From Trametes villosa (lineage: Eukaryota; Basidiomycota; Agaricomycetes; Polyporales; Polyporaceae), in the NCBI GenBank assembly GCA_002964805.2, contig PUDQ02000001.1:6968001-7032000 (forward strand): a stretch of DNA of 64,000 bases. The letters run 5' to 3'. Within the stretch, counting starts at the first letter, position 1. Every line of letters begins with the position of its first letter. The notes beneath the pieces were generated by a model. It made no database searches. It saw only the letters and a list, made by a program, of their open reading frames with translations, and was not told the DNA's origin. Position numbers and translations under genes: made by a program. Below, piece after piece: positions 1 to 64,000 of the stretch.

Positions 1-1166
1 ACATCGGCTTCGTGCACTTCCTGAGCATCTCGACTGCGACCAAGGTAAGCTTACCTACACGTGTTGCGGTGCGCCTTCTCATCTTATCTCTTCCAGGTTG
101 TCAACACGCTCCCCACCGAGCCCGCGTGGGCCGGCAAGCGCGTGAACTACGGCAAGGACCGCTGCGCATATATCCCGAAGTCGCAGCAGGCGGCCGCGCA
201 AGCTGCTCAGGCGGCGGCTGCCCAGTCGCTGGTCGCGCAGTCGGCGGCGCTGTCACCCATCGCGGGCAACGGCAACCCGTTCGCGTCGCCCCTCTCGCCG
301 TACATGCCGTTCTCGCCCGACGCGCTGCAGAGCCTCGCCAGCGGCCAGAGCCTGAACCGCACGGTGTATCTCGGGAACATCCACCCCGAGACGACGACCG
401 AGGACCTGTGCAACGCGATCCGTGGTGGCGTGCTCCAGAGCCTCCGCTATATGCAGGACAAGCACATCGCTGTAAGCTGTTTCTATCGGGGATGACGTGA
501 ATGTTTGCTAATCTTCCCTTCAGTTCGTGACGTTCGTCGATCCCGCGGCGGCGCTCACCTTCTTCCAGGTGGCGTCGTACCAGGGTCTGACGCTCAACAA
601 CCGTCGGCTGAAGATCGGCTGGGGCAAGAACTCGGGGCCGCTGCCCCCAGCGCTTGCGCTTGCCGTGCACTCGGGTGCGACGCGTAACGTCTACGTCGGC
701 AACATCGAGGACTTCGACACGTTTACGGAGGAGAAGCTGAGGAGGGACTTTGGCGAGTACGGGGAGATTGAGCTCGTCAACTTCTTGAAGGAGAAGTAAG
801 TGTGCTCCCTGGTGCGATTTCCAGGATGTATGCTGACTGTATGCTAGGAACTGCTCGTTCGTGAACTTCACGAACATCTCGAACGCGATCAAGGCGATCG
901 ACGGCGTGAAGAACAAGCCGGACTACGCGAACCTGCGCATCGCGCATGGCAAGGACCGGTGCGCGAACCCGCCGCGTTCGGGCCCGCAGGGTGGTTCGGG
1001 CGGAAGGAGGTCCGGTGGCAACAACGCGAACTCGCAGCCCCCGAGCGCTGTCGAGCCTACCGAGGACGTGGTCATGCTGAAGAGCGAGATCGTGAACGGT
1101 GCGATCCCCGAGGAGACGAGCGAGGCGGCCGACATTCCCTCCGGGGAGGTCGAGGCGTCCGCGTGA
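1..1166 (+). CDS. nrd1: RNA-binding protein with tandem RRMs, Nrd1-like (5' partial)
   Basis: Exons 1-44 (partial), 97-471, 524-795, 848-1166; the three introns have GTAAG donors and CAG/TAG acceptors and keep one frame. The visible protein has the end of one RRM (RNP1-like IGFVHFL), then a Q/A-rich linker, then two full RRMs: one starting [16 protein letters not shown] with RNP1 IAFVTFVDP, one starting [19 protein letters not shown] with RNP1 [10 protein letters not shown]. Two RRMs are followed by the repeated tail (Y/H)GKDRCA(Y/N), a feature I associate with the fungal Nrd1/Msa-type proteins, which bind mRNA and repress sexual differentiation genes in fission yeast. The C-terminus is G/R/N-rich, then acidic. 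The N-terminal part lies outside the window. RRM assignment is firm; the Nrd1 name rests on memory of the domain layout. Confidence 0.85.
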
Positions 1167-2282
1167 AGAGGACGAGACGACGACGACGACACAACACACC
1201 ATACCCCTGCGTTGCTGCCCGCGCTGCGAAAACTCATTGTATGATGAAGTGGCCGCTTGGATACCCGTCCCCAGTCTGTGTATATCGTGCTCGCTCCCCT
1301 GAACGCTGCCTCTGAACGTGCTCCGACTGTACCACTGAACTCGACGTCTCGGTGCCCCGGCCGCCCGTCCGTCATGGCTCTCTCTCTCGCAAAACCGTCT
1401 TCTCGTGGATGGACAACGCCGATGAACAACCCACATACTTCTGCAATCCTGCTCGGCTCCGCGCCTCGAGCGTGGGCGAGCGCCACGATAACACGCGCCG
1501 GGGACGCCGACAGCCACACGCGCGCGGACCTTGGGCTATTGGTTGCTCGTTCTTTATCAACTTGACTTTCGCCGCTCGCCGCCTTATTCCCTGCCCCCAT
1601 CTCAGTCGCCCCTTCCTTTCGCTGCCCTCACTGATCCCCAAACCCCACCCCCGTTTCTTTTTCTCTCCCTTCTCCCGTCCCGAATGTTTATGCGGGGCAG
1701 CGGGGATTCTTGCGCCCCGCTGCCCTCGCCGCCGCTCTTTGCCTTGATACTATATGCATGCCCTTGTCCCCTCTGGTCCGTCTGACTGCGATCGTCCGAT
1801 CGTCTCTGTTCCCTGATACCGGTACTATACTCCCCTGGCCGTATTGCGATCGATGCGGGTGCTATAACGATGCAGTAATCTTGCGTGTATCTCACTCATA
1901 CTCTCTACACCCGAAGTAGCAATGGAGTCTCCTTTCCTCTCAGCGGCGTGGTGTGCGACGAACAATGATCTAGGCTGCGTCGTTTGCTGCCCGTGTTGGT
2001 ACATGGCACCAGGCGACATAGTCAGGCGGGTTCGGAAAAGGCTCGAAGCCCTCAGACATCCAGCCGCGAGTGTCCTCGACTCCGGCAGTCACGTCGAGTG
2101 GGCCCAGATGGTAAACGCAGAGCAACATGTACACCGAGAGGAGACACGCAAGTAGGTGGAACACCCTCCCATTCATCATATAAAGCAACCCCCAAAACCT
2201 GTACAAAGCACGCATCGAAGTCCTCGAGAATCCGGATCGCCCAGTCTGCGCCAGCGCAGCGCGCTGCATGGATAGTGGCTGC
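1167..2282. other. Intergenic, 3' flank of the RRM gene
   Basis: About 1.1 kb between the RRM stop codon and the stop codon of the first F-box gene, so it serves two convergent 3' ends. It holds pyrimidine-rich stretches (around 1590-1740) and short ORFs with no recognisable domain or splice-linked continuation. I see no gene here. Confidence 0.5.
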
Positions 2283-4024
2283 TCATGCGCTCGAGGATGC
2301 ATGCGAGGAAGCGCGGTCGGAGTCCGTATCCGCAGGGGGCGTTTGGCAGCCGTCGTACGCGTCGAGCATGCTCAACCAGGCCGTGGAAAACGGATGTATG
2401 TGCGGGTCGCTGTGTTTCTGCAGGAACAGCTCGCGGGAGCTGGCGACGTCGAGATGCGGGAATACGCGGTAGAGCGCCATGCCACACTCATCCACGTCCA
2501 CGATGGTGGCGCGGCAGACCACTAGCTCGAGGAGTTCGTGGCGGGTACGCGGCAGCGAGTCGGGGACATCATCGGCATCGCGCGAGCAGTCCTCGAGCGT
2601 CACGTAGAGATGCGGGATGTGAAGGAAGTGCAACTCGGGGCACTGGCGGGAGAACGACCGGAGGGAGCGCAGCGTGACGGTCGTAGGGTGGTACAGGTCA
2701 GGAGCTTCCTCTTCGCTTGCAAGGAGGGACTTGAAGCATATGCTGAGACTGACAAGCTCGGGCCAGGCCTCGGCGAAGGACACCAGAACGGCATCCGACA
2801 GCATGAACTCGCCGAAGTTGAACCACAGGCTCAGCATCGTGAGGTGGCGGAGAGTGAGGAGAGCCTGTGTCGGAGCGAGCATCATATCGGGGCTTAGCGC
2901 GGGAGGATCGTAAAAGTAGCGGAAGGAAATGGCCAAGGACTGTAGATGGGGAGCGCCTTGTGCAATGTTAGAAAGGAGAGGGAGCATGAGGTCCCAATCG
3001 AAGTCGACGTTCGTGTTTGCGACGTTGATTGTGAGCCTGTGCAAACGAGGTGAGGAGCACCTCGCGAGGAACCATGTCACGTCGCCGTCGCCGCAGTCGA
3101 TGATGTCCATCTCCGTGAGAGCGGGAAAGCCTCTGAATTCGACGTTGGAGTAGCTATAACCCCGGCCTAGCTCAATCCGAAGATATGCCAGCGCGGGAAG
3201 GGTGGCCAACACTCGTAGAGAGGCGGCGTCTGGGTACCACTCGTTCGGGGCAAAGTCTGCGGCTTCGTGGACATAGAATTGTAGGGTCCTGAGATTGACG
3301 AGTGCTTCTGGGGCGATGTGCGAAAAGAAGTTGTCGCTGTCGGCTACTTCGAATGAGGTGAGTCCGGGGGCGTTGAAGAACAGATGCTGTATGGCGAGCG
3401 CGCACTCAGGGTGTTCATCTTCGCTGCACCTGGTTCGCACTCTGACACTGTAGACACGAAAGAACTGCAGGAATGGGGAAGCCAGGAGACGTAGGTCATC
3501 GCCTGTAGCGGTAGGACGCCAACCAGCAACAGATCGTAAGGAGGTGAGGAGGGGCCCGTGGCCGCCGGAGAGGCGAGCAAGATGAGACCAACTGTCTGCT
3601 GTGAGGTGTTTGTCATCCCAGAGATCATCCTTATCGAGGATGCCGCGAACGAGAGCTGCACGGTCACAGAACAGCGCCCAGGTTTCCGGACCGACTGGCT
3701 CCGACAAGCGCTGCAAAGACGTTCGACAGAGTCAGACAGGTGCATTCATTATTCGGATCGAACCAGTGCACGTACGATCTTGTATTCTGGCGCGTAGATG
3801 TCTTTTGTGCGAGGCCCATGGAACAACCTATAGAATTCCGGCAGGAGTAGCAAAATGGGACGTAAGGATGGCAGTTCGGCCCAGAGTGCTTTGGTGGCTG
3901 GAATATGGAACGCATGGGAGACCAAGGCAAGTTTCGCGACTTCCTGTGGTCGCGCTGGTACGAAATGGTCGACGACCTCTGCAAGGATATCCGTGTTGTT
4001 CAGCGCGGCATGTTGAGCAAACAT
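2283..4024 (-). CDS. F-box protein with LRR-like C-terminus, paralogue 1
   Basis: Exon 1 is 4024-3776 (83 codons) and exon 2 is 3710-2283; the 65-nt phase-0 intron runs GTACGT to TTTGCAG. Product 558 aa. The start was chosen at MFAQHAAL because it aligns with the starts of the two neighbouring paralogues (MSAQHAAL, MSAQRAAL). Residues about 8-60 form an F-box of the mushroom type (DILAEVVDHF, then LALVSHAF and LWAELPSLRPILLLLPEF). The remainder is a leucine-rich repeat-like array (for example LVNLRTLQFYV, LTMLSLWFNF). F-box proteins bridge Skp1-Cullin ubiquitin ligases to substrates, and the LRR region is the usual substrate receptor; the substrate is unknown. First of three tandem copies on this strand. 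No transmembrane segment or signal peptide is seen. Confidence 0.88.
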
Positions 4025-4170
4025 CGTTTCCTCGTCGATGCTGGCTACAAACGCCGTTAGAAACAGACCGCTGGGCACAGGCAGAGTTCCGCTCACGGTT
4101 TTAGGATTGTGGTAGGACGCAAGCAACGATTGGGTCCGGATGCATCAAGGCGAACTCGCGGCTCCCGCAT

Positions 4171-4210
4171 CATCGCTCATTGAATTACGCACTCAGAGAC
4201 GCCGGCGGTG
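4171..4210 (-). promoter_or_regulatory. Conserved upstream element of F-box gene 1
   Basis: On the coding strand it reads CACCGCCGGCGTCTCTGAGT followed by GCGTAATTCA and GCGATGATG. Near-identical copies lie about 145-150 bp before the ATG of all three F-box genes, whereas the DNA between has diverged. This is either promoter function or duplicated flank; the constant distance favours a promoter. Confidence 0.5.
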
Positions 4211-4268
4211 TCGAAGTCCGATTGGTGTAACACGACCTAACACGACGCTAGTACTGAAATTCCACCTA

Positions 4269-5998
4269 TTACAGACTCCCCGAGGACATAGACGATGACG
4301 AGCGGCTGAAGTCCGTGTCCGCAGGAGTTGGGCAACCTTCGTAGGCGTCCAGCATGTTCAACCACGTCGTAATAAATGGGCGAATTTCCTCGTTGTAATC
4401 ATCGCTGTGCGCTCGCAAGTACAACTTGCGCGAATCGTCGACGTCGAGATGCGGAAATATGCGAGAGAGCGCCCGGCCGCACTCGTGCACGTCCCCGATG
4501 ACGGCACGGCATACTGCGAGTTGGGAGAGCCAGTGTGGCTCCTCGGAGACGTCGTTAGTATCGTCTGCGCAAGCCTCGAGTGGCACATAGATATGCGGGA
4601 TGTGGAGGGATCGCAAGTCGGGACAGTGTCGAGCGAATGAGCGGAGGGAGCGCATCGTGACAGTCATAGGACAGAGGTGAAGACCGTTCGTTTCGGCGGG
4701 GTGCAGCCTTTGGAAGCATATGTCGAAGTCGGTAAGCCCGGGGCAGGCCTCGGCGAAGGACTCCAGAAAAGCATCCGATAACAAGATTTCACCGTAGTTG
4801 AAGTACAGCGTCAGCGATGTGAAATGGCGGAGAGCGAAGAGGGGATGCGTAGCAGCGAGTAGCATATCCGGGTATTGCTCCGGAGGCTGGTAGAATTCGC
4901 CGAAGGAGATGACCAAGCTTTGCAGCAGAGGGGCGCCGTTCGCCATGTTGGAGAAGAGAGGGTGCATGTTCTCCCACTGGAACTCGACGTTCAAGTTGGT
5001 GAGGTCGATGGTCAGCTCGCTTAAGCGAGGCGAGGAGCATCTTGCGAGAAACCATACGACGTCACCATCGCCACAGTCGACAACTTCCAGTTCCGTGAGA
5101 GAGGAAAAACCTGTGAAGTCGACGTTGGATGCACGATACCCCCTGCCGAGTTCTACGCAGAGATATTCCAGCGCGGGTAGGGACGCCAACACACGCAGAG
5201 AAGCAGCGTTCGGATACCACTCCTCGGGAGCGTAGTCCGCAGCAGAATCCACGAAAAATCGCAAGGAGCTGAGATTGACGAGTGCTTCGGGGGCAATCTG
5301 CGCGAAGAGGTCTTCATCGCAGCTGATAACCCCGAATTCGGTGAGTGTGGGTGCGTTGGCGAACATGTCTTGTACGGCCAGCGCGCAACGGCCTTTGTTT
5401 TCGTCAGACACGGTCGGTGAATGCCCGATGCGGAAGAATTGCAGGAGCGGGGATGATAAGAGACGCAGGTCCTCGCCTGTAGCGGAAGGATACCACAGAC
5501 CGACCGACCGTAACGACGGGAAGAGGGGGCCAGCACCGCCGTGGAGACGAGCAAGATGAGACCAGCTCTCGTCTGCGAGGTCCTGTTCAGCCCGGTAGAT
5601 AGTCTTGCTGTCAATGATGCGGACGAGGGCCGCTCGATCACGGAACAGCGCCCAGATTGCCGGACTGACTGGCTCCGACAAGCGCTGCAAAAACGTTCGA
5701 CAGAGTCAGATAGGCGCAGTCGCCACCTTCATCAAACAAGAACACGCACAATTTTGTCTTCTTGCCCGTAAGTGTTTGTTGTGCGAGGTCCGTGGAATAA
5801 CCTATAGAATTCCGGCAGGAGTAGCAAGAGGGGGCGCAAGGACGGCAGCTCGGCCCAGAGTGCTTTGGTGGCTGGGAGACGGAACACGTGAGAGACCAGG
5901 GCAAGTTCGGCGATCTCCTGCTGTCGCGCTGGCAAGAAATGGTTGACAACCTCTGCGAGGATGTCTGCATTGTTCAGCGCAGCATGTTGAGCAGACAT
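4269..5998 (-). CDS. F-box protein with LRR-like C-terminus, paralogue 2
   Basis: Exon 1 is 5998-5750 (83 codons) and exon 2 is 5684-4269, joined by a 65-nt phase-0 intron (GTGCGT to TTTGCAG) at the same residue as in the neighbours. Product about 554 aa. F-box: DILAEVVNHFLPARQQEIAE, LWAELPSLRPLLLLLPEF. Exon 2 starts RLSEPVSPAIWALFRDRAALV and carries leucine-rich repeats such as LPALEYLCVELGRGY. The C-terminal tail is serine-rich (SRSSSSMSSG). It is clearly a tandem duplicate of paralogue 1: collinear along the full length with conserved blocks such as LARCSSPRL and EEWYPNAASLRVL. The predicted role is substrate adaptor of an SCF ubiquitin ligase, substrate unknown. Confidence 0.88.
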
Positions 5999-6717
5999 CG
6001 TTTCCTCGTAAACGCTGGCTACAAACGCTGTTAAGTATGGACCACCGGACAAAGTAGAGTTCTGCTCACAGTTTCAGGGGAGTGCTAGGTTGTGGTGGGA
6101 CGAACGCGACGACTGGAGCGCATCATGGCTGGGAAGCCACATCATCGCTAAGAATTATACACTCAGAGACGCCGGCGGTGGCAGGGTCGTCGGATACTCA
6201 CACCGTGACGACGCCGTAGTAGATCCCGGTAGGTCTTCGAGGTGCAGAGTCGCTGCTTGGGAGATAGTTAGCTCGAGAACGGTGATGCAACGATAATCAC
6301 TTGAAGATGCCGCCAGGTGTCCGGCTGTTTGACAAGGCATTGCGCACAGGTTGTCCTAAGGGGCACCAGCGCGACGGGGTACCGTATATGTACACACGAA
6401 AGAACAGAGTGGAGGCCTGGGCTCAGAAACTTATTTGTAGCTTGCTGGTGAGGTTCCGCGATTGGCCTGTACTCATCGACAACTCTTAGCCCAGCAACGT
6501 CTCATTCCTCATTCCCAGTGATCAATCAGCGAACGGCCGTACGAGCGACAGAATCTCGTCAGATTAATCTCGTTAGAATCACAGCACATGTTGTATTCTG
6601 CTAAACGTACTTCAGCGCCGCGCGCGAGAACGAGTGCATCTCAGATCGTCAATGCTGTCCATACCCAATATGCCGCTGAAACGGCTACCCCTTGAACGCT
6701 GGAAACGCGTGTGACGA
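5999..6717. other. Intergenic between F-box paralogues 2 and 3
   Basis: About 0.7 kb holding the upstream element of paralogue 2 (6141-6180) and otherwise no ORF with recognisable content. The stretch 6480-6660 is relatively AT-rich and probably carries the 3' end signals of paralogue 3. Confidence 0.4.
6141..6180 (-). promoter_or_regulatory. Conserved upstream element of F-box gene 2
   Basis: Coding-strand sequence CACCGCCGGCGTCTCTGAGT followed by GTATAATTCT and TAGCGATGAT, the second copy of the motif described upstream of paralogue 1, about 145 bp before the ATG. This copy contains TATAAT. Confidence 0.5.
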
Positions 6718-8409
6718 TCAGTTAGTGTCCGTATTCGGAGGCTTTGGGCCTGCGACAGCGTCCAGTGTGCTCGACCAGGCTGTGGCGTACGGACGTATCT
6801 CCTTGTCGCTGCACTCGTTGTGGGCTTGTTGGAATAGCTCGCGGGAGCCGTCGACATCGAGATGCGGGAATAAGCGACAGAGCGCCTCGCCGCATCCATG
6901 CACGTCCTCGATGACGGCACGGCAAACCACTAGCCGGGAGAGTCGGTGGTCCGCATGTGCCTGCTCGCCAGCGTCGTCGGAGCAGTCTCCGAGCGAGGCG
7001 TAAAGGTGCGGGATGTGGAGGTGTTTCAGTCTGGGACAGTGTCGGGAGAACGACCGTAGGGAGCGTAGTGTGACAGTCGCAGGATCTGAGCCGAGCATAT
7101 CGGTTGCGGCAGGGGGAAGTACCTGGAAGCATACGTAGAAGCTGACGAGCTCGGGCCAAGCTTCAGCAAAGGACTCCAGAACGGCGTCCGAGAGCACCAT
7201 TTCGCCGTAGAGGAACCACAGGGTCAGCGTCGTTAGGTGGCGGAGGGCGAGGAGGGGGTGCGCCACGGCGAGCAGCATGTCAGGGTGTCTTGTGGGAGGA
7301 TAATTGAAACGACGGAAGGAGACGACCAAGGACTGGAGATGCGGGGCGCCTTGAGCGATGTTAGAGAGGAGGGGACGCATGTGAGTCCACTGGAAGTTGA
7401 CTGGCATGTTCGCGACGTCGATGGTGAGCTTGCGCAAGCGAGGCGAAGAACACCTCGCGAGGAGCCATGTGACGTCGCCGTTGCCGCAGTCGGTGACGTC
7501 TAGCTCCGTGAGGGAGGAGAAACCGCTGAATCGGATTGTGGATTGACGATAACCCCTGCCTAGCTCGACCTGGAGATATTCCAAGGCAGGAAGGGCCGCC
7601 AAGACTTGCAGAGAGGCAGCGTTCGGATACCATGTGTTCGGGGCCAAGTCCGCCGCCAGATCCACATGATATCGTAGGGTCTTGAGATTGACGAGTGCTT
7701 CGGGGGAGATGTGCGAAAACAAGTTTTCGCTGCTGATCGCCTCGAACGCGGTAAGCGCGGGTGCACGGATGAACATGTCTTGTATAGCAAGGGCACATCG
7801 GCCTTCATTCTCTCCGGACCCAATCCGCGTGTTCAAAATACAGAACGACTGCAGTGACGAAGATGTTAGAAGACGCAAGTCGTCGCCTGTAGCAGTAGGA
7901 CGCCACACGTCGACGGTTCGCAAGGAGGGGAAGAGGGACTCGTGGCGACCTAAGAGGCGAGCAAGGTGAGACCAGCTCTGCTCTGAAAGGTGCCCATCGA
8001 GCCAGGGCTTGTCATCTGCGTGGATGATGCGCACGAAGGCTGCGCGTTCACGAAACCGCGCCCAGGACTCTGGGCTGACTGGCTCTGACAGGCGCTGAAC
8101 AAGCAGTCAATTGTTGTCAGCCAGGCCGACTCGTCGATCCGATGACCCGAGTGTACTCACTATCTTGTATTCTGGCGCGTAGCGTTTTTCCGTGCGAGGG
8201 CCTGGGTACAATCGATCGAATTCCGGCAGGAGCAGCAGGAGGGGGCGCATGGAAGGTAGCTCGGACCACAGAGTCTTGGTGGCGGGGATATGGAAGGCCT
8301 GAGATACCAAGGCAAGGTTGGCGACATGCTGTCTCAGCGCCGGTGCGAGTTGATCGACGATCTCCGCGAGGATATCTATGTTCTGCAGCGCGGCACGTTG
8401 AGCGGACAT
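6718..8409 (-). CDS. F-box protein with LRR-like C-terminus, paralogue 3
   Basis: Exon 1 is 8409-8161 (83 codons) and exon 2 is 8094-6718, with a 66-nt phase-0 intron (GTGAGT to GTTCAG). Product about 541 aa. The first exon has the F-box (DILAEIVDQLAPALRQHV, LWSELPSMRPLLLLLPEF). Exon 2 opens RLSEPVSPESWARFRERAAF and continues into leucine-rich repeats collinear with the other two copies (LARCSSPRLRKLTIDV, LPALEYLQVELGRGY). It ends in a short charged tail without the serine-rich stretch of paralogue 2. Same inferred role: SCF substrate adaptor. Confidence 0.88.
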
Positions 8410-9278
8410 TGATTATGTGTATACTTGCTGCAAAGATCGTTAGGCGCAGTCCATTGGTACGGAGACAGTTCCGCTCACTTTATCAGGGTTGTGCTAGGTG
8501 GTGGTAAGAGAAAGGCAGCAACGGCGGTAGCAGCGTGGCGAGCACTGGCGGCCGCGTCATCCTCGCTAATATTACATACTCATAGACGCCGGCGGTGCTG
8601 AGTACAACGTAACTTGCTGTACGCGTAACCATATACTGGATGGATCATAGTCAGTCATACGATGGGCAGATGTAAACTTGAAGAAAACGTGTAGCTAATT
8701 GAGTTGCGCAATTTGCGCGTTGAAGTTCGTCAGCGTAGCTGGGCTAGAGGCCGCTCCTCGCTCGCGCGACAGATGCATAGTGACGACGACGTCCAGTGGT
8801 AGTAATTCCTGGTAAGAAGCGGCGGCGCAGCCTCGGGTTGGTACGGTGCTAAATAGGCTGCCGCGCGCGCGACCTGGAAGGCGGCGGCGAGCATTAGGCG
8901 CCCATGCTTCCTCCTTTCGACTGGACCCCCATGCAGGCGACTATTGAATCTTGGCCGCCCAGGTCTAGCATGCGTACGCGAGCATCACATTTCCGCATCC
9001 GAACGGTTCATACGTCTAACTTAGAAACCAGGGTGCTTACTTGGCTCTGTAAGCTGTGGGAGCTGATGCCGCCGCGCGTGTTGCTGCAACGGCGGCCGCG
9101 GTGCAACGACGCATATCATATCGGACATGTCAGAACACCATCGCCCGGATTGACAGAATATCACCACCGCAAAGAGACAAATACCATTTGCGATAGAGAT
9201 ACCTTGTAGTTCCAGTGATAGCTCATCAGACGCGTGCCTCGCAAGTATTATTCGGATGTTGGAAAACTTCGCCCAGTG
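8410..9278. other. Intergenic between F-box cluster and APH gene
   Basis: About 0.9 kb with the paralogue 3 upstream element (8556-8597). Short ORFs at 8904-9209 have no domain and no splice partners. No gene seen. Confidence 0.4.
8556..8597 (-). promoter_or_regulatory. Conserved upstream element of F-box gene 3
   Basis: Coding-strand CACCGCCGGCGTCTATGAGT followed by ATGTAATATT and AGCGAGGATGA, about 150 bp before the ATG. Third copy of the motif shared by the F-box triplet. Confidence 0.5.
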
Positions 9279-10695
9279 TCAATGACCTTCTTTGCCCCTA
9301 GTGACTCCCTCTATTCGCGACTCTCCAGTAGTGGACTCATTCTCCTCAGTATAGGGGACTGCGCCATTGTCTTCCCATGCTGTAGAACTCAGGTGAGCCC
9401 CGTGAAATACTGAACAAAACGGAAGGCTTACTTTTCACAGCCGCTACCTCATCCGGAGAGCACGTATACCACCCCCCATACTCAATGCCCTCCAAAATCC
9501 CGCACGTGAGGCCTTCCGAGCCAAACACGTACTCCCCGAGGCGCAACAACAGCGCGGGCATATAGCCAACGCTTGCGATTGCGAGGTGCAGGGTGGCCAC
9601 GACGTGCGAGTTGCGCGTAACCGCGTCTAACGTGCCTCCGGACGCCACGCGCACCGCCTCCGTGTACATCTCACGGCACTTGTGCAGTTCCTCCGCCGTA
9701 GCATGGCCAGGTTCCCCCGAGTGGCTGTCGAACATGACCGGGTTCCAGTCGATGGTGAGCCAAGCCGGGTAGCGTAGCGCCCCGAGCTGGCGCGGCTGGA
9801 TGGACACCCCGTCCCAGTCGATGATGTCGACGACTCGGCCCGTGTCGTCGATGAAGATGTTCTGCGCGTCGAAGTCGGGGTGCCCGAGCGTGAACGGCGC
9901 GCGGTCGAACTGTGCGTCCGCGAGCGCGCTGAGCAGTAGCTGGAGGAGCGCATACATGGGTCCTCTGTCCTCTTCAGTGTTCGTGCTCTGGCGCAGCGCG
10001 AGGAGAGCGGCGAAGTAGGCGTGCGTCGAGTCGAATGGGCCGAACGCCTCGTCCGGTCCCTCCGCGCCGAGTAGCCCGAGGCCGGATGGGAAGGGCGCGA
10101 TGGTGTACAACCCGTTCGGCTCGACGCGGTCCAGCCTACCGATTTTGTCGAACTCGAGCTGGGCGAGCTTGGCCATGTACCCCGCGAGCGACTCGAAGAG
10201 GTTCTCCTTGCGGCGCGTGTCCGTCCACCAGGAGGGGTCGTTCCAGACGGCGAAGAGGCAAGTCCCGCGGACCTTGTCCATGATCATGTACGGGCGGCCG
10301 AGGGCATTTTCGCCGTCGCACGAGCAAGCGTGCAGCGTCGGGATGGGGACGGACGTGCGCGACGCGATGAACTCCATTGCGGTAATGTCGAGCTGCATCG
10401 AGCGGGCGTCGGCGGCCCCCCAAGAGTCGTCCATCGGCATGCGGATCGCCCAAGCGACGTTGTCCGAGAAGTGGACCTCGAAGACGGCGTTGAATGCCCC
10501 CGTCTTCGGCGGGCTTTGCACAGTGCAGGTTATGACTTCGAGATGCTCGGGGTGCTCCTCGAGGAACGGCTCGCGCTCGCGAAGCTGCGCGCGTCGCGTG
10601 TCCAGGACCAAGTTTCGGATAGCGTCGAGATCGACGCGCTCCGCGAACGCGCTACCGGTGGTGTATGAGCCAGTACTAGAAGACGAGAGGCTCAT
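9279..10695 (-). CDS. Aminoglycoside phosphotransferase (APH)/choline kinase-like protein, copy 1
   Basis: Exon 1 is 10695-9432 and exon 2 is 9379-9279; the 52-nt intron has GTAAGC, a GCTCACC branch-like site and TTCTACAG. Product about 454 aa. Kinase core motifs are visible: YMIMDKVRGTCLF in the hinge region, Brenner-type catalytic loop LGHPDFDAQNIFIDD, and the metal-binding DIIDWDG. Start at MSLSSSSTG matches the start of the related gene at 14670-16148. The acceptor was chosen because it places a Trp right after the junction, as in the relative. Fungal APH-fold proteins phosphorylate small molecules or are uncharacterised; the substrate cannot be told from sequence. A TATATAAG lies almost on the ATG, too close to act; an ATAAAAA at about 10808 is better placed. 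Confidence 0.85.
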
Positions 10696-11419
10696 GGTGC
10701 TTATATACGCGAGCACAGGACGGTGGCGACAGAGGTGAGTCGGGGTTGCTTGTGTCGTACTACGATGTTGGGAGCGGGGAAGCGCAGACTTAACGCATCC
10801 CGCATCTTTTTATGTGGGGAGGGCGTGCAGGTTTGTGCCACTCCGGCATCGTGCAGCAGGACAGTGCCACTGACAGCGTTGATCTGCACACAGATGGACT
10901 TAGACTAGCGATCGCGGCCCGTGCGCCTGTGGCCCAGGCGCGCGTCAGACAAAGCATCGACCTTTACTCACGCTTGCTGAAAGTCTTCTGGACAGGGCGC
11001 ATTGACCCGCGAATTCGTTCCCATGTGGGTCTCGGAGTACAAGCGCATTCTACGGGCCGCGTACACGCCGGGCTAGTAAGTAAGCATAGTGCTCTTCGTC
11101 CCGTTTCGGTCTTGGCAAACCTCAGTTCAAGTCTATCTTCTAGATCAAACCTGGAGTTTCGACCACGCCACTTCATCCCATCTTCCGGAGCCCAATGCGA
11201 GCCCTGTTGCGCATGCCGACGCGGGGGGGGGTACTTCTTGGATTGTGGGGCATGCGTGCAGCTTCGTCGTGCCGTACACCATCTTTACACCAAGCTCCGG
11301 CAGCGCGAAAGGGTGGCCGACGCTTTGCCTCTCCCAGCTCTGGCATATATAATCGTTGTGGGAGGGGGAGAGGAAAGTAAACGAACACCAGTTTCCCCAT
11401 TCCACTCACCACGATTTCA
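10696..11419. other. Intergenic between divergent APH and small Cys-rich gene
   Basis: About 0.7 kb. It should hold the promoters of both divergent genes: ATAAAAA near 10808 facing the APH gene, and CATATATAATC at about 11342-11352 facing the small gene, roughly 70 bp before its ATG. Short ORFs inside have no recognisable content. Confidence 0.45.
11342..11352 (+). promoter_or_regulatory. TATA box of small Cys-rich gene
   Basis: CATATATAATC about 70 bp upstream of the ATG at 11420, a normal distance for a fungal core promoter; it supports the small downstream gene being real. Confidence 0.4.
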
Positions 11420-11709
11420 ATGACCAAAGGAAATGCACAGCGCTGGTAAGACATATTTCCATCGGCCGCAAAAACGACAGCTCACCCCCTCTCGCGCCTG
11501 ATAGCCCCGCACCCGGGTGCAAGGAGTCCGCTGTGACTCCTCGATGCGTCGAAAAGGAGCATGTTGTGTACTGTTACAGGCACACTTCAACGGTGTACTC
11601 GCCCCGTGGCAAAGGGTGTCCCTCCTGCTACTTGGCCCGGCAGAAAGTCGAGAGCAACCATAGGAAATGGACCGAGTGGATGGAGAAGCAGCAGAAACGC
11701 GATGCATAG
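11420..11709 (+). CDS. Small Cys/His-rich protein, possible zinc ribbon (76 aa)
   Basis: Exon 1 is 11420-11445 and exon 2 is 11505-11709, with a 59-nt intron (GTAAGA, branch-like GCTCACC, CCTGATAG). The junction creates a Cys, giving a short protein starting MTKGNAQRC. Cysteine and histidine spacing suggests metal binding: CPAPGC, then PRC, then YCYRH, then GCPSC, followed by a charged helical tail rich in K/E/W. A TATA box sits about 70 bp upstream of the start. I do not recognise the family; a zinc ribbon or treble-clef peptide is the simplest reading. The small size and lack of homology knowledge keep this tentative. Confidence 0.45.
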
Positions 11710-12440
11710 GCTACGGGTGAATGCTCATAGCAAACACAAGCTCTATGTTGCGCAGTGTTCGCTGTTGCGTTCAATACATGTACGTTCAGGTTTGTTCTTT
11801 TGGTTCTCAGTCATCGCGTCCGCCTATCTGACCTCGTCAATAGATGTAGTGCTACTTAAGGGCATCCAATTGCCCAGAATGCCAACCCGCGTCTGGTCAC
11901 CATGCCCAGTATCTGAATACGAGCAGTGTTATAGTCGTAGTTCCGCATACCCCAGGCCACGTATCCACTTCCTCCCTCAAAGTTTCCGCAGAAAAAGGGG
12001 GCGCCGAGTCTAGCCCTGCATCCTTCGCAATAACGAGCATGACGTTAGATCGGTCGGCGTTTATTATCTCGTTAGTCTGTACTAGCCAATATGACCCGGC
12101 GGTATCCCTTCCTCTGACGCCTTCCTGCAGCAGCTTGGTTGTAAGGGCCCGGTCACCGTCAGTTTGCTCAAATTCCATTTCGCGCGTCTACGGTGTTGAT
12201 GCCATCTTTCTCTAGCCGGAGTCAATTCTCATCGTTCTTCCTCAACCTTCCGCTGCTTTTGCCACAGCTGCGTTGGGCGTATGGCGAAACTCATGAACTG
12301 ACCCATGGACTGCGCCCTGACCCAGCTTCATCCCACATCCCACCCTCCAGTACAACTGGTGAGTCATGCTTGCGCGCTTGACGCAACGTTATCGCTACTA
12401 ACAAGATGTAATCGTCTCAGTAAGGCCGACTTACCCCCGC
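11710..12440. other. Intergenic with probable 5' leader intron of the HET gene
   Basis: No gene is seen between 11710 and 12300. At 12359-12420 a GTGAGT donor and a CGTCTCAG acceptor bracket 62 nt just before the HET ATG. An upstream ATG at 12305 would run into a stop (TAA) directly after the junction, so this is best read as an intron in the 5' untranslated leader, possibly with an 18-codon upstream ORF. Confidence 0.4.
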
Positions 12441-14461
12441 ATGTGGCTGCTGCGTACGAGCACGGCGGAGCTTCAGCACTTCAACGGCCCCTACGACGTG
12501 AAAGGCGGCTACGCCATCCTGTCCCACGTATGGCAAGACCACGAGCAGTCCTTCCAGGAGCTGCAAGCACTACGCGGACATCTCGCGTCGACGGGCCACA
12601 CCGATCTGCTGCGCATCCGCGTTTCCGCCAAGATCAGAGAATGCTGCATCCTCGCCGAATCACACGGCTACGAGTGGCTCTGGATCGACACTTGCTGCAT
12701 CGACAAGACGAGCAGCGCCGAGCTCTCTGAGGCGATCAACTCCATGTACGAGTGGTATGCGCACGCGCAAGTCTGCTACGCGTATCTACACGACGTGCCC
12801 AACACCCGCGACCTCCGCAACCGCAATGCCGCTATCCGGAGAAGCAAGTGGTTCACGCGTGGCTGGACACTCCAGGAGCTCATCGCGCCCCGGAGCCTCC
12901 TGTTCATCGCGCAGGACTGGACGGCAATCGGGACGAAAGCCAGTCTGGCGTCGCTCCTCGAGGACATCACCGGGGTTGACGCGGACGTGTTGACGTTCCG
13001 CCGCGATTTGGGAGACGTGAGCGTCGCCCGGCGGATGTGGTGGGCGTCCGCGCGCAAGACGACGCGCGTCGAGGATCAGGCATACTGTCTCATGGGGATC
13101 TTTGGCGTGCATATGGCGACCATCTACGGCGAGGGCCGCAGGTCGTTCCAGCGCCTCCAAGAGGAGATCTTGAGGCGAACTTCCGACCAGACTCTCTTCA
13201 CGTGGGGGAACGTCCTTCCAATCCGCATCGCGCCGTTCCGCGAGCGCATGTCATACAGCAGCTATCACGAAGACAGTCACATCTTCGCGCCCTCCCCGGC
13301 CTCCTTCGTCAACTCCGGAAACATGGTCCCTGTACCCATGAAAGCCGCGGTGGAGAACGCCCTCAATGCGCTAGGGATCACTAGGTCTATGCTTGAACAG
13401 TCTGAGTCGGAGGTAAGTTGATAGCTGCACATGATTCCTCCATTTGTGTGACCTACTGCTTACGATGTGCATGTGATACTCGATCTCTCTGTGCACAGGC
13501 ACGATGGAAGATCCCTCTCCCCGACTTCATGGTCACCAGCCACGGCGTACGCGCACGTCTCCTCGTGGTCGAGAGCTCCTCCAAGCAGTGCACGCTCGCT
13601 ATCGCAGTTCTCTCCTGCCAGGACACTGCGACGGGCTCGTTCGTCGGCCTACTCCTCCGCCGACGCGTCGACAGCGAGACTGGTCTCAAGTGGCCACGCT
13701 ACCACGTCGGCATCACTGTGTGCGGCATGCACCTCTGGATGCGCCTCCGCTACCGACTCTCACAAGTCGATTGGGCGCGCCACGCACTCTCGTTTAACAG
13801 CACTGGGATCACCGCGCGCTGGCAGAGGCTCTATATCTCCCACCGCCCACCGTCACGCCCACCTGCGGAGCGTGCACGCCCCGACGCCTCGTTTCGGTTC
13901 TACTTCCCGCGCTGGCTCCCGGTCGAGCTCGCGAAGGAGGGCTTTCGGCCGGACGGGAAGCTTCCGACGACGCGTGCAGACGCGGGGATGGTAGCGATGG
14001 AGGGTCCCATCTTGATGTTCTCGTTTACGCATGAGAGGCTGTCGGAATCGTTCAGGATCCATATCGGAGTTTGCAAGAGAGCGCCATGGGCCACCGCCGC
14101 ATTCTCCACGGGCAGCCGCCCTGCGTTACCTCCAAAAATCCGCCTGGAGAAAATCGCTACCTCAAGGACAGAGCCGGCTCGGACGCGATTGCCCCTGGGC
14201 GCTCAACATCAGCCAGCTCTTGTTTGCGACCGCGACAACGGGCCCGATGTGATCAGCTCATGGTCGAACGGGAGCCGTACTTTCGGGGACTCGCGGCGGA
14301 ATGTCCAGCTTACGTTCACGCGCATGAATACGGGTACTTCATATCTACTTGATGTTAGAATCGGCGGAGCGGTCTACGAAAGGGCTAGAGCTCACCCCAA
14401 GCAGAGGACGTTTCACACTCTCGCCCGCTTCGTGGCGCCTGTATTATTACGCCGATGTTGA
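12441..14461 (+). CDS. HET-domain (heterokaryon incompatibility) protein
   Basis: Exon 1 is 12441-13412 and exon 2 is 13499-14461; the 86-nt phase-0 intron runs GTAAGT to GTGCACAG. Product 644 aa. All three HET signature blocks are present: YAILSHVW (residues 24-31), WLWIDTCCIDK (79-89) and RGWTLQELIAP (140-150), followed by the common downstream block YCLMGIFGVHMATIYGEG. HET domains trigger cell death during non-self recognition in filamentous fungi and probably act as TIR-like effectors. The C-terminal half has no domain I recognise. The last 120 residues are less regular in composition, so an unspotted intron near 14080-14250 is possible. It lies between two APH-like genes on the opposite strand. 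Confidence 0.88.
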
Positions 14462-14669
14462 TTTCAGGTACTTGAAGTAGTCCGTCAACATCTACGAAGC
14501 ACGATTGCAAGTCGCGCCTAGCGAGGAAGATGGCGCCGCGCATGACGGATATACGAGTTCTGCATGCAATCCAAGACTCCGAGTTGTACTGATACATGCC
14601 CAAAAGAGACCGTTTCCGGTCAATAATCTGGTCCTAGGACCGGCAGGCTGGTGTCACAGACCTGCAGGC

Positions 14670-16148
14670 TTATACGACGTCGGTCTGATCAGCAATCGAG
14701 GCAACCGTTTCCGCCAAACCTTTGGCTGTGGACTCTTCATCTCTTTTTCCTTGTTCGATACTACCACCGCCTTCTTCCGAAGCCGTGCCATCCGTCTGAG
14801 ACCCCTCGTCATCGGCAGGGAGTGACTCGTATCTGTCCCAGCCTAGACGAATGGTTAGCGAGTAGCTATTGCGCAGCGAAACGGGGGTCTCACGTATGAT
14901 TTCCGCCATCTTGCTATCCGACGAACCAAGGGCGTGCCACCCACTGTGCTCGATGCCATCGAGGACATCGAGGGTGAGCGTGCCCGAGCCAAACACGTAG
15001 GTGCCGAGCTGGAAGACGATCCCAGCAGTGACGATCTCATTCGTGATCACCATCTCCACGCAGGTCGGGATGTGCGAGTTCCGCGTGACATGCGCGAGCT
15101 TGCCCCCGGACGCCGCGTCCACAGCGTTCACGTACGTCTCGCGGTACCGCTGCAGCTCCTGCTCGGAGTCGCACTCCGCCGGATTGTGCTTCTGCGGCTC
15201 GTACATGGTCGGGTCCCAGTCGACGGTGAGCCAGAGGGGGTAGGACAGCGCGTGCATCTGCCGGCACCCGACGGCGACCCCGTCCCAGTCGATGAACGCG
15301 GCGACCCGGCCAGTGTCGTCCACGATGATGTTCTGGATCTCGAGGTCTGGGTGGCCCAGGCAGAACGGCGCGCGGTCGAATCGTGGGTCGATGAGCGCGC
15401 CGATGAACATGCGCAGGAGGCCGCACATGGAGTCGTCCCCCGTTCTCGCGCGGCGCGCGTCGAGCAGGGCGGTCAGGTATTCGTGCGTGGTCGAAAAAGG
15501 CCCCAGCTCGCCACATGGTTGTCTCCCGTCGTCGAAGATGATGCCAACGTCAGGGAAGGGCGCGATGAAATGCTGTCCATCCGGCTGGACGCGATCCAGC
15601 CTTCCGATCTGGTCAAACTCGAGGGAGGCAAGCTCGACCATGTTGCTCGCGAGCGATTGGATGAGGCTCTCCTTCTTCCGTTCTCCCGTCCACCAAGAGG
15701 AGTCGTACCAGACATCAATGAGGAGCGTACCGCGGACGAAGTCCATGATCATGTATGGGTGCTCTAGGGGATTGTCGGTGTCGCACGAGTAGGCGTGGAG
15801 TGCCGGAATGGGCACCGACGTGTGGGAGGTAATGTATTGCATGGCGACGACGTCCTGGTGCATTGAACGAGCACGGGCAGGCGTCCACTCGTCTATGGGC
15901 ATGCGGATGACCCATGAGGTGGCGTCGGAGAACTTCAGCTCGAAAACTACGTTGAAGGACCCGGACATGGGAGGGGTGACCACAGTACATTCGAGGTTGC
16001 CCGGGATTGCAAGTTGCTCTCCGGTGGCGACTTGAGAGAGATGTGCAAGGCGCGTTTGCAGGGCCAGGCTCTCGATGATGGAGAGGTTCAAGCTCTCCAT
16101 GAAGGCGGCCTTGTTCGAGAGGGAGGCGACACTAGGAGTGGGACTCAT
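14670..16148 (-). CDS. Aminoglycoside phosphotransferase (APH)/choline kinase-like protein, copy 2
   Basis: Exon 1 is 16148-14894 and exon 2 is 14842-14670. The 51-nt segment between has GTGAGA, a GCTAACC branch site and CGTCTAG and is in frame, so the unspliced ORF also stays open; splicing restores the Trp that follows the junction in copy 1. Product 475 aa spliced. Motifs: YMIMDFVRGTLLIDVW, LGHPDLEIQNIIVDD (catalytic loop) and AAFIDWDG (metal ligand). Collinear with copy 1 across the whole kinase fold, so the two are paralogues about 4 kb apart on one strand with a HET gene between them. The C-terminal tail is acidic and glycine-rich, unlike copy 1. Substrate unknown. Confidence 0.86.
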   Translation of the reverse strand: MSPTPSVASLSNKAAFMESLNLSIIESLALQTRLAHLSQVATGEQLAIPGNLECTVVTPPMSGSFNVVFELKFSDATSWVIRMPIDEWTPARARSMHQDVVAMQYITSHTSVPIPALHAYSCDTDNPLEHPYMIMDFVRGTLLIDVWYDSSWWTGERKKESLIQSLASNMVELASLEFDQIGRLDRVQPDGQHFIAPFPDVGIIFDDGRQPCGELGPFSTTHEYLTALLDARRARTGDDSMCGLLRMFIGALIDPRFDRAPFCLGHPDLEIQNIIVDDTGRVAAFIDWDGVAVGCRQMHALSYPLWLTVDWDPTMYEPQKHNPAECDSEQELQRYRETYVNAVDAASGGKLAHVTRNSHIPTCVEMVITNEIVTAGIVFQLGTYVFGSGTLTLDVLDGIEHSGWHALGSSDSKMAEIIRETPVSLRNSYSLTIRLGWDRYESLPADDEGSQTDGTASEEGGGSIEQGKRDEESTAKGLAETVASIADQTDVV

Positions 16149-16675
16149 CTCAGCAGGAATTCACTGTGTGGGCGGAAAGGAGGTATTGGGGGTGCAGGGA
16201 GAGGGCGCGTTGTAGTAGGTGGCGTTAGGAAAAGGTAGTCTGCACCAAGAGCGCCCTCGGTCCCGAAATTCCTAGGAGCGCGTCGGATGTATTAGTACGG
16301 CATTCAGGGCGTCAAGAAGCTGATCCTCTCACATAGAGGAGACTATCTTCGTTGCTTGACTCGTTCTAATAGTCCTTGATAGCATACGATATCAGCGCAG
16401 GAGTACGTACGGTGAACGGTATAACACGACACTTTGCCATGCTACGATAGCTCCTCACCCATACCCGATCCTGGGTGATCACCGGGTTCCCGATAGCGAC
16501 TTGGAGAGCGCAAAGCCAGAGCGAAAACACGCTCAGCGAACACACTTGAGGTGAGCGATCAAGAGCAAGTGTACATCTTCGGGAACAAGACACGAAGCCA
16601 CAACAGCAATGCTACTACGAACAATAGCAGAGTCAGCCGAAACTACACGCCAAGGAACATAGCGTCACGCACCAG
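16149..16675. other. Intergenic
   Basis: 527 bp between the APH copy 2 start and the J-protein stop. I see no coding signal, only short shadow ORFs. Confidence 0.4.
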
Positions 16676-18249
16676 TCACCCCAAGGACCTCGACCGCCCC
16701 CGTACATACCCCACCACGCGCTCCTTCCTCAACGGCGACCCCGCCACCGCCACCGCCGCCCCATTCCCATTCCCACTCCCACCCGCACTCCCATTCGCGC
16801 TCCCATTCCGCTGCAGCCACGCCCCCTGCGCGCTCGTTCGCCTGTCTAAACCCACACGCCCCTCCCTTCTCCTCCGCTCGACGGCGTTCTCGACCGCGCT
16901 CTTCAGCGGGCCGCCGTCGGCGCGCATCTGCGTCTCGAGGATGAGGTGCTCCATCTCCTGCGCAAGCAGGCCGACGACCGCGTCCGCGGGCTTGCCCCCG
17001 CCGCCCGGGAGCTCGCCGAGGAACGGAAAGGTGTCTGCGGAGGCGGGCGTACCCGTGCGCGGGCCGTGCACGGCGTGGAACAGTGTCGCGAGCTGCATGC
17101 TTGCTGCTTACACGCGAGAGGAGGCACGGGTTAGCTTCTCATCAGGACGCGAAGAGAGAAGAGGGGAGGAAGAGGGAGAGAGAGGGGAGAGAGAGGGAGA
17201 GAGAGGGGAGAGAGAGGGAGAGAGAGGAACGCACCTTCACGCACGATGGCGGCGGACAGCGTGGCGATCTGCTGCGCCTCGTTCACGATCCACTTCTCCT
17301 GGAGCTCCGGGGACGGCTGCGGGAAGACGACGGGCGCGACGTTCGAGAGCGCGAAGCAGCCGAGCACCCAGAGCGTGTGCAGGAAGCGCACGTGCTGGTA
17401 CGCGACGCGCTGCGGCCAGAGGAAGGAGAAGAGGCTCGCGTGCGTCGCGGCCGTCGGGTCCGCGAACAGCACCGAGGAGAAGGAGAAGGAGGCGCCCGAG
17501 GCGGGCGCAGGGGAGGGGTTGAGGAGGAAGAGGACCTCGTAGACGGCGGTGAACGCGAGCATGACGTATCTCCACTGCGAAGGCTAGTTAGTGGTTGCGT
17601 GGTAGGGAAGATAGGTGGGTATATGCGCTTACGTAGGAGACCGTGCTGGAGGGGCTGATGAAGGAGAAGAAGACGAGACTGCAGAGGGAGACGATGTAGA
17701 AGCCGGAGGCCTGCAAAAGTCCGTGTCGGACGTATTCTCGCAGTGTGGTGCATTGCGTCCATGTTAGGGCATCCGGACCAAACCTGTATGCAATGGGGAG
17801 TAAGGTTCCGCCAGGAATCAAGCGATTCAGGCTGACCTCTCGTAGGCAAATCGCTTGACGGGAGACTTCAGCGCGTCGTACGCGTCGCGAACCTCGATAA
17901 ACATCGACTCGCTCTGCGCCCCAGCCCTGTCCGGATGATATCGGCGCGCGAACTGCCTGAACGCGGTCTTCAACATGTTCTCGTCCGCGTTGGGTGCGAG
18001 GTCGAGGATCTCGTAGTAGTTGGGCTCCATTGTTGCAGAGGCGTCGTACAGATTATACAGGAGGTAGAGGAGGGCGAAGAGAAGATAGGTCATGCGGTAA
18101 TGGAACACATATGCGGGTGTACCCGGGGCAGGAGGGGCCCGTCGGAGAGTGCGCGCATACACGGCGTGGAAGACGGAGAGAAGCTGGCGGGTGGCGTAGC
18201 CGGGGAGGTAGTACCAGGCCACGTATTTCAGGGGGGTTGTGATGAGCAT
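16676..18249 (-). CDS. J-domain (DnaJ) multi-pass membrane protein
   Basis: Exons 18249-17837, 17783-17633, 17574-17235 and 17103-16676; the introns are 53, 58 and 131 nt and all phases agree. Product 443 aa. An N-terminal hydrophobic segment (about 48-68, TYLLFALLYLLYNLY) precedes a J domain at about 78-142 with the Hsp70-activating HPD (RRYHPDR, 103-109) and ends YERFGPDALTW. Further hydrophobic stretches follow (FYIVSLCSLVFFSFI; VMLAFTAVYEVLFLL; FLHTLWVLGCFALS), so the protein crosses a membrane several times, probably in the endoplasmic reticulum, recruiting an Hsp70. The C-terminal exon carries a G/N-rich linker and a basic end. It resembles the uncharacterised fungal J-protein class rather than Sec63, since no Brl domain is visible. 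Confidence 0.82.
17159..17228 (+). repeat. GA-rich tandem repeat inside a J-protein intron
   Basis: Tandem GGGAGAGAGA/GGGGAGAGAG units fill much of the 131-nt third intron, explaining why it is twice the length of its neighbours. On the coding strand this is a TC-rich tract close to the splice donor. Confidence 0.7.
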
Positions 18250-19413
18250 AACGAGGACAGGACGTTGGTATAATCACACGATTCTGCCGTGAACGTCAGC
18301 TCGGGTCGCGCTCGCTACGAGGATGGCAAGGGTGTGGAACTTCGCATTGGGGGTACGGGGTCGGGTAGGCCGACGCATATAGCTATATATCTGTATGATA
18401 CCATGCGAGAGCGGCGATTGCTTACCTGCAAAGCAACATGATCAGCACTATACGACGCGACCAGACGTTCAATATGAAAACTCAGGCGGGCGTAGCCCGT
18501 ACGCATATGATCTCTTCTCCCCGCCAAACGCGCTCGCATATGCCCATGCCACACAGCTCTCGCTCCTGCCACTTATACGCACAGAACCACACGCCACGAG
18601 CGTTGCGCTTGAGCCCGGACGCTTTATGCCATGCGCCCCGCCGCTAGCCACGGCCGGCAGCGAGCAATCTTACGTTCATGAACAGAGTACCACGTCTGAG
18701 ACCGCCTGGAACGAAGTAGAAGCGCTCCGCACAAGCTTGGCTTTGGAACGTCGACCCCACAACGCGCCGACGCGTCCCGCAAGGGCAGAACGCGCCGCAG
18801 GCCGCAGGGCCGGCTGTCGACTCTGCCTTTGTTCGCGCGCCTGGGGGCTCGCGGTGCGCAAACCGTTGATAGAGTCGCTCGGCGTAGAAGGGACCGAGTG
18901 GGATACGTGATGTGGGTTCGGCCTTAAGGCGTGCCACGACAGTCTCGTGAGATGGCACGTCGGGTTTCGAACACTTCGGGGGCTCGAGGGCCAGGCATGG
19001 GTGCAGCTCGCGGTTGGGCGGGGTCGACCCTTTTACTTGGACATCATCGTGTCGTGGATGGGAGGCAAACACACCTTCTAGTCTGAGCTTCGAGTACGCT
19101 CTTGAACCATGCCTACTTCCCGACAAGAGGGTGGCCGTCCAGAGCAGCAAGAGTCCAAGATTCGAGGTGTGGTGGTGGTGAAAGGGAAAGACGGCGTCAT
19201 AAATAACAAGCGCTTGTCGGATCCGCTCCCAGCTGCGCGAGCGGGGTCAACACGAATCTCCACTTTGTGTCGTACAACGGTACAACGACCTATAGCGCGT
19301 TTGTCGAGTATTCAGCTGCAGAGAATGGTGGTTAAGACGAGGAATTGTGAGTTGGTTGACTCAGGATCAACTTGAACCAGGCAAAAATCAAAAAGGTGCG
19401 CAGGGATGCTATA
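18250..19413. other. Intergenic
   Basis: About 1.2 kb. The longest ORF (19150-18644, minus) has scattered Arg/Pro/Gly composition, no domain and no plausible splice partners, so I do not call it. The promoter of the J-protein gene should lie in the left part. Confidence 0.4.
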
Positions 19414-19493
19414 AGCTGCTACCAGGGTTCGAACCTGGGTTTCGGGAAATTTGTAGTCAAAATCCCGAGTGATAACCACTACACTATAGCAGC
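19414..19493 (-). tRNA. tRNA-Gln(TTG) with 8-nt intron
   Basis: On the minus strand a 7-bp acceptor stem (GCTGCTA with TAGCAGC) closes a D-arm GTGTAGTGGTTATCAC, a 5-bp anticodon stem CGGGA/TCCCG, and a T-arm CCAGG-TTCGAAC-CCTGG. The anticodon loop is 15 nt, which fits a normal 7-nt loop (TT-TTG-A...T) interrupted after position 37 by the 8-nt intron CTACAAAT. Anticodon TTG reads CAA. The A box (TAGTGTAGTGG) and B box (GGTTCGAACCC) are intact. The discriminator base would be T. Confidence 0.87.
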
Positions 19494-19602
19494 ACAGTCA
19501 TCGTAACGGCGCAAACCAATATCAGGTGAATCGTTGTCCAACATCGTCCTCCAGGGCCGCACCCCCGACGCTTTGAATCCCTCTACTTCCCCTACGGCCA
19601 CC

Positions 19603-20094
19603 ATGCCGAAATACAAGCTCGTCTTCTTCACCCCCCGCCCATCCACGCAAACCATCCTCCAGCACCTCTTCACGCGCTTTCCGAACCACGTCGGCCGCAT
19701 CGGCGCGTACGGCGGCTGCGCCTTCGTGACTCCGGGGACCGGTACGCGCGCTCGCCTCCACGCTTCTCCGCATACCTGCTATAGCTTGACTTGCCCCTGC
19801 TGCAGGTCAATTCCTCCCACTGGAAGGCGCGAACCCCGCCATCGGGACTGTAGGAAAGCCCGAGCGCGTCGAAGAGGACCGCGTCGAGGTGCTCGTCCTT
19901 GGGGCGGACGCTCAGGCCTCGGCCTCCGACCACGGCGTAGAGCTGAGGAGCGTCCTGCAAGAGCTAAAGAAGGTGCGTGTGGCTGGTGCCGCTGGGGCGC
20001 TCGCGCTTGACTGCCGCGGTTGTGATGACGCTGCCGGTAGGTCCATCCGTACGAAGAGGTCGCGTATGATGTATACCGCCTCGAGGACTTCTAG
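19603..20094 (+). CDS. NIF3-like C-terminal/YqfO-type small domain protein
   Basis: Exons 19603-19741, 19806-19972 and 20041-20094, with 64- and 68-nt introns. Product 119 aa. Recognised by the blocks MPKYKLVFFTPRP at the start, GRIGAYGGCAFVTPGTGQF in the middle and HPYEEVAYDVYRLEDF at the very end, the pattern of the ferredoxin-like domain inserted in many bacterial NIF3/YbgI proteins and standing alone in fungi. The role is unknown; the stand-alone domain resembles CutA/PII-like trimers. The length fits a complete stand-alone version: it begins right at the first strand and stops at the conserved LEDF. The metal-binding NIF3 core is absent. Confidence 0.85.
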
Positions 20095-21338
20095 TCCGAG
20101 AAGAGGCGCGCGCTATACCAACGTTTGCTGTCCGTCCGAGGCCTCCAGAATTGCCGTCTGGTCCGCGGACATCATGGTGCGCATCGATCCACTAGTCGGC
20201 TCTGTGCCAGGCCGCCTGGGCCCTGGGGAACCTCTACCTCGACATCCTATCCTACTTGTACGCGACACCACCACCGTCTCCGCCCCCAGGATGGATCGAG
20301 TTGGCCATCCGCGGCAGGTGCTGCCCTTTACGCGCGACGCGCACCTAGTCTCCCGTCTTCAGATGGATATCACCCAAGTAGCGCTGCATCCCGGCTCGCC
20401 TTCTATCTCTGCGCCTACGCCAATTTGAGTCCACCCGACCCTGACATGTTTGGAGGCATTGGCCACAATAAATGGTGCCTGGCTTCCCTGGACAAGATGG
20501 TGATAGATCACACGTACGTCCTCCCCAGGTGTTCGTAACGACCATTCATGATCTGATCGTTTGTATAGTCTGGGATGGCGCGTTACTCGGAAAGGGCTAC
20601 GAAAGCGCACAGACTAGTGCATCTCTTTACGATGGCAGTAAGAATGGACAAGCCGGAGAGGAGGACATGCTAGCCGCCACCGGTGTCGACCCGGCGCCGC
20701 TGTGTCCGGTGGAGGCCATGCCCATTCCCTCTCCCCCGTTACTCCGTTCCCGGCGGAGTACTATCGCTCCCGAAAGATTGACAGCGCCAGGTATCTAGGA
20801 TGGCATCCGACACCACCGCCCGAGGATCATTCTCCGCAGACACCGGCGCCGCGTTTCGCGTCCAACAGCCCCCAGTACATTGTGGGCGACGTCAAGATGC
20901 TGTTCGGCGAAAGCGCGAATCGCCTGCGCGATGCGTCCAAACTCCTCACGCCCGGGTCCGCACCGGCGCACGCATCTACTATTCGCGGTCCGATCCGCCT
21001 GCATTCGGAGATGAGGACCCTTTTGCGCGCCTTGTGCGTGCGGCACCGCCCAGAAATCCGATACACGACGGGCGCGCCGAACCCCTCGCACGCCCCCTGC
21101 CCGCTGACCCCCTCCCCGCCGAGCGTATTGTCCGCCGACCCGCCTCATGTCTAGCGGGACCAGTCCGAGAGCGGCAGGCGAGACCCCGCGTCTTGTCCGC
21201 GCTGGGCGGAGGGGCGGCCCTGAGCCGGGAATCACAAGCTTTCCCTTTTGTGCGCGCTGCCATCTCGCGGCGTGGGCGCTAGCGAGGCACTAAGCCCCGA
21301 TCCCTGACACAACTCTCTTGTTTCCATTCCGGCAGTCT
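20095..21338. other. Unresolved stretch, possibly a decayed or multi-exon gene
   Basis: Several frames on the plus strand look protein-like in patches: an Asp/Leu/Tyr-rich segment near 20210-20345, one containing MFGGIGHNKWCLASLDKM near 20450-20510 followed by a GTACGT donor, and a long open stretch at 20702-21154. I could not link them into one open frame with sensible splice sites. It may be a gene with unusual introns, or a pseudogene. Confidence 0.3.
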
Positions 21339-21347
21339 GCGTCTATA
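21339..21347 (+). promoter_or_regulatory. TATA box of small membrane peptide gene
   Basis: CTATATAAC about 215 bp before the ATG at 21562, followed by a long C/T-rich leader, typical of strongly expressed basidiomycete genes. Confidence 0.4.
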
Positions 21348-21561
21348 TAACCCTCCATCGCCGCCCGGCCGTCCTCTTCTTTGCCCCCCACCGACCCCCT
21401 CCTGCCCCTACACACACCGCCCGCGACGGCGACCCGGACTCGACGCGTCTCGCAGGCTCCGATCTAGGCGGATTCCGTACATTCTAGCACTGCTTGGCCT
21501 CCTCAGACTCACCCCCGCCTTCATCGATCACCCCCTCCCATTCTTCTCGAAACTCGCCAGA

Positions 21562-21808
21562 ATGCGCGCATCATACTCTCTCTACGAGGAGCCCGCGTTC
21601 GAGGAGCCCTCGCCGAAGGAGCGCTCCGTGTTCTACGCCGTAGTCGGCGCGGCGGTCACCATCGCATCGACGGTGGCTGCGATCCAGATCAACGGCTCGC
21701 CCGAATGGCTCTCGCCTGCGTACGTCCGTATCCACCTCCTTCTCGCCCGCGCCTCATCCTGACCTCCCCGCCTCCCCTGCGCCGTACAGGCTTGCAAGCA
21801 GCCTATAG
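21562..21808 (+). CDS. Small single-pass membrane protein (58 aa)
   Basis: Exon 1 is 21562-21719 and exon 2 is 21790-21808, with a 70-nt intron (GTACGT to CCGTACAG). Product 58 aa starting MRASYSLYEEPAFEEPSPKE. An acidic N-terminus is followed by one hydrophobic helix (about 24-42, VFYAVVGAAVTIASTVAAI) and a short tail ending SPALASSL. No family recognised; small subunits of mitochondrial respiratory complexes have this shape, but nothing in the sequence proves it. A TATA box and a pyrimidine-rich leader upstream support expression. Without splicing the ORF would read 66 aa. Confidence 0.5.
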
Positions 21809-22544
21809 TCGGCGCGCTGTGCCGCTCGCTGGGCTTCCCCGCAGACTGAGCGCGCCTTCGAGTCTCGCCTGCGGCAAGTCCTCCAGCGTCCACGTTTGCT
21901 CGAACAAGGTTCGCCGCCTGGCCCCGAGCCCGTGATTCCCCCCTCCGCAGCGGTGCTGATCAGGAACCTTCCCCCCGCAGGGCGCGCTTCGCGACTATCG
22001 CCATCGCGCTATTCATTCACGACCCCGCACGACGTCCATCTGACTCCCGCGTCCCGCTTCCATTCAGCCACCAGTCCACCACGCCCGTTCGTCCCCTCGC
22101 ATCGCTGCCTATATATATACCGCCTCGAGTCTCTCTCGCATCTCCGTGTTCAACATTCCCTCGCTGTATGTATCATGTCTCCCGGGTCTGTCGCTTGTTG
22201 GAGTGTTTCGGTCGTTGTTACTGTATCTTTACAACACTTGCGGTTACCACTATTATATCGTAAGGGTCCGTTCAGCTGCACGGTGGGACGACTCGAGGAT
22301 ACTCCGCCATTCCAAGGACAGACCAAAATTGGTCCGAAGCGCCCGTGGATCGGTCGACCAAAGTCAACCCTAGAAATGGGTTTAGAACCATTTCAAGCGC
22401 ACGTGCCGTAAGATTGGTCCCGGCTCGAGCTGCTCAAGCACTCTGACGAGGCTCAATCGCCTGTTAGGAGCCTTCGTAGCATTATGAGTATATAATTGAA
22501 CGTCTATGCGCAAGCACAAGTGAAGCAGGCCCGAAAATGACGTG

Positions 22545-22820
22545 GATTTGCCTCCCGACTGTTACGACCGTGCGGATCGGGGGACCAAGTCGGGGTCGGA
22601 CTTCGGGGTCGGACCTCGGAGGACGGACGTCGGGGATCGGAGGTCGGAGTCGGGGGCCAGGTCGGACCTGGACTCGGGACGAACGCACAAGGTAAGGACT
22701 TCGGCGAGGCTATTAGCAACACCTCGAGTCTAAGTCGGGTCCTTGACTTCGGACAAGGGTACGGACGGGGGTCGGAGGTCGGAGGTCGGACAAGCGGACG
22801 AGCAGAGGAGATCGGATGAG
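22545..22820 (+). repeat. Degenerate GGTCGGA repeats
   Basis: Many imperfect copies of GGTCGGA(C/G)(T/G)TCGGG, for example around 22578-22680 and 22768-22800. The G-rich strand could form G-quadruplex-type structures. No coding meaning in either strand. Confidence 0.55.
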
Positions 22821-23067
22821 AGGAAGGGAGGGCGGAGGAAGTAGATTGAGTGCGGATAAGACACTTTACAACGAGATATACGAACTGAGGAATAGTCTAC
22901 ATCCAGGCGAGTATTTATAGAAGTAATCTAATTGTTCTGGCGAAACAATAAGGAACAACATAAAAGGGAGGAAGTCCGAAAGGGGGAAGTCCGAATACAA
23001 TAAGTTATTGTCTTCGTCCTTCCAAGTCAATCACAACGCGCAAAGCACCTTGGCTCCGGTCCGGAAC

Positions 23068-23286
23068 AGGCAAAGAATAGGACAGGAACTGGATTCCTGT
23101 CCAAAACCTGTCCACTAGCCTTGTTCAGGTCCGGAACTTTTGCTTATGTCATATTAAGCCCACCTAACGGGGGCTTTCCGAAAGTTTAAAGTCTGGCTTT
23201 ATCTTAGGTAATCCCTAGTCGGGACCTGAACCAGGTTGGTAGACGGGCTTTGGACAGGAAACCAATTCCTGTCCTGTCCTTTGCCT
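23068..23286. repeat. Imperfect inverted repeat (foldback)
   Basis: The left arm, 23068-23134 (begins AGGCAAAGAATAGGACAGGA, ends TTCAGGTCC), matches the reverse complement of the right arm, about 23221-23286 (begins GGGACCTGAA, ends TTTGCC), at roughly 80 percent over about 65 bp, with a loop of about 85 bp. Weaker pairing extends outside both arms. A transcript would fold into a long hairpin; it could be a MITE-like relic. Confidence 0.5.
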
Positions 23287-23539
23287 ATTCTGTGTTGGAG
23301 CAATCGAGAAATCCGGTCGTCAAGAGTGAAAAGCGAGGTGTTCTGGTTGTCCTGTACAGTAATGTCGTGGTACAGAGGCAAACAGATGGTGTACAAAAAC
23401 AGAACGGGGCGCGATACTGAACGCCTTGGCAAGCGCCGGCGAGCAGGCGCTCGCTCGCTCAAATCCAAAATCCAACATTCTGGGCCCGAACCTGTGTGCT
23501 GTGCGCGTCGTGAATACCGTAGATAAGGAGCGGAGTAAG

Positions 23540-23650
23540 TATCGGACATGAGCGGACATGACAGACATGGTAAGTATGTATAGGACAAAAGCGGACGTAC
23601 GACGGACATGGGCAGACACGAGCGGACCTGGGCGGACATGAGGTCCGAAC
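23540..23650 (+). repeat. Short GGACATG-type direct repeats
   Basis: Repeated (C)GGACATG(A/G)GC units (for example near 23544, 23552, 23605 and 23634) in an otherwise noncoding stretch. Imperfect, with variable spacing. Confidence 0.45.
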
Positions 23651-24074
23651 CTTTGGAGGTGGCGCACGGGGTGTAACACCGACACACTAAGTGCTCGAAA
23701 TCGCGGCGGCGCGCCGCCGCAAAGCTCCAAAAATAAATCAGGACCTGAGCGGTGTAGGATTAACATATATAAGATCTGAGAAACAGTGCCCGTGCGTGCA
23801 AACACTGTGCGCGATTTTGCACGTCTCTCAAGAGCAGTAAAATAAGCGCCCATTTGTTAATGCACCGCGGCGTGAGCTGCCGCAAAGCTCTTGCAATTTT
23901 GCGTATAATCTGATCAGATTTGGCGGTAAAAAAGCGCGTAGATAGTACTGTTTTGTATAGCTACTCGTGCAGTGCTCGCGAGCAAGTGTGCGCCGGCGCG
24001 CGTTCTCACAAGTCTGGGACGCGCCTTCGGCGTGCGCGTGTCCGTCACCCTGGGCACCCAATATGGGCCGCTGC

Positions 24075-24078
24075 GCGG
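24075..24078. repeat. Target site duplication, left
   Basis: GCGG immediately before the TGATGC start of the 5' LTR, repeated directly after the 3' LTR end at 37738. 4-bp duplications are usual for Ty3/gypsy integrases. Confidence 0.6.
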
Positions 24079-24837
24079 TGATGCGCACGGTGCCACTCTG
24101 ACCCCAGGATCCTTCGCCAGGCCTCTACGCTCGGCGCACCGCGCGTTATGCACGCGCTCGCGGAAGAGCGCGCGTCCCTCTCCTCAGGTATCCGCAAGGG
24201 CGCGGTGGTTCCGCTCGCGACGGGCCCGGAGGCTTCGCGCACGTTGAGCGGGACTATCGGCCGAGCGGGCGGAGCGCGAGTCATCGCCAAGGGCGGGCGC
24301 AGCACGCGGGCCGCCTTATCGGGCGCGGCCGCCAATCGTAGGGCGGGCATTCGCGAGCGCGCGTGGACTCGCGCGCGGCGGGGCCGCCGTCCTCGCGGTT
24401 CGCGGCGCGGGTCTCCGAAGGGGTTCTGGATCCTTTCGCTGGTCTAGGCTGGGTAGCTACGATTCATCCATGTACCTACGCGCCCCGGGCGCCAGGGAAT
24501 TCAGATTCCTTTCCCCCTCACCCTCAGGAGCTCAATTGCGTCTGCGTCCCCCTCTGCGAATAGCGTCCTGCGTTGCGTTGCGTTGCGTTGCGAACTGCGC
24601 CCCTGCGTCTTCCCTAGCGTTCCCGCTTGCGCTCTCACTGCGAACCCTCCCGCCAGCGCTCCGCGTACGCGTTGCGATCCGCGCGAGACTTGCCAGCGCA
24701 TCGCGCTTTCGCCGCAAGGGCACCCCGACTCGAACCTCGCTCCTCCTCCGCTTCGCGCTTAGCTTCCCTACAGGCCTCGTCCTCCGAAGGCCCTCGGCCT
24801 GTCTCTGGTTGCCCCTAGGGGATAGTCGAGTGCATCA
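24079..24837 (+). repeat. 5' long terminal repeat
   Basis: Begins TGATGCGCACGG and ends GAGTGCATCA, so the ends form the short inverted repeat TGATGC/GCATCA starting with the canonical TG and ending CA. Differs from the 3' copy by about 20 positions counted by eye, including two or three 1-nt indels. Contains a GCGTT microsatellite around 24573-24593. Confidence 0.92.
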
Positions 24838-24839
24838 TT

Positions 24840-24852
24840 CTGGTGACCACCG
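24840..24852 (+). other. Primer binding site (putative)
   Basis: TGGTGACCACCGC starts 2 nt after the LTR and begins with TGG, complementary to the universal CCA end of tRNA; a tRNA ending GCGGTGGTCACCA would pair along it. Which tRNA this is cannot be told here. Confidence 0.5.
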
Positions 24853-25404
24853 CAGGGGGGTGGAGTTAGAACTTCACAGTCGGCTTCCTCCTTCGACGGC
24901 AACAGCGCCGTCCCCGTCGCGATTACGCGAAAGACTCGCTCCCGCTCGCGACAGGCTTCCCTCTCAGAGGAGCTCCTCTTCACTAGCTTCAAGCAGGCCG
25001 TCTCGCGACTCCGCAACAGGCTCGACCTCGAGCAGACACAGGCGATCCTCGAACCCATTCACGCTATCCTCGAAAAGGGAGCAGCAGTACTCGCTCGCGA
25101 CCCCGACGCGACCGCGTGGATCCGCGACACTGCGCTTCAAGTCATCGAATCCGCTGTCGAACCCCGTCAGACCGAAGAGCTCGACGACCTCTCCATCCTC
25201 GACGACTCGGCAATCTTCCAGACTCCAGCAGCGAGTCCGAACCTGCGCCGTACCGAGCTCTCCCCCATCGACCAGTCCGCCTCCGACGAACAGGCCTCGC
25301 AGCCGCGTTCTGAAACACCGTCGTCGCCAAGCGTACCGTCTATCAGCCCTCCATCCCCGACTCTGTCGTCTCGCTCGCGCTCGCCCCCGACACCTAGCGC
25401 CAAC
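24847..25404 (+). other. Open N-terminal extension of gag lacking an AUG
   Basis: The gag frame is open for 186 codons upstream of its first ATG, back to a TGA at 24844. Its translation looks like real protein: a helical acidic region (QAVSRLRNRLDLEQTQAILE; DALDDLS-like EELDDLSILDD) then a Ser/Pro-rich stretch running into the ATG at 25405. There is no ATG in it. Possible explanations are a near-cognate start such as ACG at 24925, splicing from an ATG in the LTR, or loss of the start in this copy. Confidence 0.5.
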
Positions 25405-27885
25405 ATGCCGGGAGAACACGACGACCAATCGCGCTCGCGGCGCGCTATGCCGCCCGCGCGCCATTCCACGGCGCCGATCTTCGACCCGCAGGAGGTACGC
25501 ACGCTGCGTCGCTTCTTCCAGGACCTCGAGGCGCTCTTCGAGATCTGCGAGGTGGAGGACGACCAAGCCAAGAAGCGGTGGGTCATCCGCTACCTCCCGA
25601 TCGCCGTGAGCGACCTCTGCGAAGGGCTACCCGCCTACACCGAGGCCGCGAAGTCGTACGAGGACCTGAAGAAGGCGATCACCGAGTTGTACCCCGGGGC
25701 AGGGGAGACGCGCAAGTATTCCGTCGCCGACGTCGAGGCGTTAGTTGCGGCGCGCGGCGCGCGCCCCATCACCAGCATCACGGAGCTATCGAGCTACCAC
25801 CGCGACTTCCTCGCCATGACCACCTACCTCATCAGCAAGGACCGCATCTCGAAGTCCGAGCAGTCGCGCCTATTCGTTCGCGGCATCCGCTCGCCTCTAT
25901 GGGAGCAAGTCTCGCAGCGTCTTCAGCTTAAGGAGCCCGACCACTACCCCGACGACCCGTACCCGCTCGAGACGGTCTACAACGCGGCGGCCTTCGTCCT
26001 TCATGGCACCTTGGCCTCTAGTCCGCCCTCGGTTCCCGCAGCAAGCGAAGCGCGAGGCGCGCCGAGCAGCGGGGGCGCGACCGTGAAGGTCGAGGACTTG
26101 GGCTCGATCCTCAGGCTCCTCGCGCAGTCGGTTGGTGAAGGGAGCGCGAACGCGATCGCGAACGTCGCGAACCGCGTCGGAGGTCCGCCCGGAGGCGGTC
26201 CGCAGCGATTCCAGCCCCCACCGCACGCTCGAGGGGACGCTCGCTATCCGCCTGGCAATGGGCCCGGGGGGAACTTCTGCCACTACTGCGGCAACGCGAA
26301 CTGCCAGATGAGGACTTGCCCGTTCGTGGAGGAAGACGTGCGTGGTGGTCGCGTCATGCGCAACGAGCAGGGCTACGTGGTACTCCCGAACGGTAACTTC
26401 ATCCCGAGGACGCTCTCCAACCCTCACTTCGAAGGCGTGACGATCCGCGACCGCGTCTACGAGTGGCACCGTCGCAACCCGAACGCGCTGGCGCATAACG
26501 CGAACGCGCCCGCGGCCGCCCAGCTCAGCTTCGAGATCGCGAACGACGACTACGACTACCCCCCTCTGCAGAGCTTTCAGTTCAGTGCCGTGGACCGCAT
26601 CGCGCAGCTGGAACACGAGATCTACGCCCTCAAGCAGGCTAGTGCGCGACAGGGTGGGAGTCGGTTTGACGGAGTAGAGATCCCGCCTTACCGGGGTCCG
26701 CGCTCGCGCCCGACGTCGCCGTTCCGACCTGAGCGAGGGCGCTCTAGTGACGCGCGCTCCGAGCAGCCGCGCACCAGAGACCCCTCCCAGCAAAGGATCG
26801 GCCCCCCGTCGAACCCAGCCAGCTCAGGGCAGCGCCAGCGCGATCCTCCGCCTCACCAGCCAGCTCCCCCACGGGACTCGGGCGCGCGCGAGGCGCGTGA
26901 CACGACTATCAGCACTTCCGCGCGCGAGCAGGAAGCGCCACGCGCAGCGGCCCGGCCACCTACCCCCTTCAAGGAACCTGCCGCGCCCCGCGAAGCAGCG
27001 CCGAGCGGTAGTCGCGAGCACCCGTTCGCGAAGTCGCGCGACGCGACGTACGCTCCTCCGCAGAACCGTAACTTCGGAGCGCCGCCTGCGAAGCCGAAGG
27101 AATCCGAGCGTGAGACAGCCTACCGCACGCACGTCCCGGTCTATAACGCCAAGTTCGCGGAGGAGATCTTTGAGCGTTCGATGAAGACCCCGGTGATCAC
27201 GCTTTCGCCAGAGGAGCTCCTGTCGATCTCACCTGAGTTGCGCGCGAAGTACCGCGAGGCGGTCTCGCCGAAGCGCGTCCCGACGGGCGCGCGGTCGGTG
27301 AACTTTGCCAACGTCGACTCCTTCCCGGACCATCTCGAGAACGACGTGTCATGTCACGGCGACCCACTGGAGCCCGGAAGCTTGGTCATCCCGGACCCGT
27401 ACGAGGTCTACCTACGCAGCGACGCGGCGAAGGACGAGACGCCGCCCCTCAGCGTCGCGAAGGAGTCTCACGCACTGCGCTCTATCTCGGGGCTGGTCGA
27501 CAACAAGGAGTGGATCGAGGGGATCATCGACCCAGGTTGCATGATCATCGCGATGTCTGAAGGAGTCTGTCACGCGCTGGGACTCGGGTACGATCCCACC
27601 ATCCAGCTTCGCATGCAGTCCGCGAACGGCGCGTGCGATTACTCCTTGGGGCTCGTTCGGAACGTCCCGTTCCGCGTCGCGGACATCGTCCTCTACCTGC
27701 AGGTCCACATCATCCGCAACCCTCCCTACGACATGTTGCTGGGTCGGCCATTCGACGTACTCACGCGCAGCGTCGTCAAGAACCTCGACGACGAAGGCCA
27801 GACCATCACCCTCCACTGTCCGAACACGGGGCAAGTCGTCACCATCCCGACGCAGCCGCGCGGGAAGGCTCGATTTCGTGCTTAA
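25405..27885 (+). CDS. Gag-protease polyprotein of the LTR element
   Basis: 826 aa from the first in-frame ATG. The capsid-like region (about 25-200) has the helical pattern of Ty3/gypsy Gag (RRFFQDLEALFEIC, KKRWVIRYLP, SYHRDFLAMTTYLI). A zinc knuckle at 26278-26319 reads CHYCGNANCQMRTC, that is C-x2-C-x4-C-x4-C, with Cys where His is usual. It is followed by a conserved-looking block ending VLPNGNFIPRTL, a long Pro/Arg/Ser-rich linker, and a C-terminal retropepsin (about 690-810). The protease active site is IIDPGC at 27523-27540, a DPGC variant of D(T/S)G(A/S), with the flap-side motif MLLGRPFDVL. Overlaps the pol frame at its stop codon. Confidence 0.85.
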   Translation: MPGEHDDQSRSRRAMPPARHSTAPIFDPQEVRTLRRFFQDLEALFEICEVEDDQAKKRWVIRYLPIAVSDLCEGLPAYTEAAKSYEDLKKAITELYPGAGETRKYSVADVEALVAARGARPITSITELSSYHRDFLAMTTYLISKDRISKSEQSRLFVRGIRSPLWEQVSQRLQLKEPDHYPDDPYPLETVYNAAAFVLHGTLASSPPSVPAASEARGAPSSGGATVKVEDLGSILRLLAQSVGEGSANAIANVANRVGGPPGGGPQRFQPPPHARGDARYPPGNGPGGNFCHYCGNANCQMRTCPFVEEDVRGGRVMRNEQGYVVLPNGNFIPRTLSNPHFEGVTIRDRVYEWHRRNPNALAHNANAPAAAQLSFEIANDDYDYPPLQSFQFSAVDRIAQLEHEIYALKQASARQGGSRFDGVEIPPYRGPRSRPTSPFRPERGRSSDARSEQPRTRDPSQQRIGPPSNPASSGQRQRDPPPHQPAPPRDSGAREARDTTISTSAREQEAPRAAARPPTPFKEPAAPREAAPSGSREHPFAKSRDATYAPPQNRNFGAPPAKPKESERETAYRTHVPVYNAKFAEEIFERSMKTPVITLSPEELLSISPELRAKYREAVSPKRVPTGARSVNFANVDSFPDHLENDVSCHGDPLEPGSLVIPDPYEVYLRSDAAKDETPPLSVAKESHALRSISGLVDNKEWIEGIIDPGCMIIAMSEGVCHALGLGYDPTIQLRMQSANGACDYSLGLVRNVPFRVADIVLYLQVHIIRNPPYDMLLGRPFDVLTRSVVKNLDDEGQTITLHCPNTGQVVTIPTQPRGKARFRA

Positions 27886-27888
27886 CGC
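27878..27888 (+). other. Candidate +1 frameshift site between gag and pol
   Basis: The gag frame ends GCT TAA C and the pol frame is +1 relative to it and open across this point and at least 150 nt before it. A stop-codon-stimulated +1 shift at GCU-UAA-C would resemble antizyme sites (GCG UGA C in budding yeast). Pol has no good in-frame AUG near its start. Confidence 0.4.
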
Positions 27889-30800
27889 GCCCGCGTCGCC
27901 ATCTTCGTACCTGTTCGCGGACGCGGAAAGCGCGGAGGTGGCCGTGATCGTGGAAGCGGACGGCGACGTCCCTTTCATCAGTGCCTATACCCCAGTTACC
28001 CCTTCTGCCGCGGACTCGTCTATCTCTCTCTCTCTCTCTGCGCTCTATCTCTCTGCTTGTGACCGTCTCCCAGAAATCGCGGCGTCCTACGCCCTAGAAC
28101 AAAACCCACAAAGCGAACCGGTTTCACGTCTCTCTGGCTCGATCTCTCTCTCAGCTTCGGACTCTTTCCCTGTCTCGGGAGTGGATCGCGTAGCGACGCA
28201 CTGCTCCCCGAACCCGGCGCAACCCGAGGTTCAAGATACCCGAGCTACCCCCTCTCAGTTCGCGCTTAGGACGGAGGCAGGCGTGCGGGTCGTATACGCG
28301 CGCGAAGACCCTCGCGACACGGCGGCGGCCTTCATCCAGTCGAAGAAGAAGTACAAGCCCGTCGCGCAAAAGGTCCGCGCCGTCCTCGGCACCGTGCCAA
28401 CCCAGTTCCGCATAGAGCGCGACATTCGCGGCGACCCGCTCGCGAACATGCCCCGGCTCGACCCGCGCCCGCCGGAGTTCGTACCCACCGGCCGTTACAC
28501 GCTGGAGCGGAAGGAGGCGTTCGACAAGCTCCACGGCGGCGACTTCCTCTGGCCAGAGGAGAAGCGCCTTCTCCATCACTTCATGACGCTACACCACGAC
28601 GCTTTCGCTTGGAGCGACGCGGAGCGCGGGTGCTTCAAACCGGAGTACTTCCCGCCGGTGGAGTTCCCCGTCCTCCCACACACCCCGTGGGTCGAGCGCA
28701 ATATCCCCATCCCTCCAGGGCTCTACAAGCAGGTCTGCGAGATGCTGAAGAAGAAGATCGCGGCCGGCGTGTACGAGCCCTCCAATTCCTCCTATCGGTC
28801 GCGCTGGTTCTGCGTTCTCAAGAAGGACGGGAAGTCTCTGCGCATCGTCCACAGTCTCGAGCCGCTCAATAAGGTCACGATCCAGCACTCAGGGGTCCCG
28901 CCTACGCCCGACTACCTCGCAGAGCAGTTCGGAGGGCGCGCGTGCGGCGCGATCCTCGACCTCTATGTCGGCTACGACGAGCGGATGATCGCGGAGACCT
29001 CGCGCGACCTCACCACCTTCCAGACCCCCTTTGGAGCCTTGCGTCACTGTACGCTGCCGATGGGATGGTCCAATTCCGTCCCCATCTTCCACGAGGACGT
29101 CACCTACATTTTGCGACCGGAGATCCCCGAGTTCACGGTACCCTACATCGATGACGTACCTGGCAAGGGCCCCGAATCCGACTATCGCGGCGAGGACGGC
29201 ACGTACGAGACGATCCCCGCGAACCCAGGCATTCGGCGTTTCGTCTGGGAGCACTTCGGCAACATGAACCGTATCGTGCAGCGCATGAAGTACGCGGGAG
29301 GCACCTTCTCGGGCACGAAGTCGATCCTCTGCGCGCGCGAGATCATGGTCGTCGGACACCGGTGCACACCAGAGGGACGTCTACCGGACGAGTCGCGCGT
29401 GGCAGCGATCAAGAACTGGGGTCCGTGCAAGGATCTCTCCGAAGTACGCGCCTTCCTCGGAACGGTGGGCGTAGTGCGCATCTTCATCCGCAACTTCGCG
29501 AAGCGCGCGAACGCGCTAGTCCAGCTCACGCGCAAGGACGCACCCTTCGAGTTCGGACCCGCGCAGCTCGCCGCGATGAACGATCTGCGCCAAGCGCTTC
29601 TCGAGTCTCCGGCCCTCCGCGCGATCAACTACGACTCTCCCGCGCCGGTCATCCTCGCAGTCGACACGTCCTACATCGCCGTCGGCTACCACCTCTGCCA
29701 GTGCGATGAAGAGGACCCGCGCAAGCGGTTCTACAGTCGCTTCGGGTCGATCACGCTCAACGAACGGGAGGCGCGCTTCTCCCAACCAAAACTGGAGCTC
29801 TATGGCCTCTTCCGCGCCCTGCAAGCGACGAAGCTCTACCTAGTCGGCATCCGCAGACTAGTAGTGGAAGTGGACGCGCGCTACATCCGCGGAATGCTAC
29901 AGAATCCGGACCTCGCCCCCAGCGCGAGTATAAACCGCTGGATCCTCGGAATCCTAACCTTCCACTTCCATCTCGTTCACGTTCCCGGAACCTCCCACGG
30001 ACCGGACGGTCTCTCGCGGCGACCGCGACAACCAGGAGACCCTGAAGTTGACGAAGAAGAGGGCGAGGAGTTCGAGGACTGGATCGACAAGATCCACGGC
30101 TTCCTGCACCAGCTACTTCCGCGACCGCGCAGCCGCCCTCCTCGCGAACGCGACCCCATACACCTCTTCGCTCTCGCCGATGCGACCGAGGACGGTCACG
30201 ATTTCAGCGAGGGGGAGGAGGCGCAGGACACGGAGGCACAGAACGCGAGCGAAGCAGGAGGGCCGAGTACGAGGGCGAAGCGGGCCAAAGCACGAGCGAA
30301 GGTCAGGTTCGCGTCAGAAGACGACACGCGCGCGATCCCAGAACCGGAGGGCGAGGCAGAGATGCCCTACGCGGAGCACACTCGGCGAGCGGACGAACGG
30401 CTAGAACGCGTCGCGAGTTGGTTGCGCACGCTCCAGCGACCCGAGGGACTCAAGGACGCAGAATACCGCACCTTCATCAAGTACGCGCAAGGCTTCTTCG
30501 TGGATGGCGAGCGACTGTGGAAGAAGGACTCGCAAGGCGCACACAAGCTCGTAGTCTGGCGCGCAAGACGACTGGCGACTCTCCGAGCGGCACACGACGA
30601 CATAGGACACCGCGGCAGCTACGCAACGTTGCATCTCGTCGCCGAGCGCTTTTGGTGGCCCTCGCTCCGCGACGACGCGACGTGGTATGTCAAGACCTGC
30701 CATATCTGTCAGACGCGCCAGCACCGCAAGGTCCTGATCCCTCCAGACGTCGCTCGCCCGGGCGGACTCGGCGTACGATGGTACATCGACATCATGAAGA

Positions 30801-31804
30801 TGCCTAGCTCAGGCGGATACACGATCATCGTTGTCGCGCGTTGCTCTGTGTCAGCGTGGCCGGAGTGGCGGATGCTGCGCTCGGAGAACGAGAAGACAGT
30901 CAGCGACTTCCTCTTCCAGGAGCTGCTCTGCCGCTGGGGCGCGATAGTCGAGATCATCACGGACAACGGCTCCGCGTTCATCAGCGCAGCGCGCAAGCTC
31001 GAGGAGCGCTACAACCTCAACCGCATCAGCATCAGCCCGTACAACTCGAAGGCGAACGGCATCGTAGAGCGCTCTCACTTCGATACGCGCCAGGTCCTCT
31101 ACAAGGCGGCGGGCGGAGACCAGCACAAGTGGTCGCAGTACGCGCACTACGCGTTCTGGGCGGAGCGCGTCACGATCCGGCGGCGCATGGGCTGCTCCCC
31201 GTACTTCGCGGTGACCGGTTGCCACCCGGTCCTCCCCTTGGACGTCGCGGAGGCTACGTACCTACTACCGCCACCGGTCGGGCTGTTATCCACCGAAGAG
31301 TTGCTCGCGCGTCGTGCGACTGAGCTACAAAAGCGTCAGGAACAGCTCGCGACGCTGAACTCGAGAGTCTATCGCGCGCGGGTGGAGGCGGCGCGCAAGT
31401 TCGAGCGCGACCACGCGGCCACGATCCGAGACTACGACTTCAAGGCTGGCGCACTGGTGTTGATGCGACACACGCAGATCGAGAAGTCGCTCAACCGCAA
31501 GATGCGACCACGGTACACGGGTCCGCTGGTAGTGATCTCGCGCAACCGCGGCGGGGCGTATGCCCTGTGCGAACTCGATGGGACCGTGCTACATCGCGCG
31601 GTGGGCGCGTTCCGCCTGATCCCCTACGCCGCGCGACGCACCATTCCGCTCCCCGAGAACTTCGCGGACATCTCGCAGAAGAGGCTAGCGGAGCTGACGG
31701 AGGGCGACGACGACGGCCTTGATGACCCGGAGCCCGAGCTACTCGATGGCGCGCGCGATGTAGACGGCGACGTCGATAGCAGCGGCTCGGAGGACGACGA
31801 GTAA
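27878..31804 (+). CDS. Pol polyprotein (reverse transcriptase-RNase H-integrase)
   Basis: 1308 codons open from the overlap with gag. Reverse transcriptase: SRWFCVLKKDGKSLRIVHSL, then the catalytic YIDD at 29144-29155. RNase H: LAVDTSYIAVGYHLCQ, LELYGLFRAL and VVEVDARYIRGML supply the D-E-D residues. Integrase: an HHCC zinc region near 30592-30715 (HDDIGHRGSY; CHICQTRQ), then D,D,E catalytic residues in WYIDIM, IITDNGSAF and GIVERSH. A GPY/F-like module follows (RYTGPLVVISRNRGGAYALCEL). Integrase after RNase H fixes the element as Ty3/gypsy. The N-terminal 190 residues, before the RT, have no known domain and include a Ser/Leu tract encoded by a TCTCTC microsatellite. The region near 30182-30217 duplicates sequence near the 3' LTR. 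Confidence 0.93.
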   Translation: MLNAPASPSSYLFADAESAEVAVIVEADGDVPFISAYTPVTPSAADSSISLSLSALYLSACDRLPEIAASYALEQNPQSEPVSRLSGSISLSASDSFPVSGVDRVATHCSPNPAQPEVQDTRATPSQFALRTEAGVRVVYAREDPRDTAAAFIQSKKKYKPVAQKVRAVLGTVPTQFRIERDIRGDPLANMPRLDPRPPEFVPTGRYTLERKEAFDKLHGGDFLWPEEKRLLHHFMTLHHDAFAWSDAERGCFKPEYFPPVEFPVLPHTPWVERNIPIPPGLYKQVCEMLKKKIAAGVYEPSNSSYRSRWFCVLKKDGKSLRIVHSLEPLNKVTIQHSGVPPTPDYLAEQFGGRACGAILDLYVGYDERMIAETSRDLTTFQTPFGALRHCTLPMGWSNSVPIFHEDVTYILRPEIPEFTVPYIDDVPGKGPESDYRGEDGTYETIPANPGIRRFVWEHFGNMNRIVQRMKYAGGTFSGTKSILCAREIMVVGHRCTPEGRLPDESRVAAIKNWGPCKDLSEVRAFLGTVGVVRIFIRNFAKRANALVQLTRKDAPFEFGPAQLAAMNDLRQALLESPALRAINYDSPAPVILAVDTSYIAVGYHLCQCDEEDPRKRFYSRFGSITLNEREARFSQPKLELYGLFRALQATKLYLVGIRRLVVEVDARYIRGMLQNPDLAPSASINRWILGILTFHFHLVHVPGTSHGPDGLSRRPRQPGDPEVDEEEGEEFEDWIDKIHGFLHQLLPRPRSRPPRERDPIHLFALADATEDGHDFSEGEEAQDTEAQNASEAGGPSTRAKRAKARAKVRFASEDDTRAIPEPEGEAEMPYAEHTRRADERLERVASWLRTLQRPEGLKDAEYRTFIKYAQGFFVDGERLWKKDSQGAHKLVVWRARRLATLRAAHDDIGHRGSYATLHLVAERFWWPSLRDDATWYVKTCHICQTRQHRKVLIPPDVARPGGLGVRWYIDIMKMPSSGGYTIIVVARCSVSAWPEWRMLRSENEKTVSDFLFQELLCRWGAIVEIITDNGSAFISAARKLEERYNLNRISISPYNSKANGIVERSHFDTRQVLYKAAGGDQHKWSQYAHYAFWAERVTIRRRMGCSPYFAVTGCHPVLPLDVAEATYLLPPPVGLLSTEELLARRATELQKRQEQLATLNSRVYRARVEAARKFERDHAATIRDYDFKAGALVLMRHTQIEKSLNRKMRPRYTGPLVVISRNRGGAYALCELDGTVLHRAVGAFRLIPYAARRTIPLPENFADISQKRLAELTEGDDDGLDDPEPELLDGARDVDGDVDSSGSEDDE
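30182..30217 (+). repeat. Internal copy of the 3' polypurine-tract region
   Basis: 36 bp (GCGACCGAGGACGGTC, AC, GATTTCAGCGAGGGGGAG) matching 36943-36978 at 34 of 36 positions. Here it is coding (EDGHDFSEGE) in the RNase H-integrase linker. It could serve as a second plus-strand priming site. Confidence 0.6.
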
Positions 31805-32272
31805 TCGGACCCAGTGCTACGTGTACGATACCTCTACGACGATGGACCATTCTTACCAATACTAGTCTCTCTTTCTCTGACCCGGCTTTCCCGTTTAAGA
31901 CCATACCCCACTTCCTCTTCAAACGCGCGCGCGCGAGCCCTTTGTGTGCGCGTACGTTCCGCTAAGTCCGCGCCTGGTCTTTCGGGCTCGCGAAGTACGC
32001 GCGCGTGCGAACGGCGCGCGGTTGCGCGCGTTTTCTGGGCCTCACACATTCGGTTGCCAAGAACTATACAGTTTTCATTGGTTTTCTCTATGTACCTTTA
32101 CGAACCAGCTACTATGGACGAGGGACACGGACTGGGGGGTGATACATGCTAACGCGAAGGTTACAGGAGTGAGGCGAGCGACGCGGACGGGAGCGGATAC
32201 GTACAACAAGACTTCGCGTCCGAGGCGAGCCAGCCCGCCCGAGCGCGCACCAAGAAGCGACCCTCTTGCCCT
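31805..32272. other. Spacer between convergent pol and accessory gene A
   Basis: 468 bp between the pol stop (plus) and the stop of accessory gene A (minus). GC-alternating tracts at 31926-31940; no ORF of note. The 3' ends of both transcription units must lie here. Confidence 0.4.
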
Positions 32273-34651
32273 CTACTCAGCGCGCGACGCGCCGGAACCC
32301 GACGGCTCCCCTGCGTTGGACGACGCGGCCTCAGCGGCGAGAAGCGGGAGGGGGCCGGCCATGTCGTCAGTCCACGTCGGGCTGTACACCATTCCGAGCC
32401 TCTCCATCGTCACCACGCGCATGGCCTGCATCGCGGACGCGTAGCCAACGATGTGGGCGTCGGCGGCGAGCGAGGCGTCGCGGTGCGCGGCGCGGACCAG
32501 CGAGGACCCAGCAGGGAGAGGCTTGAGCGGCTCGGATGGCTTGCCATCGCGCTGAGCGCGCAAGTGGGCGCGTGCGGCTTGGCCAATCTGCGCAAGGAGG
32601 TTGTCGACGATGGCGTCGATCGTGGCGTCGCTGAGGGCGCAGGACTGGAGCGCGGAGGTGAGGAGGGAGACGTCGGGAGCGGCGCGAGAACCACGACCGG
32701 GCGCGCTGGCGGCACCGGAAGCAACAGACGCGGCGCGCGAGGGGTCCCGCGAGATCTACAAGGCGGTTTAGCAAGATGGCAGCGAAGCGAAACGCGACTA
32801 CTCGCCTCGACATGAGACAAGACAGCGCGCGCGTGGCGGGGAACAGCACTGGCGCGCTGCGAAGAGCTGTCCGCGAGCGGGTTGGGCGAGGGCGGCGCCG
32901 GGGAATCGTCCTCCTCCTCGTCGATCTCGGTGACGTGACTTACCCGGTCGTCGTCCGAGCGCGCGGCGGCTTCAGTATCGTCGTCGGCAGTCTCGTCGTC
33001 CTCCTCCTCGACCTCGTCCTGCCACTCGTCGTCGTCGTCGTCCGCGGGCGGGGGTGCAGGCCCGCGCTTGCGGGCGCTCGAGCCGCTGGCCTTGCGCTCG
33101 CGCACCGACGGAGCGTCCGCGTCCACGGTGGCGGCCACCTCCTGGATGAACGCGTCGCGCTCTTCTACCGCCCACTTCGGGACGGGCAGCCGCAAGCGGT
33201 TGAGCAGGATCAACAGGATCGTGCCGTCCGGGCGGATGGCTGTAGATGCGGTCAGCAAGGCGGGCGAAAGGGGCGAGAGCGGACGCGATACGCACCCCGA
33301 GTGAAGCCCTTATCGTCGTACCACGCCGCATAGCGGGTGGAAGTGGGGAGGCCGGACTTCGCGGCGAGCACGTCGTTGATCAGGCACGCCTGCTTCTGGT
33401 ACACGCAGCGCATGCACTTCTTGAACCCGCGGCGGAGGTCGCACTTGCCCTTGCCCACACACAAAGCGCACTGCGGGAGGATGGTCAGCGCGCAGACGCG
33501 AGTCGAGCAGAAGGGCGTACCGCGGTGCCCTTGGGCGGGAAGTAGACGTTGACGGGAGGGAAACGCGGCGGGGTTAGCTTGTTCTTCCTCAACGCCATCT
33601 TCTGCTCGGCGTTGAGGGAGTCGATGCGAACCCCACACTCCACCTCCTCCAGGACCCACTCTTCCTCGTCGGCCGGCTTGGCCTTTCCTTTGCCCTTAGC
33701 GCGCGAGCGCGTCCGGCGAGCCTTCGGCGTGGCGGGCTCCTTCTTCGCGGCGGTGGATCGACGTGTGCGCCGCGGAGTGGGGGCGGCGGGCTCCTCGCCC
33801 GCGTCTTCGTCGGCCTGCTCGCTGGAGAGCTCGATCACGTCGGGTTCGGCGATCGCAGTGGCGCGCTTTTTCGGCGCTGGCTTCCTCTCTGCGGCCGGCT
33901 TCACGGGTTCGGGCGAAGAGTTGCCGCGCTTGCGCTTCGTACCCTCGGACGGTCCAGCGGTGGTGGAGGCGGCTGGCGTGGCCTTCGGAGCGCGCGGAGC
34001 CGACGCGCTACTGGCGGACTGAGCCGCCTGTCGCAAGTCGAGGGTCGCAATCGGCGGGATGAGGTCCGCGTCACGCGGGCGGTAGCCCGGCGTAGTACCA
34101 GGGCGCCGAGGGCGAGGGATGCTCGATGCAGCGGGCGCGGGCGGCGCAGCGGGAGCGGGAGGCGGAGCGAGGGCGGGAGCGGGTGCTGGGGGCGCAATGG
34201 AAGCGGGCGTGCCGGACACGTCGGCCACGCTTGCCTGAGGCGGACCGTCAGGGTAGCGGCGGAGGTACGCGGCGCGGTAGAGCGGGTCTGTCCAGACCGT
34301 CCCCAAGTTGACGGAGCCCGTCGCGCCCTCCGCGAAGCGCCAGGTGCGCGCCACCAGGTCGCCCAGGAGCGGGAGGACGAGGCGCTCCGAAGAACCATTA
34401 TTCACGATGGCGCGCTGAAGGGTCACGCGGGTCAGCGAAGCGTGTGGAGCGGCCGAGACAGGACTCACCGCGATGCTGACCGCCTCCGACGCGTAGAAGC
34501 GGAAGGCGGCGGCGGGCGCGCTGGGGAGCGGACACTCGTTGAGGATATGCTGGTCCAAGCGCTGGACCAGCTGCTCGTTAGCGGCAGCGGCGTCATTCCG
34601 AGCAGCGGGGGTGACCAGGGACTGGGAGGCGGTGGGATTGCTAGGATCCAT
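32273..34651 (-). CDS. Retrotransposon accessory protein A: Zn2Cys6-like cluster, basic and acidic blocks (antisense)
   Basis: Exons 34651-33521, 33470-33296, 33239-32944 and 32755-32273. Introns of 50, 56 and 188 nt have good donors (GTACGC, GTGCGT, GTAAGT) and branch sites (GCTGACC; GCTGACC; GCTAAACC). Product about 694 aa starting MDPSNPTASQ. After a Pro/Ala-rich region come nuclear-type basic stretches (KRKRGN; RRTRRSTAAKK; RTRSRAKGKGK). The exon 2 protein has six cysteines spaced C-x2-C-x5-C-x8-C-x2-C-x6-C (CALCVGKGKC to YQKQAC), close to a fungal Zn2Cys6 cluster. Acidic Asp/Glu tracts and a helical C-terminal domain (MQAMRVVTMERLGMVYSPTW) follow. I infer a nuclear, possibly DNA-binding protein. 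The third intron is the least certain because its frame stays open and acidic. Confidence 0.7.
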
Positions 34652-35112
34652 GGCGGAGGGCGCAGGGAGGAGTGGAACGAGCAGAGGCAAGCAAGAGAGG
34701 AGAAGAGGGGCGACGACGAGCACCGAAGGACGCTGCCCCTTATGCGCGCGCAGGCCGCGCGCGCTGCACGACCCTTACGGGGCCGCGCGCGGACCCTAGC
34801 CTCAAGGCGCGCGGCCTGGAACAAGAAGCCTCACGGACGGCGATCTATGACGCGCGGCGAAGTAGAAGTTCGGCGCTCGCGGCACAGGCGGCCCGACGCG
34901 ACCCTGCGTACTCCCGTGGCGGTGTACACGCGGTCACGAGAGCGTGCGAAGCAGACAAGGACGAGCACCTGCCCGCGGGACGCGTCCGCGGGCTCGCGGG
35001 CTTCTCCCGCGGCGTGCGGGATTCAGTCTCGCAGGGATCGCGTCGATCTGACGTGCTACCGGGCGCAAATACAGCACGTACTACCAGCGGTTCTACCTTC
35101 TCCCTACTCCCT
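34652..35112. other. Promoter region of accessory gene A
   Basis: 461 bp between accessory B stop and accessory A start. On the minus strand a GCATAAGG lies about 90 bp before the ATG of A. The long plus-strand ORFs through here are antisense shadows with no domain. Confidence 0.4.
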
Positions 35113-35934
35113 TCAGTCCTCGGGCGCTTCGGGCCTCTCGCGAGCAAGCAATACCGCCGGGATCGTCTCCGGGTCCGCGCCCATCGGGAGCGGGGTGTAA
35201 CCGACGAAGAGATCCGCGAGGTCGGCTGGCAGCGCTTCCGCGGAGGGAGTTCCGCGCGCGGCACGCGGACTACGGGGAGGCAAGGGCGGAGACTCCAGCG
35301 GGGGAATCGACTCGGACGAGGTTATCGGGCGACCGGAAAAGTCGAGCGGGACGATGCCGGCGTGGTGGATGGCTTCGCGCGTGCGAACGTTATCGCGCTG
35401 GAGGGCGGCGAGCTGAGCGAAGATGCGCTGGATGGAGGGGAGCAGGAAGGTAGCGTCGACACCGCTCCGGATGACGACTCGACGCGCTGCCGCGGCGCGC
35501 TCCAGGAGTGCGAGGAGTTCTCGCTGTTCGAAAAGAGCGGCCTCGCGCTCGCGGTCCAAGGCAACCCAGGCGAAGCGGCTCCGAAAGTACGCGAGGGCGG
35601 ATGGAGGCGCGGCGGGACCGCGTAGGATGCCCTCAACGCGGTCGGTGGCGTCGCGGAGGTGGTACGAAGTCAGCTCGAGCGGCATCGCGAGTTCCTGAGG
35701 CAAGGTTAGCACCCATGAGTGGCGGCGGCGACGGCGAGGGCTACTCCACCGGGTACGAACGGAGGCCTCTAAGAACCGGTCTAGGGCGGCTTCCCATTCG
35801 ACAGGGTCGACGTCGGCGCGGCGCGTCAGGGCTTCGAGCGCACGCGAGGTTCGCTCGAGCTGGGCGATGGAGAACGGGATGGCAGCAGCTTGGAGCGCGC
35901 GGATGTCGTCGCGCAGGAGCGGGAGAGCACTCAT
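35113..35934 (-). CDS. Retrotransposon accessory protein B: helical protein (antisense)
   Basis: Start chosen at MSALPLLRDDIRALQAAA because it aligns with the start of accessory C; an upstream ATG at 36033 would add 33 residues of low-complexity sequence. Unspliced product 273 aa. A 66-nt in-frame segment (GTTCGT, GTGCTAACC, TTGCCTCAG; about 35692-35757) encodes an Arg run and may be an intron, giving 251 aa. Mostly alpha-helical by composition: QLERTSRALEALTRR; WEAALDRFLE; a long E/R/A/L helix from ALDREREAALFEQREL; then a proline-rich C-terminus. No known domain and no membrane segment. Related in layout to accessory C next door. Confidence 0.6.
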   Translation of the reverse strand: MSALPLLRDDIRALQAAAIPFSIAQLERTSRALEALTRRADVDPVEWEAALDRFLEASVRTRWSSPRRRRRHSWVLTLPQELAMPLELTSYHLRDATDRVEGILRGPAAPPSALAYFRSRFAWVALDREREAALFEQRELLALLERAAAARRVVIRSGVDATFLLPSIQRIFAQLAALQRDNVRTREAIHHAGIVPLDFSGRPITSSESIPPLESPPLPPRSPRAARGTPSAEALPADLADLFVGYTPLPMGADPETIPAVLLARERPEAPED

Positions 35935-36172
35935 GGTTGGCGAGTCGACCGGCGCGAGTCGAGCACCTCGCGATCTTAAGGGTCTCGCTAGCGGTGACGT
36001 CGGAGGCGTCGCGCTTTGTTCACCCGCTGACAAGATCTATTGGGACATCGATACATCGCTCCTCGTGGCCCGAACCCTCTACCCAGCTTCGCGTCTCCTT
36101 CACCCGGTGCGGCGGCCCTCCTCCCAGGCCCTCCTCGTATTCACCGCGGTTATGGCGGGCCTGCGGTCGTCT

Positions 36173-36857
36173 TCAAGCGAAGCCGCCGTTCTCGTAGGCC
36201 TCCAGATCTGGTAGCCCGTACCAGATATCAGAACCGCGACGCGGGACGAGGCTAGCGAGTGCGGGCGCACCGGCGGCGGCGCGCGCGGCAGCGTCGTTAG
36301 TCGCCTCTGCGAGGGCCCCCAGTTCGCGCCGAATAGTTCGCAGGTGTTGGCGCACGGAAGCTTCGACGTCGGTAGCGCGTGCGAGCGCGAGTGCGCCTTC
36401 GGCGCCCGCACGGGTGAAGGCGTGGCGGGCGGCCAGCACGCGAGCGAGTTGGACCTCTAGGCGCATCTGCGCGGCCTCCGCGACACGGGTTTCGATCTCC
36501 CTACGGACGGACGCCAGCCGCTCCAGGAAGTACGGTCGCAGGCCAGCATCCGTCGTTTGGGCTCCCACCGCGCGCTCGATCCGCGCGAGGAGGGGCGTGA
36601 GGCGAGCGTCACCGTCCGTCACGATCAAGTACGACTCCTGCACCTTGTCAGGCTGAGTTCACGAGCAGCGCGCGACGACTCACGGTCGCGAAGATGGTCT
36701 CCTTCAGCGCGGCGTACCAGTCCTCCTGGCTGAACGACATCGCATCCTCCATCTCCTCAAGGTTCGCGGTCTGCCGCTCGAGCTGCTGCAAGGCAAGCGG
36801 TTGGGCTTCCTCGCGGAGCGTGGCGACGGCGTCTTCGGTAGCGCGGAGTCCGTTCAT
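36173..36857 (-). CDS. Retrotransposon accessory protein C: helical protein, relative of B (antisense)
   Basis: Exon 1 is 36857-36684 and exon 2 is 36643-36173; the 40-nt intron (GTGAGT, GCCTGAC, AAG) is short but phase-consistent. Product about 214 aa starting MNGLRATEDAVATLREEAQ. Shares with accessory B the order: helix ending QQLERQTANLEEM, a W-containing motif (EDWYAALK in C, VE-WEAALD in B), a PYF/AYF motif before a long E/R-rich helix, and a second helix with R-LG/QLAAL. A TATTTAAG at about 36905-36912 lies some 50 bp before the ATG, suggesting its own promoter. Function unknown; no enzymatic motif or membrane segment. Confidence 0.6.
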
Positions 36858-36904
36858 GGCGTACAAGAGCTGAAGATCACGGCGCGCCTCCAGTACGCGG
36901 AATC

Positions 36905-36912
36905 CTTAAATA
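36905..36912 (-). promoter_or_regulatory. TATA-like box of accessory gene C
   Basis: TATTTAAG on the minus strand about 50 bp before the accessory C start, just inside the 3' LTR and polypurine tract. Confidence 0.35.
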
Positions 36913-36942
36913 CGCCGCGGCGCGGACGCGATCGCATCGATA

Positions 36943-36978
36943 GCGACCGAGGACGGTCGGGATTTCAGCGAGGGGGAG
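36943..36978 (+). repeat. 3' copy of the 36-bp duplicated block with polypurine tract
   Basis: Matches 30182-30217 at 34 of 36 positions. Its right end, GCGAGGGGGAGA (36968-36979), abuts the 3' LTR and is the likely polypurine tract for plus-strand priming. Confidence 0.65.
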
Positions 36979-36979
36979 A

Positions 36980-37737
36980 TGATGCGCACGGTGCCACTCT
37001 GACCCCAGGATCCTTCTCCAGGCCTCTACGCTCGGCGCACCGCGCGTTATGCACGCGCTCGCGGAAGGGCGCGCGTCCCTCCCCTCAGGTATCCCAAGGG
37101 CGCGGTGGTTCCGCTCGCGACGGGCCCGGAGGCTTCGCGCGCGTTGAGCGGGACTATCGGCCGAGCGGGCGGAGCGCGAGTCATCGCCAAGGGCGGGCGC
37201 AGCACGCGGGCAGCCTTATCGGGTGCGGCCGCCAATCGTTGGGCGGGCATTCGCGAGCGCGCGTGGACTCGCGCGCGGCGGGGCCGCTGTCCTCGCGGTT
37301 CGCGGCGCGGGCCTCCGAAGGGGTTCTGGATCCTTTCGCTGGTCTAGGCTTGGTAGCTACGATTCATCCATGTACCTACGCGCCCCGGGCGCCAGAGCAT
37401 CCAGATTCCTTTCCCCCTCACCCTCAGGAGCTCAATTGCGTCTGCGTCCCCTCTGCGAATAGCGTCCTGCGTTGCGTTGCGTTGCGTTGCGAACTGCGCC
37501 CCTGCGTCTTCCCTAGCGTTCCCGCTTGCGCTCTCACTGCGAAGCCTACCCGCCAGCGCTCCGCGTACGCGTTGCGAGCCGCGCGAGACTTGCCAGCGCA
37601 TCGCGCTTTCGCCGCAAGGGCACCCCGACTCGAACCTCGCTCCTCCTCCGCTTCGCGCTTAGCTTCCCTACAGGCCTCGTCCTCCGAAGGCCCTCGGCCT
37701 GTCTCTGGTTGCCCCTAGGGGATAGTTGAGTGCATCA
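36980..37737 (+). repeat. 3' long terminal repeat
   Basis: 758 bp, begins TGATGCGCACGG and ends GAGTGCATCA, about 97 percent identical to the 5' LTR by eye. Confidence 0.92.
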
Positions 37738-37741
37738 GCGG
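37738..37741. repeat. Target site duplication, right
   Basis: GCGG directly after the 3' LTR, matching 24075-24078. Confidence 0.6.
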
Positions 37742-38309
37742 AGCCTCGTGATCGTCCTCGGCGGCATCTGCGCCATCGGGGTCGGGGACGGGGTACGCGG
37801 GGGAGAGTCCATTCAAGCTAGCAGAGACGGTTGTGTGGGGAGAGAGTCGGGACCAGAGGAGGCGACGAGGTGCTTGCCTGCCGTGCCCCGTCTACTTATT
37901 CCACCGCGTTACGTGCCCGGCTAGTAGCGCTCCCTCTCATGAGTCGTCTCGCCGCGCTGCTCTGAGCTGCTCTCTTCATGCCGTGTCGGCGCGAGTGGGC
38001 GGGCTTCGGGTTTGCGTTTGTTGGACAGTTCCGAGCTCGTTTGTCGCAAGCCTGCCGCACACAGCTTCCCGCCGCGCTGCTTGTTCATGTTTGGTCTCCA
38101 TTCCCTTGATTCCCATTGGCTCACGCCTTCCTCTCGGCTTACTCCGACTCATTTAGGGCAGGTCTTCCGCTCCTCATTCAATGCGCCATGCTCCAGATTA
38201 CATCTCCTTCTCGCGTACGTTATCCATCGCCGACGGCACCCTCTCCGCGCCTTCGCTTCTCGCATCCCGCCCGTGCTTCCCCACCACCAGGCTCGCTTCG
38301 CGTATTTCG
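37742..38309. other. Flank between LTR and orphan gene
   Basis: 568 bp without a gene I can support. It would contain the 3' end of the orphan gene on the minus strand. Confidence 0.35.
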
Positions 38310-38858
38310 TCATTCCATCCCACTCCGGTCCTCCGTTCCGCTTCGTCCGCTGCGGGTCGACAGCGCGCTCGGAGCGCTCGGGGCGCTCGCCGGATGGATT
38401 GTCGTCGTGTCCCAAAATACGACCGCGTCCGGTTCCATCGGGATCTGCCGTTCCGCTACCGACGGCTTGACCACCAGCCGCACGGCCCTCGACCACAGGC
38501 TCGTCCGCACGGTCGTCCCCTCGAGGTGTTGGACCGCCACAAACGCATACGTAATCGGCGATCCCCGGACTTCGTTCTTCACCACGAACTCGGTGATTGT
38601 CGCATCCGTCGCCCTAGTCCGAACCACTCTCCCTTCCACTCCGGGATCGGCTACAGTGTAGTGCGGAGTGCGCCTTCCGTCGACAGGGGGGAATAGGGCA
38701 TCGCACGAGTGGAGGGATGTAATCTTGACCCTTTGGCCCACACGGATCGGTTTTTTGGGGGTGATTGGGACATCGTAGAGGGCAACAGTGGCGAGAGGGT
38801 CCAGGAGGTCATCAGCCCGAAAGGAGACCCGTTCTCTGGCTAGGAGGATGTTGGGCAT
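38310..38858 (-). CDS. Hypothetical protein beside the retrotransposon
   Basis: Single open frame, 182 aa from MPNILLARERVSFRADD. An upstream ATG in frame exists at 39122, but the MPNILL start has a TTTATAAGG box about 35-45 bp before it. The middle part alternates hydrophobic and polar residues as in a beta-rich domain (PIRVGQRVKITSLH; EGRVVRTRATDATITEFVVK; ITYAFVAVQHLEG), with a Ser/Ala/Pro-rich C-terminus. No intron needed and no family recognised. It may be a lineage-specific gene, or a passenger of another mobile element, since it lies 0.6 kb from the LTR. Confidence 0.5.
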   Translation of the reverse strand: MPNILLARERVSFRADDLLDPLATVALYDVPITPKKPIRVGQRVKITSLHSCDALFPPVDGRRTPHYTVADPGVEGRVVRTRATDATITEFVVKNEVRGSPITYAFVAVQHLEGTTVRTSLWSRAVRLVVKPSVAERQIPMEPDAVVFWDTTTIHPASAPSAPSALSTRSGRSGTEDRSGME

Positions 38859-39818
38859 GCTGGGCTGGGGCTTACAGAGGGGAGGGGCAGCCTTATAAAT
38901 GTTTTTTATGGAGCGCTTAAATAGACGCGTATTGAAAGATCCACGCACGGGCCATGTCCTTGCTCCATACCGCATCGCTTGCGGCATTCCATGTCTTTCT
39001 AGCAGCTCTGCTTCTTCCCAGGCAGTCGCACCCGTCTTATCATCCCGGGGAGGGCTTATTCCGTGAGCATGCGCACTAATATTTCTTAGCACTCCACGCC
39101 TTCCACCACTACCGCCTGCCATACACGCATTTCAAGCTTCATCTCCTTATTCCTAGCAGCCGTCTCAGGACGTTTCCAATCCCACTTCGAACGTACTTCC
39201 TTCACGCGCTCCGCTACCTCATCAGGTGCTCGGAGCATCCAGGCCAACGGTCCGTCGAGCCCAATCTACATCTCTTTCCGTTATCTTATCATTACGTTAG
39301 CGCCCGGTGCCACGTCTCATCGTGTCGCGCCCTTCCGCCCAGGGCGTCGAGGGCCCCCGCTCCTGCTAGATTTACCCCCGCATACTCCTTCCAGAGCTCC
39401 CCTGCGGTCTCAAACTCTCCTCGCCACTTCGGACGCTCCTACTGGAGAGAGATGGGGGGGCATTTCACTCATTCCGACCGTGGGAAAACCCGACCTGCTG
39501 GTGGTTGGTGGAAGAGAAGCCCCCCGCGCCTAGGAATTTGGCACAGGGGTTGCCGCTCCCCATAAGAATCTTAGTACGCGCGCGTCTCTCTTCGACCCGG
39601 TGTCCCGGAGTCGTCCTATCATCTGGTCTGCATTTGTTTTCGGAAGTCAGAACATACTCACCTTCCTCTCTTTTCGTCTTAACAAAACTCACCAACATTG
39701 GCTGTATCACCGGGATACTTCGCGGTATACCCATAACTTACTCTTCCCCGAGTCCACTAGCTTGCAAGCGACGTCGCTCTTGATGCACAAAACATATATT
39801 CCAGTTCAGCCGTAACCT
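38859..39818. other. Intergenic
   Basis: About 1 kb. The first 60 bp hold the TATA box of the orphan gene; the rest has short pyrimidine-rich ORFs without domains. No gene seen. Confidence 0.4.
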
Positions 39819-41126
39819 CTACTTCACAAGAGCAGGGGACAGCGCCTGCAACAGAGCGTAGTTAGTACCGTAGCCTCTGGGACGTCGCGTTGTGCACCCA
39901 CCTTCTTCGTCATCTCGTAGATGCGCTTCTGTCCCGCGAAGAGGATGGCAGCCGTGAGCACGCTCTGTGTAAGCTTGCTCCCTACCCCCTTGTACAAGCC
40001 TTCAATGCCCTCCTCCTTGACGATTGTGAGGATGCCGTCCAGCGCGGATTTGTACCGTTGCGCGCGCGCTTGACCGGATTGTAGGCGGTTCTTCACGACA
40101 CTAATAGAAGCCGGTGAGTCTGCATATAGAGGGCGCTATGAGGGTCGATACTTACATGTAAGGGTATGTTGACGAGGTTGCAACTAACATAATCGTGAGT
40201 ATGCGGACACTTAGACGATATCTTAAGAGCCTGCGTACTGAGCTTCGACAACGCGCCGAGGAAGAAGTAGTCGCGGTCAGTCAGGAGTGCAACCGCGGTC
40301 GCCGCGCCTGCAGCCCTCAGCTTCGCCGTCCGCGACTTGATCAAGAAGTTCTTGAGCTGCTCAAACACGGTGTACTGGATGATCGGGTTGATGACCAGGA
40401 CGAGCGCCGGGCCCAGTCCGCGCCAGAGCGCCGTCAGGCCGTCCTTGCGCAGGATATGCTGCACCGTCTGGAAGAATCCTGGACGCTCCGCCTGCTTGCT
40501 GGGCTCACCGGCGGTACCTGGCGAGGACTCTTCGTTCATGCTGTACACCGCCTGGGTGGTCTGGACGACCCAGATGGGGTTGCTGATGATCGTGGTCGCG
40601 GTGCCCGCGATGAGGCCGACGAGCATGGACTCGAGCGTGCTCAGGCCTTTGCTCCCCGTGCGCGCCTTGAGGACAAGGCCGCGGCTGTGCTCGTAGAAGT
40701 AGTAGTACACTCTGTTCGGGACGCGGTCAGGACGCGCGAGGGAGGGTACGTTCCGAAGCACCGCGTACCCATTCGTAACGGCGACGCCAAGCAAGCTGGA
40801 GCTAAGTCCGCTGTACAAGCCTACAATACCCTCGCGTTTGATGATGTCGAGCACGGCCTCGTAGGTGGTCTGCGTGCGGGGTTGATGCAATGTCCATGTT
40901 CAGACAGGCGCCGGGTGTGTGGTGCAACGCATGCGAAGCGCACCTTCTGCTCCTTCCTGGTCTCTACAGCCGCGCGTGTCGAGAGGAAGATAAGAGGGCT
41001 GCACAAACGCGTCGCTCAGCATACAGACGCGTCAGTGTATGCGGAGGGTACTTGCTATGTCGCGGACATAGCGACGATGCCGCCGGCGGCTCCCGCGAGA
41101 GCGTGGATGAGAGAGTCGCTGGCCAT
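39819..41126 (-). CDS. ANT1: Peroxisomal adenine nucleotide transporter-like mitochondrial-carrier-family protein
   Basis: Seven exons: 41126-41056, 40998-40944, 40869-40769, 40711-40239, 40183-40156, 40100-39902 and 39845-39819. Product 317 aa. The first intron uses a GC donor (GCAAGT) to make MSATYPLIFLSTRAAVETRK. Three carrier repeats are visible with modified signatures YPLIFLSTR, NPIWVVQTTQ and YPYIVVKNRLQSG, the pattern of the Ant1/PMP47/SLC25A17 branch that imports ATP into peroxisomes for fatty-acid activation. Other blocks: GREGIVGLYSGL-like EGIVGLYSGLSSSLLG, NPIIQYTVFEQLKNFL and EGIEGLYKGVGSKLTQSVL. The short last exon encodes ALSPALVK. Exon 5 is only 28 nt. Start MASDSLIHALAGAAGG fits the first helix. 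Confidence 0.88.
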
Positions 41127-41628
41127 GGTGTCGTTCACAGAGTACTGGTGCCGCGAAGAGGAAAGCGAGTGGAAGGTTGCAGCAAGGGATTACAGGGGAC
41201 AAGATTATATGTTTTGGTCGTGGTGAGACTTGGGACGACCGAGCACTCCCATGAGCCGGAGACGACGGCGTATCACATGGGTTGGGGATTCCGGCAACTC
41301 AATCTTAAACGCCGTGCGGGGGTGGCGCGGCAGCCCCGCCACATCGCGACTCGTGCAGCCACATGTCGGCGTCGGACTCAACAGGTCGGAGGAGCCCAGG
41401 TTGGAGGAACTGAGCGTAGACGCAAAGGTAACTACCGTCCGATAACATTGTCACTGAAACGTATAGCATGCGTACACCCTACTGATCAATATACGGAATA
41501 TGCCGGATGGATTTCTACTGCACTTGCGGGATAGTTACATATGATTACACTGCGGTGGACAGCAAAGAGACGCGACGGGAGGACAGTGATTGGGAACGAC
41601 ACGGATAGCACAACACCGCACCACGAAG
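41127..41628. other. Intergenic
   Basis: 502 bp between the carrier start and the stop of the E2 gene; promoter of the former and 3' end of the latter. Nothing else seen. Confidence 0.4.
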
Positions 41629-44600
41629 CTATGAGGCGGCTTCCTCGCCCGACTGGAGCTTCGTGAGTAGGGCCTTCAGCTCTGCAACGTCTTCGGCAAA
41701 GCCGTTCGAGCTGCCTGAAGCGACGGTCTTCTGGTGGAACGCACCATCGCCGACGGTAGCGCCGCCGTCGTCATCAGCCAGCCACTTGTCGAGCTGGGCC
41801 TTGATGGAGTTGGCTTTGAGTCGGAAGTGCGTGCGGATGACGTCCGCCCAAGGCTCGGGAGGGGCCTTCAAATTGCCAAGCATCTACGATGAACGCCCAC
41901 AGTCAGCAACGTTAGGAATGTGAGAAAGATGGTACATACCGCAGTTCTCACTACCATCCGACGAACGTTCGCCGAATCTATCCCCAAGATTCAGAGCATA
42001 TTCACGCGGCATTCAGGCAAGCATACTCACAGGCCAAAGACTTGGGACTGCCCCCACTAGCTGCCCAACCAGGCTCATTCGTATAGGGCTCCTCGCACAG
42101 GATCATAGACTGGATAGAGATGAGCACCTGAAGCACGCCGTTAGTTCTCTTGAATGTGGAAAGGTGCGCCAACAAAAGTACCTGGAGCAGCGTCGACTTG
42201 CCAGCAATCCAGCCCGGTCCCGACCATGTACCCAGTAGCGACAGGCAGACTTTGCCGTCCTATGTGCGAACGTCAGAAGTTGAACGACGATGCAGCAAAT
42301 ACGACGTACCGCATAAAGATTGGGATTGAAACGGTACTTGCCGCCGTTGGTCTGGAAGCCGCGTCAACGCGGCCTTTCATGCTATATTGCACCACTCACT
42401 GTCATGTACTTGACACTCGGGGGAGACTGATTGTAGTTCGGGCCCAGGAACACGTCAAACAGATAACTGTGATGGGTCAGATACTGGGGAAAAGGTGGCA
42501 ACTCGGCGTGCATACCAGCCGTTATAGTAACTGTGAGGGATACACATCAGCTTCTCGTGAGCGCAAACATCGATACAATGAACCATAACGCACGGAGTGC
42601 CTTCTGGCCCGGTGATGAGGGCCTTGATGACGTCTACTCGCGTCTCATCCACCCGCAGGAAAATGGAAGAGTTCCATGCAACCGGTAGGTTTGTGGTGAG
42701 GACGGCGAGCTTGCATAAATTACTCAGTGAGCCTACACGCAGGAGGGCCGCATAGACCATAGCTCACCTCTTTCGCGATTGCCAAAGACCGCTTCGGGAT
42801 GTCCGAGTTAGCAAGCATGCGAGCCTCGTTGTTGAAGTAGAACTTGTAGTTCGGCGTAAGGTCCTCTTCACCGGTAGCGGTCGCGGGCGCAGGCACAGTG
42901 AGGTCGCAGTATTCGAAGCGGACGCGGCCCGCCCACTTGATGTACGCCTCGATCGCACTCTCCTCGGTCTCGCCGGCCAAGACCGGAGCGCTCTCTCCCT
43001 GCGATGTCGACGTCCCGGGAATCTTCGGAAGCGCAGCATGAAGCCGGTCGACGAACGCCTTGCCCTTGGTCTCGACGAGCGACCGGTCGATGGCGTTCGC
43101 GGTATTCATGATGCGCTGGCAGAACGCGAGGAGCTTGCGGTTCTCCTCGGAGGTGATGGTGCCGTCGTCCTTCGCCTTGCCCTTATCATCAGCGGTCATG
43201 CGCTTCTGCTCTTCCGACATCTCCGTGGCCTCCACCTCGGCGACCTTCATGCCCTCCAGGCCCTTGAGGGCTGCTTGCGCCTGGATAACGATGGCTTCGA
43301 GGAGTTCTCGTGGTCCGGAACTACCCTCGTAGACGATAGTACGTTCGCGAATCCGGGGGCCGCCTTTGGCCGGAGGCTTCTTCCCAGCGACGGACTTGAC
43401 GGAAGTCACGACCATGATGGGCATGGCCATCATACTGGCGAGTGCTTCGTGGCTAGAGATCGTCTGCAACCTCGGCATTAGGTAAGTTCGCTAGGACACG
43501 ATAGAGCGGAAAGCTACCTCTAGCCATGCGAACAGCTCGAAGTAGAGCACAGAGCGGTCGGACATATCCGTCAGGGAGTCATTCCGCAGGAGCTGACTGC
43601 TGACGAAGTTGAATCGACGACGGAGATGAGCGAGCGCAGTTGGGTGCACCAAGTAGTCACTGGCATGGCCTCCGCCTTCCCGGTTGACTGATGGAAGGAA
43701 TGTGCGTATCTGACCGAGCAGCGCAGCCAACTTCTCGTCCTTTGCGCGTTGAGCGTTCAAAGCCTCGAGTTGGCCTGTCATCTGACGTTGCACAAATCTC
43801 AGCCTGGTGATACGTCACAGGTCAGCCCTTGACCTACGTCTTCCCTCGCATCGCCGGCATAACCAGTTCCCAGCTTGGCCTTCTTGCCTTGGGCGGGGGC
43901 CTGATAGTAGACGTCGTCGTCATCGTAATCGTCGTCGTTCGGATCCGGAAGGGCGATTGGCGGGGCCTCCATCTTACGCTTCTTCCTCCGGTCGCCCGGC
44001 TTTTGGCCGGCGGGAACCTCATGGACGTCGTCTACGTACGCCTTCTCGAGCATAGCGAGGCCGACACCCAAGATAGCGCCTTGGAGGTTGGCGCAGTGGA
44101 AGAGCGAGTCGTCAACATCTAGGGGCCCCGGCACTTTGGTGTGACTGGGTGTGCTAGACTCTCCGCAGGCGAAGCAGAAGGTTTTCGAGCAACGACTACA
44201 TGTCCGAGGTACTATCGACTGCAAGTGTTTGGTGTAGGCGGGGAATGTGGGCTATAGAAGAGTCAATCATGAACGTACACGGAAATAACTGCGCACTCAC
44301 GAATAGAGCGAAGAAGTCGCTCTTCTTATGAGGCACCGACGATCCGCAACCATGTGGGCATGGACATTCGCCTTCGCTGAGTTCCCTGTAAAGGCTGAAC
44401 AGGAAGCTTTGCTCGCTGCCTTCTGGGCACCCCTTCATCCATTGCCCTTGCGTCATGAGTGGCACCTTCTCGTTGCTCCCCGAGAGGATAACCATCTCGG
44501 GCTCTTCTTCTACCTCAATGACTTCCTCCCGTCGGTCCTTAGAGAAGAAGATACCTGGCGAGCCTGTCACAACGGCTATAACGCGGCCTAATAAGGGAGA

Positions 44601-45106
44601 ACACACCTGCATACGGATCAACGGCTCCTGCGTTGGACTGTCCAGCTTTCTCCTCGAAGTCCGAGTCGTAATCGTAATCTATGTAGTCTTCGTCTATTGG
44701 GCCTGTTAATGAACTGCCGCAGGTCCTGAAGAGCAGGGGAACATACCGTCATCCTCGGCCGCATCAGATCCAGCATCATCATCGTCCTCATCAGCAGGCG
44801 TCTGAGTTGCTGGTGTTTATACCTTGGCTTGGAAAGCGAAGGGTGGAGAGCGCACCATCATTCTGGGCTTCTGCTGTGTGGGCTCCGCTGAGGACATAGC
44901 CACATCGCCATCCTCGTCGACAATGTGGTCAAAGCTCCCATCAAATATTCGTTCGGCGGCCTCCATAACGTCTCTGTGTTGCTTCAGGGCAGCTCGCGCT
45001 TGCGCGATTGTCGCGCCCTGTATGGCGAAACCGCAGTGAGTGGCACACCAAGAGCGCGACAGGTGAGAGCTACCATCTCCACAAGCTGCTGTACTTCGCG
45101 CTCCAT
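41629..45106 (-). CDS. Large ubiquitin-conjugating enzyme, BIRC6-type UBC domain with UBA and zinc-binding region
   Basis: Sixteen exons: 45106-45074, 45017-44856, 44801-44747, 44693-44607, 44554-44301, 44251-43838, 43781-43518, 43463-42768, 42709-42594, 42530-42516, 42466-42400, 42351-42310, 42259-42182, 42127-42031, 41977-41940 and 41883-41629, all phase-consistent. Product about 890 aa. Residues 4-35 form a UBA domain ([20 protein letters not shown]). Acidic region, then a Cys/His-rich segment ([28 protein letters not shown]) like an IBR-type zinc fold. The C-terminal UBC core has [20 protein letters not shown], the active-site Cys in [17 protein letters not shown] (Cys about 740) and [10 protein letters not shown]. 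It transfers ubiquitin; target unknown. Exon 10 is 15 nt long. Confidence 0.88.
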
Positions 45107-46219
45107 ATCAGCTGTAGCAATAGGACGCGTCCAGGTGGTGTGCGTGAAGAGACACCGGGTCGAGCCGCAAGGTTGGTACAGTGCAGGAGGAACGAGCGTC
45201 CAGAGACGGACCCTTGGAAGGTTAAGCAGTCCCCTAATCGGGTAACTAGGCTTACGTCAGCAAATAGTACAGCCCAGACGCTGCCTCGAGGCTATCAAAC
45301 ATCCTCTTTGCCACAACATTACGTCTATGCACTGCACATTACAATTTACCTCCTCATGAAGGATGCTTGTCGCGTTAATCACCCAGTAGCTGAGTAACTC
45401 TGCAGAGAGCTTCGGTGATTGGACTCGGACAGGTGGTACACCAGTATGTCGTGCGCAACTTCACTCCCAAACCTTTGACAGTCGCAGCAGCCGAAGCGCC
45501 GTTCTGGCGAGTCCCTGAGGGGGCTTGTATGTGTATATGAAAGGCAAGTCTGGAACTAAGAATCGTGAGATCTGCGAACGGGTCAACGCAAATTCAGCGA
45601 CCCCGCCTAATGAAGGAAGGCGGAGTCTAAGACCCCCACCATCCGTACTTTGGCCAGCCTATGTCGTCCAACTACGCTAGCCTCCGGCTGCTGTCACGCC
45701 GGTCTCGACAGCTATTGTTTACGCGTTTCTATGGGAATCATACGGAGGTCAGTTTGCTTCCGCTGGCCATCAAGTCTCCTATCTCTGACGCGCAGTTCCA
45801 GGAAATGGAGCAGCGTCTCCGCTCACCAATTTGCCTCCGTTCTACGCGGTCCAGGTAGGAGTGGACCCAGACGTCTGCAATGAACGCGACATTGCCGGAT
45901 GGTGACGTTGGGGTAGCCAGCCATGGCGAGTTGCTGCCCAGCCACGCCCCCCTGGATCGCACCGCCGCGGGAGTAGGACAGCCAACTCCTCACTCTTCGG
46001 GAAAGGGGTGTAAGGAGAATCACGGCGGCAGTACCGTCGTCTGAACCTTTACCCGGCCCACCGTTCGAACATTCCACTCGGCCGGGATGTTGAGTGCGAG
46101 CTTGCTCCCAATGGAAGCCCGAGCGCACGGAGTTCCTGGAGCCGTGTGGATGCCTAGCATGCAGTAGATTTAACATCACCCTTGCGCTTTTTGTCTCTCT
46201 CTTTCTGCCGCCACATGCC
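45107..46219. other. Intergenic with weak coding traces
   Basis: About 1.1 kb. An ATG at 45661 opens an Arg-rich, mitochondrial-presequence-like peptide (MSSNYASLRLLSRRSRQLLF), but I could not extend it through believable introns. On the minus strand a glycine-rich peptide near 45850-46000 vaguely recalls lipase sequence but is broken. Possibly a gene relic. Confidence 0.3.
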
Positions 46220-47642
46220 ATGAACTCCCTTGCGGCCGACTTCTCTGACGACGACAGCCGGAGGTCCACAACCGCAGAACAGCCTAGCACGCCCGATACC
46301 AAGGGGCGCCGGCGCAGCACAAGGGGTACGCTGTTACGTTCCCAGATAGTGTTCAAAGCCCTGATTGCTTACACGCGTATAGCTTGCGATCACTGTCGCC
46401 GTACGAAGAGTAAATGCGAGCAGCCCAGAGGAGGTTCGGGTCAGCGGAGCTGTCTAGCCTGTGCAGCTCTAGGATTGTGTACGTGCTCTCCCTTCGCGCT
46501 GTGCGAGACCGGTCTGACGTTCCTGTTCAGCGTGTACTTTCACAGGTTAGTCCTCGGTGCACTGGCGTATACCCGGCTATCACTGACACAGCTCCTCAGA
46601 CCCTACCCACAAGAGAGGACCGCCGAAAGGGTGAGCACGTTGACTGCATTCTCCACCGGCATCCATGAACCTCCGTGCTCAGATACATTCTCGCCCTGGA
46701 GCGGCGGCTACACCAAGTAGAGGCGCTCCTAGGGACGATCATCAGCTCCGACGATCCCCGCGCACGGAGCCTCGTCCAAGATCTCTCCCGCGACAAGCTA
46801 GCGAACCACATCATCAACAAGGTACACGTTGGTCCTTTCGGTCCCGCGGGCAGGGAGAGACACCCGTACGTACCGCGCCGAACATGTGTGCATACCTGCG
46901 GCGGCTGAATTTCCCGGTAGCTTTAGCACGACGAAAGAGGACTTCCTTACCTCCATCACCGGCGACCTAGGCGATAATGCGTCCGAAGCATCCGGCAGCG
47001 GCCAGGATGCACAGAGTACGTCCACCTCCCGGTGAAGCCCCCTCTCTCACGCTTAGCGCACAACCACCCGCAGACGACCCTGCATTCTTCACTCCCAGTA
47101 GTGACTGGCAGGACCAGATGAAGAGCCTCTTGCTCACCGCAAGGGCTGAAGCGTCGATGTCCGCGTTCGCCGCCTCCCCACCACCCGATAGCAAGCCCAG
47201 GCGCGCGACGTATCCGTCAATCAATCCGGGCAACGGTGCCGTCCCCTACGCGCAAGCGTACTTCCAGCCCCAGCCGCCTCCCCCTCCTCCGAATGCGCCC
47301 GTATACTTCGAGCAGCACCATCATTCTTTGGTTCAAGCCAGCGCTATGCGGAGCAGTGGTCCGTGTTCTCTCTCTGCCACCTTCCTACATCGTAGCTGAC
47401 GTTCGCCGTACAGCGAATGCGCCATATTATCAAGGATCCAGCATGGCGCCTGCGATGGGTAACGTCTACACCGACCCAGATGGACGAGTGAGTCGCGACG
47501 CTCCCGTACGGCGTACACATCCTGACGTCCAGCGTAGTTCAGGTTGGATACAACGTCATCAATGCCTCAGGACGGCCTCAACGGACACTCTGCCCCACAG
47601 TCCGATGCCGCAGCTCAGTACTACTCCCCGTACCGTAGGTAG
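46220..47642 (+). CDS. Zn2Cys6 fungal-type transcription factor
   Basis: Nine exons: 46220-46325, 46383-46478, 46531-46545, 46600-46630, 46683-46865, 46921-47015, 47074-47358, 47414-47487 and 47538-47642. Product 329 aa. The binuclear cluster is assembled across exons 2-3: ACDHCRRTKSKCE, then SCLACAAL and SCTF, followed by DPTHKRGPPKGYILALE, a linker hallmark of a basidiomycete Zn2Cys6 family, then a dimerisation-type helix (RRLHQVEALLGTII). A later conserved block reads GPFGPAGRERHP, with acidic SFSTTKEDFLTSITGDLG after it. The C-terminus is Pro/Gln/Tyr-rich and ends QYYSPYRR. Exon 3 is a 15-nt micro-exon carrying the last zinc ligand. Acts in the nucleus; targets unknown. Confidence 0.87.
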
Positions 47643-47830
47643 TAGAGGTAGCTGTAACGCCTCGTTTCGTACACAACATGGACAATTCACGACTCTCATG
47701 CAATCTAACGTGTTATGTATGCTGATCACGCGAGCGTGTGTGTGGCCGGTTTGAATGGAGATGCGATGGATACAGTGCGGAGGAGGTATGCGACAAGTAC
47801 GGGAAAGGTATGCGACTATATGCTACATCA

Positions 47831-50173
47831 TCATCTTGAGTACCCTCCACGATATCGCGGACCCCGCGACGACTGGTCGCGATCGTAGCGATCCCTCGAG
47901 CTGCTCGACGCATACCTGTCGTGCTTCGAAGCACCGCGGATATGGAGCGAGTCCGTCTCCCTCGACGGCCCCGGCAAGTCGTCGTACGAGACCCGTTGTC
48001 GCTTCGACTCCCGTCCTCCGCTCTCCTGCCTGGACCTATCCTTGGACGAGTGCGAGAAGTCGAAGCGTATCTTGCTGCTCTGGTTCCCGTTCCCGTTCGC
48101 TTTCGAGCCGGTCCCTTCCCGCTCCCGCCGAGAGCCTTTCCCGCTGCTCCCTCCACCTCCACCACCGCCACCCCCTCCACTCCGGCCTCTCGCACGCGCA
48201 CCGCCAAACCAGTCGTCATCGTCGGCCTCAGCCTCGATCTCGCGTGCGCGTTGCTCCAGCCGGGCACGCTCCTTCTTCCGGCCCTGCTTGCCGACCTCCA
48301 TCGGCACGACCGAACCGTACCCGTCCGCGAAGGCGGAAGCAGTCTCCCAGTCTCGGGGCGCGCGTTTCGACGGTCTTGACGCTTCGGAGGAGAACGGCCC
48401 GGAAAGAATGTTGTAGAGGCTGAATGCGGAGGGCTCGGCGGGGGCGTCGAACATCTTTGGGCGGTCGTTGCAGTCCTGTAAACCGGCACATTAGCAAAGC
48501 GGGCCGCAATGGGTTTACGTGGACGTACGTCGCCCAGATGGCCGCTGCCGCCGCAATTGTAGCACCACTCGTCGGTGGCGATGTAGCCTTCGCCACCCTG
48601 GCCAAACGCCAGCGTGCGCTTTGCTTCCCGCTCGCGCAGGATCACCAGGCGCTCGTCGTCTGCGACATATTCGTATATTCGCCATAGCGTAGGGCATTCC
48701 TGCAAAACCAAGGCCATCAGCGCCCGCACCGGTGTCACGCAGGGGTGCTCACATTCGTCTGATGCGTGCGCGCTCCACACCTATCGCAGTCTTGATAGTG
48801 GCTGTATGCGCCCGCGCGCGTCGCCGCGCGGTTGGGACATGTCTGGATGATGACATTAGTACGCACTAGCAAAGTATGAAACAAGCGGGCATACGTACCC
48901 TGTTGATGTGCCCCTTCATACCGCAGTTGAAGCACGTCTTGCTAATGGGACAGCTCCGTGTAGTGTGCTCGTCTCGCGCACCGCATGTCAAACACTACAT
49001 CGGAATGCGTCAGTACGGCGAAAAGGCCTGCGGAAGTAGGAAGTAACCTACGATGAGGACGGTACATTCGAACGTCTTGTGCTCTCCCTCGGCGCCACAT
49101 TTCTTGCAAAGGGTCTTCGTAGGTTTGGCGGCCTTCGCTTCCGACGCTGCCAGTTTCTCGAGCTCCCAGTATCTGACCATACCCGCCTAACAGAGCGTCG
49201 CGGTAAGTGGGATTGCCGTGCACCGCGGCGGACACGCACGTACCCTCCTGTCATCGTCATAGTCCAGGTAGTCGATATAGTCCTCGTCATCGGACCCCTC
49301 CGGAGTGGGCACCTTCAGCGTGCTGGTATCCGCGTTCTCCCCACCCTGAGCGACAGACACATGCGCAGGGAGCAGCAGTGCGTTCGCGTCCCTCTGTTCC
49401 GCGCCGTTCCCGTTACTTGGATTCGATTGGGTGTTTGACGGTCCGGCGACGTTCTCTCCAGGCTTCACAGTGCCCGGTATCTCTGCAGGACTCACGTCCT
49501 CAAAGAACAACGACGCACTCGACTCGGAAGCCTTCTCTCGCCTGCGGCTGTCGCGTTCATGCGAACGCGCTCGCTTGTGAGAGCGCTCCCCGCCACGATC
49601 GCGGTCGCGGTCACGCTCGCGCTCTCGGGACCTGCTCCTTCTCCGCTCGCGGTCCCTGTCGCGGTCTCTGTCGTAGTCCCGGTCGCGATCTCTGTTCCTG
49701 TCCTTGTCGCGTTCGCGTTCCCTTTCGCGCTCGCGTTCGCGCTGCCGGCCCTTCTCCCGCCGCTCTCGTCTGCTCTCCCGTCCCTCCTCTCGTGGCGTCG
49801 CCCCAAGCCTGTCCTCTAATGTTTGCTTCTTCTCGCCTGGCGCTGAGGACGCGCCTGCGGGGTCGCTCCCATCCAAAACCTCAACCACAAGCTCGAGGTC
49901 ATCGACATTTGGGCTGTTGCGCGAGTGCGGACGCGACGCCTCCGCGCTGCTCGTGCCGAGCTCGCCCTCCTCCTTCTCGCTCGCCCCCGTCGGCTTGCGC
50001 TTGCGCTTCTTGCGTTTCTTCTTCGTCTGGTCGGGCTGGTCCGTCGCGGGCGCGCGTCCGGAGTCTGCGGGCGTACGCGCGTCGGGGATGAGCTCGCCGT
50101 CCGAGTTTAGTTCGATGACCTCCGGGGGCTCCGTCAGGTCGATGATCTCGGCGTTCTTGGGCTGCGGTGCCAT
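47831..50173 (-). CDS. AIR2: Air1/Air2-type zinc-knuckle protein (TRAMP complex RNA-binding subunit)
   Basis: Six exons: 50173-49244, 49186-49052, 48994-48899, 48842-48753, 48699-48529 and 48475-47831, all phase 0. Product about 688 aa. Five zinc knuckles in a row define the family: CKKCGAEGEHKTFEC, CLTCGARDEHTTRSC, CFNCGMKGHINRTC, CDRCGARTHQTNEC and CYNCGGSGHLGDDC. Air proteins bind RNA and bridge the Trf4/5 poly(A) polymerase to the Mtr4 helicase in nuclear RNA surveillance. The N-terminal 310 residues contain a basic KKKRKKRKRK stretch and a long RE/RD repeat like SR-type proteins; the C-terminus has a Gly run and K/R/S-rich tail. Each knuckle boundary coincides closely with an intron. Divergent from CAF16 over 369 bp. 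Confidence 0.87.
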
Positions 50174-50542
50174 GTTGGCTGCTGTGGCGGTTTCTACGCG
50201 TGTCGCGCTGGATGTCTGACGCCGCCGAGGGAATGGGGGGACAGCGTGGAGGGGCTACCGCAGCGGACGGGGCGTTGTGCGAGCGCGAAGTAAAAGTTGA
50301 AGACGTCGCTTACCCAATCGGGGCATACGGACCATTCAGTGAGTAGACGCCCGTGCGATCACTCGCGGGCATGACGCCAGTACCTGGGAGGCGCCCATAG
50401 GTACCTCTCCCCTTGACTCGAATTTGTCGACGGTCGGACGATTCGGACGCTGCGATCACCTTCTGGGTCGTGTGCACGGCGCGTATAAAGTCGCCATCAA
50501 CAGGACAGTCTGCGAGCTTGCTCTTCCTGATCCCGAGCAGCC
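50174..50542. promoter_or_regulatory. Shared promoter of AIR2 and CAF16
   Basis: 369 bp between two divergent ATGs, so it must drive both RNA-metabolism genes. TATAAA at 50484-50489 lies 54 bp before the CAF16 start. No further motif is clear. Confidence 0.5.
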
Positions 50543-51804
50543 ATGGCGACCCCGGCGTACGAGATATCCATCGACCACTTGACGTACGCGCACGTCCAGG
50601 ACGCCTCGCCGTCGCTGTCCGACGTCAACGTCCACCTGCCCAAGGGCTCGCGGACGATCTTGGTGGGAGCGAACGGAGGTGCGGAATCTCACAATCCTGA
50701 GATGCGCGCGTGTGCTCACGGCTGCGGAGGGGGGCTTAGCGGGGAAGTCGACATTGCTGCAGATCCTCGCGGGCAAGCGACTCATCTCTGCGCCCGGCAC
50801 CGACGTGCGTATCAAGGACCGGGATGTGTTCCGCAACACCCCTGGGGGCATCACCTTTCTGGGCACGGAGTGGTGCGTCATATCCTCTTGGCCGCGCCCA
50901 CGCCGACCGACATGATCGTTCTGAATCCTTGCGGTGACGTGCAGGGCGATGAACCCCGTCGTGCGCGGGGACATCGTCGTGTCCGACTTCCTCAACTCCG
51001 TGGGCGGCTACCGCCACAAGGAGCGGCGCGATGAGCTGCTGGACATTCTCGATGTCGACCTCGACTGGCACATGCACCAGATCTCGGACGGCGAGCGGCG
51101 CCGGGTGCAGCTCGTCTTCGGGCTGATGACAGACTGGGACGTGCTCTTGTTGGACGAGGTGCGCCCGCAATCTTCGCGGGGTTCGCGAAGCGTGCGCGCT
51201 GACGGCCCCGCCGGGCGAATTTGACAGGTGACCGTTGACCTGGACGTCCTCGTCCGGGACGATCTGTTGAAGTTCCTCAAGAAGGACTCGGAGACGCGCG
51301 GGGCGACCATCCTGTGTGCGTGTCCGCGCTACCTGCGATCTATCTTTGTTTGGGCGGTGTGCTAACTTTGGGTGGGACGTTCCGCAGATGCCACCCACAT
51401 CTTCGACGGCCTGAATGATTTCCCCACCCATGTCGCGCACATGCACCTCGGGACGTTCTTGATGGAGCCGACCCCGTGGCCGTTCACTGGGCCGTCCACC
51501 GCAGGAATCACGGCTGTGGACCTGGGCCCCAGCCCGACGCTGTACGCTGTCGCGCTGCAGTGGCTGCGGGAGGACCGCGACCGGCGAAAGGCGCTGGAGG
51601 GGCAGGGCAGGAAGCGTCGGGGGGCGCGCAGAGACGATGTGAGTTTGTTTCAGCATCTTGCATCGGCGAGACCGGTGCTGAGCGCTGGATGGACACAGGT
51701 GCCCAACGACTCGGAGACGTTTTACAGAAAGTGGGTGGCATAGCTGGCCGCTTTGCAGGTTTGAGACTAACGCGGGCGTTGGCAGATACGACTACAGTCA
51801 CTGA
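50543..51804 (+). CDS. CAF16: CCR4-NOT-associated ABC ATPase Caf16
   Basis: Seven exons: 50543-50678, 50740-50872, 50945-51158, 51228-51315, 51388-51638, 51699-51730 and 51786-51804. Product 290 aa. A single ABC nucleotide-binding domain without membrane segments: Walker A VGANGAGKST (about 41-50, split by intron 1), a Caf16-type signature ISDGERRRVQL in place of LSGGQ, Walker B DVLLLDEVTVDLD, and the D-loop and switch His in YATHIFDGL. It ends FYRKYDYSH, which requires the last 19-nt exon. Caf16 associates with the CCR4-NOT complex in yeast and acts in transcription regulation. Length matches the family. Unspliced frames all stop early, so every intron is needed. Confidence 0.9.
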
Positions 51805-52308
51805 TGTGTGAGGGCTTGCGGCCGGCCTCCGTGCTCAACCTGGAGGCCGGGTGGTCTAGACGGGCTTGAGTGCCCCTCGTGTTCAACGCGCGGACATGGT
51901 GTGCGGGGGTCTTCGTGTTCAACCTGAGGGCCTTCTGGATGTATCGATAGCAGCTGTATTGTATTGCTCAACCAATGGATTCCACGGTGTCCTTCGTGTG
52001 TCTGCGGCGGGGTGATGTGCGGCATGTGCGAGTGGGTTGCCGGCATGCCAAGGGCGGGGACGCCGGCCGGGCTGGGCGGGCTGTGACAGGGGGTCACGTA
52101 CGGTGATGGATACTGGGCAGGGTAGACGCCGGGAGAGGAGAAGAGGGCGACGGCGGCCAACACTCGACGCTGTTCTTTGTCTGCTCGACACCGTTCGCAC
52201 CGTGCTGGCCATCGCAGGGCGCGACTCCCCTTCCTCTTCTTCGCACCCCCGCCGTCTCTCTTCGTACCCCACGCTCCTTTCGTCTTTTCTCTGCTCCCAT
52301 TGCCCGCC
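51805..52308. other. Intergenic between CAF16 and Opy2-type gene
   Basis: 504 bp; the right part (52170-52300) is C/T-rich, as expected just before the start of an expressed gene. No gene seen. Confidence 0.4.
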
Positions 52309-54424
52309 ATGCTCGACCAGTCCGTCCGTCGCTTCCACCCGCGCCAGACGACCAACCAGACCGACTCCAACGGCTGCCTCATCTGCGAGGACGACGTGGT
52401 CCCGAGCTGCAACTGTGGCTTCAACCAGCAGTGTATCCTTATCAATCGGTGCGTCCCCACTCGCTCCCGTTCATATCCAGCACGCAGCCTGACATGCGGC
52501 CCCGGCCCTCATCAGCGATTGCCATAAGTGCCCTGCTGCACAGTGCATTGCGAACACCGACACCTCCGCCTCCTCCTCAAAGGGCGGCGTCAGCAAGGGT
52601 GCCGTCGCTGCAGCCGTCGTCGTAATCATCCTCGTCTTGGCCGGCGCCGTCGCGGCCTTCTTCTGGTACCGCAGACGCCAACGTCTGCAGCGGAGCACCG
52701 CCCCCCAAACAGAAACTAAACCCGATGTGCCAGCGCGCGCGGAGGACGTGCTCAACAGGCCCGATCCCAACGAGAAGCCCTCGTCGCCCCCGCCCCAGCT
52801 CTCCAGCATCCGCATCTACTCTGGCTCTTCGCACGGCACCATCAACCTGGACCCCGCAGCGTCCGACGCGGGCCACTCCCAGCCCTCGCAGCGCGGCTCC
52901 GTCCAGTCGAACCCGTTCGAAGACAACCACTCCATCCAAACCTCCTCCACCGGCGCCCAATCAAATGTCATCCCCATCGCCCTCGTTCCCCCCGGCTCGG
53001 TTGGCCACTCGTCTGGCGCTTCGGCGGTCGCCCACTCTCACGACAACGCGTACGCCGCCCATGCGGGCGTGCTCGCGCGCTCTGATGTCAACCTGGACCA
53101 CGTTAATGTCTCCAACGACTCGCTCAACCCGCGGGGTGCGGCCAGCGCTGCGTCTGCGCGTGCGAACGAGAACAACAGCGCTATCAACAACAACCGCAGC
53201 TCGTACATGACCACTGGCAGCTTCGCGAGCGACTTCCTCGAGACCTCTGTCATCGTCACCCCGACTCGCGGTACGGTCAAGCAGGTCGTCGGTGTTGCCA
53301 AGGCCGAGGTCCTCCGCACTTCGCCGAGCGACAGTCTCAGCCGGTCGTCGACGCTTTCCAAGCCTGCACGCTCTCCGCTTGCCGCATCTAGCTTCGGTCC
53401 TTCTGATGTTATGCACGAGGCCGAGGAAGAGCAGGAGATCACTGCGCCGGGTAACCCCTTCTCGGACAGCAACTCGCCTTACTCGCGGTCTTCTCCTACG
53501 CCCTCTGCGACTACGTTCGGCACCCCGGAGCCTTCGCACACCTCGTACAGCCGCCAGGACAACAACAGCGATGCAAACTGGCTGCAGGAGGATCCCGCTC
53601 ATCTGTATGGCCACTCCCCGGACAGTCGCCCCGCTAGCGTGTACACCCAGGCGTCCGCGATCGTTGCTGACATTAGCAGCGCGAAGCGTGTCCACCTCGG
53701 CTTTGACCAGATGCAGGCGATGCCGACCACGCCCCTCAGCGCTGCCCTGAGCACTCCCCGCTCCCCGTACCGCATGACGAACGCGAAGCTTGTCTCTCCT
53801 GTTGTCCACCACAGCGCAGCGATCGAGACCGGCGGTAGCGGCAACGCAGGCGCACTCGAGCAGCAGCAGGCCCGTGCACTCCAGGAGCTCAACGCAGAGT
53901 CCGGCAAGAACCGCATGTCGATGTCGTCCGTCATGACCACGTCCACCCGCGCAGACTCGATCCTCGAGAGCTTCCCCTTCGTGCCCCCGTCTCCGATCTC
54001 GAACCGGCCCATTCGCACGCCCCCGCGCTCCCCGCTCGCGCAGCAGACGTTCGCCGGCGCGCAGGACGAGCGCCACGTCTCCGCACAGGAGACCGTGAAC
54101 CGCGCGCGTGCGTCCGCGTCGTCGTCGTCGATGCTCTCCACGCTCGCGCCGCCGAACCGCAAAGCGCTCGGCATGAGCGTGTCGTCGCAGAGCTCGACGG
54201 TGAGCAACGGCCTCGGCTCGTTCACGTTCCAGATCGACTCGGGCGCGACGTCGGACGCGACGCCGTCCTCGCCCCCGCCGTCGGCGTACTCCGGCAGCGA
54301 CGGCTCGAGCATGCGCAAGCGTGCGAGCCTGGACACCCTTGCCCTGACGAGCGACCTCTCCTCGTACCCGCTCGGCTTCGACAAGGCGAACGCGCCCCCG
54401 GTGCCGCAGGTGCCGCGGCGGTAA
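52309..54424 (+). CDS. OPY2: Opy2-type membrane anchor protein
   Basis: Exon 1 is 52309-52448 and exon 2 is 52516-54424, with a 67-nt intron (GTGCGT to CATCAG). Product 682 aa. The N-terminus has the eight-cysteine Opy2 pattern: CLICEDDVVPSCNCG, QQC, DCHKCPAAQC. A single transmembrane helix follows at about 75-98 (AVAAAVVVIILVLAGAVAAF) with a basic stop-transfer YRRRQR, then a long Ser/Thr/Pro-rich cytoplasmic tail. Opy2 anchors the Ste50 adaptor at the plasma membrane for osmotic and pseudohyphal MAPK signalling in yeast. No classical signal peptide precedes the Cys domain, as in the family, where the transmembrane helix is the targeting signal. The tail carries repeated S-P sites that MAP kinases could phosphorylate. 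Confidence 0.82.
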
Positions 54425-55701
54425 GCGCTGCCGCGCGCGCTGTGCTCATGAGTTCGGTGTACGATTATACCTGTCCTGAAGAGTCGTGTATCCCCCGCCG
54501 CCCATCCTCCCCCACGATTGCCCTTGGCCTGGTCTGACTCTGCAGCCTGGTTGACCCCGGCGAGACTCTTGCCTACGTTAGAGGCCGTCGTTCCCTCCCC
54601 TCCCGCCCCGATATGCCCCTGTGTACGTCTGCTCTCTCTGTCCTCGCGATCTCTAGACCCGGTTGACTTATCTATCTTATCTTTCTCTATTTCTTTGCTC
54701 TCGGTAGCTGCTCTCTAACCCCTCCCGCTCTCCATGCCCCTCCCCTTCCCCTCCTCTCCCCCTTCCCGTACTCGTAGCTACCAACCCCTTCTACCTTCGC
54801 TTCGCCCCCGTCCGCTTTGCCCGCCGCGCCTTCCTGTTCCCGCGCGCCGCGGCGCCCCCCTTTGGAAGTTCGCTTTGGCGGCGGCGCCAGCGCCGCAGGC
54901 GTTGTGGCCGCGGGCCGCCGCCCCTGTGCATTTGTGTGTCTGGGTTGGTGTTGTGTCTATTTATGCCTTTGCGCGCGCGGCCGACCCGGACTCGGAGCGC
55001 GCCCCCTGTCGGGCTTCTCTCCTCTGTCTCTCCGGCTGCTTTTTCTCTGAATCCCTCTGTGTCCCTCCGCTGCTCCTCTGCTCCTACCACCCCTACATGT
55101 GTCTGTGTTGTGTCGATACCGGTGCCGGGACGGCCGCGCGTGCGCGCGCGCGGGGCCGGCGATGGCGTGGCGAAAATGGACACTTTCTATGTGATCAGGC
55201 CTCCAACTGCAGTCGCTCGTTTGGCCTGTTCGGACCGCTCCTGGCGAGCGTTGCAACGTCGAGAAATACGCACGGCCGGTGTGTTGCGGATTGAAATGGG
55301 ACAAGTTGAACAGCATTGTGATGATATCGGCATGGTGCTGTGTGCTGCGTCTATATACAACCGAGTACGAGTACAGGTACATCCATCCTGACGATAGTGC
55401 GGTCCCAACATGAGAAGAAAAGATGCCGTGAGTGCGGAATCGAAGTGCAGTGCGTAGCAGATGCGGTCTAAGATGAGGGAGCTATATCGAGCAAAGTGGG
55501 ATGGCCGGGGAAGAACGAAGGAAGGTGAGGAAAAGGAGGGGGGTGTGGGTATAGTGATACAAGATATACAAGGGGTGGCATACCGAGCATGGTATGGCAC
55601 GCATACACCTAAACCGTGAGTGTTGTTTCGTCACGCTGACAACATACTAGCAGCTAGCTTGAGAATACACTGGGAGGCCGAGCTCCACCGAAGGCAGGGA
55701 A
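54425..55701. other. Intergenic, convergent 3' ends
   Basis: About 1.3 kb between the stops of the Opy2-type gene (plus) and the coiled-coil gene (minus). C/T-rich from 54590 to 54830, with short overlapping ORFs near 54730-55390 that lack domains. No gene seen. Confidence 0.45.
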
Positions 55702-58700
55702 CTACTTCCCCTTCCCTCCCTTTTTCTTCGTCTTCTTGCCGCCCTTCTGGGTCGCGTTGGTCGTGCCAGTCATCGCCGACGCGCTGGGCGACGGCGCACG
55801 GGCGACGTCCGGCACGATGGGCACAGGATCGAAGCCGCTCAAATGGTCCATCGTGATTATGGGAGAGCTGTGGTAACCGCCTTGATCAGCTTCGGTGCAT
55901 GCTAATGGGAAGGAAATGGACTTACGAAGGCATTGGGATGATCTGCACCGGCGGAGGAGGCTGCGGCTCCGGGATGGGGATAGGAATGACAGGTTCCGTG
56001 GGCAGCACCACGGACGTTCTCCGGTTAGGCGACATTAATCCCCGGTTCCCAATGAGCGGCGACCGCGGTCTGCTCGTGTCAGAGGGCGTACGCGTGCCAC
56101 CGATGACCGACGACCTGCGGCCCAGCGGCGTCGGTGCGGTCGCATACCCCACGGTCGACCCGGGCGGGCTCATGACAGAGCCTACGGCGGATCCCGCCAC
56201 GGACGCTGGAAGCGGCACCCGGGCTGCACGGTTCGTCTGCGAGCCGAGGCTCGCGCTGGTGGCCGAGCGAGGCGTGGGTGGCATGGGGTAGGCAACCCCG
56301 GTCGGAATGGGCGCAGCAGCGTACGCTGGCGTGGAGCGACCCGAGAGCTTCCTGGTGCGCGCCGGCGGCGTGGTAAGCGAGTCGACGGAGCCCATGCCTG
56401 ATGATACGCTCGAGTCCGTATCGTCGTCGCGGCGGGAGACCTTCGAGCGCGAGTATGGTTCGGCAGCACGGCGACTCGAACCCGATTGCGTGCTCCTGCT
56501 CGATGGTTGCAGCGGGATGACGGGCGTGTGTCCCTCGGCGGCTCCGGGGAAGGTGCCTGGGATAACAGCCTCGGACCTAACAGATGGAGTGCCGCCGAAG
56601 GACGACGGAGGTAGGGGTATGCCCGCGGGCCCGATGGTGCTGCCTCCGTAGATCGACGAGGGTGCACCAGGCTGGCTGGGAGAGGGCGGACCCGTCGCAA
56701 TGAATCCTGCGGGGGGTCCACTGAGCATCACCGGTGGTGGAATTACAGGATTCGTCGGGGCTGCCGGCTGCGAGGGGTCTGGAGCTCCATCTGAGGGGAG
56801 CGGCGGCAAGGGACGATCCGCATCGTCAGCACTTAGGAAGGCGCCCATGTTGTCGACATCGTGCCGGGATATGTTGGATTCAGGGCGAGACTGGAAGACA
56901 AGCTCGTTAGACATAGACGGAGGGTAGCTTAGAGGTGAACGGTGAACTCACAGGTGGGACGACGGTGAAGCTGATCTCGTTTGAGGACATGCTGCCTCGA
57001 TTGGACGCCGGTTGAGCAGCCGGTGGTGGCCGCAAGCTCGGCTGCGGCGCCGCGATATCCCCAGAAGACTCCGGAGACGAATGCGGTGAGCGCGGAGGCG
57101 CATATATGTTCTGCACGCGGGACACGTTGTCCACACTCTGCCTCCTTCCGAGGTCGCTACGACTCGACATGTGGACCGGCTGGCTGTGTACGCTGCCAGA
57201 GCGGGATGTATGGTCTGCGTAGATGCTGGGAGGCTCGGGTCGGTCGGAGCGAGAACGATCGTCTGGTCGAGCATAGCGAGACCCATCGTCTGGTCGTTCG
57301 TAGCGAGGCCGGTCGTCTGGGCGTTCGTAGCGCGGGGTAACCTCTGGACGTTCGTAGCGTGGGGTGGCCTCCGGGGGAGCTGCACGGTACAAATTATCTG
57401 TGCTTTGGTACCGAGGTGCATGGTCCTCTGCACGGGAGCGATAGTAGTTATCCGTACCGCCGTAACGATGCGCGTCATCCGTGGTGCTGGCTGAAGAGCG
57501 CGAACGTAGTACAGGTACAGCCTGTCTGGTATCTTGCACACTTGACCTTGCGAGGCTATCAGCGCTCCTGTATCGGCCCATACTCTCCGGTGTAGGATAC
57601 GATGGATGTGAGGGGGGAGGTGGTCGGGAGGAAGGCATGGGGTATGTCGGATTCGGGGGAGGAGGCTGAGGAGAAGGCATGGGCACGTTGACACTCGGGG
57701 CCGGCATCTGAGGCGCAGGGCTGGGCATTTGGAAACTCTGCGTAGATATCTGGGTTATGGGTGAGTGCTGAGTTGTAGCATGACATTATAGCATATACTC
57801 ACATTGGGCATCCCGTATACAGGTGAGGACACAGAAGAAGTGCGTTCCCGCTCCTCCGCAATCGCGCTGAGGACATGCGGCCGTTCCCTCGCCGTGCTTC
57901 TAAGAGTGCCGGGAACGGAGGGAGGCCCAAGGATCTCGAACTGAGACATAGTGGTAGACTGAGATTCGTCCGAATTCCTTCGTCTATGCTTTGGTCTGCG
58001 TGGAGCACTGCTCCGATCGGTATCCGGCATGCGCATGCTGTATCCACTTGCTGGGGGAGGAATTGTCACAGGCGGCGGCTCCTCGATGTTCCTGACATTG
58101 TTGAGCACGGCGGAAAGCGGAGGCGACGGGCTCGTGGGCGGCGGCGGCCCCATCTCGTGCGGCGGGGGCAGCCGAATGCGCATGTCGTCGTCAATCTTCG
58201 GTATCCAGCCGTCCGGCGGAACTTCTACAGGAGGATGTGACGGGGAAAGCATGGTAGTGTGCACGGAGATGGGGCGAATGTCCTGGTCCTGAGGTACCCG
58301 TTCCGGTTGAGGCATGACGGGCGCCGCGGCGGGGGTGGGTATGCGGGCAGGCGTCGTAACAGGCGGAGGAATCGGGAGGGTATCATCCAGAGTCTGGGTA
58401 TAGTTTCGCGTAGTGTTAGGCTCAGAGTCTTCGGAAGAAGATGGCCTGGAAACTCGAGGGGGTCGATACTGCTGCCGTGGAGTCTCTTCAGCGTACGGCT
58501 CCGTCATGGCACCCGCGGTGTACGCGCGCTCCGTGTACGCTCGCTCCGTGTCCGCGCGCCCAACCTCGTAGCCCTCGGACCGACCTTGCTCGTAGCCAAT
58601 AGCCCTTCCCTGCGCCAATCCCTCTTCGATACCCTGCCGCCGCCCTGCTTCTCTCGCGGAGAGAACTATTGCCTCCTCTTTCATCTTCCGCGCCAAGGTG

Positions 58701-59155
58701 CGCGCCTTCGCCGCCGCGTCCTCCGCATCCACCCTCTGTGTGTCCAGCGCGTCTATGAGTTTCTGCGCCCTCCGGATCTCCTGTTGCGCGTTCTCGTACT
58801 GAAGCTTGTACAGCCGCAACGCCTCGTTCGCGCGCGCGGCCTCTTGCTCCGCGGCCATCTTCGCCTCGTTGGCGGACTTGAAGAGCGCGAGCACCTCGCG
58901 CGTCTTGTGCTCCGCGGCGTCCGCGCGCTGGCGCTCGGCCTTGAGCTGCTCGGTGATGGTGTAGAGTGTGCGCTTGAGGTCCATCGTCTCGCGCTCGCGC
59001 GACACTAGGACGCGCGCGACGTCGCGCATAGAACCACCAAGCAAGGTGGGCCCATCCTTCGAGCGACGCTTTCGAGGTAGCTCGCTACTGGAGCGGCGCG
59101 AGGGGGGTTCGATGGGGGAGGGGGATGCAGAGGAAGTTTCCGAGTCTCCATCCAT
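55702..59155 (-). CDS. Coiled-coil, proline-rich protein with Lys-rich tail
   Basis: Four exons: 59155-57803, 57749-56952, 56890-55926 and 55867-55702; introns 53, 61 and 58 nt, phases consistent. Product about 1093 aa. Residues about 50-190 form a long coiled coil (VSRERETMDLKRTLYTITEQ; KAERQRADAAEHKTREVLAL), then a GYEQGRSEGYEVGRA stretch. The rest is disordered and rich in P/S/R: PPPPTSPSPPL, an imperfect RYERPDD repeat (57247-57365), and SRRDDDTDSSVSSG. The last exon gives a basic tail of GGKKTKKKGGKGK. I do not recognise the family; it looks like a basidiomycete-specific scaffold, perhaps cytoskeletal or polarity-related judging only from architecture. Confidence 0.78.
57247..57365 (-). 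repeat. Coding tandem repeat RYERP(D/E)
   Basis: About six imperfect 21- to 24-bp units encode RYERPE/RYERPDD/RYARPDD/RSDRPE inside exon 2 of the coiled-coil gene. Such tracts often vary in copy number between strains. Confidence 0.65.
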
Positions 59156-59946
59156 GGCAGGGGGGTCGTGGTGAGCACCTGACTACGTTGGAGTAGAGAA
59201 GGCGGGGAAGGTTGAAGTCTATTTCATAAACGCATTAGAGCAGGCAAGGGGAAAGGGCTTTCGCCGCGCCTTCGCGATACCAAACGACCGATGAGAAGAG
59301 ACAGTACCGATGGATCTCCTTTGCACCAGAAGGTTTCTCTTCGCAAAAGGACGTTGGATGTACTATACAAGCTGTCGGCTTGGCTCAGTACACGCGCAGA
59401 AAGGACGGAGATGGGCACGCACCGTGACCAGCCTAATCGTGAGCTCGTTACGTCCTGCGGACTGCTGCAGATCGACGGGTCAAGTTCGCGTAAGAGAAGA
59501 GTGCTGTGTGGTCTCTGTATGGCAGGCCCTTTTACTGACCGTAGACAAAGAAACAGATAGGAAGTTATAGACAGAAAAGCACGCGAGCACAGGCGAAGAG
59601 AGGTTTGGAGATGACCGTGGTGGCCAAACACTGAACGGACTCCACTCGAAGCGCCCATAAGACACAATAGACGCTTATTAACGCCCGTTCTTTGACGTAA
59701 ACCCGGGCTTACCGGAGGCAAGCTGCGAAGCTAACCGCCTACTAATACCGAACTTAACAAATGCATTGACAACATATACTACGAGGATACATGCGAAAAG
59801 AGACAACATGAAGTGAAAGTGACATGGCGGACATGGGACAACGAGAGACTGGGAGAAGACCGGTATCGTACGTACTGATTCTGAGCGGTAACCAACAATT
59901 CTGCGAAATTGGAGCGCTACAGTGGCAGCATGCGCAGTAGCAGTGC
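59156..59946. other. Intergenic
   Basis: About 0.8 kb between the start of the coiled-coil gene and the stop of the nucleoporin gene, comprising the promoter of the former and 3' region of the latter. No coding signal. Confidence 0.45.
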
Positions 59947-62900
59947 TCAGAAGTGGTCAACCGTGAACGTCCATCTGCCCTCCGTGAGGTCGAACTCCTC
60001 GAAGGTCGTTTCCTTCATCGACTTCAGCCGCTTCAGGTGTCGCTGCGCTGCGGGATGCTCTGGGTCCTTGAGCGGCTCCCGCGTGGCCTTGTCCAACGCC
60101 CAGCACCGTACCAGGACGATCCGTGCCTTGACGTTAAGGCCCGATCCTGCTGGCGGCTTCTCGGCGTCGTCCGCCTCGGGGTACACGCTGCACTCCTTGT
60201 CGTCGAATCGGATGACCTCGCCTAGCAAGCTCGACAGCCGCGGGAGCCCGGTCAGGTCGACCGGCTCGAGGAACGTGATCTGCCCGTAGCCGACGCGGCC
60301 CACAGTGAGCCCGCTGAACGACATCAGCTCGTCGTGTCCCAGCTTCTTGAGCGTGTCGAGGTCGGGCTTCACCCAGTAGTCGCCTTCTTGCAGCTCGGCC
60401 GGATCGTTGGGGCCCTTCGCTGGAGAAGTCCCTGGGCCGGCCGCGGGGCGTGAGGGCAACCCGAGGATCTCGCTGGTGGACTGGGCAGCGAAGCGGTTCG
60501 TCGGCTTCTTTGGTGACTCCTTGCGTGCAGCGGGTGAGGGAGACTCCTGACGGAAGAGAGGATTCGAAGCGCCGGCAGCTGCCGCCTCCTTCTCGCGAGC
60601 AGCCAGGCTCAGCGCGGGGCTGAACGATGGCCCGCTGTTAGACTTGCTGAACAAGTCTGCCGCTTCGACCTTCTTGTCCAGTGTGAGCTTCTTGACGCTC
60701 TGGCGACCCCCACTGCCGAGCGTTGGGCTGGGGGCACCATTGGTCAAGAAAGCGTCGGGTCCAAGGAGGCTCTTCGTGGTTGAAGCCTTGCTCAGAGATA
60801 GCGCGTTGGGCTTGCCGGAGGAGTAAAGTAGGCTGCCGCCTAGGGTGCTAGAGCTTGCGCCAGGAGGTGTGGACGTCGACCCGAACCCGCGCAGCTTCGT
60901 GCCAGCTGGAGCGTAACGGAGCTGCAACTGCGGGACGGGGGAGCGAGTCGGGACATCGACGAAGTACCCAGGCTTCTTCTTGGGCTGCTGATCAAGGGTC
61001 ACGGCACGCGGCCCCGGGGGTAGCATGCTGAATATCGGCAAGGGAGCAGCGATGGGCTGAGCGATGGAAGCCGTCAAGGGTGTCTGCGACTGTCCGAGTG
61101 CGGAGGCGCCCATCGTTGCGGTCGAGGCACCAAGAGTGCTGTTCCCGAAAAGCGAGGAACCAAGGCCGCCTTGCTGCTGGCCGGTAGACATCGACGCTCC
61201 GAGGGTTGATGCGGCCGGCTTCCCGAAGAGACCACCAGAACCGAAGGCATTCGTGTTCTGCTGGTTCTGAGGCTGCTGGCCGAGCGTGGAACCAAACAAA
61301 CCGCCTGTAGCCTGCTGGTTCTGGGGTTGCTGTCCCAGCGTGGAACCCGTCGAGCCGAACCCACCGAATAGCCCCCCACCTGGATTTTGAGTCGTTGTGG
61401 TGGCTGGTTTCGGTGCACCAAAGAGGTTGCCGAAAGAGTTCTGGGTCTGCTGGGCACCCTGCTGGGCGGGTTGCTGCTGGGTGTTGCCAAACAGACCCCC
61501 ACCTCCGCCGAACAAGCCACCTCCCGGCTGCTGCGTTTGTTGTTGCTGAGCAGGTTGTGCGGCACCAAATACTGGATTGACAGATTAGAGACCACTCGCA
61601 GAATCGGGTATAAAATGACGTACGTCCTCCAGCCGCGGGTTGCTGCTGCTGGTTCTGTTGCTGATTCTGGCCAAACAGTCCCCCGCCACCACCGAAGAGA
61701 CCGCCGGCCGGCTGGGTTCCTTGCTGCGGTTGCGTCTGAGGCTGGGCACCGAAGCCACCGAAGCCCGTCGTCGTAGGCTGAGTGGTGGTTGTTCCTCCGA
61801 AGAGAGACGGCTTGGGAGCATTGCTGTTCGTCGCACCTACAAAATGTTAGTACTCGCACTGCGCATATATAAGGGCGTGTAAATACCGAAGCCACCAAAG
61901 CCGGTAGTCGCGGTATTGTTTTGTGGTGTTTGGCCAAACAGGCCACCTGCCGCGGGTTGCTGTGGATTGGTTTGCGTTTGGCCGAACGCACCTCCAGTTC
62001 CGAATCCAGTGGTACCGGTACCTGCAATATGGGTAGTTGAGCAGTGGCCTACCATACCGTAGTATGTCGTACGCACCGAAAGCAGGTTTCGCCTGGTTGT
62101 TGGCTCCGAATGCACCTCCACCACCGAACAATCCGCCTGTAGTGTTGTTCTGTTGGGCCTGAGGCTGACCAAATGCCCCGAAACCAGCAGGCTGCTGCGG
62201 TTGTTGCTGAGGCTGCTGCTGAGGCTGATTGGTTTGACCAAAGGCTCCACCGCCACCGAAAAGGCCGCCCGTCGTATTCGTCGTACTCGGTGCTTGACCG
62301 AAGGCACCAAAGCCAGTCGTAGCCGGTTGAGCAGTGGTACTAGTGTTGCCAAACCCGCCGAATGTCGTGCCGGTTGCAGCGGGGGCAGCAGGCTGCCCAA
62401 ACAAACCACCCGCAGGTTGAGCAGGCTGCGCAGGAGCTCCGAACGTAGTTTGGCCGAATGCCCCCGCGGTTTTGCGCCCTTGCTGATAATCCTGGAATCG
62501 CAGTTCCTACATGATATGTATATGATTAGCTGCAGAATCACAGTGCGACGTAGGCTGGACTTGCCTCGAAAGACGCTGAGCGGTACTGCGGCATGGCTGT
62601 GATGCTCTGGTACTGCAGGGTAATTGTAGGGTTTATGTTATCCTTCTCGGTGAACGCGTTGAAGGGCGGATTCGAAGTCCCGGTGGTGACAGGGGCGCCA
62701 CCATCTGTGGAAGCTGCGTAACAAGATTGAATATCTGCTACCTAACGAGAAGCGAGACTTAGGAACACTTACTGGGGGTGGCGCCAAATCCAGTCGCAGG
62801 TTTGTTTGCTCCAAACAGCCCGCCGTTGTTACCGAACGCGCCCGTACTTGTGGAGGGCTGTGAACCAAAGAGACCTGTCCCGGTGCTCGTTCCTGCTGCA

Positions 62901-63423
62901 GCTGTGTTCGTCCCGAATGCTCCACCGCCACCACCGAACGCTGGCGTTGGTGTTGCCGTCGTGCTTCCGAAGGTAGTGGCCCCTCCCCCTCCGAACGCGC
63001 CAAACCCTGTGGTGGCCGGCTTCGGTTGCCCAAACAGACCCCCGCCCGTGTTCGCCGTGTTCGTGGCACCGAAGGCGCCTACAATCACTTTCGTAAGTAC
63101 GGGGTACACGGATTGCGAGGAGGAAACACGTACCGAAACCCGTGCCAGTCGCGCCAGTGTTCGTTCCCCCACCCAGATTTCCAAACATCGGGTTAGCCTG
63201 CGGCTGCTGAGGTTGCTGTGGTTGTTGTGGTTGACCGAACGCGCCTCCAGAGCCGAACGCTGCGGGACAAGGACTGACAGTTTAAAAGGCCGCGTGAAAC
63301 GAGTCGTGATAATAAAGCGTGCTTACCGCTGGTTCCGCCAAAGCCAGACGGCTGCCCGAACGCGCTTGGCTGCTGTTGGTTCTGTTGGTTCTGCTGGGGG
63401 TTCGCCCACGACGAGCCGAACAT
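59947..63423 (-). CDS. NUP98: FG nucleoporin of the Nup98/Nup116 family with GLEBS motif and autopeptidase domain
   Basis: Eight exons: 63423-63327, 63259-63134, 63078-62773, 62704-62565, 62506-62077, 62021-61887, 61836-61624 and 61571-59947. Product about 1023 aa. Many GLFG/FG repeats (GGLFGQ, GFGAFG) flank a GLEBS motif spanning exons 4-5 (SITAMPQYRSASFEELRFQD, about 208-230), which binds Gle2/Rae1. Intron 4 uses a GC donor (GCAAGT). The last 150 residues are the nucleoporin autopeptidase fold (LKKLGHDELMSFSGLTVGRVGYGQITFLEPV-type, here DTLKKLGHDELMSFSGLTVG). The protein ends WTFTVDHF directly before the stop, so there is no Nup96 half, as in yeast Nup100/Nup116. It sits in the nuclear pore central channel and supports mRNA export. 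Divergent from the Pol I gene. Confidence 0.92.
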
Positions 63424-63669
63424 TCTGGAGGGCGGGGGTCGTCAAAGAGGGGGAGGTCGTCGTGGTCGTCGCGAGCGGTGGGCGTCGTTCTACTGCACCG
63501 TCGATGATTGTGCGTGCCGCATGTTCAGGCGGAGCCCCAAACGCGCTCGCGTTCGATCCGCGCGTCCGGGCCGGGCGCCTGATTTTTTGTGAGAAGCGCC
63601 CAGCTGCTGCAAACCTCTGTCGAGTTTCCCGGCCTCGGTCTGCTCGCCGTCCCCCTCGCTTTGCTCGCC
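63424..63669. promoter_or_regulatory. Shared promoter of NUP98 and Pol I subunit gene
   Basis: 246 bp between two divergent ATGs; no TATA box is obvious, as expected for housekeeping genes. Confidence 0.5.
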
Positions 63670-64000
63670 ATGCCCGACGGCTCCTCGCGTTCGCCACCGC
63701 GCGTTAAGAGCACATTTGACACGCTTTCGCGCGAGAAGAAATTCAAGAACCCGCCGGAGAAGGAGGCCGTCGTTCCGATCCTCAATGAGTTCGTGACCCC
63801 GCACCTCGAGTCCTTCAATGCACTCTTCGACGACTCCGGACTGCCTTCAGGAGACGGAGACGGACGTGGGCTTCTACACTTGGGCATTGAAGAGATTGGG
63901 AAACGCGTCGTGTTTGACGGACGGGGGGACCTTGGCTCCGAGAGTGGGCAGCGAGGATGGGGCAACCGCTTGTCCAGTAAGCCCGCAACCGAAGCTAGCA
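63670..64000 (+). CDS. RPA135: RNA polymerase I second-largest subunit, N-terminus (3' partial)
   Basis: First exon 63670-63976 (102 codons plus 1 nt), then a GTAAGC donor and intron to the window edge. The translation MPDGSSRSPPRVKSTFDTLS continues with REKKFKNPPEKEAVVPILNE and PHLESFNALFDD, the opening found in Rpa135/Rpa2 proteins (PHxxSFNAL), then LLHLGIEEIGKRVVFDG and GNRLS. In the Pol I complex this subunit forms half of the catalytic cleft that transcribes rRNA genes in the nucleolus. The call is from a short N-terminal segment, but the ESFNALF and VVFDG blocks fit this subunit better than its Pol II or III relatives. Confidence 0.8.
   Translation, partial: MPDGSSRSPPRVKSTFDTLSREKKFKNPPEKEAVVPILNEFVTPHLESFNALFDDSGLPSGDGDGRGLLHLGIEEIGKRVVFDGRGDLGSESGQRGWGNRLSSKPATEAS

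Follow-up and report, generated by a model that had tools for sequence, protein, structure and literature searches.

A Ty3/gypsy-type retrotransposon of 13.7 kb in the window (the whole 64,000-nucleotide stretch of DNA analysed here) carries three predicted genes, A, B and C, between pol and its 3' LTR, and comparison among copies shows these gene models to represent genuine spliced antisense protein genes under purifying selection. The first-pass annotation had placed three antisense intron-bearing genes at 32273-36857, an interval that runs exactly from the stop of gene C to the start of gene A, and the gene models, the shared introns, the invariant AG intron ends and the third-position bias reported below all bear out that claim. 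Beyond it, we find A and B to be paralogous, C to be hypervariable and part of a wider family, and a homologue of C to reside in a non-autonomous element.

Structure of the element and its antisense genes

The element is delimited by a direct repeat, the 5' LTR at 24079..24837 (+) and the 3' LTR at 36980..37737 (+), with ends TGATGC...GCATCA (TG...CA) and 97-99% likeness over four ungapped alignment blocks, and is flanked by a 4-bp target duplication, GCGG, at 24075-24078 and 37738-37741. An ORF for gag and aspartic protease (24847..27885, +, stop to stop) matches PF13650 over the Pfam cut-off (E 1.2e-05), and the pol ORF (27545..31804, +), which lies in the +1 frame with respect to gag and includes RNase H and integrase, matches PF17921, PF17919 and PF17917 above cut-off. 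The rve domain in pol was found with an E of 4.1e-06 and 27.4 bits, against a whole-protein cut-off of 32.6, and with 32.9 bits in another Pfam run. Neither an RT domain nor a chromodomain was matched in pol by Pfam at E <= 1, and RT is assigned from position only. With the protease before RT-RNase H, integrase last, two TG...CA LTRs and a target duplication, the element is of the Ty3/gypsy group. The purine-rich tract GCGAGGGGGAGA (36968..36979, +), labelled from its position, directly precedes the 3' LTR.

The distance from the pol stop to the 3' LTR is 5.2 kb, in line with the extra block of about 5 kb noted previously, and this block holds the three minus-strand genes; its GC content is 66-71% over most of its length, with long open frames on both strands. 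Gene A (36173..36857, -; exons 36857-36684 and 36637-36173) is predicted to encode 212 aa and gene B (35113..35934, -; exons 35934-35761 and 35694-35113) 251 aa, each from two exons, and the two are paralogues. Gene C (32273..34651, -; exons 34651-34469, 34414-33521, 33470-33296, 33239-32806 and 32755-32273) is predicted to encode 722 aa from five exons, a model that is the same in copies C16 and C37; homology between B and C was not found (E 0.37). All six intron positions are common to the window, C16 and C37, the latter two being divergent cassettes from the same genome. Across these six positions in three cassette versions, with splice sites picked by us under the guidance of the reading frame and the three versions, every intron ends in AG (18/18) and 17 of the 18 start with GT, the single GC start being that of gene C intron 4 in the window copy.

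Each gene is preceded by a TATA-like word, as the earlier report of TTAAG/ATAAG-like boxes had it: TATTTAAGG for gene A (36904..36912, -), present also in C16, C37, C13 and C24, a TTAAG-like word for gene B (35972..35981, -) and ATAAGG for gene C (34738..34747, -), the last two being recognizable by eye in C16 and C37 as well. The highest 19-residue Kyte-Doolittle means are 0.73 (A), 1.02 (B) and 1.09 (C), so that no membrane-like segment is present and an antisense envelope gene is rejected on hydropathy, in agreement with the first reading. Pfam returned no match for A, for B or for the C of the window, and loose thresholds added only Zn_clus below cut-off for C37 and a TPR model (0.19) for one version of C. 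No homologues of C, B or A were seen among 7993, 7996 and 7999 candidates scored from a protein database, a result of little weight. Single-sequence structure models of the window's zinc exon and of gene A exon 2 (mean pLDDT 55 and 67, pTM 0.32 and 0.36) were too poor for a fold search.

Copies, selection and the gene C family

In all nine copies detected in which the 3' end of pol is assembled, the end of gene C is present, and A and B occur in seven of these, C88 being deleted and C110 stopping at a contig edge; the copy search lists are lower bounds. Pol relatives of 67% and ~50% identity (seven loci, two of which are covered for more than 1.5 kb downstream) gave no match to any of the three genes, and the cassette therefore marks one lineage. 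Thus the possibility raised at first, that related elements lack the block, applies to these more distant relatives and fails for the close copies. Gene B of C37 begins with ATA in place of ATG, and the reading frame of its gene A is disturbed towards the end; hence some copies do without the full gene set. Gene C is interrupted by nested insertions in C24 and C3, as is gene A in C90, and exon 5 of gene C in the window copy shows a 192-nt alignment gap against the type I copies C24 and C88. A suspected divergence of the C37 gag was not borne out; similarity starts at residue 658, for which an insertion or a junction is equally likely.

Substitutions between cassettes are concentrated at third codon positions. 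Between the window and C16, mismatches at the three codon positions number 2/0/23 in A exon 2 (462 nt) and 6/3/45 in B exon 2 (420 nt), and the gene frame is stop-free in both. The opposite-strand frame sharing these third positions shows a like skew (0/2/23 and 3/6/44) but contains one stop per stretch, and its dN/dS is higher than that of the gene frame (0.048 versus 0.030 and 0.094 versus 0.050). The dN/dS of gene A is 0.025-0.046, against 0.04-0.09 for pol, that of gene B 0.17-0.29 and that of gene C 0.33-0.58 near saturation, the values of 0.5-0.6 against type I being weak. Gene A is thus conserved like other proteins of the element and B and C are under less constraint, and a lack of purifying selection between copies, named at the outset as an outcome that would speak against the genes, is contradicted by dN/dS below 1 for all three.

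The zinc-cluster exon of gene C (33296..33470, -) has the spacing Cx2Cx5Cx8Cx2Cx6C and ends at a conserved W[YF]...R|G splice donor. In a comparison of eight loci, with the Zn2Cys6-type six-cysteine spacing pattern as reference, Cx2C and Cx8Cx2Cx6C are invariant (8/8) and the second gap ranges from 5 to 9, being x5 in the window copy, x7 in C1:4.25M and x6 in C16, C37 and the non-autonomous family (Cx2Cx6Cx8Cx2Cx6C). Gene C shares the order of the six cysteines with the Zn2Cys6 (PF00172) transcription factors of fungi, but differs in the Cx2Cx5C of the window copy, in the W[YF]...RG tail after the cluster and in scoring below cut-off: PF00172 aligned to the C37 zinc exon with an E of 0.38 and 11.3 bits (gathering cut-off 21) and did not match the window's zinc exon. 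The zinc-cluster protein initially proposed is supported by a Zn2Cys6-like cluster of cysteines that falls short of Pfam's threshold for Zn2Cys6. The C sequences also contain basic runs (e.g. KRKRR/KKKKK) and acidic runs. A single match of C to a solved structure, at E 0.99, was taken as chance. Types I and II are only 27% identical in the zinc exon, and gene C is hypervariable while pol dS is 0.06-0.09; synonymous divergence is maximal in the zinc-cluster region and falls off on both sides, in the window versus C16 and C37 as well as in C16 versus C37.

A non-autonomous family of 7.6 kb has LTRs 87-88% like the window's and a gag with 66-78% amino acid identity to the window's over the best-aligned 431 codons. 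Protease, RT and integrase were not found in its long sense ORF, and BLASTN shows pol reduced to scraps. The family nevertheless retains an antisense, spliced homologue of the zinc-cluster gene C, with the splice donor after the zinc exon unchanged, and six copies are almost complete across the 3.06 kb that was searched. In all eight copies of the family with a nearby LTR match, the zinc exon runs antisense to that LTR. Plant TR-GAG elements are non-autonomous and have gag between the LTRs without pol; the family described here additionally keeps the antisense zinc-cluster gene. Gene C is also a member of a wider family in this genome, which includes single-copy loci without LTR or pol matches, and two such non-element relatives, C1:4.25M and C19:55k, share its intron.

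A putative nuclear role and its known counterparts

We lean towards the view that the three genes make up a regulatory module, encoded antisense and acting in the nucleus in the manner of HBZ of HTLV-1. From the sequence we infer transcription, nuclear location, DNA binding and regulation. The genes would be transcribed antisense to gag-pol from their own promoters, which adjoin the 3' LTR and lie downstream of it in their own direction. Their introns would be retained through retrotransposition because they are present in the genomic RNA as the reverse complement, which cannot be spliced, and would thus illustrate how spliced genes survive in an element that replicates through RNA, viz., on the unspliced strand. 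Gene C, with its Zn2Cys6-like cluster and basic and acidic stretches, is a candidate nuclear factor, perhaps derived from, or shared with, the resident zinc-cluster gene family of the genome, and A and B, as predicted helical paralogues, may serve as its partners. In the nucleus, the proteins would most likely control how strongly the element itself is transcribed or what becomes of its cDNA, much as HBZ acts on its provirus. Identity to the 3' LTR of the window copy is 95% for the 3' LTRs of C16 and C37 and 89% for that of C90. An association of LTR type with gene C type is thus not supported, and this argues against LTR-specific binding by C, since types I and II should then differ in their LTRs.

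HBZ is described as antisense and spliced and as inhibiting LTR activation (PMC3185765). The likeness of A, B and C to it and to APH-2 of HTLV-2 is functional only, and consists in antisense, spliced genes that start near or in the 3' LTR and regulate, putatively in the present case, LTR transcription from the nucleus; HBZ, however, is a bZIP protein that starts inside the LTR, whereas here a zinc cluster, an unrelated host and an unrelated element are involved, and Pfam found no bZIP domain in A, B or the window's C. The p22 protein of Ty1 is an element-coded protein that restrains its own element in copy-number control (PMC4599808), but is a Gag fragment made from the sense transcript, unlike the antisense A, B and C.

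Antisense ORFs between pol and the 3' LTR are known from plant Ty3/gypsy elements, viz., Grande gene23, RIRE2, Retand ORF4/TRP28 and PvRetro13, according to PMC7264820 and PMC11963269; gene23 is there given its own promoter and a nuclear protein (PMC7264820), and TRP28 is proposed as a DNA binder (PMC7264820, PMC11963269). As there described, they resemble A, B and C in place, orientation and presence in most copies. They differ from the present set of three genes with six introns, a zinc cluster and a paralogous pair in a basidiomycete-like fungal host; Pfam found no sequence family common to both, and the word 'intron' does not occur in PMC11963269. In fungi, the Boty element of Botrytis cinerea has an additional antisense gene, brtn, in a gypsy element (Zhao 2011, as cited in PMC8365987 and PMC7264820); one gene is named there against three here, and the likeness is one of description. 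Antisense genes at this place are known from plants and from fungal Boty, and with brtn already on record the novelty is narrower than first claimed. In searches of the open-licence literature, no description of an antisense set of several spliced genes was found for a basidiomycete element.

For years, antisense accessory genes have been recorded in LTR elements with no function assigned to them (PMC7264820). The present set offers handles on function, namely three intron-rich genes, measurable purifying selection, a recognizable zinc-cluster protein, several natural alleles within a single genome and a parasitic family that retains gene C without pol, and hints at an unexplored control of elements by themselves or by each other.

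Alternative readings of the antisense genes

A bolder reading, which we regard as rather doubtful, sees gene C together with its promoter as a compatibility locus of the retrotransposon, akin to immunity. Alternative versions of great age (those of type I, of C16, of C37 and of the non-autonomous family) would be held apart by selection, with gag-pol and the LTRs homogenised around gene C by template switching, in line with the peak of synonymous divergence in the zinc-cluster region. Each version would restrain or license only matching elements, in the way that immunity groups are set by phage repressors, and the non-autonomous family would then keep its own version of C because the same control must be passed. 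If gene C does regulate with such matched specificities, something like immunity groups would exist among retrotransposons.

Comparably unlikely, in our estimate, is a function of gene C in targeting or before integration, whereby it would ride with Gag and the cDNA and tether them to chosen DNA in place of the chromodomain missing from the integrase, with A and B as structural helpers. The lack of a chromodomain match in pol and the retention of exactly gag and gene C by the non-autonomous family fit such a role, and a variable DNA-contact region would suit changing target sites; a factor acting in trans, however, need not be encoded by a non-autonomous copy. It is less probable still that the genes are passengers, captured from the host on the antisense strand and kept for a while with no role in the element. 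The single-copy non-element relatives of C with the same intron and the nested insertions that disrupt C and A are in keeping with capture, but a dN/dS of A as low as that of pol is not expected of passengers, and the end of C is kept in every copy that could be scored, a homologue of C is retained in a family without pol, and good matches of A and B in this genome are confined to copies of the element.

That the antisense RNA itself is the product, pairing with gag-pol RNA and feeding dsRNA silencing, appears very unlikely as a sole explanation; antisense transcripts acting in this way are discussed for other elements (PMC7264820), but third-position bias, conserved splice sites and dN/dS of A and B well below 1 point to proteins, and the RNA and protein readings may both hold. 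Finally, we give almost no credence to an artefact of gene prediction in high-GC DNA, or to sense-strand ORFs being the real genes: such DNA opens long frames on both strands, and the opposite frame shares the third positions and hence their skew, but the between-copy test rejects this origin for the minus-strand genes, as the opposite frame has stops and the higher dN/dS, splice signals are conserved on the minus strand only, and the joined frames are stop-free in two diverged cassettes.

The element and its spliced antisense genes

The Ty3/gypsy-type element occupies window positions 24079-37737 (13.66 kb), in a genome of 46.7 Mb assembled into 140 contigs, of which C1 carries the window (C1:6968001-7032000). 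Its LTRs (5', 24079-24837; 3', 36980-37737; plus strand) have the ends TGATGC/GCATCA, the 4-bp repeat GCGG flanks the element on the outer side of both, and a purine tract lies just ahead of the 3' LTR. The plus-strand ORFs encode gag/protease followed by pol, and a Pfam scan of the element ORFs reported no chromodomain at E ≤ 1. At 27545-27885 the pol ORF, which is in the +1 frame, overlaps that of gag, so that the two may be linked by frameshifting or in some other way.

Three minus-strand genes, A, B and C, with two, two and five exons respectively, lie between pol and the 3' LTR. Splice sites were set from open frames and by comparison with two diverged cassettes on other contigs of this genome, C16 (~674-680 kb) and C37 (~64-71 kb). 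The three versions have all six intron positions in common; their introns measure 46-70 nt, invariably end in AG (18/18) and start with GT in 17 of 18 cases, the remaining one starting with GC. A, B and C are all intact in the C16 cassette; in that of C37, C is intact, B starts with ATA instead of ATG and the frame of A is disturbed near its end. Exon 5 of gene C is 192 nt shorter in the window, in frame, than in C24 and C88, two copies bearing the same gene C version (type I). Since 24 nt (window 32659-32682) are common to the edges of both flanking matches, this deletion suggests loss between short direct repeats.

A and B are paralogues. They share 31% identity over their first 59 residues (BLASTP, E 8e-5), and profile comparison, with very few sequences, aligned them over 144 columns with no gaps (probability 92%, E 7.6e-7). 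Their first exons are each 174 nt long and end in phase 0. Neither gene has a good match in this genome beyond element copies; for B, the weakest matches had E 0.04 and 0.26.

Selection on the antisense genes and their distribution

Nei-Gojobori estimates for the pairs window-C16, window-C37 and C16-C37, respectively, gave omega (dN/dS) values of 0.046, 0.025 and 0.045 for gene A (dS 0.19, 0.18, 0.10), 0.171, 0.179 and 0.288 for gene B (dS 0.66, 0.66, 0.06) and 0.52, 0.59 and 0.33 for gene C (dS 0.96, 0.83, 0.34). As a frame control, mismatches in gap-free stretches were distributed over the three codon positions as 2/0/23 in A and 6/3/45 in B. Other reading frames of these stretches had omega above 1 or several stops, with one exception, a frame on the opposite strand sharing third positions, for which omega was 0.048 (A) and 0.094 (B) with one stop each. 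For pol (codons 121-1419), dS was 0.060 (C16), 0.089 (C37), 0.041 (C24) and 0.081 (C88), and omega 0.04-0.09. The gene models and these comparisons show that A, B and C are coding, spliced in structure and under selection.

The antisense genes are also present lineage-wide. Pol matches reach the last residue in at least nine copies (the window, C16, C88, C24, C37, C90, C110, C3 and C13), a lower bound, as 33 of the 273 candidates were scored. Beside pol, all nine have the end of gene C, and A and B are present in seven; the C88 copy has lost most of the antisense block, and that of C110 stops at a contig edge. Gene C is interrupted by insertions of ~2.6 kb in C24 (near window-equivalent 33726-33733) and ~10.8 kb in C3 (near 34131-34138), the flanking matches overlapping by 8 nt in each case, as with target duplication; gene A of C90 carries an insertion of ~2.8 kb. 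Pol is also found in a distant relative at C1:6.63M (two pieces, 67% and 49%) and in a ~50% family (C1:3.77M, C5, C56, C65, C7 and C3:3.19M). At E ≤ 0.01, tblastn found no match to any of the three antisense genes near these loci, with 7.5 kb downstream covered at C1:6.63M, 6.5 kb at C1:3.77M and 1.5 kb at each of the other five. C1:3.77M, C5, C56, C65 and C7 share ~1.7 kb with internal repeats after pol.

Variability and family of gene C

Amino acid identity across exons 1-5 of gene C is 45, 40, 27, 35 and 84% between the window and C16, and 96, 85, 65, 66 and 91% between C16 and C37; the latter pair has a synonymous excess in exons 3 and 4 over exons 1 and 5 (Fisher P 5.6e-8, sites taken as independent). 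Across the block, nucleotide identity is 90-99% in gene A, ~50% in gene C and 80-92% towards pol. The C16 LTRs are 96 and 95% identical to the window's 3' LTR, as compared with 95% for the cassette-side LTR of C37 (64852-65613) and 89% for its other LTR (79750-80506) and for that of C90. Similarity to gag in C37 is first seen from residue 658, and this element suggests a mosaic or nested arrangement. Pol and LTRs thus stay close, and elements with near-identical pol therefore bear gene C versions that are far older. Such mosaics usually arise by recombination between co-packaged RNAs.

The cysteine cluster in exon 3 of gene C (the zinc exon) is termed Zn2Cys6-like because the Pfam Zn_clus match is weak and confined to C37. 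Searching at E ≤ 10 with the zinc exon of C37 gave 17 matches, and with that of C1:4.25M, used next, 34; these comprise (i) the autonomous elements, (ii) another group of loci, which adjoin LTR-like repeats, and (iii) C1:4.25M, four C19 sites and, weakly, C49 (E 0.41). The exon end is identical in eight loci, where W[YF]...R is followed by a glycine codon split by GT; C16:568k, a ninth locus, did not fit this pattern. At the DNA level C1:4.25M and C19:55k each occur once, with no LTR, pol or rve nearby among the matches listed. Zinc-cluster genes with gene C's exon end lie at C1:4255520 and at C19:42690, 55640, 65291 and 70555, the four on C19 within 28 kb. None of these places has an LTR or pol among the matches listed, and the genes may form a cluster resident in the genome or be copies that were domesticated.

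A pol-less family and the possible role of gene C

A non-autonomous LTR element, L062 (C53:23800-31500), combines gag with an antisense zinc-cluster gene. Over 570 nt, its LTRs match those of the window element at 87-88% identity. The 1066-aa sense ORF contains no protease, RT or integrase by Pfam scan, and pol persists only as short scraps; the gag part is 66-78% identical over the best-aligned 431 codons, with omega 0.13-0.22. The antisense gene runs through exon 1, an intron with CTGAC, exon 2, the zinc exon, an intron at the conserved place and exon 4, in a model whose second intron has alternative ends and whose 3' end is provisional. A and B were not found in L062 at E ≤ 1. Six copies of the 3.06-kb stretch bearing this gene are nearly complete, and others are partial. 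At C53, C1:5.70M, C15, C67, C25, C56, C16:595k and C140 the zinc exon lies antisense to whichever LTR match is closest; the remaining zinc-exon loci have no nearby LTR among the matches listed. A family lacking pol thus retains a gene C homologue.

Because gag and gene C both outlast pol in this family, we suggest that they are the parts each copy must supply itself. The gene C product would most probably act in the nucleus and tune transcription of the element or the fate of its cDNA; HBZ of HTLV-1, with which the comparison is functional only, offers a precedent for such control by an antisense, spliced retroviral gene. In the simplest version C would recognise its own LTR, but the LTRs are near identical between gene C types, which argues against it. 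C may instead target its own putative promoter, inside the divergent block, or chromosomal DNA. To our knowledge, no spliced three-gene antisense set with a zinc-cluster protein has been described, nor allelic hypervariation of such an antisense gene, nor a non-autonomous family keeping one, and none of the three is described in the open-licence literature searched. Although it lacks a detectable gene A, L062 has, at its positions 6759-6889, a 131-nt similarity (73% identical) to window 36880-37008, which takes in the putative promoter side of gene A and the start of the LTR.
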